The position numbers and the translations under genes are program-made. The notes under the pieces were generated by a model. That model saw only the letters and a list, made by a program, of their open reading frames with translations. It searched no databases and was not told where the DNA came from. A stretch of 47,380 nt of DNA from the IMG/VR virus record IMGVR_UViG_3300018083_000045, positions 1 through 47,380 of that record; one strand, written 5' to 3'. Of this stretch, positions 1 through 47,380 are shown piece after piece. The number at the start of each line of letters is the position of its first letter. Position 1 is the stretch's first letter. The DNA is from a virus.

Positions 1-3000
1 ATCGCTAACCTTTCCCCAGAGAGCCGAGGCCCAGTTGTTATACGCCTCCGATTTCTTGCCGGTGAACAGCCCGCGCGTGGCTTCCCAGGTAATCGACTGC
101 ATCTCCCGGGGCAGGATCTGACGTTGACGGGCCGCGCGGCGGTAGGCTTCGGCAAAGATCCAGTACGTGCCCAGTTCACCGATCTTGCGCGATTGCACCC
201 CGTTCCCTAGGTTGTGGTTTACTTCTACCGCCGAGCCTCCGAGCGGCCGCAGCAGGCCCGCGCAGACCGCATGGGTGTCGCAGGTTATATGGCCGTTGGG
301 CGAGTTCGGATCGAGGAGGTTGTTATAGAAGTTCCTGACCTTATGCCGGTCTCCCAGTTGGTCGCTGATATTGTTGATGGAGCCATCCTGCATGATGCGG
401 ATGGCCTTCTCCATGTACTCGTAACCGGACCAAGCCATCTCGGCGGGCCGCAGGCTGCCGTCCTTCTCCTCGACCATCATGACGTCGCCCCATGCCCCTT
501 CGGGCGTGAGGACGCGGTAGTCGCGTTTGTTATGAGCCTCGTCCCACATCCGGAACCAGATGGCCATCGAGGGCACGTCTGTGACTTCGATAGCGGCCTT
601 GCCCTTCATGGCGGCGTAATTTTCCTGGAGGGTTGTGGTCGGTGTGAAAGGCTTCCTCTTCGGCCTCTTCGGCTTCTTCGGTCTGTCCTGTACGGGAACC
701 TTGTTGCGCCGGGCTTCGGCAATCTTAGCCTTCCACTCGGCTATTTTCCCCGGGTACTCCGCTCGGTCTTTCTGGTATTTTCTCTCCCTCTTCCGGATGG
801 TCTTTCGATCGCCGTCCTCCTTGTCCGGCAGGATCTTGTTCTCGTAGATGGCCTCCATTTCCGGAGTCCACTTAAGCTCGTGGCGCTGGTTCCACCACTC
901 GTGGAAGCGCCGCGCCATGTCGACGTTCTGGAACCAGTCTTTCTGTGGCGAGAACCCGGCGAGGACACCGGCAGCCTGCTCGATCGTCGTGCCGTATTGC
1001 TTCGCGTTGGCCACCACCTTCTTGCGCCCGCCGTCATACCAGAGGCGGGCCCGCTCGGCGAAGCCCAGGTCGACGTACTTATCGTGGAGCCAGAGTAAGT
1101 TGTCGACCAGCCGGCCGATAATCTTCTCGACCGCGGCGTTGGGCGTGAGTCCCTTGATGTCCTTGAAGTCCACGTACTTCAACATCAGGCCGACAGACTT
1201 CTCGACAAAGACCGGATCCTGCCGGGCGTTGTGAACGCCAGTGACAACGAGATCTTTATCAGGATCGGCGAGTTTGTTAGGGCCAAACGGCTGGGCGGTT
1301 GAAACCTCTTTGATGTGGTGCCGGATCGGCTTCCTGATCCAATCCTGGACGAGCGCGGCTACCTGCTCGCCGATCTGGCGGGCCTTGGCCCCATGCTCCT
1401 TGATGATCTTCGCGGCGATGTCCTTGACCTTGATGCGGCCCGCCGACCACTCGCCCAGGAGCGTGCGCGCGGTGTCCTTCACGAATGTCTTGTCGGTAAT
1501 CTCGGTCGCGGGTTGTGCGCGGGAAGCCTTGAGGTCTAGTCTTCCTTCGCCTTCTCCGCGCCCTTCTTCCACTGCGCCTTCAGGGCCCTCGCGAACGCCT
1601 CGTTCTCGTCCTGGCCCAGGAGCCTCGCCCTCTCGGCCGCCAGTTGGGCCGCGTTGAAGTTCTCCACCGCGCTCCGGCTCAACCCCGGTGCGCCCACTAT
1701 CTTTCTCGGCCTTTGTTTCTCTGCCACGGAATGCCTCCTTCACCGCTCCGGCCTTCATGTACCGGAACAGAACAATGACGTCTTCACCGTGCTCGGCGAT
1801 CAGGGCCGCCCGGTATGCCTGCGCTATTTCAACCCGCTCATCCAGCGTAAGACCCATGTCCTGGCCGGCCAGAATCTTCGCGGTGATCTCGTCGAAATTC
1901 TCCAAGACGTCGAACTCGTACAACTGCTCGTGAACCAGATAAGTCCACGCCTTTTTGAAGAGCGCCGTCTTCATCAGGTCATGGATGGCCTTCTCCTTCA
2001 GCGGGGCCTTCCGCTGGGCGGCGTGCAGCCTCTCCTCGTAAGCCACCGTCTTTGTGGAGAGAGTAGCTTTTCTCTCTTTGTTAACGAACAGCGGTCGCTT
2101 CTTGTCGGCCAGTACAACGTCCATCCCCTCCGGGTTCTGCTTCCGGAACTCGGTGATGTCGGCGTGCAGCTTGTCCAGTACGGCGTTTGCTTCGGGGCTC
2201 AGTCTGAGGCCGAGGTGTTTTTCGAGGTCACCGAGGATGATGTTGTAGTCACTGGCACCGAAGTTCGCGCCGCCCAGCGCGCGGCCCGCGATCCACATGA
2301 AGATCCGCATCCCGTCATGGTTCGCGTACACAACGCCAATGTTCTTGCCTTTGGGGAACCGGATCTTCGCGTGCTCGATCATCCAGCTATTGCCACGGTT
2401 GGCATAGACGGATCCTCCCGGATGGGTGTCCGGGTCCATCAGACCGGCCTGTTTAACGTCCGTCTTCTTCTTGCCCACGAACCCGGCCAGCGCGTCCTTG
2501 GCCCGATCGAAGGCCGACTTCTTCTCCGGCGAAGTCACCTTGCCCGGGCCCGGCAGTAGTCCTGCCCCAGTGGTAGCCCGCTTCAGGGCCTCTCGGGCAT
2601 TCTTCAGATCTTCAAACGCACCCGCGTGCTCGGCAACCGTTTTCAGTCTAGTAACTGCTTCCAGCCTGCGAACCGCGGCCCGCAGTCTTTGGATTACGGC
2701 CTCTGTTGCCGCTGCGGTTTCGCGAGACTTGGTCTCCCGTTTTCGGTCTTCAGCCTCTTCGGCCTCTCTTGCCTCCCTTGCCTCCCTACGCTCTTCGGAT
2801 TCCCAGACGGCATCTCTCTCGCGATAGAGAGCCGCCAGTTTTTCCGGCATTGGTTGCCAGCCTGGAGGGAAGTCTTTTGCCTCGTTGACGCTCGGATCGT
2901 AGAGGCGAATAACCTGTTGTTCCGACATCCCACCGGCCACCAGGCGGTCTTCTTCAGCGTCAATGTCGCGCTGGATGTCGTCGTAGTCCCGCCCTTCGGG

Positions 3001-6000
3001 CGAGCTCGGCTTGCCGGGCTCATCATCCTGGAGGATCGAGGCTTTGGGCTTGGGCCTGGGCTTTGGCTTGGCCGCTTCCTTGGCCTTCTTCGTCGGACGC
3101 CACTCACTAGAAGTCAGGTCGTAGTCGATGAGGCCATCCTGCTGAAGAGCGGTGATGGCCTCCATGTACTCGGCCCGTCTCTTTGTCCAGGCTGGCGAGT
3201 TGGATAGCTCGTGCGCGTCCCGGCCACGCCCAATGTCCTTGAGAACCTCGGCCTCGATCTTGGCATTCCGCTTGACCGGCTCAACCTTGATTCCGTGCTC
3301 ATCCTCAAGCGATTCGACGGCCTTAGCCTCTTGTTCTGGCGAGGTGACTTTGCCCGGCTGCTCCTCCTTGGCGGGCATCGCCACTACCTTGCCCTTGCCC
3401 TTCTTGGGGGCGGCGGCCGGCGCGGCGGCGACTGGGGCCTTCGCCGCGACCTGGGCGGGAACCCTGAGCATCGTCCGGGGCTGGTCCTTCCCTTCCCGCG
3501 CCAGTCCTTTGGACAAAAAGAAGATAGTGTCCCTGATGGCGTGACCGGCAACTTCAGCTTCCTGCTCCGACATGCCGGTATGCGTCATCGCGAACTCGAG
3601 GTGTTGGCGCTGCCTCCCCGATTTCACGTCCCGCGGCGGCGTCGTGGGATTGCCGCCAGCCGCGATGTAGAGGGCCCGGTCGAGATCGGATTCGAAGTCC
3701 AGGTCAAGCCAGCCATAACCAGTCTGGTCGTCGGCCAGGGCGGGCGGGAGCTTCGGGAACGGCCCCTCGGCTTTGGCTTTTTTGGCCTCGGCCTCTTTCT
3801 CCTTCTCCTTCTCGTCGCGCTCGGTCTTCTTCTTTGCGGCCAGCTTGTCGGCGGCGGCGGCTTTCTTCTTGGCCTCCCTGGCATCCCGATCCTGCTCGTA
3901 GGTGACTGGTTTACCCCGTTCCTGCTCCACCTGGAACTTTTCGCGCTCGGCCAGCACTCGCTCCTGGTGGAGCCAAGCCGCAGTGTCGGCGATCTCGCGG
4001 AGTGTCTGCCCGGTAAACTTACGCAGTTGAGCGAGTTGGACGACTTGTGACCACGGCGGTAGCTCAGTTTTGAAGGAAGGCGGTAGCTCGGCTTTGAAGG
4101 TGGTCTGATACCAGTCCGGTTCCTGGCTGATGTCCTCGATGAAGGGAGCTACGGCTTCTCCCCCCGTCAGGCGAGTGGGCTTGGGCTCGGGCGAAGTGAC
4201 CTCGCCGGGCTGAACTTTGACAACTTCAGTTGACGGTGCCGCAACCTGGGTTGTCTTCCCCTTGCCCTTGCCCTTCTTCGGCGGCTGCTCTGCCTTGAAC
4301 TTCTCGAACTTCGCGTCTTCCCTCACGCGGTCGAGATCCTTGACCCGCTCCCAGCCCGGGCCGTAGGCTTGCAGCACGTCCTGGATCAGGGCTTCGAGTT
4401 GCTTCGCCTTGGCGGGATTCTTGGCCTTGGCCTCCTTCAGGGCTGGCCTGACTCTCTTCTTGTCATTCAGGATGTGAATGCCAACTGTGTAATTTGGCGC
4501 GACGTTTCCTACGATCGGCTTGATGCCGATATCCCGCATCAGAGCCTCAATGGCGTCGGTGGCATCGCCGAGGATCGCGCGGCCCTCGTCGGCGGTCTGG
4601 GCGGCATCCATCCTGGCGGTGAAGGAGGTGGCCTGTGGAGCCGGTGGAGCGGGTTTGGGCTCCTCCAGCGACGTCGGCGCCGGTTCCTTCTTCTCGCGGG
4701 CGGCGCGTTCGGCCTCGATCTCCCTTTCGGCCCGGGCTATGGCGGCCGGCTTGTGGAACGCCTGCTCCTGCTCCCACGCACGAACCTGATCCCGTAACAG
4801 GGAGCCCTCGTGCGTGTCGGCCCGGTAGGTGGGAGTCTTCACAACCTCGGCGATATGCTTGGTGATCGCGTCGTATTCGATCGCAGAGGGTTGCTTCGAG
4901 ACCTCCCCTTGAGCAGGTAAGGTAGGAGCAGCCTTCTGTCCTTTCGGCCAGCGAACAGCGTGGACTACATCGCCCCTGGTACTGAGTTGGATGGTTGCCG
5001 CTGGGGCCTTTGCCGTTGGAGCAGGCTTGGCCCGCTCCAATGCTGACGGCGGTGGTTCTAGTCCCTGTTGTCCCTCCTCCTTTCCTTCAGGTGCGGGCGG
5101 GTTCTTCCTGTACTCCGCAACCAGATCCTGCATGGCCCCGATTGCGGTCGTATGGACCTTCCCGTTGCCGCCTTCGACGATGAAGCCACCCGGTGCGGAT
5201 ACTACCCTCTCAGGTTTGATGCCCGGGTAGCGCGATTCTAACTGTTGCGCAATCTTTGGTTCGAGGCCAGGCGCGGCCACTACCGGCGGCGTAGGAGGTG
5301 TAGGAGGAGCGACTGTAGGTGGTGTAGGAGCCTTAACCTTAGGCTTGCCCGCCTTGGCCTGCGGCGCTCCTCCGACCAGCCCGCTGATCACCGCGTCCGG
5401 ATCGATGCCCCGCTTGGCGGCTACCCGGCGGAAGCGGTCGATCGCCGCCTGGGCGTCGGCGGCGAGGTCGGCGTACCCGGGCTCCTGGCCGGTGAGAGTC
5501 TGGAGCGTATCCAGCGCGGTTTTCAGGCTGGCGAGAACTTGGGGAGGCACTTCCCCCCGCGACCGCTGGAACTCGGCGATGACCTCCTGCTCAAGCTCCT
5601 CGGGAGTCTTCTCCGAGGTGATCTTGGACTCGCCGCCGCGCTCGCCTTTCAACGCGACATTGGTGAAAACGGTGCCGCCAGCCTTGGTTTGCTTGGGAGC
5701 GAAAACGCCTTCCTCGACGAGGCGATCGAGAATCTGCCGGGCCCCGTCGCGCGTGACGTTGAACTTCTTCACCAGGGCGCTTACGCCAAGCTCCGGGAAG
5801 TTCGAGGCAAAGGCTTTGGCTTCGTCGTAGACCGCCGCCGGGTCGGCGATCGGCCGCTGGACCGGTCCCGGCGTCGGCACAAGGCTCGTCGGATCCTGCT
5901 GGAAGGTAGCGCCAGGAACGGGGACCGGTCCTTCGGGGGAAGTGACCGTGCCAGGGGCCTGCTGGCCGGGCTGCCTCCCCGCCCGCTGATCCATGTAGTC

Positions 6001-7314
6001 CTTGACCGGATTGAGATGCCGCTCGGCCTCCAGGAACGCACGGGCATCGCGGGAGTGCTTGGCCTCGGAAACCTGCTGGACGGTACCACCGCCCCAGCCG
6101 GGGACCATTCCGGCGGCGGCATCGTTGAAGATCTTCCAGAACAGTTCGGTGGCGTTCGGGACTACGCCGCCCATGACGTAGTTGGCGAATTCCGATACAG
6201 CGGTCTGGGCTCCCTCGGTTATGCCTTCTCCCAGTCCCTCGAGCCCCGCCAAACCGGCCCGTTTCATGACGCTCATTCTCTTGGCGGTTTCCTCCAGGAT
6301 TTCCTTGAGGGTTTGCTGGACCGGAACCTTCTTGAGAGCAGATACAATCCGCGTCGGCTCCCAGTTTTCCAGCCACGAAGACGGGAATCCGAAGAGCACG
6401 GCCCCCTTCGAGGCAGCCTCTTCACTGTGGCCCTGTTCCTCAAGATTCCGTTTGATCTCCCCGGCGCTCATCAGGTAGGTGATCACCTTGCCGAAGAGCG
6501 GGTTAATACCAGTGGCCACCGCGCTGGTGATGATGCTCGGCGCTCCCTGCCCCAGCGACTCGATTCCCCACTGAGCCGCCCCGTGCAGGCTAGGATCTGC
6601 CAAGACCTCCTGGGCACTGGGCCGCTTGGTGTATTCCTGATTCGTCGGCTGCATGTACCGGCCAACGTCATAAACGGTGTTGAACACCGATTGCATCCTT
6701 GGGCTTCCAGGGAATGCCGACCGGCCAGTTTCTCCTACTGCCTCAAGTCCTTCTCCGATATTGGCCGGCTGTTGACGCCAACCCTCGGCCCACGCGCCGC
6801 CGCCGCTCTCTAAGAGCCCACGGTTTTCCGGTTGCGGCCCCCAGTCCGGTCTTACATCCGGCGGGGTATAGTACTTCGCCGCACGGTGGGTGCCCCTGAT
6901 CGGCGGCTCCTCGTATCGAAGCGGCGCTCCGAAGGTTTGCTGGGAAGGTGGCAGGGGACGAGGGTTGACTGGCGGGCCGCCGAGCCCCGGCGGGATCCTG
7001 GGGCCCTGCACGCCAGGGAGGCCGGTCTGCGCGGTGCCGGGTACGTCCGAGAACGGGGGAGGAGCATAGCCGGAGCTCGGGAAAGTGCCCGCCGGGCCCA
7101 TCGAGGACGGAGCCATCGCCGGAGACGCGCCCGTCCCAGGCAGTTCCATTCCCTCAGGCTTGTTGAGTTCGCCGATTATCTCCTGGTCGGTGTAGCCATC
7201 CTGCCGGGCCTTGAGGGCATTGAAGTTATTCTGACCCGCAAGGAAGTCAGCGATCTCCGGATCGGTCCATCCATCTCGCCTCGCTCTATCAAGGTCAAAC
7301 CGGGGTTTAGCCAT
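1..7314 (-). CDS. giant virion-associated polyvalent protein (partial, C-terminus beyond window)
   Basis: An uninterrupted reading frame of 2438 codons starts at ATG 7314, just after the stop of the upstream gene, and runs off the left edge. Residues 12-25 and 37-50 are two copies of an R-x-D-G-[WY]-T-D-x-E-I motif common at the start of large phage virion proteins. A Pro/Gly-rich stretch follows, then hydrophobic helices (about 259-350). A winged-helix segment lies at about 495-545, and long Lys/Glu/Ala coiled-coil linkers follow. The C-terminal part (about 1960-2438) carries blocks AGFSPQKDWFQN (2119-2130), KVRNFYNN (2325-2332), D2346-T-H and PREMQSITWE (2402-2411). I recall these from a phage/plasmid protein family (DUF7178-like). 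No HExxH is present; the nearest is YEERLHAAQ (1759-1767). As the last gene of the virion module after three low-complexity proteins, an injected internal protein is likely. Residues 1863-1927 coincide with another gene in a different frame. Confidence 0.85.
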   Translation of the reverse strand, partial: MAKPRFDLDRARRDGWTDPEIADFLAGQNNFNALKARQDGYTDQEIIGELNKPEGMELPGTGASPAMAPSSMGPAGTFPSSGYAPPPFSDVPGTAQTGLPGVQGPRIPPGLGGPPVNPRPLPPSQQTFGAPLRYEEPPIRGTHRAAKYYTPPDVRPDWGPQPENRGLLESGGGAWAEGWRQQPANIGEGLEAVGETGRSAFPGSPRMQSVFNTVYDVGRYMQPTNQEYTKRPSAQEVLADPSLHGAAQWGIESLGQGAPSIITSAVATGINPLFGKVITYLMSAGEIKRNLEEQGHSEEAASKGAVLFGFPSSWLENWEPTRIVSALKKVPVQQTLKEILEETAKRMSVMKRAGLAGLEGLGEGITEGAQTAVSEFANYVMGGVVPNATELFWKIFNDAAAGMVPGWGGGTVQQVSEAKHSRDARAFLEAERHLNPVKDYMDQRAGRQPGQQAPGTVTSPEGPVPVPGATFQQDPTSLVPTPGPVQRPIADPAAVYDEAKAFASNFPELGVSALVKKFNVTRDGARQILDRLVEEGVFAPKQTKAGGTVFTNVALKGERGGESKITSEKTPEELEQEVIAEFQRSRGEVPPQVLASLKTALDTLQTLTGQEPGYADLAADAQAAIDRFRRVAAKRGIDPDAVISGLVGGAPQAKAGKPKVKAPTPPTVAPPTPPTPPVVAAPGLEPKIAQQLESRYPGIKPERVVSAPGGFIVEGGNGKVHTTAIGAMQDLVAEYRKNPPAPEGKEEGQQGLEPPPSALERAKPAPTAKAPAATIQLSTRGDVVHAVRWPKGQKAAPTLPAQGEVSKQPSAIEYDAITKHIAEVVKTPTYRADTHEGSLLRDQVRAWEQEQAFHKPAAIARAEREIEAERAAREKKEPAPTSLEEPKPAPPAPQATSFTARMDAAQTADEGRAILGDATDAIEALMRDIGIKPIVGNVAPNYTVGIHILNDKKRVRPALKEAKAKNPAKAKQLEALIQDVLQAYGPGWERVKDLDRVREDAKFEKFKAEQPPKKGKGKGKTTQVAAPSTEVVKVQPGEVTSPEPKPTRLTGGEAVAPFIEDISQEPDWYQTTFKAELPPSFKTELPPWSQVVQLAQLRKFTGQTLREIADTAAWLHQERVLAEREKFQVEQERGKPVTYEQDRDAREAKKKAAAADKLAAKKKTERDEKEKEKEAEAKKAKAEGPFPKLPPALADDQTGYGWLDLDFESDLDRALYIAAGGNPTTPPRDVKSGRQRQHLEFAMTHTGMSEQEAEVAGHAIRDTIFFLSKGLAREGKDQPRTMLRVPAQVAAKAPVAAAPAAAPKKGKGKVVAMPAKEEQPGKVTSPEQEAKAVESLEDEHGIKVEPVKRNAKIEAEVLKDIGRGRDAHELSNSPAWTKRRAEYMEAITALQQDGLIDYDLTSSEWRPTKKAKEAAKPKPRPKPKASILQDDEPGKPSSPEGRDYDDIQRDIDAEEDRLVAGGMSEQQVIRLYDPSVNEAKDFPPGWQPMPEKLAALYRERDAVWESEERREAREAREAEEAEDRKRETKSRETAAATEAVIQRLRAAVRRLEAVTRLKTVAEHAGAFEDLKNAREALKRATTGAGLLPGPGKVTSPEKKSAFDRAKDALAGFVGKKKTDVKQAGLMDPDTHPGGSVYANRGNSWMIEHAKIRFPKGKNIGVVYANHDGMRIFMWIAGRALGGANFGASDYNIILGDLEKHLGLRLSPEANAVLDKLHADITEFRKQNPEGMDVVLADKKRPLFVNKERKATLSTKTVAYEERLHAAQRKAPLKEKAIHDLMKTALFKKAWTYLVHEQLYEFDVLENFDEITAKILAGQDMGLTLDERVEIAQAYRAALIAEHGEDVIVLFRYMKAGAVKEAFRGRETKAEKDSGRTGVEPERGGELQRGPTGGREGEAPGPGRERGVREGPEGAVEEGRGEGEGRLDLKASRAQPATEITDKTFVKDTARTLLGEWSAGRIKVKDIAAKIIKEHGAKARQIGEQVAALVQDWIRKPIRHHIKEVSTAQPFGPNKLADPDKDLVVTGVHNARQDPVFVEKSVGLMLKYVDFKDIKGLTPNAAVEKIIGRLVDNLLWLHDKYVDLGFAERARLWYDGGRKKVVANAKQYGTTIEQAAGVLAGFSPQKDWFQNVDMARRFHEWWNQRHELKWTPEMEAIYENKILPDKEDGDRKTIRKRERKYQKDRAEYPGKIAEWKAKIAEARRNKVPVQDRPKKPKRPKRKPFTPTTTLQENYAAMKGKAAIEVTDVPSMAIWFRMWDEAHNKRDYRVLTPEGAWGDVMMVEEKDGSLRPAEMAWSGYEYMEKAIRIMQDGSINNISDQLGDRHKVRNFYNNLLDPNSPNGHITCDTHAVCAGLLRPLGGSAVEVNHNLGNGVQSRKIGELGTYWIFAEAYRRAARQRQILPREMQSITWEATRGLFTGKKSEAYNNWASALWGKVSD
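1536..1727 (-). CDS. 63-residue gene embedded out of frame in the giant gene
   Basis: GTG start with a strong ribosome-binding site, AAGGAGG, 6 nt upstream. The preceding in-frame stop TGA at 1740-1742 overlaps that site, the usual layout of a gene junction. Nearly every codon ends in G or C, as in real genes here, whereas the giant frame over the same bases is Gly/Glu/Arg-rich with poor codon bias. The product is a basic helical protein with ENFNAAQLAAERARLLGQ near its middle and a Lys-rich tail. The word AxENFNAA also occurs in the 496-residue virion protein at 7322-8812. Function unknown. It may be a true overprinted gene, or the giant frame may hold two compensating frameshifts. Confidence 0.7.
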   Translation of the reverse strand: MAEKQRPRKIVGAPGLSRSAVENFNAAQLAAERARLLGQDENEAFARALKAQWKKGAEKAKED

Positions 7315-7321
7315 CGTCGCT

Positions 7322-8812
7322 TCATTTGCTGCCGTAATACGAGCCGAGCGCTGGCTTAGGCTTCTGAGTGTTCCAGTCCCCGTAGGTGCCGGAAGATTCA
7401 GCCCCTGGCCGGCCACCCGCCTGCTGCCCGGTTGGAACAGGTGGTGGCGCTGGGGCGGCGGGGGCCGGGGTCGGAGCGGGAGCCGGTGTCGGAGTGGACG
7501 CTTCAGGCTTCGGCGGGGTCCAATGCTTCAGCGCCTGTACATGCTTGTCGTAATCTGCCCGGCTGAGGTCTCCCAGCCTGAGTCTGGTCCCCAGGTTTTC
7601 AATCATTCTATCGGTGGCAGCGTTAAAGTTTTCGATCGCAGCTTGAGGAATTTCCGGCGGTTTACGGCTTATCTTCGCGGCTGCATACGCTTGCTTGAGC
7701 ACCCCGGCAAATCTCGATCTGCGCTCGTTGAGCCCCATTTGTCCCGTCTGAGGATTGGTGTGCTCTTCTTCATATATTCCGTGAATTATCTTAGCCGTGC
7801 GCTCGGCTTGGAGTTGCTCCTGGTTCGCGGTCAACGCGCCCTGGAGCCCGGTGCCCGGTGCTCGGGGCCGCCAGATCCCGCGCTTCTTCACGTAGTTCCA
7901 GTACTCGGGAGTTCCCTCTTCGAAGCCCATGCCCGGGGCCTCTTCGGCGCGCTTTTCTTCGGCCTCGGCCTCTAACTCTGCTTTCGACTGCAGAGGATCT
8001 CCCAGGAATTCCTCGGTGCTCGTCTTGAACATCTGGCCGCGTCCTGCGGGGATGTACTCCTGTCTGGCAGCCGCTTTCTTCGCCAGTTCCCGCTGGTACG
8101 CTGCCTGGGCCCGGTTGTGCTCTGCCTGGGCATTGTTCTCATTGATCTGCGACTCCCACATGTCGCCCTGCCGGTCGGCTGTTTCTTCCAGGCGCTGCGC
8201 CGCCCGTTCGGCCACGGTCGCCTGGCGGTCCTGGATCCAGTCCTGATGCTTTTGCCGCCGCAGGCCGTACTTGGTCTGCAGGTTGCTCAACTCGGCATCG
8301 ATCGCCTTGCCTTGGGTCTCCCAGAGGTCCATCGCCTGCTCGTATTTCGGCCGGCGCATCAATTGTTGCTGGCTGATCGGATCGACGTGAGTGCGGCGCC
8401 CGGCGTTGATGTACCCGGCAAACGCATTCGCGCCGGTCATCAGGGCCTTCTGCCATGTCGGTGGTTCGTACTGCTGATCGTGGAGCTGCGGCTTGCCCCT
8501 GGTCAGGGCATCCCGCTTGGCCGCCGCCGAGTTCCAGTCGTTTTCCCATGTCTGGTAAAACGGATCCTCCCCCGGATCAATATAGTTCTGCTTGTACTTG
8601 GACATCGACCGGGGCAGCTTGGGGATACCGCGATCCATAGCTATTTCCGGCGGTGCGGCCCAGCCCTCAAAGGGCATCGGCGAGTCCGGTTGATACTTGG
8701 CGAACTGGCTGGTGGTGGGTGCCGGTGAACGCGGAGCATATCGCTTCGACAGGGCGAACGGATCGTTGGGGTCGTCCTCCCCTTCCCAGTAGTTCGTCTG
8801 TGGGTAAGCCAT
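7322..8812 (-). CDS. putative internal virion protein, 496 aa
   Basis: Complete frame starting at ATG 8812, 3 nt after the stop of the upstream gene and without a clear Shine-Dalgarno site, so translation may be coupled. It begins TNYWEGEDDPND, close to the SYWEND start of the next protein upstream. The middle (about 150-270) is Glu/Arg/Gln-rich and predicted coiled coil. The C-terminal 80 residues are Pro/Ala repeats ending in a Gly/Ser tail. There is no enzyme motif. Its place between an Ala/Pro-rich protein and the giant protein at the end of the virion operon suggests an internal or ejection protein; this is inferred from order alone. Confidence 0.75.
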   Translation of the reverse strand: MAYPQTNYWEGEDDPNDPFALSKRYAPRSPAPTTSQFAKYQPDSPMPFEGWAAPPEIAMDRGIPKLPRSMSKYKQNYIDPGEDPFYQTWENDWNSAAAKRDALTRGKPQLHDQQYEPPTWQKALMTGANAFAGYINAGRRTHVDPISQQQLMRRPKYEQAMDLWETQGKAIDAELSNLQTKYGLRRQKHQDWIQDRQATVAERAAQRLEETADRQGDMWESQINENNAQAEHNRAQAAYQRELAKKAAARQEYIPAGRGQMFKTSTEEFLGDPLQSKAELEAEAEEKRAEEAPGMGFEEGTPEYWNYVKKRGIWRPRAPGTGLQGALTANQEQLQAERTAKIIHGIYEEEHTNPQTGQMGLNERRSRFAGVLKQAYAAAKISRKPPEIPQAAIENFNAATDRMIENLGTRLRLGDLSRADYDKHVQALKHWTPPKPEASTPTPAPAPTPAPAAPAPPPVPTGQQAGGRPGAESSGTYGDWNTQKPKPALGSYYGSK

Positions 8813-8815
8813 GAC

Positions 8816-10045
8816 TTAGTAGCTGGCTGGTCCTCGGCCTCGTCCCATGCGGCCCATTCCGTACCCGCGCCTCATCGGTTGCGGCTGGAGACGCCCGCGC
8901 ATGTTCTGCATCTCCATCGCGCGCATCAGGCGGTCACGCCCGCCGCCTTCGTTCTGGAGAGGCTGCACGTCCATCGCTGCGCCTTCGGGTTGTAGAGGAG
9001 GCTTCGGGGGCCCGCCCATTGAACCCATTGAGCCCTGCAGGCCCTTCATCGCTTGCTCCCACCGTGGGCCGGTGCCAGCGCCTTCCGGCAGCGCCTGAAT
9101 GCTAGTCTCGCCGCCAGGAGGTGGTCCCTCGAGGCCGCCGCCAACTTCCGCGCCGACCGGGCCGACTCCGTAGCTGGCTACGCCTCGGGGCGGCGCTGGG
9201 CCGAACGCCCGGCTGCGGCGGTTGGCCAATTCTCGGTCACCAGCCACCATACCCCTGCCCCGGCCCGCCTCCCCATAGGTCGGATCGGTCGGAGTATACC
9301 GGCCCCGCGCGTTTTGCATGTCGTAGGCGTCCTGCGCACTGGCCCGGTCTTCCTGCATGCTGCGTTCGTACCGGCCCCGGTCGGCCACCAAACGATCAGC
9401 CATTTCCCCCGCATTGCCTTGACTCTCAATGGCGTGGATATTGCTCGGCGGCTGCGCCTGCGGATTAGCGGCCTGCTGGGCCGCGGCGGCTGCGCTCTCT
9501 TGCAGATCGCGCGGAATCGTGCCAGGGGCGAGGCCCACGCCCGCGCTGGGATCGTTCACCGGAGGCGGCGCTGCGGCTGGTGGCGGTGCAGCGGCGGCGG
9601 GTGGTGGGGCCGCTGCGGGAGGAGGCGCGGCTGCCGGAGGTGGTGCAGCGGGCGCGGCGGGTGGTGGGGCAGCGGGAGGTGGCGCAGCGGGCGCGGCTGG
9701 CTGATTGAATCGCGCGGCTTGGCTGGCCATCGACCACGGTTGAGGAGCTCCGGCCGCCGGAGGAGCCGCAGCCGGAGGCGCTCCTCCCGCTGGAGGAGAT
9801 TGAGGTGCAGGAGGAGCGCCGCCCGGAGCCGGTGGTTGCCCTGCCACCGGAGGCCGTACCGCCGAGCCTGGGTTCTGCCACCAGCGGCCTTGCCCGCCGC
9901 CGGGTTGCTGGCCTTGCGCGCGTCCCATCGGACGCCGCGGCTGTTGAGGTTGTCCCATCGGTGCCTGGGCCTGCCCCATCGGTTTCGGGGCGGCTGGCGT
10001 GGCACCAGCGGCTGGCGGGAGATCGTTTTCCCAGTAAGATGGCAT
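8816..10045 (-). CDS. Pro/Ala/Gly-rich putative internal virion protein, 409 aa
   Basis: ATG 10045 is preceded by AAGAGGAA with good spacing. The protein starts PSYWENDLPPA, sharing the YWE-x-D signature with the next gene. The first 180 residues are low complexity: PMGQAQ-type repeats followed by a block of Ala-Pro-Pro repeats (DNA 9545-9705). The rest is Arg/Gly/Met-rich (RGRYTP, MGRMGRGRG) with no predicted fold. No family recognised. The composition suggests a disordered linker or nucleic-acid-contacting protein. The position suggests packaging inside the head with its neighbours. Confidence 0.7.
   Translation of the reverse strand: MPSYWENDLPPAAGATPAAPKPMGQAQAPMGQPQQPRRPMGRAQGQQPGGGQGRWWQNPGSAVRPPVAGQPPAPGGAPPAPQSPPAGGAPPAAAPPAAGAPQPWSMASQAARFNQPAAPAAPPPAAPPPAAPAAPPPAAAPPPAAAPPPAAAAPPPAAAPPPVNDPSAGVGLAPGTIPRDLQESAAAAAQQAANPQAQPPSNIHAIESQGNAGEMADRLVADRGRYERSMQEDRASAQDAYDMQNARGRYTPTDPTYGEAGRGRGMVAGDRELANRRSRAFGPAPPRGVASYGVGPVGAEVGGGLEGPPPGGETSIQALPEGAGTGPRWEQAMKGLQGSMGSMGGPPKPPLQPEGAAMDVQPLQNEGGGRDRLMRAMEMQNMRGRLQPQPMRRGYGMGRMGRGRGPASY
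9545..9705 (-). repeat. GC-rich imperfect repeats encoding Ala-Pro-Pro tracts
   Basis: About 160 bp of imperfect GGTGGTGGGGC / GGAGGTGGCGC units (plus-strand view) encode alternating Ala and Pro in the 409-residue protein. Such a tract is prone to expansion, contraction and assembly error, so its exact length should be treated with caution. Confidence 0.75.
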
Positions 10046-10060
10046 CTTTGATTCCTCTTC

Positions 10061-11635
10061 TTATCTCTGAAGGACTTTTCGGGAGGCGTTGCCCAAGCCA
10101 GCGGCTCCCTGTGCGGCTCTCGCCCCTGTCGTGGCAGCACTCGCCGCTTTCGTGCCTGCGCTCGCCGCGCCACCGAGCAGCCCGGCCCCGGCTGCGGCAC
10201 CTAAGCCGCCCACAACCATGCCGCCGACCTTCTCCCAGCCCCGTACCCGCTCGTCGCGCCGCAACTGATTCTGCGTGGCTTGATCCTGGGCCCCGGTCTT
10301 GAACTCGTAGGCCCGCTGCTCACGGTCGTAGCCGCCCTCTTCCTCGTCCCGCGCCGCCGCCTCCTGGCGCTCCTTCCATCCAAGCGCCGTTTCCTGCTGG
10401 CCGAGCCGTTTATTGGCGACCGTCTCCGCGCCCTGCCGTTTGGCCTGCTGCACGTCCATCCCCTGCCCGAAGCGGGTCGCTTGGTTGGCGAAGTTGGTCT
10501 TTTGGCGATTCTCGGCGAGCCCCGCCGCACGAGCCTGCTCGTCGCGCTCGATGCCGGTGGCAATGTCGGTGCCCATCGAGGTGTTGTATTGCCGTGACTG
10601 CTGTTCCCGCCCGGCGGAACCTTCTTCGGCGCCGACCCGCGTGCGGCCCAGATCCCCAGCCGCCCCCAGTTTTGTGGTGGCCGCCTGCAGTTTCCGACCG
10701 GACAGATCGCGTGCCGCGCCGAGGCGCTGGTCCTCCAGACCGGAACGTGAACCGTATTCGAACTCACCGGCCTGGAGCGCCGCACGGCCCATCCGATCCG
10801 CAGCCGACTCTTCGCCGCGCATCCGGTAGTCCTCGGCTTGGCCGGCACGCCGCGCCAGTGCGTCCCCGGCAGCGATGCGCGCCAGCGTCATCGCATTGCC
10901 CTTGGCCACCGCCGACTGGTTCTCGTTCCGCCCGCGCACCGCTGCCAGACCCATCGGGTTCATGCCCGCAGCCCGGCCCCGGCGCATCGCGTCATCGGTG
11001 GCTTGACTGTATCCCAGCCCCGCCGTGATCCCGGCCCCGGTGATCATCCGCTGTTGCTCTTCCGGATCCATGCGGATGTCTTCGAGAGCTTGCTGGTCGG
11101 CCCGCAGCAATGCCGGGTCCACGGACTTGCGAATGTCGCCGCCGGTCTGCATGATCGTGGCATCCTGCATCTCTTTGTACCGGGGATCGATCGAAAGCCC
11201 GTTCTCGTCGATTGACTGGGTCAATTCGTTGCCGTACCGATCTATGTCGTTGCCGTACTGATCGACCGCGCCGCGCACCCGCCCGCTCGACTCATACGTG
11301 CGCGCCATGTCCGACTCGGGATCGTAGTAGGCGGCCCGGGCCCACGGGTTCCCGCGAATATCCTGTTGCTCCTGGCCGGTGAACTGATTGCTCTGGAATT
11401 CTTCCGGTGTAGTTTGAAGGCCGCCGTATTCGCCGCGAATGTCGCCAGCCTCTTGTGGGTTGTAGCCGCCGCGGCCTCCGATCATCGGATCATAGGCTTC
11501 CTGCATCTGCTCCATCATCGGAACGCGGCGCTGGCGGGCTACATTGGCGCGCTGGCGGTTCTCAGCTTGGGTTTGGTCACCACCAGCGGTGACGTTCTTT
11601 CGATCTTGCGCGATCTGATCGTCGAGTTTTCCCAT
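10061..11635 (-). CDS. putative internal virion protein with C-terminal hydrophobic helix, 524 aa
   Basis: I chose ATG 11635, with AAGAG about 6 nt upstream, over the GTG at 11662, which has no ribosome-binding site and would add nine residues. The protein is highly charged and helical (Arg/Glu/Gln/Ala). An acidic, Tyr-rich N-terminal third is followed by a long coiled-coil section with AGQ, RLG and AADRMGRAALQ words. It ends with one glycine-zipper-like hydrophobic segment (VGGMVVGGLGAAAGAGLLGG) and an Ala/Gly tail. One membrane helix on a soluble coiled-coil protein, first in a row of four similar genes, fits a podovirus ejection protein. No homologue recognised with certainty. Confidence 0.75.
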   Translation of the reverse strand: MGKLDDQIAQDRKNVTAGGDQTQAENRQRANVARQRRVPMMEQMQEAYDPMIGGRGGYNPQEAGDIRGEYGGLQTTPEEFQSNQFTGQEQQDIRGNPWARAAYYDPESDMARTYESSGRVRGAVDQYGNDIDRYGNELTQSIDENGLSIDPRYKEMQDATIMQTGGDIRKSVDPALLRADQQALEDIRMDPEEQQRMITGAGITAGLGYSQATDDAMRRGRAAGMNPMGLAAVRGRNENQSAVAKGNAMTLARIAAGDALARRAGQAEDYRMRGEESAADRMGRAALQAGEFEYGSRSGLEDQRLGAARDLSGRKLQAATTKLGAAGDLGRTRVGAEEGSAGREQQSRQYNTSMGTDIATGIERDEQARAAGLAENRQKTNFANQATRFGQGMDVQQAKRQGAETVANKRLGQQETALGWKERQEAAARDEEEGGYDREQRAYEFKTGAQDQATQNQLRRDERVRGWEKVGGMVVGGLGAAAGAGLLGGAASAGTKAASAATTGARAAQGAAGLGNASRKVLQR

Positions 11636-11677
11636 GATGGCTCTTGAGAACCAATCATACACGCCGCGAAATGTTTT

Positions 11678-11866
11678 TTATCGGAGCCGGGGAACTGTGC
11701 CGCCGGGGAGCAGCCCAAAAACCGAGAGCAGCCAAATGCACAGGAAGAGGATGACCACGATATTGAGGATTGTCTTAATCGGCGCTGCCATCGGCACATA
11801 CGTGTTGACGAGGTAGAGGATGACCCCGATCACGACGATCAGGACCAGCAACTGAATGATTGGCAT
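11678..11866 (-). CDS. small two-helix membrane protein (Thivi_2564-like)
   Basis: 62 residues, ATG preceded by AAAAAAAGGAG with 5 nt spacing. Two hydrophobic stretches (about 3-24 and 32-52) flank a short loop VNTYVPMAAPIKTILN. This NTY-P-M / IKxILN pattern and the LLSVFGLL end match, from memory, the Thivi_2564 family of small membrane proteins found in many bacteria and phages, whose function is not established. In a phage a holin-like role is conceivable, but the neighbours are virion genes and the only peptidase candidate is 13 kb away. A leader of about 110 nt precedes it. Confidence 0.75.
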   Translation of the reverse strand: MPIIQLLVLIVVIGVILYLVNTYVPMAAPIKTILNIVVILFLCIWLLSVFGLLPGGTVPRLR

Positions 11867-11980
11867 ACGGACTCCTTTTTTTAACAGAGCGGCCGCATCG
11901 GGTCGGCCGCCCTGCCTCGCTGGCCTATGCGTTACGGAGTTTGGGAAAATAGCCAGCGAGTTGCACCAAGTCTACTCCTC
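11867..11980 (-). other. intergenic spacer with GCGGCC inverted repeat
   Basis: This 114-nt gap lies between the 164-residue gene and the small membrane protein gene. It holds an inverted repeat (GCGGCC, about 10-nt loop, GGCCGC; 11891-11912) but no U-run in the transcript direction, so it is not a convincing terminator. A 13-14 codon frame begins at TTG or GTG after AAGAGGAG near 11970; I do not call it a gene. Confidence 0.4.
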
Positions 11981-12475
11981 TTAAACGGAGAAGCCCGCCA
12001 GGCGAAGCTCGGCGGTGCGCTGTTCGTAGGCTGCGGCGGCCCCATCTTTATCGAGATCGAAGGCAAACCAGCCGGCCGAGAGGACTTCCCAGAGGTCGGC
12101 CCCGTTGTTGACGACGAGCCAGTACTGCGGCGCGGTGGTAAAGCCGCCGGTCGGCACGGGGGCGATGATGTCGAAGACGAGGGAGGGCCACCAGACGATC
12201 GCCTGGGAGAGCACGCTATCCGCTGTTTCCGGAGTTGGGTAATCCACCGGGCAGAGCGGATAGACCGGCTGTTCGAAGCCATAGCCTAGCTGAACACTCC
12301 ACGGGCGCTCGTAGGTGGAAGGTCCGACTTCCTCGCGATTGTGCGTGTAGGAGATGCGCTTGGTGACCGGGCTGTAGAGGTAGCCCTTCATCGCGCGCAC
12401 GTAGATCTTATTCGGATCGATGGTCGCGGGGGCGGCGGCCGGGGCCGGCCGGGCGGCTTGTTTCTGGACTTTCAT
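11981..12475 (-). CDS. virion-region protein of unknown function, 164 aa
   Basis: ATG 12475 follows GAAAGGAACCAC. After an Ala/Pro-rich first 20 residues comes a compact mixed domain with many aromatic residues (YLYSPVTKRISY, LGYGFEQPVYPLCP, AIVWWPSLVFDI, PQYWLVVNNGADLWEVLSAG). No family is recognised. It lies among tail-appendage genes, between an 86-residue protein and the small membrane protein, so a minor virion role is plausible. Confidence 0.7.
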   Translation of the reverse strand: MKVQKQAARPAPAAAPATIDPNKIYVRAMKGYLYSPVTKRISYTHNREEVGPSTYERPWSVQLGYGFEQPVYPLCPVDYPTPETADSVLSQAIVWWPSLVFDIIAPVPTGGFTTAPQYWLVVNNGADLWEVLSAGWFAFDLDKDGAAAAYEQRTAELRLAGFSV

Positions 12476-12499
12476 GTGGTTCCTTTCAGGTGAGTGGTA

Positions 12500-12760
12500 T
12501 CAGAATGAATACGCGCGGGCCCTGCCCGGCGTCAAAGGCGCGGTGACGGCGCAGCGGTCGATCGGCATGACGTCGTTGCCGATTTCGAAGATGCCGCACA
12601 TGCTGTTGATCATAATGAACCCGTGATCCCCCTCGGTGTCGGTGATGTCGAAGAAGGGGTCGCCGAAAAGCGGGATTTCAAAGTCAGGTTCGGAGAGTAA
12701 GAACTCGACGGTCTCCTCGGGAACGAACCAGGAAGCGCTGCCAATGTCTACGACTGCCAT
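12500..12760 (-). CDS. small acidic protein of unknown function, 86 aa
   Basis: I start this gene at ATG 12760, which has GAGGG about 4 nt upstream and lies 7 nt after the upstream stop. A longer frame to 12985 exists, but its extra 75 residues are a Ser/Thr/Pro shadow of the overlapping gene. The protein is acidic and beta-like (FVPEETVEFLLSEPDFEIP, DITDTEGDHGFIMINSM). No motif recognised. It is co-transcribed with the appendage genes. Confidence 0.65.
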   Translation of the reverse strand: MAVVDIGSASWFVPEETVEFLLSEPDFEIPLFGDPFFDITDTEGDHGFIMINSMCGIFEIGNDVMPIDRCAVTAPLTPGRARAYSF

Positions 12761-12767
12761 AAGTCCC

Positions 12768-14204
12768 TCACGAGGTCGGCGTGACGGCGCGGAACAGGCT
12801 CCCGGCGTCGTTGTTGTCGGTGATGTTAACCCAGTTGTAGCCGCTCTTGACGAAGACCTCGTCCATGTCAATGTCGTCCATGCCGACAATAGCGGCGGGG
12901 AGGTTGGCGATGATGCCCATGCCATCCGCATCGGTAGGCCAGCGCCAGCCAACGAGCGCGGTGATCGCCGCGCCCATGACGCCAATTGCCTTCACCTTTG
13001 GGTAGACATTAGTGACGGCGGCCTTGAGCACGAACAGTGTGATGTTGCCGTTGCTGTTAAATGGCGCGGCCACATAGAGCGAAGAATCGAGGCACAACAC
13101 CTGGGCGCTGCCCTGCAACGTGCCTGGGAATGAACCAATATTGTTGCGGAATGACCACCCCAATGTGGCGTCGGTAGTGCTGGAGCAGCCGATCATAAAG
13201 AAGCACCGCGAGTGGCGTTTGTAAGTGGCGGCCAGACCAGTGGAGGCGTCATATCCGGAGACGTAAGTGGAAATATCGAGATCGAGGGTGAGGGTGTCAA
13301 TGACGGTGATCTGCCAGTTGCCGTTGAGCGCGCTCGAATACACCCCGCCGATGGTGGCTTGGTCGATGTAGATGTTCTGGCCGGTCGTCATGCCGTGCGG
13401 GACGACAAAGGTGATGCGAAACTTACCCACCCCGTTGTTGTTGGCGGAAGTGATGATGAGCGGCTCCTGCCCCTCGAAGAGATTCGGCACGCAGACGTGG
13501 ACTTTGGAAGCGACGGCAATAGACGAGCCGAGCAGCCACGTCATTAATTCCTGTCCGTTAGTGGAAACCTTGAGGGTACGGAGAGCCGCACAGGTGAGAT
13601 AGAAAGGGCCGTTCCAGATACTCGCATCGGCAGGCGCTACGTAGATTGCCATGTGGGTGCCGGTGGACCGGATCTCCACGCACGCCTGGAGAGGCTGGCT
13701 TGAACTGGCCACGCTACGAAGGCGGTGCCCGCCCTCACGCCACGGACCCCAGACCGTGAGGTTGCTCCAGAAATCCGCCGTGGCGATGACAATGTCCATA
13801 TGCACACCCGAGATCCTATTCACCAGCGTCAGCATGCTGGAGTAATTCGGGTCAGTGGAATCGATGGCCCCGGGCACTCCACCTATCAGTGGATCATTGG
13901 CGTTGAGCATAGCGGCGGTGGCAGTGATCTGATCGGCTATGGTGGCCCCGATCAGGATGTCGTGCGGAAGCGTGGGCGTATTGCGGAAGGTATAGACGTT
14001 GGAAGTCGCGCCCTTGGAGACAGTAAGAGTAGCTCCATCGGTAAGCCCGCCCTGCCAACGCAGATTCATCTTCTCGTACAGATCCTCGAACACCGTCCAG
14101 CCGGCATCGTCCAGCGCATTCCTGATATCGGTCATGGCGGGGAGGATCGAAGAGAAGTCGGCATCCCGGTAGATCATCGTACCGGTCGGAATGCGGAGGC
14201 CCAT
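12768..14204 (-). CDS. tail appendage protein, 478 aa
   Basis: ATG 14204 follows GAAAGGAA. The protein is Ser/Thr/Gly/Asn-rich and beta-stranded throughout. It resembles phage virion proteins that start with a short region on a slowly varying coordinate (MIYRDADFSSILPAMTDIRNALDDAGW) and continue with repeated strands such as TLTVSKGATSNVYTF. There is no enzymatic signature and no collagen-like repeat. It follows the LamG adhesin gene in the operon and probably belongs to the same surface structure. Confidence 0.7.
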   Translation of the reverse strand: MGLRIPTGTMIYRDADFSSILPAMTDIRNALDDAGWTVFEDLYEKMNLRWQGGLTDGATLTVSKGATSNVYTFRNTPTLPHDILIGATIADQITATAAMLNANDPLIGGVPGAIDSTDPNYSSMLTLVNRISGVHMDIVIATADFWSNLTVWGPWREGGHRLRSVASSSQPLQACVEIRSTGTHMAIYVAPADASIWNGPFYLTCAALRTLKVSTNGQELMTWLLGSSIAVASKVHVCVPNLFEGQEPLIITSANNNGVGKFRITFVVPHGMTTGQNIYIDQATIGGVYSSALNGNWQITVIDTLTLDLDISTYVSGYDASTGLAATYKRHSRCFFMIGCSSTTDATLGWSFRNNIGSFPGTLQGSAQVLCLDSSLYVAAPFNSNGNITLFVLKAAVTNVYPKVKAIGVMGAAITALVGWRWPTDADGMGIIANLPAAIVGMDDIDMDEVFVKSGYNWVNITDNNDAGSLFRAVTPTS

Positions 14205-14222
14205 GCAAAAGTTCCTTTCAAG

Positions 14223-16232
14223 CTAAGGTACGGTGACGATCTGATACCGGACGCTCACCACCAGCCCGGCGCCGGGAGTCACCCCGCCGACCTGATCGAT
14301 CGACAACCGCAACCTATCTTCGCGCGCCAGGAAATAGGGAACGCTCGTAAAGTCGGTGAAAGGTCCGGACGATAAGTCGCCGGCCGGGATCGTGAGCGGC
14401 GAGTTTAGAATCGTATCAGTCCAGGTGACGCCGTAGTCCGGACTGACGTAAAGGTTGCACTCGATCGGCTGCCCCGAGGGCGCGTCGCTCACGTTGGCGA
14501 AGGCTTCGTACACCGAGGCGCGGAACCCGTCCGGCACGGTGATGACGACATAGAGGACGCCATCGTCGGCGTGCAGGCCGTCGGCCACCACTAACTCTCC
14601 CGGGAACACGAAGGTTCTCACTTCGATCGCCAGGCCGGGCGGCCGCGGAGGCACTTGGTTCCTGACATTCACCAGTTCGTCGCGCAGCCGGTCGTTGTTG
14701 CGCTGTTGGATTTCGAATGCCTCGGCCACCGGACGCCACTGCTGCTGGGTCCGGACGCCGCCACCGCCCGTCCTTCCGCTGCCGGCCGAACTGGCCGCCG
14801 GGTCGCCCGAGACCGCGCGCCGCACCTCGACGGCGTAGGGAGTGAGCGGGATCAGGTGGAAGCCCTTGTCGACGCCCCGGCGGGCGTTCGTGGCCTGCAT
14901 GGTGTCCGAGGGCGGCAACGGGTTGAAAATGGCAATGCCGGGACTGCGGGCGGTGAAGGTCAGGCTGGCCGCCGAGGCCGCAGCTATGGTTACGACCAGG
15001 GCCGGCAAAGCCGTGAAGGTCATCGAGACCGCCGTGACGGTCACTACGACGCTACCGGTGACGGTGACTGTGATGGCGGGTGCCGTGAAGGTCATCGAGG
15101 CGGCGGAGGCGCTGGCGGTGACGCCGGCCGATCCGCCTACCTCCGAGCCGACCGTGTAGAACGTCGAAGGGGAATTCTGGTTGTTGTAGTCGGCCAGGAT
15201 CCAGCCGGCCGAGCGGGCGATGTTGCTGATCCGGAACTCGTCGACTTTGCCCTTAATGTATTTGGCGGAAATTCCATCCCAGGAATTTCCGATAGAGAGC
15301 GGCGTCTTCCCGGCAGTCGAGGAGCTCGAGTGTGTATGAGACTGAATCAAGGCGCCGTTGAGATAGATCGCATGGAAGTCGGTCGCATCGTCGAACACCA
15401 GCGCAATATGGGTCCAGGCGCTCAAATACGCGGCGTAACTTGTCGTCGTCCTGCCTTGGGTATTAGTGGCGTTGCCGAAATCCCAGTAGAGGTTGGAGTC
15501 AGACCAGGGAGTGTGTGCCGAAGCCCGATCCGTAGTACTGGCCATATTGGCCCCGTAAAAGAACGCCGCAGATTCCTTCTGATCCCCCGAGGCGACGAAA
15601 TTCCACCATTGAGCCGTGATTGAGGCCGGCGAGGAGACCCCCGTAGTGACGGTGTTGTCATCGAATCCATCGAAGTTGATGGCGCCGTCGACCTTGCCGG
15701 CCGTGGCGCTAGGCCCCCCTGCACTGGAGAGCGTGAACGCATTGGCGGTAGAGTCGGTGAGGTTAAGCGTCGTACCGTTGCCGAAATGGTAGACGTTCAG
15801 GTAATTCGCGTCCCAGACGTTGACCTTGTCGCTTTGGTCGGTGGTGACCGCCGCGTTGCCGTAGGCCCAATAGATGACCGTGTCGACGCTGGCGCTGACC
15901 GAGGGAACCTTTACCCAGGCAACAAACTCACCGGTTGTGGCGACCCAGTACTCGCGTTCGAACTTGAGCGGCGTCGTCAGGGCCGAGTCGGAGAAGAACT
16001 GGATGTCGTAGCCGCTTGCGCTCGTGACCTTGCCGCCATTGGCCAGCGTGGCCAGATACGAATAGACTCCCGAGACGAGAAGCGGGTAGTTGGTGAGATC
16101 GCTCCCGCCGACCTTGGTGTGATCGATGGTGATCGTCCGGTAGTTATAAGCCGAAGAGGCGGCCGCCGACCCCACCGAACCCAGGTTGGCCACCCCGAGC
16201 TGGAGATACCCAAGCTGGGAAGAGTTGGCCAT
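14223..16232 (-). CDS. DUF2341/LamG-type adhesin, likely receptor-binding tail protein
   Basis: 669 residues from ATG 16232, which lies 5 nt past the upstream stop; a TTG at 16253 would add seven residues. Residues about 29-130 show the DUF2341 pattern (YRTITIDHTKVGGSDLTNYP, YDIQFFSD, FEREYWVATTGEFVAWVKVP, IYWAYGN). Residues about 150-345 form a LamG/concanavalin-like jelly roll (GAINFDGFDDN, WTHIALVFDD, IYLNGALIQSH, GKVDEFRISNIARS, W-I-x-A-D-Y). Three Ala/Ser/Thr/Val repeats of the type ASMTFTAP-I-VTV follow (about 350-405), then a charged coiled-coil stretch (about 480-510) and a C-terminal beta domain. LamG folds bind sugars, so recognition of the host surface is the likely job. Confidence 0.8.
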   Translation of the reverse strand: MANSSQLGYLQLGVANLGSVGSAAASSAYNYRTITIDHTKVGGSDLTNYPLLVSGVYSYLATLANGGKVTSASGYDIQFFSDSALTTPLKFEREYWVATTGEFVAWVKVPSVSASVDTVIYWAYGNAAVTTDQSDKVNVWDANYLNVYHFGNGTTLNLTDSTANAFTLSSAGGPSATAGKVDGAINFDGFDDNTVTTGVSSPASITAQWWNFVASGDQKESAAFFYGANMASTTDRASAHTPWSDSNLYWDFGNATNTQGRTTTSYAAYLSAWTHIALVFDDATDFHAIYLNGALIQSHTHSSSSTAGKTPLSIGNSWDGISAKYIKGKVDEFRISNIARSAGWILADYNNQNSPSTFYTVGSEVGGSAGVTASASAASMTFTAPAITVTVTGSVVVTVTAVSMTFTALPALVVTIAAASAASLTFTARSPGIAIFNPLPPSDTMQATNARRGVDKGFHLIPLTPYAVEVRRAVSGDPAASSAGSGRTGGGGVRTQQQWRPVAEAFEIQQRNNDRLRDELVNVRNQVPPRPPGLAIEVRTFVFPGELVVADGLHADDGVLYVVITVPDGFRASVYEAFANVSDAPSGQPIECNLYVSPDYGVTWTDTILNSPLTIPAGDLSSGPFTDFTSVPYFLAREDRLRLSIDQVGGVTPGAGLVVSVRYQIVTVP

Positions 16233-16237
16233 GTGGA

Positions 16238-17233
16238 TTACGTAAGTACCCAACTGAGGAGAGTCAGGGAAGCCAGGAGCGACGTGCTCTGCGTCTCGGC
16301 AAAATACCCGATCTGATCCGGGGTCAGGAAGCTGGCTCTGGTGTCCTGATAGACCTGACTGAAGTTTATGCCGTCTCTCGAGTAAGAGAACAACAGGTCC
16401 GTATTATTGTCCGTGATTTGCAACCACATGGGAGCCGTTGGGAGCGGCCCGTTGAGAGACGAGGGCGTACCGCTCCATGAGGTAGGATTGTTATTCTTAA
16501 CGACCTGGGTAGTCTGAGAGGCCGCTGCTGAGGCACCGGGACCAAACAGGTACAGTTTGCCGGAACCGGAACCGCGCACTAATATGCCCACTTGCTGATT
16601 GCTGAGGTGATTCACGTTGGCGTTCACCAACGCGGTTAACGTCCAGGGGGCGGCGGGCGCGGTTCGATACCGTACCCGCGAATTACCGCCGCTCACGGCG
16701 GGCGCGTTCAAATACAGATAGCCGCCGGCCTGGGTCTCGGTGGCCGTCCCCTGGTTGTCCCAGGTCCACCCCGCCGTAGGTGGCAGCGTGACGGGGCTGT
16801 TGTTGTAGAACCATTGCCAGGCCGATCCGTTCCACCGGGCCGAGTACAGCGAGTTGGTCGAAAAGGCCATCTTGCCGACTTCGTTCGCGCCGGGCGTGGC
16901 GGCCGCGATATTAGCGTAGGTGTCGTACATCGAGCCCAGGTCGGTTCGGACCTGATCGAAGGCCGCCACCGCCAGAACCCAGGTGACCGCCGAGGCCGAA
17001 GCATGGTTGGCGGCCGCTGTCCCATCCTGAGCGCCCACCACCGTCAGCGTGTCGGTCGAGCGCGCCGTGCATTTGAAGATCTCATCTTCGACGCGCACCC
17101 AGAAGTCACCCGTCGACGGAAAGCGCGAGCCGTGGCCCGCGGTCAGGGCTAGCGAAACGCCGCCGGAAGTGTAACTGGATCCGAGGGTGCCGGCCTGGAA
17201 GGACGAGTTGGCGGAATACTTCAGGGTTGCCAT
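16238..17233 (-). CDS. tail appendage protein with C-terminal beta-sandwich, 331 aa
   Basis: ATG 17233 lies directly after the upstream stop without a clear ribosome-binding site. The N-terminal 90 residues (SLALTAGHGSRFPSTGDFWV, EIFKCTARSTDTLTVVGAQD) resemble the virion-anchoring part of phage tail-fibre-like proteins. The C-terminal 190 residues look like a lectin-type sandwich (AGGYLYLNAP, VGILVRGSGSGKLYLFG, WLQITDNNTDLLFSYSRDG, PDQIGYFAETQ). Together with the next gene it probably forms the host-contact apparatus. Assignment rests on composition and order. Confidence 0.7.
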   Translation of the reverse strand: MATLKYSANSSFQAGTLGSSYTSGGVSLALTAGHGSRFPSTGDFWVRVEDEIFKCTARSTDTLTVVGAQDGTAAANHASASAVTWVLAVAAFDQVRTDLGSMYDTYANIAAATPGANEVGKMAFSTNSLYSARWNGSAWQWFYNNSPVTLPPTAGWTWDNQGTATETQAGGYLYLNAPAVSGGNSRVRYRTAPAAPWTLTALVNANVNHLSNQQVGILVRGSGSGKLYLFGPGASAAASQTTQVVKNNNPTSWSGTPSSLNGPLPTAPMWLQITDNNTDLLFSYSRDGINFSQVYQDTRASFLTPDQIGYFAETQSTSLLASLTLLSWVLT

Positions 17234-17235
17234 GA

Positions 17236-17661
17236 TTAGTTCGCGTTCAGGATGCCCTCGACATCAAAGGCAATCGTGAAGTCTCCGGCCGTCGCGGTCT
17301 TGTCGGCCCCGAAATCAAGGTAGGCGATTAACTCATCCGCAGACGACGCCCCGCCCCGCGACTTATAGAGCACCGCCCCGCGCGCGGTGATGGTGGCTGC
17401 CGTCCAGGTCAGGTCCGTGGCATCGAACACGCCCTCGTTGTCGGTGTTGTCGACGGTGACGGCCTTACCCGCCAGCGCCGAGCCGCCGGCCGTGTAGCCG
17501 GTGCCGGTCACTTCATTGGTCACATCGGAGCGCCGGGTGTGCGCGTCCTGGTCGGCGGTGTAGGTGGAGGTGACAAGCATCGCCTTGATCGTGTCGGTCG
17601 CCAGATTGATCGACCCGTTCATGATGTCGCGCTTGAAGCTGTTGTAGATGACGTTCGCCAC
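17236..17661 (-). CDS. conserved phage structural protein, 141 aa
   Basis: GTG 17661 with GCGAGG some 10 nt upstream. The sequence NVIYNSFKRDIMNGSINLAT, followed by DTIKAMLVTSTYTADQDAHTRRSDV and GVFDATDLTW..ITARGAVLYK, matches a small protein I recall from the structural regions of many unrelated phages. It is usually annotated only as hypothetical or structural. It lies between the nozzle-like protein and the tail-appendage genes, where a linker or appendage role would fit. Confidence 0.8.
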   Translation of the reverse strand: MANVIYNSFKRDIMNGSINLATDTIKAMLVTSTYTADQDAHTRRSDVTNEVTGTGYTAGGSALAGKAVTVDNTDNEGVFDATDLTWTAATITARGAVLYKSRGGASSADELIAYLDFGADKTATAGDFTIAFDVEGILNAN

Positions 17662-17676
17662 TGGATGTAAGCCTCG

Positions 17677-19596
17677 CTATCTGTTGGTCAGGCTCGGATT
17701 ATAAAAGACCGTGAACGATTCGAGGTCCATTCTCTCACCGGCAGCAATCGTCTTGAACTCAACGGTGTGATCGGGACTGTCGACCCAGCAACCTTCCTGG
17801 TAGTGGTCGTCGGGGAGTTCCTCGAGCGGCCGGGCCTCCAGATCCTCGTACGCTTTCCGGCCTTTGTCGTACACCCGCACCCGCAGGATCCCGGTGCCCT
17901 TGGCCGTGGCCTCGATCGTCTGCACCCCCATGTCGACGGCATTGGCTTGCTGCCGCCGCTTGAAGACCTCGCCGCTTTCGTAGATGGACTCGAAGGCGAT
18001 GCCGTTGTCGTTGCCGACCGTGTCCCGATCCTGGACGAGGATCTTCTCGGCGCTGTCGGGCCCCAGCCAGAGTTTCGATTGCTGGGTGACAAAGCCCCGG
18101 ATCATGGCGAGCGAGGAGACGTTCCCCATGCCGATTGTGTGCAGCGAGAAGTCGACCTCGGAGGCACCGCGCCCCCGCGCGTACGACCAAGCCAATAGAT
18201 GGGTATTGTCTGACGCACCGTCTAGCGGAGCCGCGACATAGACAATCTGTTCGACCGTGTCGTCCACAATCCGCAGCGTATACAGGGCCACGCTCCAGTT
18301 GATCCGCTTCCACTCCGGATCGTTCATGTAGGAGACGGGGACCGGCTTATAGGCTCCCTCGAAGTCCCAGAGACCGGCCTCGTTGGCCACCCAGGCCAAA
18401 TCGCCTGAGGTCGAGCCCTGTACACCGTGGATCGCCGCCGTCCCCAGAGCCTGGGAGACGCTGTAGGGGTTGGCCCAGGTCACCGGGTCGTCGTCGTTGT
18501 CGACCACCCCGTAGGTCCACTTGGGGCCCATCAGGTAGTTCACGCCGCGCAGTTGGATCCCGGTGATCATCTGGCGCTGGCCGGGAAGCTGGATGATGTG
18601 ATTCGAGGTGGTCATTGTCTCGAAGTCGAACTGGTCGGAGAAGTAGGTGAGGACGCCCGTGAACAGGGCCATCCGGCTGCCGAGCATGACCACGGTGTAA
18701 GCTCTGGGGGGCGTGTCCCCGCCTCCATTTGTCAGGTAGTTGAAGTGATCGGTCAGGATCGTCCCGGTCACCAGATCCTCGTCAGTGATCGAGATGTCCA
18801 TCTGGACCGTGTAAGGGGAGCCGCCGGGGACGGCCACTTCGGTATCGGGAACGATGTAATAGGCGTCCGGGGTCTCGACCGAGGTCATGACGGCACTGAC
18901 AAAAGCCGCATCACTCGGCCAAGTCGTATTGATCGTCAGCCGGATCATCCGGTCGGCGACGATAGTGAACGAGATGGGCGAGAAGATCGCGGCCAGATAG
19001 GGTGAGGGCTTGCCCTGGAACCCCGAGCGGCTGGTGACGATGTAGGCCAGCTTGTGCAGACCAGCCGTGCAAAGGCCGGCCCCGGCGTCGATCGCGGTGG
19101 GGATCGCCGACATCGGCCCCATAAAAGCTACATCGACCGGCGTGCCGGTGACGAGCGGATGGATCACCCGGAGCTCGGTGGCCGCGTTCATGTTGGTCGT
19201 GTAGAGCGCCGCATAGACCCGCGTGGCGGCGTCGACGACGGTCGCCCCGTAGGCCCCGGGAATCACCTCGGCGGTAGCCTCGTCGCCCACGATCAGGTCG
19301 CGGAGCCGCAGGGCCCCGTTCTCGAAGGTGACGATCCGGTTGATCTGCCCGCCCACCAGTTCGTCGTAGGAGATCCACTGGTAGAGGGCGGTCATCTTGC
19401 CGGTGGCGTCGTCGCCGGCCGTGAACCCGTCGCGCCCGATCACCCGGCCCCCGTCGAAGCGCACGTTCTCGGCCCGCGCGGCGCGGTTGGTCAGATAGGT
19501 GTTCTGAGCGCGCGAGCCATTGGGTTCGGTCCGGACCCGCGTCCACGCGCCCCGCAGATCCGCCACCGGGCGTTGCTTGAGTTCGGCGAGGCTCAT
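17677..19596 (-). CDS. putative tail nozzle / stabilisation protein, 639 aa
   Basis: ATG 19596 overlaps the upstream stop by one base (TAATG). The protein is built of beta strands with propeller-like repeats: MTALYQWISYDELVGGQINR, RVYAALYTTNMNAATELRVI, LTYFSDQFDFETMTTSNHII, SGDLAWVANEAGLWDFEG. Segments such as GIQLRGVNYLMGPKWTYGV are typical of tail-nozzle or portal-plug proteins of podoviruses. No enzymatic motif. In short-tailed phages such a protein caps the portal and carries the fibres. The position, after a head-tail adaptor candidate and before the adhesins, agrees. Confidence 0.65.
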   Translation of the reverse strand: MSLAELKQRPVADLRGAWTRVRTEPNGSRAQNTYLTNRAARAENVRFDGGRVIGRDGFTAGDDATGKMTALYQWISYDELVGGQINRIVTFENGALRLRDLIVGDEATAEVIPGAYGATVVDAATRVYAALYTTNMNAATELRVIHPLVTGTPVDVAFMGPMSAIPTAIDAGAGLCTAGLHKLAYIVTSRSGFQGKPSPYLAAIFSPISFTIVADRMIRLTINTTWPSDAAFVSAVMTSVETPDAYYIVPDTEVAVPGGSPYTVQMDISITDEDLVTGTILTDHFNYLTNGGGDTPPRAYTVVMLGSRMALFTGVLTYFSDQFDFETMTTSNHIIQLPGQRQMITGIQLRGVNYLMGPKWTYGVVDNDDDPVTWANPYSVSQALGTAAIHGVQGSTSGDLAWVANEAGLWDFEGAYKPVPVSYMNDPEWKRINWSVALYTLRIVDDTVEQIVYVAAPLDGASDNTHLLAWSYARGRGASEVDFSLHTIGMGNVSSLAMIRGFVTQQSKLWLGPDSAEKILVQDRDTVGNDNGIAFESIYESGEVFKRRQQANAVDMGVQTIEATAKGTGILRVRVYDKGRKAYEDLEARPLEELPDDHYQEGCWVDSPDHTVEFKTIAAGERMDLESFTVFYNPSLTNR

Positions 19597-20015
19597 TAAG
19601 CGTCAAAGAGGTAAGAGATGACGTAGTCGATCGAGGTGCCGCCCGCGGCGGTGCCGCCGGTCTTGACGACTTTCAGGTTGGTGCCACGCGCCAGGGGCAG
19701 CCAGAACGCCGCCGACTTAGTGTTGGTGCCGAGCGTCTCGGTGTGAACGACGGCATCGCCCATCTGGGCCGCCACAATCGTTACCAGATCAGTGGGCGTC
19801 GACTCGGTGGTCTGGAGCCGCATGTCGGTCAAGGTGGTGAAGGTTCCGTTCATCTTGAACCGGAAGCCGAGCAGTTGAACAATGCGAGACTCCAGGCCGG
19901 GCACAACAACGATCCCGGCGTTCAGGTCGGCCAGAAGCAGTTGCCCCTGCATCGATTGCGGCGTGCGGGCCTTCTTGAGGAAAGTGCCCTGAATATTCTC
20001 GGTTTGAAAGCTCAT
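19596..20015 (-). CDS. virion protein of unknown role, 139 aa
   Basis: ATG 20015, AAGGAGAAGC upstream. All-beta appearance (GIVVVPGLESRIVQLLGFRF, TNLKVVKTGGTAAGGTSIDY). Small beta proteins of this size next to adaptor genes are often head decoration or tail-completion proteins, but there is no specific match. Stop and start overlap with the nozzle-like gene suggests coupled translation. Confidence 0.65.
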   Translation of the reverse strand: MSFQTENIQGTFLKKARTPQSMQGQLLLADLNAGIVVVPGLESRIVQLLGFRFKMNGTFTTLTDMRLQTTESTPTDLVTIVAAQMGDAVVHTETLGTNTKSAAFWLPLARGTNLKVVKTGGTAAGGTSIDYVISYLFDA

Positions 20016-20039
20016 GGTGATAGCTTCTCCTTGCGGAAT

Positions 20040-20738
20040 TTACGGACCAAAAGTGGGGAAGTGGCCGCGCTGGCGGCGGCGGTTCGAGCCGACCGCGTAG
20101 GCGGCGGGCTGGATGCGGCGCTCCTGCTGCATCCGCAAGCTGGGTTGAATCAGGGCTTGCATGTGATTGGGAAACACGTACACCTCGTCGCGGCACCGCT
20201 TCGCGATGTCGTTCACGCCTTTGGTGGGGCCGATCAGCGAGACGGCTAGCTTGGAAACCACCGTCAGACAGTTGTCGATCCCGAGCGACCCGGTGTCCGG
20301 AGCGTCCCCCGAATGCAGGTACGTGATGCGGAGTTGCACGTCGGAGGTGGCCGCGTTGAACTGGAACGTCGACGAGCGCCAACTGTAGTAAATCAGCCGG
20401 CCGCTGGGAGTCCAGGGGATCGGCAGGATCTCGGTGTACTCCACGGGGAAGTACGACATATCCGGGGAACCATCCGGGCGCTCCTCCAGCCGGATGAGCG
20501 AACCGAAATTGGCAATACCCGCGGCGGCCGGCAGGAGGGTCAGCGTACCAGCCGGGAGCGTGTAGAGGGTCTGGAGCTCAACCTGCGAGTCCTGGCACTT
20601 CACCATCTCTTCGATAAGCTCGCGCCACCCCATCCCCACCGCCAGGGCTAGCTCCGGCATGGTAAACCGGCGCTTGGGAATATCTCCGAGGAGAAAAGCG
20701 GCCTCGTTGATTGCCTGTTCTACGGTGGGGATGGCCAT
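20040..20738 (-). CDS. putative head-tail adaptor, 232 aa
   Basis: ATG 20738 with GAGAGGCAGG upstream. Helical N-terminus (VEQAINEAAFLLGDIPKRRF, LALAVGMGWRELIEEMVKCQ), then a beta insertion rich in Leu/Pro (LYTLPAGTLTLLPAAAGIAN), then a helical C-terminus ending in an Arg-rich tail. This helix-sandwich-helix plan and the position between capsid and nozzle genes fit the adaptor proteins that extend the portal in podoviruses (gp4/gp11 type). The call rests mainly on gene order. Confidence 0.55.
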   Translation of the reverse strand: MAIPTVEQAINEAAFLLGDIPKRRFTMPELALAVGMGWRELIEEMVKCQDSQVELQTLYTLPAGTLTLLPAAAGIANFGSLIRLEERPDGSPDMSYFPVEYTEILPIPWTPSGRLIYYSWRSSTFQFNAATSDVQLRITYLHSGDAPDTGSLGIDNCLTVVSKLAVSLIGPTKGVNDIAKRCRDEVYVFPNHMQALIQPSLRMQQERRIQPAAYAVGSNRRRQRGHFPTFGP

Positions 20739-20754
20739 GACGTTACCTGCCTCT

Positions 20755-21396
20755 CTAGCTCGGCTTCGGAGCCGCCGGGACTGGTGCGGCCTTGGGTAGA
20801 AGGCCCTGTGTCGCTCGGATCTGATTGTACCGTTCGAGATTGCAGATCTCGCGGCACTGGCCGCAGATGGCGGCGGTCATCGACATGGGTGTGTCGCAGT
20901 AAGGGCAGCGCACCTTACCGAGGGCGGCTTTGGCATCGAAATCCTGCCAGGGCTCTCCGGTGACGTTCATCAGCTTGCCCATAAACAAGTGCAATTTGGT
21001 TATGTTGCGCCATTCGCCCTGCGCGGCGAGGAGCCGGGCCTCCCTCACTTTCGAGGCGGCAAACTGCATCTGTTTCTCGTGGGCCTCCTGCGTCTCCGGC
21101 AAAGCCTTAACCTGTTCGAGCGTAGGGTTGTCGATCGAGCACACCCAGATGCCGGGCAGGCCCATGTCATCCGGCATGTTCTTGGCGTTGCGCCACTGGT
21201 TCACCAGATCGTCGGCGGTCTGGTGGGCAGGAATCCCTATCGTTTGATGAACGCCTTTGCCCATGTAGACCAAGGTGTTGAATTCCACCACCTTGAGCAG
21301 GAACGGGTCTTCGATCGACCCGGGCTCGAGGATGAAGACGTTGGAGTCGGTGGAGGTTGGCGGTATATGCAGGGCGCGGTAGGCGTTTTCCTGCAT
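20755..21396 (-). CDS. protein with C-terminal zinc ribbon, 213 aa
   Basis: I start at ATG 21396, 22 nt below the upstream stop. The upstream extension to 21528 is Arg/Ser-rich shadow. An alpha/beta domain (about 1-140; FILEPGSIEDPFLLKVVEFN, ALPETQEAHEKQMQFAASKV) is followed by CPYCDTPMSMTAAICGQCRE (about 169-188), a four-cysteine zinc knuckle, and a Pro/Ala tail. The role is unknown. It follows the 197-residue gene downstream of the capsid gene. The portal has a similar knuckle, so a metal-dependent virion contact is possible. Confidence 0.7.
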   Translation of the reverse strand: MQENAYRALHIPPTSTDSNVFILEPGSIEDPFLLKVVEFNTLVYMGKGVHQTIGIPAHQTADDLVNQWRNAKNMPDDMGLPGIWVCSIDNPTLEQVKALPETQEAHEKQMQFAASKVREARLLAAQGEWRNITKLHLFMGKLMNVTGEPWQDFDAKAALGKVRCPYCDTPMSMTAAICGQCREICNLERYNQIRATQGLLPKAAPVPAAPKPS

Positions 21397-21418
21397 CGGC
21401 CAGATCGAAATAATTGTC

Positions 21419-22012
21419 CTACTCAATGGCTTGCTCCTGGTTCTCTCTGAATTCCTTTGACGGCAGCGACACGTAATCCTTGGCGCCGGGAAGGTGATCG
21501 AAGGCGAAGAACTCGTCGGCGATCGCATCTTCGACCGGGCCGCGCTCGGCGCGCTTCTTCTCCTCTAACCGGACGAGCAGATCCTGCTCGTGCTCTTCGA
21601 GTGTCATCCCCAGATGGATCCGGAGATGGAAGATCAGCGTCTCGGTGATTTTGCGGCAGGGCTCTTCGCCTTCGGGCATCGGAGAGCCGACCATGTGATA
21701 CTCCCCACGGGCCGGGTAAGGCCATGTCTCGCCGAAGATGGCAAGCCATTCGCCGCGCCGCATATGAGACCACTTAGCCACGGCCCAGCGGTTGCCCACG
21801 ATGTCAGCCACGGTGAAGCGCTCGTAGCGGCTCTCGACCATCCAGAGCGGGCCCCCGGGAGTGAGGATCTGGCGGGGGACCAAGTGGCCCTTGTGCTCAA
21901 AGCCCCAGAGCTCGGAGGTCATGGCCCACTTGTAGTTGTTCTCGCCGAAATCGTTCCTGCCGAACTCGGCGGCGAGACGCCCGTTGAGCTCGGCCAGTAG
22001 CTTCTGTTCCAT
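21419..22012 (-). CDS. head-region protein of unknown function, 197 aa
   Basis: ATG 22012 lies about 50 nt below the major capsid gene, after a hairpin, with no clear ribosome-binding site. The protein is mixed alpha/beta, Trp-rich (YKWAMTSELWGFEHKGHLVP, GNRWAVAKWSHMRRGEWLAI, GETWPYPARGEYHM) with a charged helical C-terminus (EKKRAERGPVEDAIADEFFA). I do not recognise a family. Position suggests a head-completion or minor virion protein. Confidence 0.65.
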   Translation of the reverse strand: MEQKLLAELNGRLAAEFGRNDFGENNYKWAMTSELWGFEHKGHLVPRQILTPGGPLWMVESRYERFTVADIVGNRWAVAKWSHMRRGEWLAIFGETWPYPARGEYHMVGSPMPEGEEPCRKITETLIFHLRIHLGMTLEEHEQDLLVRLEEKKRAERGPVEDAIADEFFAFDHLPGAKDYVSLPSKEFRENQEQAIE

Positions 22013-22022
22013 ATAGGTAAAG

Positions 22023-22053
22023 CGGGGCCGGCTGGCATATGCGGCCCGCCCCG
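22023..22053 (-). terminator. hairpin after the major capsid gene, possible weak terminator
   Basis: Read on the minus strand, CGGGGCGGGCC, a loop of about 10 nt, then GCCGGCCCCG and CTTT. The stem is about 10 bp with one mismatch and starts 8 nt after the capsid stop. The U-tract is short, so partial termination or 3'-end protection of an abundant capsid mRNA is likelier than a full stop. Confidence 0.5.
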
Positions 22054-22060
22054 TACGCTA

Positions 22061-23317
22061 CTAGTACGTGGGTTGCGCGAGGTTATAAATTACCCCCGCA
22101 TTCCCAAAATTTTGACACAAATAGTCCCTGAGGACGTAGAGGGCGAACCACGCGGTGGCGGCCGGTGATCCGTCTGCGGCGTACAAAGGAAACAACTTGT
22201 TCCCGTTCATCTCAAACCAGCCGACCGGGTCAATCTCGGCGATCGACCAGTCCTGCGGAGTGATGTAGTCGATGCGATTGGTGGCCTGGTGCGGGTCGAC
22301 CGTTGCCGGAATCCCGGCAAACATAAACTTCATATCGACCTTGGGCATGATGTCGGCATTAACCTTGCCGGAGGTGAGTTCGAAGTGGGCAATGTCCATG
22401 ACATTCTGCCTGATATTGGCCTGCTGCTTCTGGTTCACGATGGCCATCATCCCGGCAGGCGTGCCTTGGTCGATTTTGCGCCGCTCGATGATCTGATGGG
22501 CGATCTGCATGCCCATTTGCACCGTGGGCACATTGCCGCCGCCGTCGCGCACATTGACCAAAATCTCCGGCTCGTTGGCGCGGTTTACACCGTGCGTGGA
22601 TCCGCTCGTGGCGATGTTGTTGTGATAGAGGAGCCCTTTGAGACCCGCCGGAGTGGATCCGGAAGTGCCTTCGAAGACGATCTTATCTCCGGTGGCCGCA
22701 CCCGCGATCGTGACGGCGAAGGTCAACGAGCGGGTCGAGTAGTTGATGGATGAGAGTTTGAACGGGCCGCCGACCTTGGGAGTCACCAGAGTTGAATCGT
22801 AGACGTGATACCACTCGCCGCGCCGGAAACCCTGGACGCCGTTGACGGTGTCCATCACATACACGGTTTTCGAGGCAACGGTCGACTGGGTGAGCGAGGT
22901 GCCGAGGACCGCCGTGCCGTCGCCCATGTGCCAAGCCCTGTCGATGAAATCGGCGAAGTCAGGGATCATGGTCTTCAGCAACTTTTTGAAGCCCTGAAGC
23001 CGCGACTGCTCGGCCGCCGCGGTGGCGCGGCTGGCAAGTTGGGTGATCTGGCCTCTGAAGCTGAACGGGAAGTAGGTGGTGATCATCACGCCGCCTTCCT
23101 GTGCGCTCCCAAGTCCCAGGCCGCCGCCGTCCGGGTTGTAGGTGCCGACCCGGCCACCATTCGTAGTTAGGTAAGTCGCGCGGAAATCGCGCTCCGAGAC
23201 CTTCTCAACATCGGCTTTCGAGTTGATGAGATTGACAACCGTATCGAAGCGCCCGAACCAGTCAGGCAGCTTGGGCGCAACTTTTTCCATTTGCGCGAAA
23301 ACGAGATCTGTGGCCAC
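22061..23317 (-). CDS. major capsid protein, 418 aa
   Basis: GTG 23317 with AAGGGAG about 7 nt upstream. The sequence has the pattern of HK97-fold capsid proteins of podovirus type: an N-terminal helix region (DWFGRFDTVVNLINSKADVE), an E-loop-like Gly-rich stretch (GTYNPDGGGLGLGSAQEGG), the spine helix region (ATAAAEQSRLQGFKKLLKTM), and a C-terminal A-domain with GWFEMNGNKLFPLYAADGSP and LYVLRDYLCQNFGNAGVI. It directly follows the scaffold gene, the usual order. A hairpin follows its stop. Confidence 0.88.
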   Translation of the reverse strand: MATDLVFAQMEKVAPKLPDWFGRFDTVVNLINSKADVEKVSERDFRATYLTTNGGRVGTYNPDGGGLGLGSAQEGGVMITTYFPFSFRGQITQLASRATAAAEQSRLQGFKKLLKTMIPDFADFIDRAWHMGDGTAVLGTSLTQSTVASKTVYVMDTVNGVQGFRRGEWYHVYDSTLVTPKVGGPFKLSSINYSTRSLTFAVTIAGAATGDKIVFEGTSGSTPAGLKGLLYHNNIATSGSTHGVNRANEPEILVNVRDGGGNVPTVQMGMQIAHQIIERRKIDQGTPAGMMAIVNQKQQANIRQNVMDIAHFELTSGKVNADIMPKVDMKFMFAGIPATVDPHQATNRIDYITPQDWSIAEIDPVGWFEMNGNKLFPLYAADGSPAATAWFALYVLRDYLCQNFGNAGVIYNLAQPTY

Positions 23318-23368
23318 GATTTTCTCCCTTTTGAGTCAGAAAAAAGGCCACGCGGGACGCGCGAGCGT

Positions 23369-24784
23369 CTAACTGAAAACGGCGTCGAATTCTTGAGACC
23401 AGGATTTGGAATCGAACTTACCGCCGCCCGGAGTAGGCGCTGACGCACCGTTGGGAGCTATGCCCCCGGCGGGTGTTCCACGTAGCGATTGCGTACCTTT
23501 TAGCCTCTCGTGAGTCTTGTCGCTTTTCGCCTTGATGGCGGTAGCAGACTCGGACAGAATTGCTGGAGCCTTCTCGCGAAGCACTTGCTCTGCCCTGGAG
23601 GTATATAGCTGAATGAGACGCGCTCGCCAACCATCCCGGATGCTTTCGTTCCCGGCAATTGCGGCTTGCTTGTAAAAACGCTCCCGTTCGCCAGCAAAGC
23701 GCTGGTCGGTCAGGAAGACGTGCTTGAGTTCCTCGCGAAGCCGTATTTCCACGTTCTTGCGAGTTTCAGGAAAATTCTTGAGAGAGGTGAGGACCGGCTT
23801 GATGGCAGCGGCGATCGCGCCAGAGATATTAGTCTCGATGGCGGCCTTGGTGCCGTTGTTCCAGTAGTCCCACTCGGCCTTGGCCTGGGCGGCCTCTTGC
23901 TGTTCGATCGTTTGCTCGCGCCGCTCGATCTGCTGGACCCGTTCGGAGAGCGGATCGGGGGCCGGCTGCTTGGTCAGTTCGGCGCGCTTGCGATAGTTCC
24001 CGGTCAGCGCCTGATCGGCGCGCTGCACCGAAGCCAGGAGCTCGCGCCCCGCCTCGGTGTCGAGCCCGGCCGCCACGGCCTTCTTGTAGAGGTTGTCGAA
24101 GGTGTGCGCGTTGATCCGCTGCTCTAGCCCCTGGATCACTTCGGGCGCGGCGGTCGACGCGGCATGGAGCAGCGCGTCGGCCATCGTCTCGTGCGGGTTG
24201 TAGGCGGTGTGCCCGCCCTCGTATGCCTTCCTGGCGGTCTTGAATAAGTAGCTGAAGGCGCGGGCCTGCTCGGCGGGATCCGCGCTCATCGTGTCGAAAT
24301 CGATCGAGTCGAGGAGCGTCTTGTCGCTGGCGAGCGACTTGATGGTGTCCGGAGTGACGGGCCCATCGAGCCCAAGCTCCTTGGACAAGGTGCGCGCGGC
24401 CTGATACCCGGCGAAGACTTCCTTACCGCGGGCTTCGGGGTACCGGATCCACTTCTTGCCGCGCTGCTCGTACTCCTCGCCCTCGCGATCCTCTTCGGCG
24501 ACCGGCGGCGGTGCGGCTTCTACGGCAGGCTTCTCGGCAGGAGGGGCGGCTTCTTCAGAAGCGGGCTCGTCATCGGCGGGCTCGTTTTCAAAATCGATCG
24601 GCGACGACGGCTGGACGGTCGAATCCTGTGGGTTCGTCTCGCTCGCGGGGCTGGTCGTCTCGGTCGAAGAGCTTTCCGTCTCGCCCGTAGCGTCGGCGAA
24701 CAACGTGTCGATTTCAGCGCTGATCGTTGTAGCGGCTGGACTCGCAGCGGCTCCAACAGAACCCGGTTCTTCCATTGCTGACAT
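23369..24784 (-). CDS. capsid scaffolding protein, 471 aa
   Basis: ATG 24784 (a second ATG lies three codons later; neither has a strong ribosome-binding site). The first 100 residues are acidic and disordered (Glu/Ser/Pro/Ala). The middle is helical, with coiled coil at about 280-320 (RVQQIERREQTIEQQEAAQA). The basic C-terminus ends FDSKSWSQEFDAVFS, typical of the capsid-binding tail of scaffolds. Its place immediately before the major capsid gene agrees. No protease domain is seen. Confidence 0.8.
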   Translation of the reverse strand: MSAMEEPGSVGAAASPAATTISAEIDTLFADATGETESSSTETTSPASETNPQDSTVQPSSPIDFENEPADDEPASEEAAPPAEKPAVEAAPPPVAEEDREGEEYEQRGKKWIRYPEARGKEVFAGYQAARTLSKELGLDGPVTPDTIKSLASDKTLLDSIDFDTMSADPAEQARAFSYLFKTARKAYEGGHTAYNPHETMADALLHAASTAAPEVIQGLEQRINAHTFDNLYKKAVAAGLDTEAGRELLASVQRADQALTGNYRKRAELTKQPAPDPLSERVQQIERREQTIEQQEAAQAKAEWDYWNNGTKAAIETNISGAIAAAIKPVLTSLKNFPETRKNVEIRLREELKHVFLTDQRFAGERERFYKQAAIAGNESIRDGWRARLIQLYTSRAEQVLREKAPAILSESATAIKAKSDKTHERLKGTQSLRGTPAGGIAPNGASAPTPGGGKFDSKSWSQEFDAVFS

Positions 24785-24798
24785 TTATAACACGGCTG

Positions 24799-25212
24799 TT
24801 ATGGTTCAACAAACGGGATCGTGTTGCCGTCCGTGTCGTAGCTCCACCGCGCCGGGCCGTCAGGCCGGATGTCCAGGTGCAGGAACGTGGACGAGACGCC
24901 GATCCCGCCATTGAGGAATGCATTCACCTTTTCCGCCGCCGCATAAAGTTTTTTTACGGGCAGATGGGCGACGTGGATGTCGGCTGCCATCCCTTGCGGA
25001 TGTTGGCTCGCCGGAGCGCCGCCGCACTCTTCGTTGTGGCCAGGGCAGCGATAGCCGCTGGTGATCACGATCGGCTTGCCGATCAGGTCGCGCAATTCCT
25101 GCAGGGCGTAGATGAGGGCAGTGTCGGTCTCATTCGAGCCGCACCCGCACTGGCAGGCGAACTCCTCGAAGACAAAATTCTTGGTGATGGGCGTGGTCAC
25201 TGGGGTTTCCAT
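24799..25212 (-). CDS. M15-type peptidase, endolysin candidate, 137 aa
   Basis: ATG 25212 with a very strong ribosome-binding site, AAGGAGAGG. The zinc ligands of the M15 D-Ala-D-Ala carboxypeptidase / L-Ala-D-Glu endopeptidase family are present: H71 and D78 in SQHPQGMAADIH, and H112 in FLHLDIRP. The order NFVFEEFAC, YALQELRDLIGKPIVITSGY, R-C-P-G-H-N is the Peptidase_M15_3 pattern. There is no signal peptide and no wall-binding domain. It sits between portal and scaffold genes, so it may be the lysis enzyme placed within the virion operon or a virion-borne peptidoglycan hydrolase. Confidence 0.88.
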   Translation of the reverse strand: METPVTTPITKNFVFEEFACQCGCGSNETDTALIYALQELRDLIGKPIVITSGYRCPGHNEECGGAPASQHPQGMAADIHVAHLPVKKLYAAAEKVNAFLNGGIGVSSTFLHLDIRPDGPARWSYDTDGNTIPFVEP

Positions 25213-25222
25213 AATCCTCTCC

Positions 25223-27481
25223 TTAAGCCGGTGGCGCAGATTCTTGCGGCGGGGCCGCCGCCATCGCCTGCTGCATCATCGCCGCCTGCGCGGCGGCGTC
25301 CTGTTCCTGTCCGTGGAGCTTGACGTTCTGGAAGTACTGCGCCGGGTCTTGCTCGGCCTGCTGGCCAGCCGGGCTCATGCACCATTCGCGAATGATCATG
25401 GCGATGGTGGTGTGATCGGTGTCGAGGAACGGATCGATCGGGACCGAACTGGTTTCGACCGCCGGTATCCCCGTCATCGGGTCAACCCACGGCATTCCCG
25501 TCATCGGGTCGAGCTGCGGCGGGGTCGGTGGCTCCATCAGGAGTTTTTGAATGCGGTTCATCACCATGTTGAACAGGAACTCGCCAGGCGCGTAGAAATC
25601 GTCGACGCCGAAGTACGCTTTGGTTTGCCCCGCGTTGATGGGATGTCCCAGGCCGATCGATTGCGCCAGTTGCGGCGCTTCCTGGGAGAGGCCGGAGAGC
25701 TTCGTCACTTTCTCGTTGAACGATTGCGGCGCCGTGTCGGCGGCCTCGATGTGCCAGCCCTCTTCTTCGAGGTCGGCCAGATCGATGGACTCGCCCACTT
25801 CACCGAAGCCGGTCGAGGGAACCGACACCGAGCCCACGCCGTGACGCGCACCGAGCCGGATCCCGTCTTCCAAAATGTCGCTGACGAAGTTCTGCATGCT
25901 CTCAAACGGTAACTGCAGTCCCTGCAACGCCCCGGCTTTTTGTTGCTGATCCTGTCTCCAGGTCGGCGCGGGATCGCCGCCGCCGAAAAGGGCCGGCTGA
26001 ATGTTGTCGGCTTCGCGCGTGTACTGGCGCATCATCTCGGCGACCGGCATCAGACCGCTGTGCAGAACGGCGGTGGGAATTGTGACGAACGCCTTTGAGA
26101 GGTCGACGCCGCCGGTCCTGGTGAAGAGGAGCTCGCTCACGCCACCGGACTTCTTGACCACCTCGGGGTTGAGGATCTGGCTATCGACAATGTGTTTCGG
26201 GATGCCGCGCATCACGATCTCGTCGGCCATATTCCAGAAATTGTTGATCGAGTCCTGCTGGCCCATGATGTTATGCACGAGGCCCGGCCCGTTGATGTAG
26301 GCATTGGTGCCGGTCTTGCAGACGCTCCAGTGCTCGGTCATCTTCGCCGGATCGACCGCCACCGGCCGCCCGCCCATGCGGTGAATGAGGCAGCCGTCCG
26401 GGTAGAGCTTTTCGGCGGCCCGGCGGATCTCACGCGGCATACCGTCGTAGGCGCACGGGTTGAGCCACCGTCTCCCGTACGTCACATTCTCGGTGGCGCG
26501 GTCGACCGTGCGATCGTTCGGGTTCTGGATCTCTTCGAGGATGCGCGCGGCCTCGGCCACGTTCTCGTCGGTGTCCCAGTCGGCGAGCGGAGACATATCC
26601 TTCTTCGCCGCGGCGAGCCGCTGCAGCACGAGCTTGGCTTTCTTCTTCGAGAGCGGGTACGAGTAATCGAGCCACTCGCAGTCGTCGTCGATCCACTTCG
26701 CCTCATACGGCGTCATCACTTGAATGCAGGAGAGCAACTGCAGTTCGGGCATCCCCTTGGCATATTCCAGTTCGCCCTTCTGGACCGTCTGGTCGATCAT
26801 GGGCCCGGGAATGACCGGCGACGTCGCCGGATCGAGCGGAGCCATGCAGTTCTGGCACTGGGGACTCCCCTCGGGGCTCTTGCCGCCGCAGTATGGGCAC
26901 ACCATCTCGCCCGGGGCCTGCGCCTGTTCCAGTTCGTAGATCGGCTCGGTGTGAAACCCGTGTTTCTTGCCGTTGACGACGAGATCGACAAACCCGTACA
27001 CCGGGCCCGTGTTCCAGACCACTTCGGCAATTTCATTCGGAGCCCGGCGCTGCAGCTTCCAATACCTGAGCAGATGCCGCGCCATCGTGTTCGCCTTCGA
27101 GGCGACCTGGGTCTGCGAGAAATTCTGCGCGTCGTTGGGGACCGCTTTCTGATTCAGCCGTCGCTGGCCCACAAGGCTGTTGAACTTCTGGCCGTCCGAG
27201 AAGACGATGTTGTACACGTTGGCGAACACGCGCTGCGTTTCTTCTTTGATGTCGAGCGGCACCCAGTCGAACGAGCCCATTTGCGAGTCGTATTTGAGAT
27301 GGCCGTACTGCTTGCCTTCCCAGTAAAAAAGGGCCCGCTTGGCCCGGAGAAGTTGGGCGGTGCGGGCCGCTGAGATGGGCCGGTCGAGATCTTCGAGGAT
27401 CCACTTGCCGAGCGCGTTCGAATGCACCTCGACGAAGTCTGCGGGCGTCACCACTGTCTTTGAATCGGTGTCGGCAATCAC
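25223..27481 (-). CDS. portal protein with inserted zinc ribbon, 752 aa
   Basis: GTG 27481 follows the upstream stop directly, with GGGAG 9 nt before it. Length, position between TerL and scaffold, and composition fit a podovirus portal: helical N-terminus (RTAQLLRAKRALFYWEGKQY), NTGPVYGFVDLVV, and a long stem/wing region (GLVHNIMGQQDSINNFWNMA). The C-terminus is Gln/Ala/Pro-rich. Residues 195-212 are CPYCGGKSPEGSPQCQNC, a four-cysteine knuckle in a Pro/Gly-rich loop. This is unusual for a portal and probably binds zinc. Codon use does not change across the insertion. Confidence 0.85.
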   Translation of the reverse strand: MIADTDSKTVVTPADFVEVHSNALGKWILEDLDRPISAARTAQLLRAKRALFYWEGKQYGHLKYDSQMGSFDWVPLDIKEETQRVFANVYNIVFSDGQKFNSLVGQRRLNQKAVPNDAQNFSQTQVASKANTMARHLLRYWKLQRRAPNEIAEVVWNTGPVYGFVDLVVNGKKHGFHTEPIYELEQAQAPGEMVCPYCGGKSPEGSPQCQNCMAPLDPATSPVIPGPMIDQTVQKGELEYAKGMPELQLLSCIQVMTPYEAKWIDDDCEWLDYSYPLSKKKAKLVLQRLAAAKKDMSPLADWDTDENVAEAARILEEIQNPNDRTVDRATENVTYGRRWLNPCAYDGMPREIRRAAEKLYPDGCLIHRMGGRPVAVDPAKMTEHWSVCKTGTNAYINGPGLVHNIMGQQDSINNFWNMADEIVMRGIPKHIVDSQILNPEVVKKSGGVSELLFTRTGGVDLSKAFVTIPTAVLHSGLMPVAEMMRQYTREADNIQPALFGGGDPAPTWRQDQQQKAGALQGLQLPFESMQNFVSDILEDGIRLGARHGVGSVSVPSTGFGEVGESIDLADLEEEGWHIEAADTAPQSFNEKVTKLSGLSQEAPQLAQSIGLGHPINAGQTKAYFGVDDFYAPGEFLFNMVMNRIQKLLMEPPTPPQLDPMTGMPWVDPMTGIPAVETSSVPIDPFLDTDHTTIAMIIREWCMSPAGQQAEQDPAQYFQNVKLHGQEQDAAAQAAMMQQAMAAAPPQESAPPA

Positions 27482-27484
27482 TTC

Positions 27485-27865
27485 TTAATCGCTCCCTGAG
27501 TGCGCGGCCAGGAACTCTTCCATCGCCCGGCCTTGGCGTTTCGCCACAATCGCGCTGGCGTTGACTGTCTCAGGCTCTACCGAGCCCTGCTGGGGATGAA
27601 ACTGCGGCGGCATCCCGCCGACATCTTCGAACTGCTTCATCCCCCACGCATACTGGCTGAACACATTAACGACGAGCTTGTAGGCGGTGTCCTTCTCGCG
27701 CTGGAGCTCGCGGCGTTCGGCTTCGAGCGCATCAATCCGCTCTTGCAGAGCAAGACCTCGTGCCTGGAAATGCACGGCGTCGAGCCGCTTCTCTTCGGCG
27801 ATGTCGTACGCCTGGCGCACGCCCGGGATCAGCATGATCAGCGAGGTCCAGAAGCCGGGCCTCAT
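27485..27865 (-). CDS. small coiled-coil protein, 126 aa
   Basis: ATG 27865 with GAAGAG upstream. A short hydrophobic N-terminal segment (FWTSLIMLIPGV) leads into a coiled coil (about 25-65; FQARGLALQERIDALEAERR). A soluble C-terminus follows with GMPPQFHPQQ and NASAIVAKRQGRAMEEFLAA. The single N-terminal hydrophobic helix plus coiled coil recalls an inner-membrane spanin, but the segment is short and no outer-membrane partner is seen. A virion or packaging helper next to the portal is equally possible. Confidence 0.65.
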   Translation of the reverse strand: MRPGFWTSLIMLIPGVRQAYDIAEEKRLDAVHFQARGLALQERIDALEAERRELQREKDTAYKLVVNVFSQYAWGMKQFEDVGGMPPQFHPQQGSVEPETVNASAIVAKRQGRAMEEFLAAHSGSD

Positions 27866-27867
27866 GG

Positions 27868-28245
27868 CTAGTACTCTTCTTCGGGAAGCTCTTCTTCTTC
27901 TTCGGGGAGTCCTCCCCCCTCTTCTTCGAAGGGCATCGCCGTGTCGTCGACGGCCCCGGCGGCCGAGCCGAGGATTTCGAACTTGTCGCAGTGGCCATCG
28001 GGCTCGCAGTCGAACTTGTTCCGGTTGCAGAACATTCGTTCTTCGTCGAAGTGCTCGCAGCTTTCGCAGCGCTCACCGGCACTGGTGTAGTTGACCGATT
28101 CCTGCGAGATGGCGGTCGTGCCGCCCTTGGCTTCCGGCCCCGGGCCGGCCGATCGCGGCGGCGGCGGCGGCGGGCCTTTGGGAGGCGGCGGTGCCTCCAG
28201 CGAGGTCGGCGGCGCTCCCAAACCTTCGTCCATTGATGGGCTCAT
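27868..28245 (-). CDS. cysteine-knuckle protein with Pro-rich and acidic ends, 125 aa
   Basis: ATG 28245 overlaps the TerL stop by 4 nt (ATGA). Three zones are visible: a Pro-rich N-terminus (PPPPKGPPPPPP), a central five-cysteine block (CESCEHFDEERMFCNRNKFD, then CEPDGHCDKFE) and a Glu-rich end (EEEGGGLPEEEEELPEEEY). The C-x2-C...C...C...C-x-x-F pattern occurs in small metal-binding proteins found beside terminase and portal genes in many phages. No function is established. Tight coupling to TerL suggests a packaging-linked role. Confidence 0.7.
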   Translation of the reverse strand: MSPSMDEGLGAPPTSLEAPPPPKGPPPPPPRSAGPGPEAKGGTTAISQESVNYTSAGERCESCEHFDEERMFCNRNKFDCEPDGHCDKFEILGSAAGAVDDTAMPFEEEGGGLPEEEEELPEEEY

Positions 28246-30218
28246 GGGTTGATCTGACCTTTCCGGACTAGCATAGCGTCACGTAACAAAATACAGGACT
28301 CGCCCGCATTGTTTTGCTTATCGTAACGCTGCTGGGCCAGCCTGCCGATCATAATCCTCATGTTGAAGTCCTGATCCTGCGCGTTCGAGTTCGAAATCCG
28401 CGCCACTTCCTCCTCGATGTAGACCTCGCGCGGCACCTTTGATTCATGGTCTTTGAACCCCATCACACCGTAGCGCAGCGAGTCGGCGGGATCGTCGCCG
28501 ATCGTCGTCTCCGTCGAATCGAATTTTTTAACATCTTCGGGGTTGGTCGGATAGTCCGAGATGAGTTTTGGGATGGTCTCAATGAGAATCTGGCACTTAT
28601 CGTGGATCCGCAAACGCGGCAGGACCTCGTCCTTTTCCGCCGCGAACATCGCCATGTACTTCTGGTACGCCACGATGCCCTTGGTAAGCTGGATCTCCTC
28701 GGCGTAGGCCATATCGGGCTCGGCTTTCTTGCGCAGCGGCTGGAAGCGCAGCAGGCCGCGCAGGTACTCCCAGCCGTTCTCGCGCGCGTTGTTGGCGCGG
28801 GTGAACCAGATCGACGAACCCTCGATCTCGCTGGTGGCCAGCCGTTCCTCCCTCATCCGCATCGCGCCCGGCACGTCGATCTTCGACACCGCCAGTTCCT
28901 GCGGCGTGAACTCCATAATCAGCGAGGATCCTGGCCCCAGGATGCGCTGGACGCCGTAAGCGATCTGATCGCTGATCATGTGATCCTTGTCGCGCACCTG
29001 GAAGGCATCGGGCGAGAGGTAGCACCGCAAGCGCGGCTCGCGCATTTGCTCGAGCTTCGCCAGCGAGCGCCGCGCGATCTCCGCGCCGAGCTCGTCGGCG
29101 CCGTAACCGGCCACCACCAGTTCGTCCTCGACGTGAATACGCTTGTCCTGGCCGAGCGCGTACCAATACACCGCCGAATGGTGTTGATGGCCCCAGTCGA
29201 TCGACATCCAGCGATGGCACCAGCCGGGGATCGTAAAGCTGGGGATGACATGATACGCCTCGGGAAAATCCTTGAGCTCGGACGAGATCGCGCGCGACCG
29301 GAAGTTCGGATAGAACATGCCCGCGCTGATGTCCCAGTCGCCGTCGATCCACGCCTTCCGGCGCGACTCGGGATGCGACGGATCGGCGAGGCGGTCGGCA
29401 TAATGCGGATCCTGCGCGAGTAACTGCGGGTTGTCTTTCAGCGGCCCGTGTAAGTAGATCTTGACTCGCTTGGAATGCGGGTCGAACATCGGCGTCCCGT
29501 AGGGGAATAGCTCGCCGTTGGCGTGCTGGCGCACCTTGACGAAGCGGGCCTTCAGCCATTGCGCGCCTGGCCCATCGGGATTGGCGGTGAGGAGGATCTG
29601 CGGCCGCAATCCGGGCACCGTGGTGCGGTTCGAACTCAGGATGGCGGCGTAGAGCGCTTCGGACTTGATCTGCTCTGCTTCTTCAATAACGATACGGTGA
29701 TACTCATGACCCCTATATTGTTCAAAAGAAGCCTCATCCTTGAGGTAGCCGGTGTAAATCATGGCTCCGGTCGGAAACAGGAAGCTGGTCGGATTCCCCT
29801 TCTTCACGGCTCCCATGAGCTTGTAAATGGCCCACGCCTTTTCGATGGTCTCCTTCATCGCCTCGTTCGACAAGCGGAGGAGCGTGCCCACATACTTCGG
29901 GTTGTGAACGTAGAGCGCGGCCCAGGCGATCCCGGCGCTGGTTTTGCCGCCGCCGCGGGGCCCGCCGGCCAAAATCTCGTCGCAGATGAAGCGCTTGTCC
30001 GGAGCCTGCGGCGCGAGCGTGACCGGGTCGTAGAAGACGACGCCGTCCGGGTTACTCCAATAGAAGATCTGCTCCTGCATGCCCGGGTTGGCTTCCCAGA
30101 CTAACTGCTCGTTGTAAATAAATTTGGTGCGGTTGTAGGAGCCGATCTGGAGCGCCATCTGCTCCATCGTGAGCGGGACGGCGGCCTGGGGCTGGCGCGG
30201 CTTATTGGGACGGGGCAC
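28242..30218 (-). CDS. terL: terminase large subunit, 658 aa
   Basis: DNA-packaging motor ATPase and nuclease. Walker A is GGPRGGGKT (85-93), Walker B IVIEEA (176-181), coupling motif TANP (211-214). The RNase H-like nuclease acids are D341 (MSIDWGHQHH), D404 (YLSPDAF) and D576/D579 (DDPADSLRYG). The order and spacing are those of terminase large subunits. The start is GTG 30218. An ATG 17 codons later is possible, and neither has a good ribosome-binding site. A TATACT box lies about 10 nt before the GTG, so the mRNA may be nearly leaderless. Confidence 0.95.
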   Translation of the reverse strand: MPRPNKPRQPQAAVPLTMEQMALQIGSYNRTKFIYNEQLVWEANPGMQEQIFYWSNPDGVVFYDPVTLAPQAPDKRFICDEILAGGPRGGGKTSAGIAWAALYVHNPKYVGTLLRLSNEAMKETIEKAWAIYKLMGAVKKGNPTSFLFPTGAMIYTGYLKDEASFEQYRGHEYHRIVIEEAEQIKSEALYAAILSSNRTTVPGLRPQILLTANPDGPGAQWLKARFVKVRQHANGELFPYGTPMFDPHSKRVKIYLHGPLKDNPQLLAQDPHYADRLADPSHPESRRKAWIDGDWDISAGMFYPNFRSRAISSELKDFPEAYHVIPSFTIPGWCHRWMSIDWGHQHHSAVYWYALGQDKRIHVEDELVVAGYGADELGAEIARRSLAKLEQMREPRLRCYLSPDAFQVRDKDHMISDQIAYGVQRILGPGSSLIMEFTPQELAVSKIDVPGAMRMREERLATSEIEGSSIWFTRANNARENGWEYLRGLLRFQPLRKKAEPDMAYAEEIQLTKGIVAYQKYMAMFAAEKDEVLPRLRIHDKCQILIETIPKLISDYPTNPEDVKKFDSTETTIGDDPADSLRYGVMGFKDHESKVPREVYIEEEVARISNSNAQDQDFNMRIMIGRLAQQRYDKQNNAGESCILLRDAMLVRKGQINP

Positions 30219-30325
30219 TTATAGGGCGAGTATAAGACCAACGAGCGCCCCCCGGTCGTCCGAACGCGGGGAGCGCCCTCGTATCTGTTGGTTCAGGCCG
30301 GAAGGAACCTGCCGGCCGGAATCGT
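30219..30325 (-). promoter_or_regulatory. hairpin-rich spacer and candidate promoter upstream of terL
   Basis: The 107-nt gap contains an imperfect inverted repeat (ACCAACGAGCGCCCC ... GGGGAGCGCCCTCG ... GTTGGT, about 30238-30293) and a GGCCGG/CCGGCC repeat (about 30297-30319). Both lie after the stop of the 64-residue gene. Read on the minus strand, TATACT lies about 10 nt before the terL GTG. A weak terminator followed by a promoter is a reasonable reading; no good -35 box is seen. Confidence 0.4.
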
Positions 30326-30520
30326 TTACGCGACCGGCTCTTCTTCCGGAGGCGGCGGGACCGGGAGCGGGTATTTCAGCAGCCACTCGTCGATCAGGAT
30401 GGAGGTCTGGAGCGCGCCAATGTAGGCGGCCTCGCGCACCTGGAGAAGAAAGGCGTGGAGTTCTTCCAGCGTGGGCGGCGGGAGAACAACGGGAGTTTCT
30501 AGAACAGTTCCTTCAGGCAT
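30326..30520 (-). CDS. small helical protein, 64 aa (paralogue of part of the next gene upstream)
   Basis: ATG 30520 is preceded by AAGGAG with 6 nt spacing, overlapping the end of the upstream gene. The frame extends to 30625, but that part is shadow. The core PPPTLEELHAFLLQVREAAY then IGALQTSILIDEWLLKYP matches residues about 40-80 of the 237-residue upstream neighbour (PPPTAEQMTVLLVAIRRIAP, IIDKFLLHYYP). Pro-rich and acidic ends. Role unknown. Confidence 0.75.
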   Translation of the reverse strand: MPEGTVLETPVVLPPPTLEELHAFLLQVREAAYIGALQTSILIDEWLLKYPLPVPPPPEEEPVA

Positions 30521-30530
30521 GGCTTTCTCC

Positions 30531-31244
30531 TTACTCGACTCCGAATTTAAAGGGCGCGAGCGAGGCCGGATTGGCAGACGGCGTCGACACCATCCGGTAG
30601 GTGATGTTGAGCGTGATGGTGCCATCGCCGCCGGTCACCTCGCCGCCTTCCATGTGGAGCACCAGCGGGGCTCCTTCGGCCACGGTGGCCGGAACGGCCA
30701 GCGCAAAGGCCGAGCCCGCATTCACGGTCTGGTCGAGCAGGCCGGTCGCAGACAACGGCAGCGTGACGGGCAGGCCCGCCGCGTCCATCGAGCGGATCAC
30801 CAGCGTCGAAGCGCCGACCACATAGGGCAGCGTGCCGAAAGAGTACTGGAGGTCCGAGGCCATCAGTTCGAGCACCTGACCGGCAGGAGCGGCATCGAGC
30901 AGATGGACCGGCAGCGCGCCCAGCGTGAGGATTTCGGCAGAGCCGACCGTGATCGGCACCGTGACCGGATCGGTCGGCGGGATCGGCGGCGCTGGCTCGG
31001 GCAACCCATCGGGATAGTAGTGAAGCAGAAACTTGTCGATGATCTCGACCACGCGCCGGGCCGAGCCGGGCGCAATGCGCCGGATGGCGACCAGTAAGAC
31101 GGTCATCTGTTCTGCCGTGGGCGGCGGTGGCGGGGGCGGGGGCTCGTCCACAAGTGGAGTGACGGCCACGGGAGTAACGGACATGGGAGAGGCTTCTACT
31201 TCTTCCTCGGCGGTTTCGTGCTCGGAGTAGGATCGGCGGCGCAT
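30531..31244 (-). CDS. Pro-rich protein with C-terminal beta domain, 237 aa
   Basis: ATG 31244 has GAAGGAG in place. A later ATG (31184) lacks one, so I keep the long form even though it overlaps the upstream coiled-coil gene by 49 nt. Acidic N-terminus, Pro run (residues 35-42), the helical module shared with the next gene (about 40-80), then a beta-rich domain (VPITVGSAEILTLGALPVHL, TITLNITYRMVST). The beta part resembles small head-fibre or decoration domains, but I cannot name a family. Confidence 0.7.
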   Translation of the reverse strand: MRRRSYSEHETAEEEVEASPMSVTPVAVTPLVDEPPPPPPPPTAEQMTVLLVAIRRIAPGSARRVVEIIDKFLLHYYPDGLPEPAPPIPPTDPVTVPITVGSAEILTLGALPVHLLDAAPAGQVLELMASDLQYSFGTLPYVVGASTLVIRSMDAAGLPVTLPLSATGLLDQTVNAGSAFALAVPATVAEGAPLVLHMEGGEVTGGDGTITLNITYRMVSTPSANPASLAPFKFGVE

Positions 31245-31417
31245 GGTGGCTCCTTCGAAGAGATACTACCACCCGCATCGTCGACGATGCCGACAAATTG
31301 CCGGATCGCCAGGAGAGCCGCGCGCAGGTTGCGATTTTCACGGCGGGCCTTAGAGAGTTCCCTTTCGAGAAATTCGATATGTGCGCTCTGGACGGAGGCG
31401 GCGTTTCGGACGCTCAT
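31196..31417 (-). CDS. small coiled-coil protein, 73 aa
   Basis: ATG 31417 overlaps the preceding stop by 4 nt (ATGA). A Leu/Glu/Arg heptad-like stretch (AHIEFLERELSKARRENRNL) is followed by a hydrophobic helix and a basic tail PPRKK. The frame continues upstream to 31612 only as shadow of the zinc-ribbon gene. Role unknown. Confidence 0.65.
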   Translation of the reverse strand: MSVRNAASVQSAHIEFLERELSKARRENRNLRAALLAIRQFVGIVDDAGGSISSKEPPCAADPTPSTKPPRKK

Positions 31418-31950
31418 AGGAACTTCGCCTTCCCGCACGGCCCGCACCATTTCATCTGCCCGCACGGCTCGCCGCACTCGCGGCACTGGTTCACCGGGAC
31501 GAACGGGTACGGCTCCTCGTAGATCAAAGGCCCCACGAGCCGTTCGATGTGCCGTTGGGCCTCCCGGCGCGATTTGGCTTGCGTCCAGAGTTCCCCGGGC
31601 CGGCGGAAACACCAGCCGGTGCCCTCCAGGCGGCGGATCTCGAAGCCGCGGTAGTAGGACTTATCGTCCGGGTCTTCGTGCTTGGCGATCGCCCGTTGAT
31701 ATGCCAAATCAATCAACGCAGTAAACTGAGCGTCTTTGAGGGCCTGATCGCGCCGCTTGCGCGCCGAGCAGGACAGGCAGAAGATCTTGCCATCGGCGAT
31801 CACACGGTGGCGCTTGCGCCCGCACTCGGGGCACGTCTCATAGGCAAAAACGCCGGGATTGCCGAACTGGACCGGTACGCTGTCGGCCGGAACGATCTCC
31901 TCCGGTTTGATCCCCAGCGCCTTCAGGAACTCCCTGTCGGTGCGGGTCAT
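31414..31950 (-). CDS. double zinc-ribbon protein, 178 aa
   Basis: ATG 31950, one nucleotide after the upstream stop. The N-terminal knuckle is CPECGRKRHRVIADGKIFCL then SC (about 40-61). The C-terminal knuckle is CRECGEPCGQMKWCGPCG (about 157-174). Between them is a basic helical domain with RRLEGTGWCFRRPGELWTQA. The Arg/Lys-rich sequence and two knuckles suggest nucleic-acid binding, but no family is recognised. It lies in the leading part of the virion operon, before terL. Confidence 0.75.
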   Translation of the reverse strand: MTRTDREFLKALGIKPEEIVPADSVPVQFGNPGVFAYETCPECGRKRHRVIADGKIFCLSCSARKRRDQALKDAQFTALIDLAYQRAIAKHEDPDDKSYYRGFEIRRLEGTGWCFRRPGELWTQAKSRREAQRHIERLVGPLIYEEPYPFVPVNQCRECGEPCGQMKWCGPCGKAKFL

Positions 31951-31951
31951 C

Positions 31952-32311
31952 TTAATTGGCCCGCGCCTTTTCCTTGAACGCCTGCGCCTTTTCCATGTTC
32001 GCCTGGGCGTGTTTGGCCAGTCTGGCCATCTCGTCGATCTTCTCGCGGATCTGCTTTTCCACGATGATGTACGCCGCGAAAGTCTCGTCGTACGGCACTT
32101 GGCGCACGATCTGGCCGGCCTTGTCGACCAGCGTGGCCGTGATCGACAGCAGACTCAGCGCCTCGTCGACAGACCTGCAATCGGTGATCATCAGCGTCAT
32201 CATCTCGCTGATATGCTTGAACCCGTTGGCCACCAGGCCGACCAGGATCAGCGCGTCACTGTGCGACAGGTCCAATAACACCCGGACCCGCGCCTTCTCA
32301 TCTGTTGCCAT
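31952..32311 (-). CDS. helical protein, first gene of the virion operon, 119 aa
   Basis: I start at ATG 32311 with GTCGAGGTGAAT upstream. The longer frame to 32509 is an antisense and leader artefact. The first 80 residues form a Leu/Asp-rich helical domain (RVLLDLSHSDALILVGLVAN, MMTLMITDCRSVDEALSLLS). The rest is a charged helix (KQIREKIDEMARLAKHAQAN). Function unknown. Its ribosome-binding site is the 3' arm of a perfect 11-bp inverted repeat in its own leader, so translation is probably controlled. Confidence 0.75.
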   Translation of the reverse strand: MATDEKARVRVLLDLSHSDALILVGLVANGFKHISEMMTLMITDCRSVDEALSLLSITATLVDKAGQIVRQVPYDETFAAYIIVEKQIREKIDEMARLAKHAQANMEKAQAFKEKARAN

Positions 32312-32312
32312 A

Positions 32313-32409
32313 TTCACCTCGACTCCAAATTTCACCTTCCGCTTGCCAGAACGGGATGAGTGGCGCGGCACGTTGGCGGCACGCCAGCGCCACTCGACGT
32401 CGAGGTGAA
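32313..32409 (-). promoter_or_regulatory. leader RNA able to sequester the ribosome-binding site
   Basis: Read on the minus strand, TTCACCTCGAC (32409-32399) is perfectly complementary to GTCGAGGTGAA (32323-32313), which holds the Shine-Dalgarno site of the gene at 32311. Between them is a nested hairpin: GAGTGGCGC/GCGCCACTC arms (32395-32387 and 32366-32358) with an inner TGGCG/CGCCA pair. The 5' arm can alternatively pair within CTCGACGTCGAG (32394-32405), a perfect 12-bp palindrome, which would free the site. The predicted transcription start lies just upstream of the 5' arm. Confidence 0.65.
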
Positions 32410-32420
32410 GCGACACCCAA

Positions 32421-32442
32421 AGCGTATCACGTTTTGCGCAAA
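32421..32442 (-). promoter_or_regulatory. palindrome plus TACGCT box upstream of the virion operon
   Basis: On the minus strand TTTGCGCAAAA (plus 32432-32442) is followed 5 nt later by TACGCT (plus 32421-32426). It overlaps the end of the HNH gene and points toward the gene at 32311. The same pair of elements recurs at 33029, 36413 and 36587. The box is in the place of a -10 element; no separate -35 is visible, so the palindrome may bind an activator or a phage-specific factor. Confidence 0.55.
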
Positions 32443-32939
32443 GACGGCCTTCTATTGTTCGCCTGCTGCTTTGCCGTGGCCCATCTGACGTTGCCGGGCC
32501 GGTAGCCATCGTTGTTGTCCGGGTAGCGATCTATCGAGTGTTTGGAAGACGGTCTGGGGCCTACGTAGGCGTAGAACGATTCAAAACTCGCTCGCCATTC
32601 CGGACAGATGGTTATGCCTCTTCCGCCGTAATCAGCGTAGTTCCGGTCATTGGGATTGGTGCAGCGCTGGATCATGGAGCCCCAAACGTAATATTCCGGA
32701 ACCTCTCCCAACCTTTTGGGAAGCTCAGGACTGTGATGACGTTGCCGACCACTCCCCGGCAGGCAGCCGCACGATTTGGGCGATCCGTAGTGAAAGGCGT
32801 CCAACTGGACGATTTTTATGTTGCCGCACTCGCACTGACACTTCAGCATTCTGTTGTTGCCAATGCGAGGAAGTTCGCAAATTGCGGTCATCCGGCCGTT
32901 TTTGTCGCCGGGTTGTACGAAGATAGTTCTTGGTCGCAC
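32427..32939 (-). CDS. HNH-type endonuclease, 170 aa
   Basis: GTG 32939 with AAGGAGG 5 nt upstream. The N-terminal zinc-binding part has CQCECG (34-39) and CGC (57-59). The C-terminal part has YVWGSMIQRCTNPNDRNYAD, YGGRGITICPEW (104-115), SIDRYPDNNDGYRPGNVRWA and Q-x-x-N-N-R-R. This is the pattern of the free-standing phage HNH family that cuts DNA and often behaves as a homing endonuclease. Some phages need an HNH protein near terminase for packaging, so either role is possible. It is transcribed on its own, upstream of the virion operon. Confidence 0.85.
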   Translation of the reverse strand: MRPRTIFVQPGDKNGRMTAICELPRIGNNRMLKCQCECGNIKIVQLDAFHYGSPKSCGCLPGSGRQRHHSPELPKRLGEVPEYYVWGSMIQRCTNPNDRNYADYGGRGITICPEWRASFESFYAYVGPRPSSKHSIDRYPDNNDGYRPGNVRWATAKQQANNRRPSLRKT

Positions 32940-33028
32940 AGGGCCCTCCTTGGCTCTTTGCTACTTGGCCTGCACCGTTAGTAGCGGTGCGGGCCTCCCC
33001 GATTCTAATCCAAAAACCCCTTGCACGG

Positions 33029-33049
33029 TTTTGCGCAAAAGGGTACGCT
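33029..33049 (+). promoter_or_regulatory. palindrome TTTTGCGCAAAA plus TACGCT box, divergent region
   Basis: A perfect 12-bp palindrome (33029-33040), then GGG and TACGCT (33044-33049), directed toward the plus operon that starts at 33135. It lies between that operon and the HNH gene transcribed the other way. A separate inverted repeat (GCCTGCACCG/CGGTGCGGGC, about 32969-32995) lies on the HNH side. Confidence 0.55.
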
Positions 33050-33134
33050 CAGGATTGGATGGGGGCGCGGTGGGAGCCGGTCGACGAAGGAACGGCTTCT
33101 CATCAGACCCGCGCTTTCATCCGACTGAAGGCGT

Positions 33135-33362
33135 ATGAGCGAACATTGCCCCGGCTGCCGTAACTCGGATCCCACGCCGCCAGGCGTCGATCCGCTCGGC
33201 GTCATGCGGAAGCCGTTCGGCTTCTGCTTACGGTGTCAGAAAGACGAGCAGTATTGCGAGTGCGACGAGCCCCTCTTGGAGCCTCAGAACCCCAGTCACG
33301 GGACGATGTCGAAGACGATGGAGCATATCGGGCTTTGGCAGTGGAAAGCGATGAAGAAATGA
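33135..33362 (+). CDS. small cysteine-rich protein, 75 aa
   Basis: ATG 33135 with GAAGG upstream; first gene of the short plus-strand operon. Cysteines are arranged as C-P-G-C near the N-terminus, then CLRCQKDEQYCEC (about 31-43), a likely zinc-binding knuckle. The C-terminus is polar. The stop overlaps the next start (ATGA). No family recognised. Confidence 0.7.
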   Translation: MSEHCPGCRNSDPTPPGVDPLGVMRKPFGFCLRCQKDEQYCECDEPLLEPQNPSHGTMSKTMEHIGLWQWKAMKK

Positions 33363-33544
33363 AATTCTTAAAGGAACTCGGCTGCAAAGTGTTCGGCCAC
33401 GCACCGGCCTTTGCCTCCCTGAGCGTGCCTAACCACTGCATCACCTGTAAGACGCCCATGATGTGGAACCCCGGCACCGAGTGCTGGGACGCGCTCCAGG
33501 TAACACCGGAAGCGCCCCCGCAGTCCACCTGGAATGATTATTAA
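33359..33544 (+). CDS. small cysteine-containing protein, 61 aa
   Basis: ATG 33359 overlaps the previous stop by 4 nt; the longer frame from 33233 is shadow. It contains HCITCKTPMMWNPGTECWDA, a C-x2-C plus distant Cys arrangement that could bind zinc. Its tail overlaps the next gene by 11 nt. Function unknown. Confidence 0.65.
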   Translation: MKFLKELGCKVFGHAPAFASLSVPNHCITCKTPMMWNPGTECWDALQVTPEAPPQSTWNDY

Positions 33545-33743
33545 CTTACTCTGCCCCTCCTGCCAGGAGAGGAAAGTAACGCTGGTCGAAGGCACCAGCG
33601 AGTTTTTATGCACCAAATGCGGGGCCTGCGGCCGCGCCGCTTCCCAGCGCCCCCATATCATCTTCGCCATGCGCAACCAGTACTTACTCATCCGCGAAAA
33701 AAGGAGGAACACTCATGCAGGTTTTCAATGCGATCGACCTTAA
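33534..33743 (+). CDS. small zinc-ribbon protein, 69 aa
   Basis: ATG 33534 lies inside the end of the previous gene. CPSCQERKVTLVEGTSEFLC followed by TKCGACG is a classic zinc-ribbon spacing (about 7-33). The C-terminal end overlaps the next gene by 29 nt and its last residues (THAGFQCDRP) look like shadow coding. The true end is as the frame gives it, but the C-terminus is probably not constrained. Confidence 0.65.
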   Translation: MIINLLCPSCQERKVTLVEGTSEFLCTKCGACGRAASQRPHIIFAMRNQYLLIREKRRNTHAGFQCDRP

Positions 33744-33927
33744 CACCGTTCGTGAAGACGCGGCCCTGGACAACGGCTGGCGCATCGAGATCAGCGCCCA
33801 GAAGGCGAGCCTCACGCTCGCCGAGGCCCGCGACCTGGGTAAGATCCTCCGCGCCCTGGCTGACGATCCCGCCGCCATGCACCGCTCGCCCAAAGAAGAT
33901 CCTACTTTCTGCGAGGAGAAGTTATGA
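33715..33927 (+). CDS. small protein of unknown function, 70 aa
   Basis: ATG 33715 has a strong AAAGGAGG site. The sequence is FNAIDLNTVREDAALDNGWR, then LTLAEARDLGKILRALADDP, an alpha/beta fold with one clear helix. Stop overlaps the next start (ATGA). No family recognised. Confidence 0.7.
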   Translation: MQVFNAIDLNTVREDAALDNGWRIEISAQKASLTLAEARDLGKILRALADDPAAMHRSPKEDPTFCEEKL

Positions 33928-34151
33928 GCGCCTATGCTCCTTCGTTGAACAAAGTCATCCTGCGCTACAAGACCGCCACCACCGAAGTGACCATGCCTTT
34001 CGAGACCGTCGAGGAGGCCCGCTCCTATCTCGCCTACGTGATTCCCCGCAGGCTCAAAGAGGAGCGCGAGAACCGCGTCACCGGCCTCAACATCCCCTCG
34101 CCGGCCATCATCGAGGATTCCATCTACATCCACGAGGTCCATCAGCCATGA
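33924..34151 (+). CDS. small protein, 75 aa, paralogue of the next gene
   Basis: ATG 33924 (4-nt overlap, GAGGAG upstream). LNKVILRYKTATTEVTMPFE followed by TVEEARSYLA aligns with GNRVLVSYSTPDTQITLRFE and NVATARSY of the following gene, so the two arose by duplication. The pattern is two beta strands and a helix. Function unknown. Confidence 0.7.
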   Translation: MSAYAPSLNKVILRYKTATTEVTMPFETVEEARSYLAYVIPRRLKEERENRVTGLNIPSPAIIEDSIYIHEVHQP

Positions 34152-34321
34152 GCCGGATTTTCGATCCCCCGCGCCCGCTGGGAAACCGCGTGCTGGTGAG
34201 TTACTCGACGCCAGACACCCAGATCACGCTGCGCTTCGAGAATGTCGCCACCGCGCGTAGTTACAAGAACGGCGAGAAAGTAACTGCCGAAATCATATGC
34301 CTTCAGAAAGTAAATCCATGA
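34148..34321 (+). CDS. small protein, 57 aa, paralogue of the previous gene
   Basis: ATG 34148 overlaps the previous stop by 4 nt. The frame is open far upstream (to 33608), but only this part shares sequence with its neighbour. After the shared RFENVATARSY motif it ends with a short basic tail. Function unknown. Confidence 0.7.
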   Translation: MSRIFDPPRPLGNRVLVSYSTPDTQITLRFENVATARSYKNGEKVTAEIICLQKVNP

Positions 34322-34644
34322 ACGGAAACATCACCTTTGCCATCGAGCAATTCGAAGCGGCCTGCGACGAGGCCCTCGCCACGTTAGGCACTCATCACGC
34401 GGTCCAGATCATAAACCACCGCATCGAGCGGCGCCAGATCATCCAGGAACTCGCCCCCAAAGAGAATCACGGCGGCGAGAAACTGTTCACCCGCGGCATC
34501 GACCCGCGCCTCCAAAACCAAGCGGGGATGGCCGACCTGGAAGCCGCCGCTGCCCGCCAGCGGCTGGCCGAGGAGAATGCCCGCGACGAGGCCGCGCACA
34601 TCGAGGGGATCAAGGCCCTCAATAAAGTCTATGGTTGTAAGTGA
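34318..34644 (+). CDS. helical protein, 108 aa
   Basis: I choose ATG 34318, which gives the 4-nt overlap usual in this operon; ATG 34297 would add seven residues inside the previous gene. The protein is charged and helical (FAIEQFEAACDEALATLGTH, ADLEAAAARQRLAEENARDE). No cysteines and no known motif. Function unknown. Confidence 0.7.
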   Translation: MNGNITFAIEQFEAACDEALATLGTHHAVQIINHRIERRQIIQELAPKENHGGEKLFTRGIDPRLQNQAGMADLEAAAARQRLAEENARDEAAHIEGIKALNKVYGCK

Positions 34645-34769
34645 TGGATATATTTCTGACCGGGCTCGGATTTTTCATCCTCTTGAACGTCTTCGCCTGG
34701 ATCGACTTCAAGTGGCTCAGTCGCCGAAAACGCCGGCCCGGATCATCGCCTTCCCGATCCCCGGAGTAA
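34644..34769 (+). CDS. 41-residue single-helix membrane protein
   Basis: Starts at ATG 34644, overlapping the previous stop (TGATG). MDIFLTGLGFFILLNVFAWI is one transmembrane helix, followed by DFKWLSRRKRRP, a positive cytoplasmic end (N-out topology by charge), and a Ser/Pro tail. Codon bias is good for the helix but poor for the tail, which lies antisense to the minus-strand gene ending at 34717. A small holin-like or inner-membrane modulator is possible; no partner is seen. Confidence 0.55.
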   Translation: MDIFLTGLGFFILLNVFAWIDFKWLSRRKRRPGSSPSRSPE

Positions 34770-34887
34770 CATCGATCACGAATAACTCCTCGTCGGCGGC
34801 CGCATCGAGGTTGTAGACCGAAATCGGATGGTCCCCGTGCTCTTTCTGGAACATCCGCAGTAACTCGATCAACTCGGAGACGTCCAC
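34717..34887 (-). CDS. small acidic protein, 56 aa
   Basis: GTG 34887 follows the previous stop directly (GAGGTGGAGTAAGTG, with GAGGTG as ribosome-binding site). The sequence VDVSELIELLRMFQKEHGDH, PISVYNLDAAADEELFVIDV, TPGIGKAMIRAGVFGD is a credible alpha/beta fold with good codon bias. It is the last gene of the minus operon and overlaps the converging plus gene by 53 nt. Function unknown. Confidence 0.65.
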   Translation of the reverse strand: MDVSELIELLRMFQKEHGDHPISVYNLDAAADEELFVIDVTPGIGKAMIRAGVFGD

Positions 34888-35103
34888 TTACTCCACCTCA
34901 AGCTCGAAACCCCGCCGGGTCGCATGCCCGCCCGTGATCGCGAGTCCTGCCTCCAGGGCCGCCTTCAACACCGGCCCCGTCTTGCCATCTCTGAGCGGCA
35001 CCGCCACCACCACCACCCCGCCATCCACGTCGATCATCGTCTGGTAGGGCAAGCGCCGCCCGATCGCCGAGCGCACCTTCTCCAGGTTTTCCTTCGTCGT
35101 CAT
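34888..35103 (-). CDS. small alpha/beta protein, 71 aa
   Basis: ATG 35103 overlaps the upstream stop (ATGA); ATG 35109, two codons earlier, is an alternative. TKENLEKVRSAIGRRLPYQT is followed by strands DGGVVVVAVPLRD and a helix AALEAGLAITGGHA. Function unknown. Confidence 0.65.
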   Translation of the reverse strand: MTTKENLEKVRSAIGRRLPYQTMIDVDGGVVVVAVPLRDGKTGPVLKAALEAGLAITGGHATRRGFELEVE

Positions 35104-35306
35104 TCCCATACCGTATCAGTGATCGCCAGCCGGCCGCAGCGGCTACAGGTCTTCGAAGTCCACAATCCGCCATTTTCCGCCACCACCGGCCCGTCATAGA
35201 GATGCGGCTGGTTGCCTTCGCACTGGCGCGGCCCGAAAAATATCTTGGTCAGGTACTGCGCCGCCGCGCACTGCTCGCACGAGCGCTTGCGCGACCTGAG
35301 CAACAC
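35100..35306 (-). CDS. small cysteine-rich protein, 68 aa
   Basis: I prefer GTG 35306, which has AAGGGA 5 nt upstream and follows the previous gene's stop by 7 nt. ATG 35363 (87 residues, adding a further Cys) has no ribosome-binding site and would overlap that gene by 50 nt. CEQC and CSRCGRL near the two ends can form a zinc ribbon around FFGPRQCEGNQPHLYDGPVV. Function unknown. Confidence 0.6.
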   Translation of the reverse strand: MLLRSRKRSCEQCAAAQYLTKIFFGPRQCEGNQPHLYDGPVVAENGGLWTSKTCSRCGRLAITDTVWE

Positions 35307-35313
35307 CGGTCCC

Positions 35314-35529
35314 TTAGGGCAGGTGTGGAGGTTGGTCCGAGAGACCGCCGCCGCGCTTGCCATCCTGCTGCCTTTTTACCATGTTCTCCCGCAGCCGGTC
35401 CCGGAACGCCACGATCTGGGCATGAACCCGGAAGGCCCGCGCCAAAGCGTCCCGCCGCGCCTTATCCCCTTGTTCCACAAGCGTTCCACGCTTTTCCGGG
35501 GAGTGTTCCACAGGATGTTCCACGGTCAT
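35314..35529 (-). CDS. basic helical protein, 71 aa
   Basis: ATG 35529 overlaps the previous stop (ATGA) with GGAGGATAG upstream. Rich in Arg/Lys/Glu (RRDALARAFRVHAQIVAFRD, RLRENMVKRQQDGK), without cysteine. Possibly nucleic-acid binding. No family recognised. Confidence 0.65.
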   Translation of the reverse strand: MTVEHPVEHSPEKRGTLVEQGDKARRDALARAFRVHAQIVAFRDRLRENMVKRQQDGKRGGGLSDQPPHLP

Positions 35530-36173
35530 CTATCCTCCGGCTCCTCGAAAATCGACGCCGCCCGCCCCATTCCGCCCTTCTTCATCTTCTGGATCGTCTC
35601 GCGATGCACAACCTTCTCGTAATCGTCGTCGCGCGGCAATCCCCTGTTGTACTTGGTCGTCCTGGACAACGCATACGCATTCGATTCGAGCGGCCCGATC
35701 GCATTGTCCAGCTTCCGCTTCCACGCCCCCGGCCCCCAGTCGAGCGTCCCCGCCCCATAGTCCTTCGGCTCGGTGTCCATCTTCTCGGATTGGTCGAGGT
35801 CGACCAACCTGTGCTGCAATCCGTGCGCGATCTCGTGCCGCCTCACCTGACCGAACATGTCCTGTTTGTTTAACACTTCACCCGGATCCTGATGCTGCGG
35901 AATGTCCTTGTCGATCGAGATATACTCGTCTACCCCACGGTCATTCTGCATCCGCTTCTTCGCCGCCGGATCGTTGAGGTTGTACCTCCGGTGCCGCCCG
36001 TGCGCCCCAGCCAACTCCTCGTGATAGATCGGAATCCGCATGTACCGGTCCTGGGCCACCGGCTCCGGCTTCTTCTGCTCCCGGCCGTACTTGGCCGCGA
36101 GCTCGGCCTTCTGAATCACCCCGCCCTGGCGCTCATACTCCTTCAGCGGCTTCTTCGGTGGTGGCTGCGGCAT
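35526..36173 (-). CDS. zincin-type metallopeptidase-like protein, 215 aa
   Basis: ATG 36173 with GAGGAA upstream. The core RRHEIAHGLQH (111-121) holds the HExxH zinc motif (H113, E114, H117). E163 in PLESNAYALS, about 46 residues later, fits the E-x-x-A third ligand of gluzincin-like families. The N-terminus is basic and Pro-rich (PPPKKPLKEY). I recall similar HExxH segments in phage polyvalent proteins. No signal peptide, so it would act in the cell or in the virion. The substrate cannot be inferred. Confidence 0.7.
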   Translation of the reverse strand: MPQPPPKKPLKEYERQGGVIQKAELAAKYGREQKKPEPVAQDRYMRIPIYHEELAGAHGRHRRYNLNDPAAKKRMQNDRGVDEYISIDKDIPQHQDPGEVLNKQDMFGQVRRHEIAHGLQHRLVDLDQSEKMDTEPKDYGAGTLDWGPGAWKRKLDNAIGPLESNAYALSRTTKYNRGLPRDDDYEKVVHRETIQKMKKGGMGRAASIFEEPEDR

Positions 36174-36177
36174 TTCC

Positions 36178-36378
36178 TCACCGTTCTACCACGGCCGCCG
36201 TCCTCATCCGCTCCATCTCCTCGTAAATCTCCTCCACCGCCTCCTGCACATGATACGAATGCCCTCCATGCAAATCCACCCGCGTCCCCTGCTTCGATTC
36301 CTGGATCGCCAATATCGCCTCCACCCGCACCCATACCACCGCCTCCACTCCTTCCCGCGTCAACCGGATGAACTTCAC
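36178..36378 (-). CDS. small protein, 66 aa, first gene of the minus mini-operon
   Basis: GTG 36378 has GGGAGG upstream, located in the loop of a perfect 8-bp hairpin whose 3' arm reaches the start codon. FIRLTREGVEAVVWVRVEAI, LAIQESKQGTRVDLHGGHSY, HVQEAVEEIYEEMERM: strand-strand-helix, resembling small FlbD-like or YabA-like domains, but not recognised with confidence. Confidence 0.7.
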   Translation of the reverse strand: MKFIRLTREGVEAVVWVRVEAILAIQESKQGTRVDLHGGHSYHVQEAVEEIYEEMERMRTAAVVER

Positions 36379-36400
36379 TTACTCATCCTCCCGAGTAAGT
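36377..36400 (-). promoter_or_regulatory. hairpin presenting the ribosome-binding site in its loop
   Basis: Minus strand: ACTTACTC (36400-36393), loop GGGAGGAT, GAGTAAGT (36384-36377), then G of the GTG start. The arms pair perfectly. A TACACT box (plus 36401-36406) lies immediately upstream, so the transcript would begin at about the 5' arm. Confidence 0.6.
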
Positions 36401-36424
36401 AGTGTAAGTTAGTTTTGCGCAAAA
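36401..36424 (-). promoter_or_regulatory. palindrome plus TACACT box upstream of the minus mini-operon
   Basis: TTTTGCGCAAAA (36413-36424, perfect 12-bp palindrome) followed on the minus strand by CTAACT and TACACT (plus 36401-36406). Same architecture as at 32421 and 33029. Confidence 0.55.
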
Positions 36425-37043
36425 CGGCAAGTGGACTATTCCGGCGGCGCTCCAGTGAAAATAGTCCAGCGTCTACGAGTACGCCCTTACCCCTGGACTG
36501 GACCGGGATCCCCAAAAACACGAATGCCCCGGTCTTGAGTGATAGACCAGGGCACCCGTGCGTTAAAATGTTCACCGGACGCCCACAGCGTATCACATCT
36601 TTATCCCTTTGCGCAAAATATTTTCCACTTGCGCTCCGGCCGCCTCCAGGCGCAAAATGGGAATCGTTAAAATGGACACCGCGGCTGAATCCCCAAATCG
36701 AGCGCGCCAGATCGGCTCTGCGCTTCTCGGAGCAAGGCCAGCGTTGTATACGGTCTCCCCGACCCGCTCCCCGTGGCGGTCGGCTCTCTTACCTCAAAGC
36801 GGGACGGCTCCGATCGTCGAACTCAGCGCCTCTGCAATACCAAACACCGGGGTGAATAACCCGTGGGATCCTGAGTTCGGGCTGCTACAGCACGAGGAAA
36901 CGCCTCAAAACGACTATCCTCAAGATTGCAACGAAGTTAAGAGCAATCCGAAACTGTAGCCTCGGGGCCAAATACGCCCCCCAACTCGGCCCGCCGCGAA
37001 ACAACAGGAGCGTAGTCCCGTGCGGGGGATCATAGGGGGGCCT
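36425..37043. other. non-coding control region rich in inverted and direct repeats
   Basis: About 620 nt without a credible gene. It contains an inverted repeat TGGACTATT/AATAGTCCA (36432-36440, 36460-36468). It also contains a nested pair CCCTGG...GACCGGG / CCCCGGTC...CCAGGG (36491-36552) and a direct repeat CGTTAAAATGnnCACCG (36561-36577 and 36665-36681). Another palindrome/box element lies at 36587-36618. The right half (36690-37043) has no structure I can name. Open frames here (36375-36596 minus, 36609-36959 plus) have poor codon bias. A control or replication region is possible. Confidence 0.5.
36587..36618 (-). promoter_or_regulatory. distal copy of the palindrome/TACGCT element
   Basis: Minus strand: TTTTGCGCAAA (plus 36608-36618), 15 nt, then GATACGCT (box at plus 36587-36592). 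The gap is longer than at the other copies. If active it would give the gene at 36378 a second, 200-nt leader that includes the nested hairpins at 36432-36552. Confidence 0.45.
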
Positions 37044-37049
37044 TATAAT
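37044..37049 (+). promoter_or_regulatory. TATAAT -10 box for a leaderless mRNA
   Basis: Consensus TATAAT ends 6 nt before the ATG at 37056, and no ribosome-binding site is present. Transcription would start at about the A of the ATG. No clear -35 box is seen. Confidence 0.5.
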
Positions 37050-37055
37050 CCACTC

Positions 37056-37196
37056 ATGCCCCTCCAAAAAGGCTCTTCCTCCAAAACCATCCAGAAGAAC
37101 ATCAAAACCGAGATCGCAGCCGGGAAACCCCCAAAACAAGCCGCCGCGATCGCATACAACGTCGCCGGAAAAGCAAAATCCTCCCCTAAAAAGTAA
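37056..37196 (+). CDS. small phage protein, DUF6496-like, 46 aa
   Basis: The sequence [20 protein letters not shown] then [20 protein letters not shown] matches a short conserved phage protein (pattern K-x-x-I-x-x-N-I-K-x-E-x-x-A-G-K-P-x-K-Q-A-x-A-I-A) that I recall as DUF6496. Its function is unknown, and copies are common as orphan genes in tailed phages. It is basic, with two short helices. It stands alone between the control region and the small-terminase-like gene, preceded by a TATAAT box too close for a leader. Confidence 0.8.
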
Positions 37197-37667
37197 CCCA
37201 CCACCACGGAAAACGGGGCCCCACCCTCGAAAACAGGCCCCGGACGGTTACTAGAACTACTAGCACCGATCCGTCTTCCGCTGCTCCCGAGCCGCAGCCT
37301 GCGGCTGCTCGCATCCTTCGGATGCGGGGGGTTGGGAGGTCTGAAAGCTCAACGCGAGCGCAACGCGCAAGCGCTCAAATGCTTCCTCAGGCTCGGCGGT
37401 GCGCCGGGCCGCAAATACTCCCTCTATCTCCCTTACCCCCACTACCTCCTCCAAAAAAAACCCCGATTTCGAACTTTCACACTCCCGCCAACCCTCTCCC
37501 GCTTTCCTCGAATTCTGTACTTCACACCTCTCGCAACACACCCCTCGGCCTGGCCGGCGGGGCCCCGCGGATTCCGGGCATGGGGTGGTCGCCTTCATCC
37601 TATTGAGCCGCATCGACTTGCTCGAGGTCGAGCCCTCAGAATCGGCCGGCGACCCGGCGAGCCTCCA
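37197..37667. other. non-coding spacer with hairpins and a pyrimidine tract
   Basis: 470 nt with no gene I can support. Hairpins: CGGGGCC/GGCCCCG (37212-37242), AGCCGCAG/CTGCGGCT around 37290-37310, and CGCATCC-TTC-GGATGCG (37309-37325). Next comes a 70-nt pyrimidine-rich tract (37408-37480) ending in AAAAAAAA. Weak frames exist on both strands (37260-37613 minus, 37332-37727 plus), without ribosome-binding sites and with mixed codon bias. Confidence 0.45.
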
Positions 37668-38618
37668 TCAATCGGAGTCGAGGCCGTCGCCGTCTTCGCC
37701 GTCTTCGGCCCGATCCGACACACCTGACAATGTCCGTTGTAGGGTATCTTCCAGGGCCGGTGGGCCCGGCGGCATCTCTACATCAATGAATTCCAGGGGG
37801 ATTCCCGCCGCGACGTGCCCTTCCACTTGAGCGGCGGTCGCCGAAACCCGGCGGCGCGCATCATTGATACGATGCCGGGCCACGCCGGGCCCGGCTCCGC
37901 TGGCCGGGATCGGCTGCAGTCCACTTGATAAGACCACCACCAGCGGGCCGGTGCCGCTCGCGCCGCCAGCGCCGAATGCGCCACGGCCCATCTGGGCCAG
38001 GAACTCACCCGTCTCGACGGCGGCGGCGCGCTCCAGGGCGCGTTCCTCTTGGAGCAGGCCGGTGTCGAGCCGCGCATCGACCACTTCCCGCCATTGATCC
38101 TTTGCCAAGCGGATCGACCGCATCTCTTTAACGATCAGGCCGGTCGCATCGCCCGCAACGCCGGGATCGGCCATCGCGGCGCGGGCCTGGACCACTGCTT
38201 CCAATTGATCGGTGCGGCGCTGTATACGTGCGAGCCTGTTCTCAGCCTGCGTCACCGCCAGCTTCACGAACCGCTGATCAGCGCGGGCCTGCAATGCCTC
38301 CCGATTGGCAAGCAATCTTGCAGGCAAGTGCGTTTGGCCATGTCGATGAATCGAGTCATCACTGACCGCGAATTCCCGCGCCAAGTCCGGGTAGCTCCGA
38401 TCACCGGCCACCAGGAGCGCATCGATGCGGTCGCGGGCCGGGTGAGAGCACACGGTGCAGCGTGGGCCGGGAGTGCGAGGTGGAAGGCCGGTGAGCGGGC
38501 CGGTGGCGCTGGCGGGTGGGGGCGTGGTGATTCCAGAGCTCGACGGGTACACGGTGGCAGATTTATTTTCGGATTCATCGCACCTGGCGTCATCCTGTTG
38601 ATTCTGAGAGGGTTCCAT
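37668..38618 (-). CDS. small-terminase-like HTH protein, 316 aa
   Basis: ATG 38618. After a disordered N-terminus comes RCTVCSHPARDRIDALLVAG, DRSYPDLAREFAVSDDSIHR, H-x3-HLPARL (about 53-102): a C-x-x-C knuckle plus helix-turn-helix ending R-H-x-x-x-H-L. I recall this pattern in phage small terminase subunits. Then follow a long coiled coil (ENRLARIQRRTDQLEAVVQA) and an acidic, Gly/Ala-rich tail. It lies 7.5 kb from terL but on the same strand. A DNA-binding regulator is the alternative. Its mRNA is probably leaderless (TACGCT box 7 nt upstream). Confidence 0.65.
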   Translation of the reverse strand: MEPSQNQQDDARCDESENKSATVYPSSSGITTPPPASATGPLTGLPPRTPGPRCTVCSHPARDRIDALLVAGDRSYPDLAREFAVSDDSIHRHGQTHLPARLLANREALQARADQRFVKLAVTQAENRLARIQRRTDQLEAVVQARAAMADPGVAGDATGLIVKEMRSIRLAKDQWREVVDARLDTGLLQEERALERAAAVETGEFLAQMGRGAFGAGGASGTGPLVVVLSSGLQPIPASGAGPGVARHRINDARRRVSATAAQVEGHVAAGIPLEFIDVEMPPGPPALEDTLQRTLSGVSDRAEDGEDGDGLDSD

Positions 38619-38624
38619 GCGGTG

Positions 38625-38634
38625 AGCGTATCAC
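38625..38634 (-). promoter_or_regulatory. TACGCT box directly upstream of the TerS-like gene
   Basis: Minus strand GTGATACGCT followed by CACC and ATG. The same 10 bases occur at 32421 and 36587, but here without the TTTTGCGCAAAA palindrome. The distance to the ATG predicts a transcript starting at the start codon. Confidence 0.4.
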
Positions 38635-38755
38635 GGTTGGAATAGTTCCGATTATCTCTCTAATAGGTGTAACCTTCGGGTTGCCGGTGGCATCCTCAAC
38701 TATTCGGCTCTCCGTTTCGAGATGAGAGGTACGAAGGGAAAGGTGAACAGAAGAG

Positions 38756-39022
38756 ATGAAAGCGATTATCGTTGGAATCGTGCTGGCCGGGATGGCGCTG
38801 GCCGAGACGGTGTACTTCGGATCGGCCTCGAAGGCGTTTCACAAGACGGTGGCGTGCAGTGCGAGGCCGGGCAAGCCTCACCAGTTGCACGCGGATCGAG
38901 CGGTGGCCGTGAAGCATGGGCTGAGTGAGTGCAAGCGTTGCTGGCGGGCGGCGAGCGCGAAGTCGAGCAAGGCGGGGAACGGCGCGTGGGCTGAGAAGGC
39001 CGAAGCAAAGGAGGTCAAGTAG
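38756..39022 (+). CDS. exported small zinc-binding protein (Ada metal-binding-like), 88 aa
   Basis: ATG 38756 after GAAAGGTGAACAGAAGAG. MKAIIVGIVLAGMALA is a signal peptide with likely cleavage after ALA-16. The mature part VYFGSASKAFHKTVACSARP ... KHGLSECKRCWR has the H/C...C-x-x-C pattern and the V-Y-x-x-x-S-x-K-x-x-H-x-x-x-C layout of Ada-type metal-binding modules. The tail is Lys/Ala/Glu-rich. Exported from the host cytoplasm, so the role is likely at the envelope. First gene of the large plus-strand cluster. Confidence 0.7.
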   Translation: MKAIIVGIVLAGMALAETVYFGSASKAFHKTVACSARPGKPHQLHADRAVAVKHGLSECKRCWRAASAKSSKAGNGAWAEKAEAKEVK

Positions 39023-39024
39023 AG

Positions 39025-39273
39025 ATGGCGAGACGTAAGCAGGAGCCCATGTCGGTCAAGCAATTGCGCGAGGCCGTGGTGCAAGCGGGCGCGTGGTACT
39101 GGTTCAAAGCGGAGAACGGCGACGAGCAGATCCAGAGCGCGTTGATGCGCGAGGGCTACCGGGCCGGTGTCGATGCGTTGCGTTGCTACCAGGAAGGCGA
39201 GCCCACGGCGGCTGAGTTGTATGCGGCGGCGTTGAAGCTCTGGCCGGTGTCGCGGTTGCATCCATTGATCTAG
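39025..39273 (+). CDS. small protein, 82 aa
   Basis: ATG 39025, two bases after the previous stop, with GGAGG 10 nt upstream. QLREAVVQAGAWYWFKAENG and ALMREGYRAGVDALRCYQEG suggest a helical protein. Not recognised. Confidence 0.65.
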   Translation: MARRKQEPMSVKQLREAVVQAGAWYWFKAENGDEQIQSALMREGYRAGVDALRCYQEGEPTAAELYAAALKLWPVSRLHPLI

Positions 39274-39359
39274 CGGGTCGAGTCAGGGCCCACCGGCACC
39301 GGCCAGTGGGCTCCTGGCGCGGATCTGAGGATCGTAGCGAAGACGGAAAGGTGAAAGTG

Positions 39360-39809
39360 ATGCATCCGAGTTTGACGAGTTACGGAGAGCGGATGGCGAA
39401 GGTCGCCAGCGCGGCGGCGGAATTCCCCGCGACGTTTGGGTTGCGGGCCTTCCCCGGCGACCTGTTTCGGATCGACCTGAAGACGAGCTACCTCAACGAT
39501 GCGGGCGAGGTGATGCTCTACACGCAACGGCGCGGGGAGCGCGGCGACTGGCTCGCGTTCGCCAAGGGATCGGTGCTCGAACTGAAGCGCGAGGCGACGG
39601 ATCTGGCCCGGCCTGAGCGCACGTATCCGATCACGGTGTACGTGTCGCGGGTCGAGCGGCCAGCGCGGGCGTGGGTCTTTGGGGACAATGAGCGCAAACC
39701 GGCGACGTTGATCGGCCAGCGCGTGTTGGGCGTGTATGACAACGCCTCTGAGTTGGGCCGGGCCATGATCGAGTGGGCTGAGGGCGAGTGGACGGAGGTG
39801 TCGCGGTGA
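39360..39809 (+). CDS. protein of unknown function, 149 aa
   Basis: ATG 39360 after GGAAAGGTGAAAGTG; the frame is open to 39306 but without a better start. Beta-rich middle (DLFRIDLKTSYLNDAGEVML, YPITVYVSRVERPARAWVFG) and an acidic helical end. The leader (39274-39359) contains a GCCCAC/GTGGGC hairpin. Stop overlaps the next GTG start. Confidence 0.65.
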   Translation: MHPSLTSYGERMAKVASAAAEFPATFGLRAFPGDLFRIDLKTSYLNDAGEVMLYTQRRGERGDWLAFAKGSVLELKREATDLARPERTYPITVYVSRVERPARAWVFGDNERKPATLIGQRVLGVYDNASELGRAMIEWAEGEWTEVSR

Positions 39810-40072
39810 GCGGGATCTACCGGGTGCGGGTCGAGGCCGGTGACAACGTGTTCACGGCGTATCAGGGCGATTCGAGCACGCAAGCGATGAAGGCCATCGA
39901 CATTGCGCGGGCCGTCCTGATCATGAGCGGCGGCACGGCGGCGATCTGGCTGAATGAGAGCGGCGGCGGTTTGGGCGAGCGGCCACCGGACCGGCTCGCG
40001 TGGACGGTGGCGGGTGGATCGGCGGCGGCGGGCCCGGCGGCACCGTGGATCGTGAAGGGAGCGGCGAAATGA
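39806..40072 (+). CDS. small protein, 88 aa
   Basis: GTG 39806, 4-nt overlap with the previous stop (GTGA). Starts SGIYRVRVEAGDNVFTAYQG, then a helix AMKAIDIARAVLIMSGGTAA, and ends Gly/Ala/Pro-rich. Not recognised. The next gene starts in an ATGA overlap. Confidence 0.65.
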   Translation: MSGIYRVRVEAGDNVFTAYQGDSSTQAMKAIDIARAVLIMSGGTAAIWLNESGGGLGERPPDRLAWTVAGGSAAAGPAAPWIVKGAAK

Positions 40073-40365
40073 CGCACACGGCGGTATCGATGATTGTGGC
40101 GGTGGGCGAGGTGATCCAGATGCGGGCCGGGGAGTTGTGGGTGGACGTGATCGTGCGCGACGTCAAGAGCGCGTGGGGCAAGCACCGCTTGCTGGTGGGC
40201 CCGGTGGCCGGTGACGGCCAGCAGTGGGTCGAGATGTCGAGTGTGCGGCGCGGGCCGGTGGCGCGGGCGATGGCGGCGGCGGCGTTCGAGTGCCCGGTAT
40301 GCCGGGGGCAGATGGAAGTAGATGGCGTGGCGGGCGCGTGCTGGCAGTGCGGGGACAATCGCTGA
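40069..40365 (+). CDS. small protein with C-terminal zinc ribbon, 98 aa
   Basis: ATG 40069 (4-nt overlap). A beta-barrel-like N-terminal domain (SMIVAVGEVIQMRAGELWVD, VIVRDVKSAWGKHRLLVGPV) is followed by CPVCRGQMEVDGVAGACWQC at the end. The layout, a small beta domain plus zinc knuckle, suggests nucleic-acid binding. Last gene of its sub-operon. Confidence 0.7.
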   Translation: MTHTAVSMIVAVGEVIQMRAGELWVDVIVRDVKSAWGKHRLLVGPVAGDGQQWVEMSSVRRGPVARAMAAAAFECPVCRGQMEVDGVAGACWQCGDNR

Positions 40366-40449
40366 ATTCGGAGTCGCATCGCGCCGGTCGCAGACGGCGC
40401 GGGCGCGAGGCCGGGCAGTATCGCGGGATGACAGACAGAAAGGTGAACG

Positions 40450-40659
40450 ATGGAACGAAACAGATTTGACAGGTTCGAGGTCCAGGAGCAAACGCTCATC
40501 TGGACGGCGTTGCACATTGCTTGCGAGCAATGGCAGAAGGATGCGGTGATGATGATGAAGGGCACGCCCAATGCGCGCTTGGCGGCGCATTTCGAGGGCT
40601 ACGTGGCGACGGCGGCGAAGCTCCGCGACGAGATCGAAGGGGAGGACGGCGATGCCTGA
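40450..40659 (+). CDS. small helical protein, 69 aa
   Basis: ATG 40450 after GAAAGGTGAACG. RFEVQEQTLIWTALHIACEQ, then LAAHFEGYVATAAKLRDEIE: helical and acidic at the end. Its stop overlaps the next gene by 8 nt. Not recognised. Confidence 0.65.
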   Translation: MERNRFDRFEVQEQTLIWTALHIACEQWQKDAVMMMKGTPNARLAAHFEGYVATAAKLRDEIEGEDGDA

Positions 40660-41068
40660 GAACCGGACCTATCAGAAGCACGGCCTGGAATTCCAGGTCG
40701 AGTGGAAAAACGACGACGACAGTGCGGATCTGAGCTACCTGGACTGCGTTGACGATGCGGCGCGGCTCGCGGCGTGGAACCGCAACGACTGGGTCATGTT
40801 GCAGTGCGGCGTGACGGCGCGCATTCGAACGGAGACCATGTGGGCCGTGCCTAACACGGTGGGCCGGGCCTATCTGTCGCAGATCGAGTCGGACTCTGAC
40901 GCGGCGTATCTGAGCGACGTAGAAGAGAGCCTTGAGGCCGAAGCACTCGCGGATGCGCGGATGACGATGGCGGCGTTGCAGCGGGCGCTGGCCCCGGCGG
41001 CGGTGGAGCCGCTCGATCTGCGCCAGATGGCGCTGGTGATCGAGGCATGGGTCGAGGTGGAAGCATGA
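40652..41068 (+). CDS. acidic protein of unknown function, 138 aa
   Basis: ATG 40652 with GGGGAGG upstream. Acidic (EWKNDDDSADLSYLDCVDDA, SQIESDSDAAYLSDVEESLE). The end is helical (MALVIEAWVEVEA). ATGA overlap with the next gene. Strong acidity recalls small phage inhibitor or DNA-mimic proteins, but nothing specific supports that. Confidence 0.65.
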   Translation: MPENRTYQKHGLEFQVEWKNDDDSADLSYLDCVDDAARLAAWNRNDWVMLQCGVTARIRTETMWAVPNTVGRAYLSQIESDSDAAYLSDVEESLEAEALADARMTMAALQRALAPAAVEPLDLRQMALVIEAWVEVEA

Positions 41069-41286
41069 GTGCCATCGTGCGGATCGGCGAGCGACCGCTG
41101 AAACGCGAGACGGCGGTAGGCATCCGGGACGGAGGGCGCTCACGCGCCCTTCTCATCGAACTGCACCCGCGCCATATCGAGTTGAGGCGCAAGGGAACGC
41201 AACGGCGGCTCACCGTGTCATACGACGCCATCTATGACCTCGCGAGCAAGCTCTTGGCGCGGGCTGAGAAGGGCGGTGGCAAGTGA
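41065..41286 (+). CDS. basic small protein, 73 aa
   Basis: ATG 41065 (4-nt overlap). IVRIGERPLKRETAVGIRDG, ALLIELHPRHIELRRKGTQR, LTVSYDAIYDLASKLLARAE: beta strands then a helix, strongly basic. Likely nucleic-acid binding by charge only. Stop overlaps the next GTG start. Confidence 0.65.
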   Translation: MSAIVRIGERPLKRETAVGIRDGGRSRALLIELHPRHIELRRKGTQRRLTVSYDAIYDLASKLLARAEKGGGK

Positions 41287-41750
41287 GCGTGCCGATCTCG
41301 ACGCTCGACTGGTTCCTCGCTTACCGGCGGCGCGGCGAGCGGGCGGTGGATTGCCTCTGGCGGGCCCGGTGCAATGCGGCGGCGGTCAAGGATGCCGAAG
41401 ATACGCTGGCGCGGTTGTCGCCGTCTTCGCGGGCCCGCGTCGAACGCTTCCATGAGTGGCTCATACGGTCAGACGAGGTGATGGTGCTCCAGGAGGAACG
41501 CGACCGGGACTGGATCAATGAACCGGAGCGGGCCGGGCGGTGCCATGCGGCGGCTGATCACGGGTGCGACGGCAAGACTCACGCGGAGGTGATCGACGAC
41601 TGGCGCGATGCGTTTCAGCAGTGGTGCCGGTGCCACGGCGGCAAGTGGGCCGAGACTCCGGTACGGTTCATCACGGCGGTCGAGGCCCATGCGACGTTGT
41701 GCGAGCTATGGCACGAGTATCACGGCTCGCTGCATACGGAGATTGGCTGA
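41283..41750 (+). CDS. protein of unknown function, 155 aa
   Basis: GTG 41283 (4-nt overlap). Helical, with several Cys/His in the centre (RCHAAADHGCDGKTH, WCRCHGG) that might bind metal, although the spacing is irregular. Trp-rich. Ends the sub-operon; a 9-bp hairpin follows 10 nt after the stop. Confidence 0.6.
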   Translation: MSVPISTLDWFLAYRRRGERAVDCLWRARCNAAAVKDAEDTLARLSPSSRARVERFHEWLIRSDEVMVLQEERDRDWINEPERAGRCHAAADHGCDGKTHAEVIDDWRDAFQQWCRCHGGKWAETPVRFITAVEAHATLCELWHEYHGSLHTEIG

Positions 41751-41760
41751 GAGTCGCGGA

Positions 41761-41822
41761 GGGCGGGCCCTCGACGGCCCGTCCAGCGGGATTCTTTCCC
41801 AAATCAAACGAGGTGAAAGGCA
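41761..41822 (+). promoter_or_regulatory. intergenic leader module, copy 1 (hairpin plus conserved tail)
   Basis: GGGCGGGCC, loop CTCGAC, GGCCCGTCC form a 9-bp stem (one G-T pair; 41761-41784). AGCGGGATTCTTTCCCAAAT then CAAACGAGGTGAAAGGCA lead into the ATG. The tail is nearly identical to that at 44115-44151. A terminator-like or processing hairpin followed by a strong ribosome-binding leader is the likely function. Confidence 0.6.
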
Positions 41823-42029
41823 ATGGCGAAAGCTAAAGCAGTGACAGTGACGATTGATACGGACCGCATTCTGGAAGCGGTCCAGGCAGACGACAATCTG
41901 GGGTTCTGCCTCGCGTGCGGCGAGGAAGCCTACGGCGTCGAACCGGATGCCCGGCGGTATCCCTGCGAGGCGTGCGGAGCCAAGCAGGTCTATGGGGCCG
42001 AAGAACTCATGATCATGGTGGTCGCATGA
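41823..42029 (+). CDS. small zinc-ribbon protein, 68 aa
   Basis: ATG 41823 after GAGGTGAAAGGCA. The N-terminal half is polar. CLACGEEAYGVEPDARRYPC then EACG (about 29-52) is a four-cysteine zinc ribbon. The C-terminus is hydrophobic (ELMIMVVA). The next gene starts in an ATGA overlap. Function unknown. Confidence 0.75.
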   Translation: MAKAKAVTVTIDTDRILEAVQADDNLGFCLACGEEAYGVEPDARRYPCEACGAKQVYGAEELMIMVVA

Positions 42030-42370
42030 GCGGCGCGGCGGCGAAGACGGCGGTGATCGCGCATCTCAACGACCTCGCGCGGCGGGCGATGGGCGTTGGG
42101 TGCAAGCTGGTTGTCACGCCGGGCATTCGGGCGTTGCCAGATGCGGTCCAGTCGCGCATCCGCGAGCGGGTCGAGTTGTTCGACGACTTCAAAGAGTCGA
42201 ACGATCCGTATGGCGAGCATGACTTTGGGGCCTTCGATCAGGCCGGGGCCGGGAAGGTCTTTTGGAAGATTGACTACTACGGTCCTGACTTCATGTACCT
42301 GTCCGAGAACCCGGCCTCGACGGCGGCGACCCGGCGGGTTCTGACGATCATGCTCGCAGAGGAGTACTAG
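42026..42370 (+). CDS. DUF3768 family protein, 114 aa
   Basis: ATG 42026 (4-nt overlap). It carries the DUF3768 signature in order: LVVTPGIRALPDAVQSRIRE, FDDFKESNDPYGEHDFGAFD, WKIDYY, and the terminal TRRVLTIMLAEEY. The family is common on proteobacterial plasmids and phages; its function is not known. Length is as usual for the family. Confidence 0.9.
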   Translation: MSGAAAKTAVIAHLNDLARRAMGVGCKLVVTPGIRALPDAVQSRIRERVELFDDFKESNDPYGEHDFGAFDQAGAGKVFWKIDYYGPDFMYLSENPASTAATRRVLTIMLAEEY

Positions 42371-42372
42371 CC

Positions 42373-42618
42373 GTGAGGACGAGGTGGTTAGAGGTAGCGG
42401 CGTTGGCCGTGGCGGCGCTTGGGTTCATGGCGGCGGGTTGGGCGGCGGCGACCGCACGTTGGGCTCCTGGCGGGCCCTGCGATGACCGGGGAGAGCGTCT
42501 GGCGTGGAGCCAGGAGCTATGCTCGACGGACGCCGAGTGCGCCGTGCTGGAGGTCCGTCTGACGGAGCTTGGGTGGATACCGCCTGAGCCCATGTTCAGC
42601 GGCGACCGGCGGCGGTAG
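42373..42618 (+). CDS. small membrane-anchored protein, 81 aa
   Basis: GTG 42373, two bases after the previous stop. Residues about 6-27 (LEVAALAVAALGFMAAGWAA) form one transmembrane helix or uncleaved signal anchor. The rest is polar with three cysteines (PCDD, LCSTDAEC), suggesting an extracytoplasmic domain. A perfect terminator follows 20 nt after the stop. Function unknown. Confidence 0.65.
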   Translation: MRTRWLEVAALAVAALGFMAAGWAAATARWAPGGPCDDRGERLAWSQELCSTDAECAVLEVRLTELGWIPPEPMFSGDRRR

Positions 42619-42638
42619 GATCGGCGGCGGCGGGATCG

Positions 42639-42665
42639 GGGGAGCCTTCGGGCTCCCCTTTTTTT
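42639..42665 (+). terminator. intrinsic terminator
   Basis: GGGGAGCC, loop TTCG, GGCTCCCC, then TTTTTTT: a perfect 8-bp stem with a stable UUCG tetraloop and a seven-U tract. It ends the operon that includes the DUF3768 gene. Confidence 0.93.
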
Positions 42666-42739
42666 GTGCCTGGAGCCCGCTGGCCGGGCCGGGGGGACCG
42701 GCGGCCGGGATCGGTGAGCGGGCCCGCTGGCGGTGCCGT

Positions 42740-42793
42740 GGCGGGCCGGTGGCGACCGGCCTAGGCTCTGGCGCTATACGGCGGGCCGGTGGC
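42740..42793. repeat. two direct copies of GGCGGGCCGGTGGC
   Basis: Copies at 42740-42753 and 42780-42793, exactly 40 bp apart, in a very GC-rich stretch between the terminator and the next promoter. Function unknown; they may be compositional. Confidence 0.5.
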
Positions 42794-42886
42794 CCGGTGC
42801 CGGCCGCTTTCCGGGCCGGGGCCAGCTCGCGCCAAGGTGCGACCGCCAGGTCGCGCCCGCGGGGCCTCGAGTTGGGGCGGGCGTCC

Positions 42887-42919
42887 GACAGGCGGGTGAC
42901 AGGCGGGTGACAGGCGGCT
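42887..42919. repeat. tandem repeat, 3 x 11 bp (GACAGGCGGGT)
   Basis: Two perfect units and a third with one change (GACAGGCGGCT), 7 bp upstream of a TATAAT box. Spaced one helical turn apart, they could bind a regulator on one face of the DNA. Confidence 0.7.
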
Positions 42920-42925
42920 GAGAAA

Positions 42926-42931
42926 TATAAT
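42926..42931 (+). promoter_or_regulatory. TATAAT box, candidate promoter for the second small-gene operon
   Basis: A consensus -10 box after the tandem repeat and 260 nt past the terminator, with about 80 nt of leader before ATG 43019. No -35 at normal spacing; the repeats carry GTGACA at 13 and 24 nt. A second possibility is TTGACG (42931-42936) with CATGCT 17 nt on. Confidence 0.45.
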
Positions 42932-43018
42932 TGACGCGGCAAGTTGCTCGTGTCATGCTCATTGGCAAGGCTCCCGTGGCAAGGGGCCGGTGAGAATACG
43001 ACGAGGTGAAAGGACAAT

Positions 43019-43717
43019 ATGAAGTTCCAAGACTATCCGGTCTGGCCGTATGACGGCGGGCCGGTGAAAGAAAACATGGAGGTTCCCCAGTGGGCTCTCG
43101 ACGAGGGATTCGAAGATAGCTCCTGGCACAACGACGCGGCGGCGAGGATGTTTTTGACGCGCTCGCCCGGCGTCAATCTGTGGGTGGCAGAGGAAAGGCC
43201 AGAGGACCGCGAGTGTTCGACGGGCAAGCGGTACACGCTGCAAGTCGAGATCGACAGTGAGGCCAATACGTTTCTCACTACGGACGATCACGCCGAGATC
43301 ATTCACTTCCTGAAGACGCCCACGCTCGAATTCACGGTGGCCCGCGCTTGCGCGGAGATCTGGCATGACATGGAAGACGGCACGGTGCCGCGTGAGAAGA
43401 TCCGTTCGTTCAGCGACCTTCACGATTACGTGGACGCGAACGGGTACGGCGGTGCCTTCGAGGATTGGGCGTGGCGCGACTTCGATCCGCAGCCAATGGA
43501 CATGGACTTCTGGAACAAGGTCCAGGACCAGTGCGACAAGTGGATCAAGGATGAGTTCGCAATGCAGCACGCGATCAAAACCACCTTGGGCGAAGACTGC
43601 AAGCGGGTCTTGTTGGGCGAGGCCGATATCGTTCTGCTCATCGCGGCGTGCGAGGACCGCGAGGGCCAAGAGTGCTACGACAAGCTGGCGGCACGGCTCA
43701 GGGCGGTGTCGCTATGA
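43019..43717 (+). CDS. acidic protein, 232 aa, paralogue of the next gene
   Basis: ATG 43019 after GAGGTGAAAGGACAAT. The N-terminus MKFQDYPVWPYDGGP...MEVPQWALDEGFEDSSWHND matches the following gene's N-terminus, showing tandem duplication. The C-terminal half is acidic and helical (FEDWAWRDFDPQPMDMDFWN, LLGEADIVLLIAACEDREGQ). No enzyme motif. Function unknown. Confidence 0.7.
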   Translation: MKFQDYPVWPYDGGPVKENMEVPQWALDEGFEDSSWHNDAAARMFLTRSPGVNLWVAEERPEDRECSTGKRYTLQVEIDSEANTFLTTDDHAEIIHFLKTPTLEFTVARACAEIWHDMEDGTVPREKIRSFSDLHDYVDANGYGGAFEDWAWRDFDPQPMDMDFWNKVQDQCDKWIKDEFAMQHAIKTTLGEDCKRVLLGEADIVLLIAACEDREGQECYDKLAARLRAVSL

Positions 43718-44079
43718 AGTTCAACGACTTTCCGATCTGGCTCGATCACGATGAGCGCCGTCCGACCGGCGGCATGATGGAGATCCCCGAATGGGCGCTG
43801 GCCGCTGGCTTCGAGGACTGGAGTTGCCACAACGACGAGATGGCTCGTATGCGGCACAAGGACGCATGGGATCTGGTCTTGTGGATCGGCGACGAGCGAT
43901 GCACGCCGCGCTACATCCTGACTCTTGAGGACTGGGATTATCCTGAGGACCGCGAAGAGACGTGGAGGTCTGCCAACGATCACCAGGAGGTGCTCGACTT
44001 CCTGGCCGACCCCAGACGGCAAGACTTCCGGTCCCAGTTGAAACTCGCCATCGAGCGCGACCCACGGGTGCGGAAGTAG
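43714..44079 (+). CDS. acidic protein, 121 aa, paralogue of the previous gene
   Basis: ATG 43714 (4-nt overlap); the frame is open from 43648 but that part is shadow. MKFNDFPIWLDHDERRP and MMEIPEWALAAGFEDWSCHN align with the previous protein. The shared tail motif is DDH/NDH-x-E-x-x-x-FL (ANDHQEVLDFLADP here, TDDHAEIIHFLKTP there). It lacks the second half of its neighbour. Confidence 0.7.
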   Translation: MKFNDFPIWLDHDERRPTGGMMEIPEWALAAGFEDWSCHNDEMARMRHKDAWDLVLWIGDERCTPRYILTLEDWDYPEDREETWRSANDHQEVLDFLADPRRQDFRSQLKLAIERDPRVRK

Positions 44080-44091
44080 GAATCCGCGAGG

Positions 44092-44151
44092 CGGCTCTGA
44101 GTGTGACAGAGCCGACCGGCGGGATACTTCCCAAATCGAGGTGGAAAGGCA
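44092..44151 (+). promoter_or_regulatory. intergenic leader module, copy 2
   Basis: CGGCTCTG, loop AGTGTGA, CAGAGCCG form a perfect 8-bp stem (44092-44114). It is followed by ACCGGCGGGATACTTCCCAA and ATCGAGGTGGAAAGGCA before ATG 44152. The hairpin sequence differs from copy 1 (41761), but the tail is conserved, so position and structure are under selection rather than the stem sequence. Confidence 0.6.
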
Positions 44152-44517
44152 ATGGCAAGACACGTTGGAAGCGAGATCGAACTGGGGATCACGCGCCAGG
44201 AAGGGCGCATGGGCCCGGAGCGGGCCGTGCTGGTGATGAATACCGACCGGGGCACTTACGGCGGCGTGCATTCGGGAGCGATGGTGCAGTGGGTGAACGA
44301 GGCGAACGAGTACCGGTGCCATACGCTGGTGACCGATTATTGCGCGAAGGTGGCGGTGTCGATGGCGCGGGCGACCCAACGCAATATCGACCGGCAGCAC
44401 GCTCAGGCGTTCTCCGAGGAAACGGTGGCGAAGCTGGTCGAGGCGGCGAAGGCGCACTACGCGGGCGTCTGGCCCCCGCGCACGCTGAACCCGTGGGAAG
44501 GGGAGGTGGCGAAATGA
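44152..44517 (+). CDS. protein of unknown function, 121 aa
   Basis: ATG 44152 after GAGGTGGAAAGGCA. GSEIELGITRQEGRMGPERA, VLVMNTDRGTYGGVHSGAMV, VSMARATQRNIDRQHAQAFS: mixed alpha/beta, no recognised motif. ATGA overlap with the next gene. Confidence 0.65.
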   Translation: MARHVGSEIELGITRQEGRMGPERAVLVMNTDRGTYGGVHSGAMVQWVNEANEYRCHTLVTDYCAKVAVSMARATQRNIDRQHAQAFSEETVAKLVEAAKAHYAGVWPPRTLNPWEGEVAK

Positions 44518-44816
44518 CGCTCGCGATTCTGCAGTGGCGCGAGTACGGCGACGACGAGGACAGTTTGAGCGTGCATCTGATCGAGAGCCAGGACGACGAC
44601 GACGACTATGGCTTCGACGCGGCCCGGCGGCTCGCCAAGCACGAGGCCGAAGTCAACGGGTTGCTCTACCGGGAACCGGACGAGGCGGTTAGCCGCTACG
44701 ACGATGAAAAGGGCCATCTCATGATCATCAACATGATGGCGTTCAAGAACGGCGAGGTCATCACGGCCCAGGACGAGCGGAAGTTCATTGTCCGGTTTGA
44801 GGAGGTGACCGAATGA
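44514..44816 (+). CDS. acidic protein, 100 aa, paralogue of the gene at 45055
   Basis: ATG 44514 (4-nt overlap). AILQWREYGDDEDSLSVHLI near the start and RKFIVRFEEVTE at the end correspond to AILCWRPYDGDPDD and AVYKIRLEKQEVK of the gene at 45055. Strongly acidic (ESQDDDDDYGFD). Function unknown. Confidence 0.65.
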   Translation: MTLAILQWREYGDDEDSLSVHLIESQDDDDDYGFDAARRLAKHEAEVNGLLYREPDEAVSRYDDEKGHLMIINMMAFKNGEVITAQDERKFIVRFEEVTE

Positions 44817-45055
44817 AGCGAACCCTGACCCGCGAAGAGATGGAAGAGAAGTTCACGCTGGCGATGCGGCTGCTCTGGGAACTGGCAGACGACGAGGAAG
44901 CCTTCAATTCGGCAGTGGACGACGAGAACGGCGGCAAGTACGAACTCGACGAGTCGTTCGACGAGTTTTTGTGCCAGTTGGGGAGCAAGGTTCGCTTTGT
45001 CCCCGCCGGGCATTACGCGCGGATAGCGGAGAAGAAGAAAGCAGAGGTGAAGTGA
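44813..45055 (+). CDS. small acidic helical protein, 80 aa
   Basis: ATG 44813 (4-nt overlap). TREEMEEKFTLAMRLLWELA, then YELDESFDEFLCQLGSKVRF, ending in a Lys-rich tail. Not recognised. Its stop overlaps the next start (TGATG). Confidence 0.65.
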   Translation: MKRTLTREEMEEKFTLAMRLLWELADDEEAFNSAVDDENGGKYELDESFDEFLCQLGSKVRFVPAGHYARIAEKKKAEVK

Positions 45056-45355
45056 TGGCGGCGACAATGGCGATTCTGTGCTGGCGTCCCTACGACGGCG
45101 ACCCGGACGACATCCATACGGCGATGGAGATCTACGACGATGAGGCGTGCGGCGGTTGGCGTCCGGTGACGTACCTTGCCATGCAGCAAGCGGCGGAATA
45201 CAACCTCCGCTACGACATGGACACCGATCAGCTCACCGAAGGAAGACCTGGAAGTACTGGGCTCGTATGAGATCGGCGACGGCGAGAGCTACGGCGACGG
45301 CGAGATGGGTAGTGCGGTGTACAAGATCAGACTCGAAAAACAGGAGGTGAAGTGA
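45055..45355 (+). CDS. frameshifted acidic protein, paralogue of the gene at 44514
   Basis: From ATG 45055 the frame reads MAATMAILCWRPYDGDPDD ... DTDQLTEG and stops at 45270. Skipping one G at about 45241 continues as EDLEVLGSYEIGDGESYGDG, EMGSAVYKIRLEKQEVK to TGA 45353-45355. The extension has the codon bias of real genes, matches the end of the paralogue, and its stop overlaps the next start (TGATG). The full product would be about 99 residues. A +1 programmed shift, a true mutation or a sequencing error are all possible; the plain reading gives 71 residues. Confidence 0.65.
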
Positions 45356-45612
45356 TGGCGACGATAGCCGGTAAGTCGAGGAAGACGAGGACGCGGTTGT
45401 CCTATTGGATCGAGGCGCGGCAGCGGCTGGAGGCCGCTCAGACCGCGCAATCGGACTACTGGGATGCGGTCCAGGATCTGGAAAACTCGTTGCGGGCGTT
45501 GTTCCCCGAAGCGGAGATCGACGTGGAAGGCGACGACATAATCGAGGGCGTCGAGTTCGAAGACCTGATGGAGAAGTTCAACCTCAAAGAGGAGAAAGGC
45601 GAGGACGAGTAA
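45355..45612 (+). CDS. small protein, 85 aa
   Basis: ATG 45355, overlapping the restored stop of the previous gene, with GGAGGTGAAGTG upstream; a GTG one codon earlier is possible. Basic first third (KSRKTRTRLSYWIEARQRLE), acidic end (EGVEFEDLMEKFNLKEEKGE), helical. TAATG overlap with the next gene. Not recognised. Confidence 0.65.
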   Translation: MATIAGKSRKTRTRLSYWIEARQRLEAAQTAQSDYWDAVQDLENSLRALFPEAEIDVEGDDIIEGVEFEDLMEKFNLKEEKGEDE

Positions 45613-46232
45613 TGGACAGAGAATACAGGCTGCTCATACGCGCGCCCGGTACGACGGCCCGGTGCGGCTTTCTGGCGGCTAACGATCAAGCGGCACTCGC
45701 CGAAGCGCGGCGACTGGCGAGGACTCACGTCAGACCCGCCGCGATCGTACTGGACCGGATTCAGTGGGAGGCCACCGGCCTGACCATCGTGGCGGCATAC
45801 GCGGATGCGCCCGCATGGTGGGCGGCGGGCGCGGGCCCTTTCGAGCGATTCCTCGAGCCGGCCCTCGAGCCCGCGGGGGCGCCGGAGCCGGAGCGCATCG
45901 AACAGGCGGCTGAATTACAGGCGGCTGACAACGTGCCAGACCCGGAGGGCGTGCGGTTCTGGTGCCCGCAGTGCAAGAAGACCAATTGCATCGACGTGTC
46001 GGCAACGGTCTGGGTGCGGATCACCGAGAACAGCCTGGATAACGTCCAGACGGACGCTGACGAGTCGATGGACGGTTCTCACTACTGGGATGACGACGCA
46101 GCGGCTACCTGCTGCGACTGCGGCTTCAGCGGCACGGTCGCTGACTTCGACAACGACGAGGCGATTATCGAGGCCAAGATGCGCGAAGAGATGCGCGAAC
46201 AGATGGGCCTCCAGAAAGAAGAGGTGGAGTAA
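45612..46232 (+). CDS. zinc-binding protein, 206 aa
   Basis: ATG 45612 (overlaps the previous stop, TAATG). An N-terminal alpha/beta domain (REYRLLIRAPGTTARCGFLA, DQAALAEARRLARTHVRPAA) is followed by a Pro/Glu-rich linker. The zinc-binding half is CPQCKKTNCIDVSATVWVRI ... HYWDDDAAATCCDCGFSGTV. The end is a charged helix. Two CxxC pairs about 44 residues apart fit one split zinc ribbon. Function unknown. Confidence 0.7.
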   Translation: MDREYRLLIRAPGTTARCGFLAANDQAALAEARRLARTHVRPAAIVLDRIQWEATGLTIVAAYADAPAWWAAGAGPFERFLEPALEPAGAPEPERIEQAAELQAADNVPDPEGVRFWCPQCKKTNCIDVSATVWVRITENSLDNVQTDADESMDGSHYWDDDAAATCCDCGFSGTVADFDNDEAIIEAKMREEMREQMGLQKEEVE

Positions 46233-46537
46233 TGGTGACGATTCGAGAGTTGCGCGACTGGTTGGCGAACGTCTGGCATGAAGACGGCGGCGACGGGATG
46301 ATTGCCATCGACGAGGGCGGTCTGACGCTGGTGGTGGTGGGCTCCGATCCCGAGCAGTACCTGGAGGTGGGCGGCGACGATTACGATGCCGAGGATCTGT
46401 GCGAGGCTTGCGGGCGCGTGAGCCTCGACTGCTCGAAAGACCCGTGCCCACGGGTGATCCATGACCGGGGCGAGTGCGGCGATGAACACGGGCGGGAATC
46501 CTGCCCCATTTGTGAAGAAGAAGAGGTGACCAAGTGA
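46232..46537 (+). CDS. small cysteine-rich acidic protein, 101 aa
   Basis: ATG 46232 (TAATG overlap). IRELRDWLANVWHEDGGDGM and TLVVVGSDPEQYLEV resemble a small alpha/beta domain. The C-terminal half has LCEACGRVSLDCSKDPCPRV and ESCPICEEEE, seven cysteines in pairs, likely metal-binding. GTGA overlap with the next gene. Confidence 0.65.
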   Translation: MVTIRELRDWLANVWHEDGGDGMIAIDEGGLTLVVVGSDPEQYLEVGGDDYDAEDLCEACGRVSLDCSKDPCPRVIHDRGECGDEHGRESCPICEEEEVTK

Positions 46538-46953
46538 GCGACAAGAAGAAGAAGATTGCTTTGACCGGCAGAGCGCCGGTCCTGATTGTGGAGGACGACT
46601 GGCCGGTGATTGCCAGCGCCAGCGAGAACGACCGGCACGGGGCCCAGATCGGCAACGACCCGAATCAGGAGACCGACTGGGTGATCGAGGTGCGCGAGCA
46701 CCAGGACGGGCGGATGCTCGTGCTGGCCCTGTACGACTACTCGACGCTCTACCAGGACGAGAAGAGCGTCTCGTTGCGCGGCGGCGAGTTGCTGGATTCG
46801 TTCACGCACACGAGCGCGGGCATAGTGGCGGCGATCCAGCGGGTGGGCGCGGCCATCGAGGCCAGGATACTCAGCCGAGGCGATGAGAGCGGTGTGTTCC
46901 CCCGGCTGGTCGAGGAGTGCATCGCCGATCTGCCAGCGGAGGAACTCGTTTGA
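46534..46953 (+). CDS. protein of unknown function, 139 aa
   Basis: GTG 46534 (4-nt overlap). APVLIVEDDWPVIASASEND, then WVIEVREHQDGRMLVLALYD, then a helical end (AGIVAAIQRVGAAIEARILS). Not recognised, although the N-terminal beta pattern is well formed. Overlaps the next start. Confidence 0.65.
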   Translation: MSDKKKKIALTGRAPVLIVEDDWPVIASASENDRHGAQIGNDPNQETDWVIEVREHQDGRMLVLALYDYSTLYQDEKSVSLRGGELLDSFTHTSAGIVAAIQRVGAAIEARILSRGDESGVFPRLVEECIADLPAEELV

Positions 46954-47249
46954 CAAACAGTGCGCGGTTGCGCCAGAAGAACGCGAGAGAGGCATACGAA
47001 CGAACGGTCAAGAAACTGGGGGGCGGCAACGCCCCCCAGTTTCCGCCTAAGCCCACTGAACAGGCGGCTGCCTCGCCGCCGGCCAAGAGGAAGCCGGGCC
47101 GCAGACCCGGCGATCCGACAAACACGGGGCCAGGCCGGGGTTTGACGGTCCCGTGCTGGTGGGGCTGCGGCGAACTGGTGAGCGGCGTGACGCTGCGGCC
47201 GCACTGGGTGAACTGCCCGAACCGGCCAGACAGGCGGCAGACGCCGTGA
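46950..47249 (+). CDS. basic protein with C-terminal zinc finger, 99 aa
   Basis: I start at TTG 46950 because it overlaps the previous stop (TTGA) as the other starts here do; GTG 46917 is an alternative. Basic, Pro-rich middle ([20 protein letters not shown]), then [20 protein letters not shown] and C-P-N-R: a C-x3-C...H...C finger. Likely nucleic-acid binding. Its stop overlaps the methyltransferase start. Confidence 0.65.
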
Positions 47250-47380
47250 CCTACGGCAGCGTGTTCGCCGGGATCGGCGGGCTCGACCTTGGACTTGACC
47301 GGGCGGGTATGATCTGTCAGTGGCAAATAGAAAAAGACGAGTACTGTCGCCGCGTGCTGGCGCGGCACTGGCCGGGAGTG
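47246..47380 (+). CDS. C5-cytosine DNA methyltransferase, N-terminus only
   Basis: GTG 47246 overlaps the previous stop by 4 nt. The 45 residues in the window hold motif I of cytosine-5 methyltransferases ([17 protein letters not shown], the S-adenosylmethionine site F-x-G-x-G-G) and the motif II region ([18 protein letters not shown]). The catalytic Pro-Cys loop lies beyond the edge. In a phage it probably protects its DNA from host restriction. Confidence 0.9.

Follow-up and report, generated by a model that had tools for sequence, protein, structure and literature searches.

The virion genes of the uncultured tailed phage IMGVR_UViG_3300018083_000045 are preceded, on the minus strand, by a leader that is almost certainly a conserved RNA structure. 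In the mature mRNA, the 5' end of this leader very probably clamps the Shine-Dalgarno (SD) sequence and the start codon of the first gene, and translational repression is its probable function. As in other phage leaders that sequester a ribosome-binding site, SD and start codon are paired in the predicted fold, and this pairing is conserved in relatives. The window, meaning the whole stretch of DNA analyzed here, is 47,380 nucleotides long.

Gene neighborhood and reach of the leader

The name virion operon is fair because the long minus-strand gene run downstream of the leader encodes the large terminase (phrog_2) and, as a weak match, a major head protein. Its first gene (gene 1, 31952 to 32311, minus strand; ATG at 32311 to 32309, which belongs to the clamp) encodes a three-helix protein of 119 amino acids, for which PHROG and Pfam searches returned no match and a fold search no significant match. 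Gene 2 (31414 to 31950, minus strand) begins at the gene 1 stop codon without an SD of its own, and an ATG overlapping the gene 1 stop (TAATG or TGATG) occurs in the relatives L012, L006, L008, L009, L011, and L013. Gene 2 is probably translationally coupled to gene 1. Since an SD (AAGGAG) precedes gene 3 but none precedes gene 2, control by the leader most likely extends to genes 1 and 2 rather than to all virion genes. The first-pass annotation of this DNA had described an RNA switch for the late operon; exclusive folds are indeed predicted, but the scope was too broad, as the leader sits on gene 1 and gene 3 is separately provided with an SD. An HNH endonuclease gene (32427 to 32939, minus strand; phrog_374, E = 7e-54) is located upstream of the leader and has the same orientation. 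This insertion is unique to the window phage, as its relatives carry no HNH gene there.

Conservation among relatives

A terminase search recovered phages with 81 to 90% identical terminases, which gave six more distinct leaders, so that seven were compared (window, L012, L006, L008, L009, L011, and L013). Despite this terminase identity, gene 1 of the relatives is merely 21 to 29% identical. The leaders themselves are mostly scrambled, with GTCG, CTTCACCTCGA, CGCCAA, GGTG, and the SD kept. Each leader starts with GTCG(A)CTTCACCTCGA, in which both GTCG and CTTCACCTCGA are invariant (7/7). MAFFT alone misaligned the 3' end; the alignment used here was N-padded by hand around the fold with the SD closed (OFF fold), which biases pair counts towards that fold.

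A covariance model search of the window and relatives found a single match per genome, always at the virion operon (E of 8e-17 or better; next best, 0.13). As the model was trained on the same sequences, this result speaks for the absence of extra copies. Rescans of IMG/VR with terminase and gene 2 profiles returned the same contigs and no added relatives. In GTDB genomes, only remote terminases (23 to 31%) and no credible leader were found, and in phage GenBank records there was no DNA match to the region, no match to gene 1, and no terminase reaching 60%. Where it overlaps the window, contig IMGVR_3300044742 is identical in sequence and so uninformative. Four pattern hits (L020, L026, L027, and L052) were unlike the leader outside the pattern and were taken as chance. 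Rfam 15 at the gathering threshold gave no match for the window or the six relatives, and positions 32290 to 33160 gave nothing in Rfam up to E = 1. No account of such a leader was found in the literature searched.

The 5' end is predicted to clamp the SD and start codon

The first-pass annotation had noted a 5' arm exactly complementary over 11 bases to the gene 1 ribosome site, with a nested hairpin between the two. Both features are present on the minus strand: TTCACCTCGAC (32409 to 32399) is the exact complement of GTCGAGGTGAA (32323 to 32313), the arms lie 75 bases apart, and a perfect 9-base arm pair (32358 to 32366 with 32387 to 32395) is nested between them. On its own, the 11-base arm pair is not beyond chance, since the window contains six perfect inverted repeats of at least 11 bases within 120 bases, compared with a mean of 2.4 and a maximum of 6 in 60 Markov-1 sequences.

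From 32414 through the start codon (32311), the minus strand reads GUCGCUUCACCUCGAC-GUC-GAGUGGC...CGCCAA...GCCACUC-...-AGGUGAA-...-GAGGUGAA-UA-UGGC. In the unforced minimum-energy folds of all seven leaders, the first ~13 bases, within the 5'-terminal arm GUCGCUUCACCUCGAC (32399 to 32414), pair with the SD and start codon region, enclosing a large stem (stem B) and a second, smaller hairpin. The SD of gene 1 is GAGGTGAA (32313 to 32320), and in the window the preceding GTC lengthens the helix to 11 pairs (32313 to 32323). The window leader folds at -54.2 kcal/mol (z = -4.15), a stability equaled in 0 of 200 shuffles and by none of 1,970 GC-matched 109-base windows; across the seven leaders, z ranged from -2.9 to -6.4, with 0 of 200 shuffles as stable in each. 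The arm:SD pairing probability was 0.89 to 0.995. The earlier proposal of a ribosome site hidden by the 5' end of the mRNA is thereby upheld as a conserved prediction (7/7). In the comparison it had suggested, folding with and without the 5' arm, the mean SD unpaired probability was 0.003 to 0.09 with the arm free to pair and 0.31 to 0.85 with the arm held unpaired (0.04 and 0.85, respectively, in the window).

All 56 cells of the clamp core are paired in the hand alignment, and the core is invariant save for one A-to-G change that keeps a U-G pair. There are no double-sided changes and hence no covariation signal, so covariation in the clamp can speak neither for nor against it. GAGGTGA(A) often serves as a ribosome site in the window phage, so a 5' end fixed as anti-SD-like would match this SD as a matter of course, and the SD strand of the clamp is under separate constraint. 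The outermost clamp pairs are weaker in L013, which has an additional A in the arm and a GUGGAA start.

Covariation strongly backs the enclosed stem B (32358 to 32395, minus strand), in which all seven aligned pairs are formed (49 of 49 cells) and five have changed on both sides. Overall, 99.2% of cells were paired in the hand alignment built around the OFF fold, compared with 37 to 59% in slid controls, and the covariation score of 0.291 was equaled in 0 of 500 shuffles. The first-pass annotation had looked to covariation in homologues for a decision; stem B covaries, whereas the clamp is invariant and in this respect uninformative. Support for the clamp therefore consists of its invariance, energy, and position. 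Amid the scrambled stem, the apical loop CGCCAA (32373 to 32378) is identical in all seven leaders, and the chances that it is a factor-binding site appear evenly balanced. Downstream of stem B, all seven leaders read AUCCCG or similar rather than the U run of an intrinsic terminator or attenuator.

The predicted 5' end of the transcript falls on the arm. A putative -10-like box (TACGCT, 32421 to 32426, minus strand) stands at the same spacing to the leader start in 7/7. Among the leaders, the hexamers read TACGCT, TAGAGT, or TATCGT, and the conserved GTCG follows 6 bases after them (5 in L006). The transcript would thus begin at 32414, the first base of the arm. An earlier claim that transcription starts just ahead of the arm gains support from this comparison of GTCG positions.

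An upstream SD-like copy as an alternative partner of the arm

In the first-pass annotation, the ON fold was based on a palindrome, CTCGACGTCGAG, which is present in the window. However, it is shared only with the closest relative, L012; the other leaders read CTCGACATCGAG, CTCGACATTGAG, CTCGACATCCGAG, CTCGACATTGGCC, or CTCGATGAGG, and the palindrome was rejected as the ON fold. The more general claim of mutually exclusive folds is supported in another form, as the arm can pair either with the SD or with a second SD-like copy upstream of it, AGGTGAA (the decoy; 32331 to 32337, minus strand). Its GGTG is invariant (7/7), it lies 7 to 16 bases upstream of the real SD in every leader, and it forms 6 to 7 bp with the arm in each. 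The arm:decoy helix is 93.9% paired across the leaders, in the hand alignment built around the OFF fold, and the decoy match has a p value of 0.01 to 0.05 per sequence, the sequences being related. In equilibrium folding of transcript prefixes, the decoy was the majority partner of the arm over some transcript lengths in all seven leaders (84 to 95 in the window), at a stage when the SD has yet to be transcribed. In the full-length RNA, the arm:decoy fold lies 2 to 16 kcal/mol above the clamp. A further option for the arm is a self-contained 5' hairpin (-3.7 kcal/mol; -2.3 in L013). Being conserved, decoy pairing is a better candidate for the ON fold than the palindrome. The order of folds is predicted from equilibrium computation on prefixes, not from kinetics, and a transient ON state via the decoy seems plausible, if slightly doubtful on balance.

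Possible modes of action

Whether the leader represses translation of gene 1, and probably of gene 2 by coupling, as a cis-acting RNA with a possible transient ON state and a loop-binding factor is, in our estimate, an even call. Transcription would begin at 32414, and at equilibrium the first ~13 bases would lie on the SD and start codon, the OFF state predicted in all seven folds. With less certainty, the nascent arm may first be held in a 5' hairpin (GUCG/CGAC, with the anti-SD UUCACC in the loop), then move to the upstream AGGUGAA copy, leaving the true SD briefly free, and finally shift to the SD and close it. Only fresh transcripts would then be translated, following the principle of the MS2 maturation-gene leader, and the invariant loop would be the probable binding site of a factor that tips the balance. 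That translation is timed by RNA synthesis in this way, with a short ON window and a phage factor resetting the leader through CGCCAA, is a speculative proposal and rather unlikely to hold in every step.

The same OFF clamp could be relieved by a factor acting in trans rather than by kinetics. A phage or host protein, or a small RNA, on the CGCCAA loop or the arm might free the SD at a late stage of infection, or a protein of the virion operon might lock it as feedback. An invariant CGCCAA (7/7) amid a stem with compensatory changes has the look of a recognized loop, and the OFF fold lies 2 to 16 kcal/mol below the arm:decoy fold, in most leaders a large gap for a switch that opens unaided. 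However, gene 1 encodes a three-helix protein without a recognizable RNA-binding fold, and no candidate factor was found; we regard control in trans as a serious contender, though somewhat unlikely. The clamp might alternatively protect the mRNA, with a paired triphosphate 5' end resisting decay and ribosomes entering via the second SD-like copy as a standby site. In its favor, six of the seven folds have the 5'-most base paired, all leaders carry an SD-like GGTG 7 to 16 bases upstream of the real SD, and tisB is a known example of a sequestered site whose translation depends on standby (PMC7708055). Any 5' hairpin would suffice for protection, however, and the match of the arm to SD and start codon would not be needed, so this explanation appears improbable.

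A switch like that of T4 gene e, for which the precedent is established (PMC3014915), would keep a long transcript OFF, while a late promoter within the leader yields ON transcripts without the arm. Yet the only conserved blocks between arm and SD are the loop, CC, and GGTG, the alignment revealed no promoter-like box by eye, and the predicted start falls on the first arm base in 7/7; we consider this arrangement very improbable. Finally, the arms could be a DNA-level inverted repeat (an operator or looping site) or a chance repeat, as a lone perfect 11-base repeat is within chance expectation. Against this stand the invariance of the arm, the common fold, and the double-sided changes in stem B over seven diverged leaders, and such an origin is scarcely credible.

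Relation to known systems

Sequestration of the SD is already a known principle. The present leader departs from the known cases in having its arm at the predicted first nucleotide of a DNA-phage virion transcript, a clamp that includes the start codon, a second SD-like copy that is conserved, and a loop that is invariant. In phage T4, the ribosome sites of e, soc, 49, and I-TevI are locked in mRNA helices, and gene e is switched by late promoters whose transcripts lack the 5' strand (PMC3014915). The leader resembles these cases in belonging to a double-stranded DNA phage with SD and/or AUG in an mRNA helix. In contrast to them, its arm is the predicted 5' end itself and encloses a large covarying stem, with no sign of a late promoter. 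PMC6733600 describes the 5' leader of the MS2 maturation gene, after van Meerten et al. 2001, as a cloverleaf that is transiently open. The present leader is like it in that the SD is closed in the final (here predicted) fold; the transient fold that permits translation of nascent MS2 RNA has a proposed counterpart here. Unlike MS2, the present case concerns a double-stranded DNA tailed phage and a promoter-made transcript, with the arm at the first base, the start codon clamped, and a second SD copy; no sequence kinship is claimed. The SD of AapA3 is held shut by transient (metastable) hairpins and finally locked by the 3' end (PMC6733600). Like AapA3 and the hok type I toxin mRNAs, the leader contains anti-SD segments and is predicted to undergo successive exclusive pairings during transcription, but no toxin, antisense RNA, or role of the 3' end is known for it. 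Its position at the start of an operon would also be compatible with an antiterminator RNA of the HK022 put type, which binds polymerase and allows terminator readthrough.

The leader would represent an RNA regulator that Rfam does not contain and that a group of uncultured tailed phages has conserved ahead of its virion genes. If the proposed transient state is real, the MS2-type principle of translating only nascent RNA would extend to a DNA phage, and the leader would be a compact natural timer of translation in which the decoy copy is a new, testable part.

Operator palindrome and other structured elements

Upstream of the leader promoter lies the palindrome TTTGCGCAAA (32433 to 32442, minus strand), with further copies at 33030, 36414, and 36608. 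The window thus contains four exact copies, and five sites at one mismatch or fewer, compared with 1.07 expected. The palindrome recurs at promoters of relatives (loci L053 to L061); in L054, L055, and L058, the promoter that it flanks belongs to a small helix-turn-helix gene. It is a probable operator of a phage regulator, and the product of the small helix-turn-helix gene is probably the regulator that binds it; the gene was not found in the window. In relatives, the leader promoter faces a divergent promoter, and the two share one TTTGCGCAAA-like palindrome between them. In the window, the HNH gene lies between two copies (32433 and 33030), and each divergent promoter keeps one.

The divergent operon has a structured leader of its own (33050 to 33140, plus strand; GGGCGCGGUG...UCAUCAGACCCGCGC), with counterparts in L012, L008, and L009 (z of -1.6 to -5.1) and none in L006 and L013. 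At 36423 to 36617 on the minus strand, a promoter-like TTTGCGCAAA ... TGATACGCTGTGGGCG is followed by GTGCCCTGGTCTATCACTCAAGACCGGGGCATTCGTGTTTTTGGGG, which might be a terminator or a small RNA, and similar text occurs in L057 and L060. The strongest predicted folding within the window is found at 42600 to 42890 on the plus strand, where G+C content is ~80%.

Follow-up and report, generated by a model that had tools for sequence, protein, structure and literature searches.

The window analyzed here, a virus record of 47,380 bases with a G+C content of 62%, carries in its control regions a recurring 12-base palindrome, to which one small phage repressor most likely binds to shut off several gene blocks at once. 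In the reading that we consider probable, the palindrome is the operator of a phage-encoded HTH repressor, the TACRCT boxes that accompany it are sigma-70-type -10 elements, and a lysogeny or quiescence switch is the likeliest function of the system.

Recurrence of the palindrome at promoters

The core of the palindrome, TTTGCGCAAA, occurs in four exact copies in the window, against a mean of 0.035 and a maximum of 1 in 200 dinucleotide shuffles, and all four copies are followed within 20 nt downstream by TACRCT, a pairing found in none of the shuffles. The claim of an initial annotation that a recurring palindrome is combined with TACGCT or TACACT at control regions is thus borne out, as is the excess over shuffled sequence by which it was to be checked. 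With up to two mismatches, TTTTGCGCAAAA has five matches in the window versus a shuffle mean of 1.05: exact at copies 2 and 3, with one mismatch at copies 1 and 4 (Table 1), and with two mismatches at 23289, inside a gene. The string TGATACGCT, whose shape is that of an extended -10 element (TGnTAnnnT), occurs in the window only on the minus strand at 32421, 36587 and 38625. These correspond to copies 1 and 4 and to the box-only copy, which had been listed initially and is real.

Table 1 Promoter sites and associated features in the window
Feature	Position (strand)	Elements	Gene or operon	Counterparts
Copy 1 promoter region	32421..32443 (-)	palindrome 32432-32443; extended -10 TGATACGCT 32421-32429; no -35 box	leftward structural operon, first gene 31952-32311	homologous leftward promoters in L123, G003, G010
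Copy 2	33021..33049 (+)	-35 TTGCAC 33021-33026; 17-bp spacer, with palindrome 33029-33040 inside it; -10 TACGCT 33044-33049	rightward small-gene operon from 33135	homologous rightward promoters in L123, G003, G010
Copy 3	36401..36430 (-)	-35 TTGCCG 36425-36430; palindrome 36413-36424; -10 TACACT 36401-36406; spacing 18	leftward, ahead of gene 36178-36378	L123, L124, L131
Copy 4	36587..36618 (-)	palindrome 36607-36618, of which -35 TTGCGC 36611-36616 is part; 18-bp spacer; extended -10 TGATACGCT 36587-36595	promoter of predicted small RNA	G005 57365, same geometry
Box-only copy	38625..38649 (-)	extended -10 TGATACGCT 38625-38633; different inverted repeat GGAATAGTTCC 38639-38649
Predicted small RNA	36508..36580 (-)	~70 nt, between copies 4 and 3; sigma-70 promoter = copy 4
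HNH endonuclease gene	32427..32939 (-)	phrog_374, E=7e-54	inserted between the two divergent promoters

Eleven related contigs, with terminases 81–100% identical, were found via the large terminase gene (28242-30218, phrog_2); among them is L122, which is practically identical to the virus of the window. Searched for the palindrome as initially proposed, ten of the eleven carry the exact 10-base core. Five relatives (G003, G005, G007, G008 and G010) span 73–74 kb each and are probably near-complete genomes. The record stops within a DNA methyltransferase gene (47153-47380, plus strand, phrog_363), and the window is therefore a fragment, apparently about two thirds of a genome that extends for about 26 kb more. 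The best terminase matches in the reference phage collection were only about 25% identical; a genome scan with the terminase alignment gave distant matches only (at most 31% identity), which point to no particular host. All five ~73-kb relatives encode tyrosine integrases, which suggests that these phages are temperate. One of them, G003, has a gene for a 6-pyruvoyl tetrahydropterin synthase (QueD-like; L157:17029-17382), possibly in a modified-base pathway.

Across six genomes, namely the window and the five ~73-kb relatives, TTGCGCAA occurs in 33 copies, versus 0.5–1.2 per genome expected from a Markov model. Twenty-five of the 33 overlap a sigma-70-like promoter (score of at least 6.4), as compared with 7.5% of random implants; the six genomes being related, a binomial value for this overlap is not to be taken literally. 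The match at 5245 in the window and several in the relatives, all poorly flanked and located within genes or close to them, were excluded from the operators, and a collection-wide scan with a loose pattern was set aside as evidence, chance matches being expected in many contigs. A matrix built from 25 sites, and scored on these same training sites in related and hence not independent genomes, gave at least 17.6 bits for 22 sites, all of them at promoters, and at most 15.7 bits for all other matches. The consensus of the palindrome is YTTTGCGCAAAR. Among the literature matches listed for TTGCGCAA were eukaryotic C/EBP sites and unrelated work.

The symmetric site is repeated at phage promoters within the footprint of the polymerase. 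Relative to the first base of the -10, its centre lies 9–14 nt upstream in spacer sites, 18–20 nt upstream where it forms the -35, and 14 nt downstream where it lies over the start point. No promoter site has its centre near -41, where activators usually bind, and repression by occlusion is therefore the natural reading of this geometry. Palindromes are found ahead of the structural operon, of the divergent small-gene operon and of a third operon, and also ahead of a conserved predicted small RNA. A further conserved palindrome stands ahead of an operon in G003, G007, G008 and G010; in G003 the first gene of this operon looks like a replication organiser, and it has no match in Pfam or PHROG. 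In G007 (about 66650-67730, L166), TTTGCACTAC..GTAGTGCAAA inverted repeats take the place of the c3 and c4 palindromes; they adjoin an added gene that matches HTH_3, and both operator and regulator may have been exchanged here.

A small HTH protein as candidate regulator

The best candidate binder of the palindrome is a small putative HTH protein of 67–74 aa, encoded in all five ~73-kb relatives as well as in L188 and L191. Its gene is not in the 47-kb window, presumably because it lies in the third of the genome that the record lacks. Across these phages, the protein (..LLSRVAERLGMSPAAVSRTFHGIT..) is 57–72% identical to the first member. Operators are found at the promoter of its own gene, where they lie at the -35 or in the spacer and over the start. 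In G003, G007 and L188, where the protein has 69–72 aa, the -10 of the gene lies between two palindromes at a distance of 33 bp from each other. The distance is 28 bp in G005 and about 23 bp in G010, where one copy is imperfect, and G008 has one palindrome and a degenerate second. This doubling at the small HTH gene, together with the conservation of the palindrome at promoters across the group, supports the original suggestion that the palindrome is the site of a phage regulator.

Counting against this candidate, its gene is absent from the window, the spacing of the doubled operators varies, and the HTH assignment is weak by sequence. The profile matches stay below cut-offs, with HTH_3 (PF01381) scores of 19.2, 15.9 and 16.3 bits versus a curated cut-off of 23, which places the protein outside the XRE/HTH_3 family as defined; a phage-repressor profile also matches weakly. 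The predicted model has four helices (pLDDT 84.6). It gave no significant match in Foldseek, a PDB sequence search with the protein returned nothing useful, and the reference phage collection holds no match to it.

In the mechanism that we propose, a host polymerase of the sigma-70 type would use the promoters with TACRCT as their -10. The HTH protein, whose gene would be the first of an early operon in the portion of the genome that the window does not cover, would bind each site, probably as a dimer, within the footprint of RNA polymerase and block initiation. A single regulator would then hold down the structural operon, the divergent small-gene operon, the third operon and the small RNA, and would also repress the possible replication genes and, through the doubled operator, its own gene. 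A search for Peptidase_S24 (lambda CI-type) repressors found matches in none of the six genomes and in 10 of 14 control genomes; this result and the integrases of the ~73-kb relatives favour the HTH protein as the lysogeny repressor. We regard as doubtful the bolder version in which the ~70-residue protein is the sole master regulator of the structural, replication, small-RNA and own promoters and the palindrome doubles as a two-way -35. If that version is true, the HNH insertion at the shared operator (Table 1) still leaves each divergent promoter its own copy.

The same operator and protein might instead form a Cro-like lytic timer, with lysogeny set otherwise: the HTH protein, made early, would repress its own operon and delay the promoters of the structural and replication genes until it is titrated by the replicated genomes. 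In size the HTH gene resembles cro; it is the first gene of an early operon that also contains a phrog_3657 gene and an SbcC-like ATPase gene, and the autorepression geometry at its promoter fits such a role too. Against this variant, a separate CI-like (S24) repressor was not found in the five ~73-kb relatives, and an integrase is present; we hold it to be possible and the less likely of the two roles.

It is unlikely that the operator is bound by a host regulator or by some phage protein other than the HTH protein. In favour of another binder, the sites were examined in phage genomes only, and the assignment of the HTH protein comes from its doubled sites. Against it, all members with the HTH gene have a double site at it (counting the degenerate second copy of G008), the sites are confined genome-wide to phage promoters, and at the c3/c4 locus of G007 the change to another inverted repeat, beside the added HTH_3 gene, suggests that the regulators there are phage-encoded.

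Promoters separable from the palindrome

The TACGCT and TACACT hexamers are the -10 boxes of ordinary sigma-70-type promoters. Elsewhere in the group, the -10 takes the forms TAAGAT, TATATT, TATTCT and TACACT, with TTGnnn 17–18 bp upstream. The statement in the initial annotation that no sigma-70 -35 is seen applies to copy 1 only, since copies 2, 3 and 4 each have one.

An alignment of the divergent region served for comparing the relatives only. In those without the HNH gene, the structural operon runs leftward and the MSEHCPGC gene rightward from a region with one palindrome and a -10 box on either side of it. The rightward promoters read TTGCCG-17-TAAGAT in G003 and G010, TTGTTT-17-TACGCT in L123 and TTGCAC-17-TACGCT in the window; the leftward ones read TTGCGC-18-TGTTACGCT in L123 and G010 and TTGCGC-18-TGTTATCGT in G003. 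The rightward promoter of G008 is away from the palindrome and yet has TTGCTT-17-TACGCT, and the c4 promoter of L131, where the palindrome is absent, retains TTGGTG-18-TGATACGCT. Promoter and palindrome are therefore separable, and their separate loss identifies the palindrome as an operator and not as the promoter of an alternative polymerase.

That last option, in which the palindrome would be the recognition element of an alternative polymerase or sigma factor, had been raised initially and agrees with the recurrence of the element pair upstream of operons, but we reject it as highly improbable: palindrome and box are 3 to 14 nt apart in the window where a fixed spacing is expected, sigma-70 -35 boxes stand at the right spacing, palindromes also lie over start points, promoters persist without them, and a Sigma70_r4 domain search for a phage-encoded sigma factor gave no match. 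A search for single-subunit RNA polymerases was also without a match and counts for little, as its control search matched nothing either. Similarly rejected, with a very low probability, is the reading that the palindrome is a mere -35 shared by back-to-back promoters, with no regulator; TTGCGC is the same from both strands and occupies the -35 position in many sites, in both directions at G008 52488 and G010 67829, but sites that cover the start point, or that lie in a spacer whose promoter has a -35 of its own, are still symmetric, and the one-way sites c3 and c4 retain the full palindrome.

The HNH gene is carried by L122/L023 and absent from all other relatives. It is flanked by palindrome copies 1 and 2, and its last codons overlap the palindrome of copy 1, a site correctly recognized in the initial annotation except that its end lies at 32443 (minus strand) and not at 32442. 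Copies 1 and 2 do not count as independent sites, since both flank the HNH gene and relatives lacking it have just one palindrome at this place. It appears that the palindrome was duplicated when the HNH gene inserted and that the leftward promoter was left with a shorter spacing: the distance from palindrome to -10 at copy 1 is shorter than in L123, hence the lack of a -35, and this promoter would rely on its extended -10.

Each copy had been said to face the first gene of an operon. This is modified at copy 4, which on the minus strand faces the predicted small RNA. The 3' end of this RNA consists of a very stable hairpin (about 36518-36561), which serves as a predicted terminator, and a U-run (fold z-score -4.91); the hairpin is kept in five relatives, and an Rfam search with 36508-36580 gave no match. 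At the box-only promoter, the ATG of gene 37668-38618 (minus strand) falls roughly at the predicted start point, so that the gene is apparently leaderless; the gene is kept in relatives, and the inverted repeat GGAATAGTTCC is not evident there. Its product, a conserved protein of 316 aa, has an HTH-like stretch and no family match.

Comparison with known phage repressors

In phage lambda, CI and Cro act on palindromic operators inside divergent promoters (OR and OL) and regulate their own synthesis, and control of the late genes falls to the antiterminator Q. The system described here would share the operators inside divergent promoters and the autoregulation. In contrast to lambda, the operator appears to control even the structural operon, and no S24-type CI was found.

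The immunity repressors of Cluster A mycobacteriophages (PMC9283540) resemble the present case in that one repressor has many sites per genome. Their stoperators are asymmetric and terminate elongation, whereas the sites here are symmetric and lie inside promoters. Aca HTH autorepressors (PMC9410906) are likewise small HTH proteins with one or two inverted repeats in and beside their own core promoter; the Aca sites serve the acr-aca operon, in contrast to the sites at several operons genome-wide seen here.

The functionally closest described case is gp33 of mycobacteriophage BPs, which binds five regulatory regions via 12-bp palindromes and regulates several promoters, the early lytic one included (PMC4557955). 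The HTH protein would likewise be one small phage repressor that serves several promoters across the genome through a 12-bp palindrome. The full BPs operators combine the palindrome with a variable second half site 5–8 bp away (PMC4557955), as opposed to single palindromes here, with centre-to-centre distances of about 23–33 bp where they are doubled at the HTH gene. BPs gp33 has 103 or 136 aa versus about 70 aa for the HTH protein, and the BPs attP lies within the repressor gene (PMC4557955).

The analysis yields a testable regulatory map for an uncultured phage group, with its co-regulated promoters, the probable controlling protein and the meaning of the box, and it reveals a conserved, operator-controlled predicted small RNA and an HNH gene whose point of insertion coincides with a shared operator. 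We file the system under phage repressors and operators, outside the BPs gp33 and Aca families: the class of mechanism is well known, and the phage group was previously undescribed.
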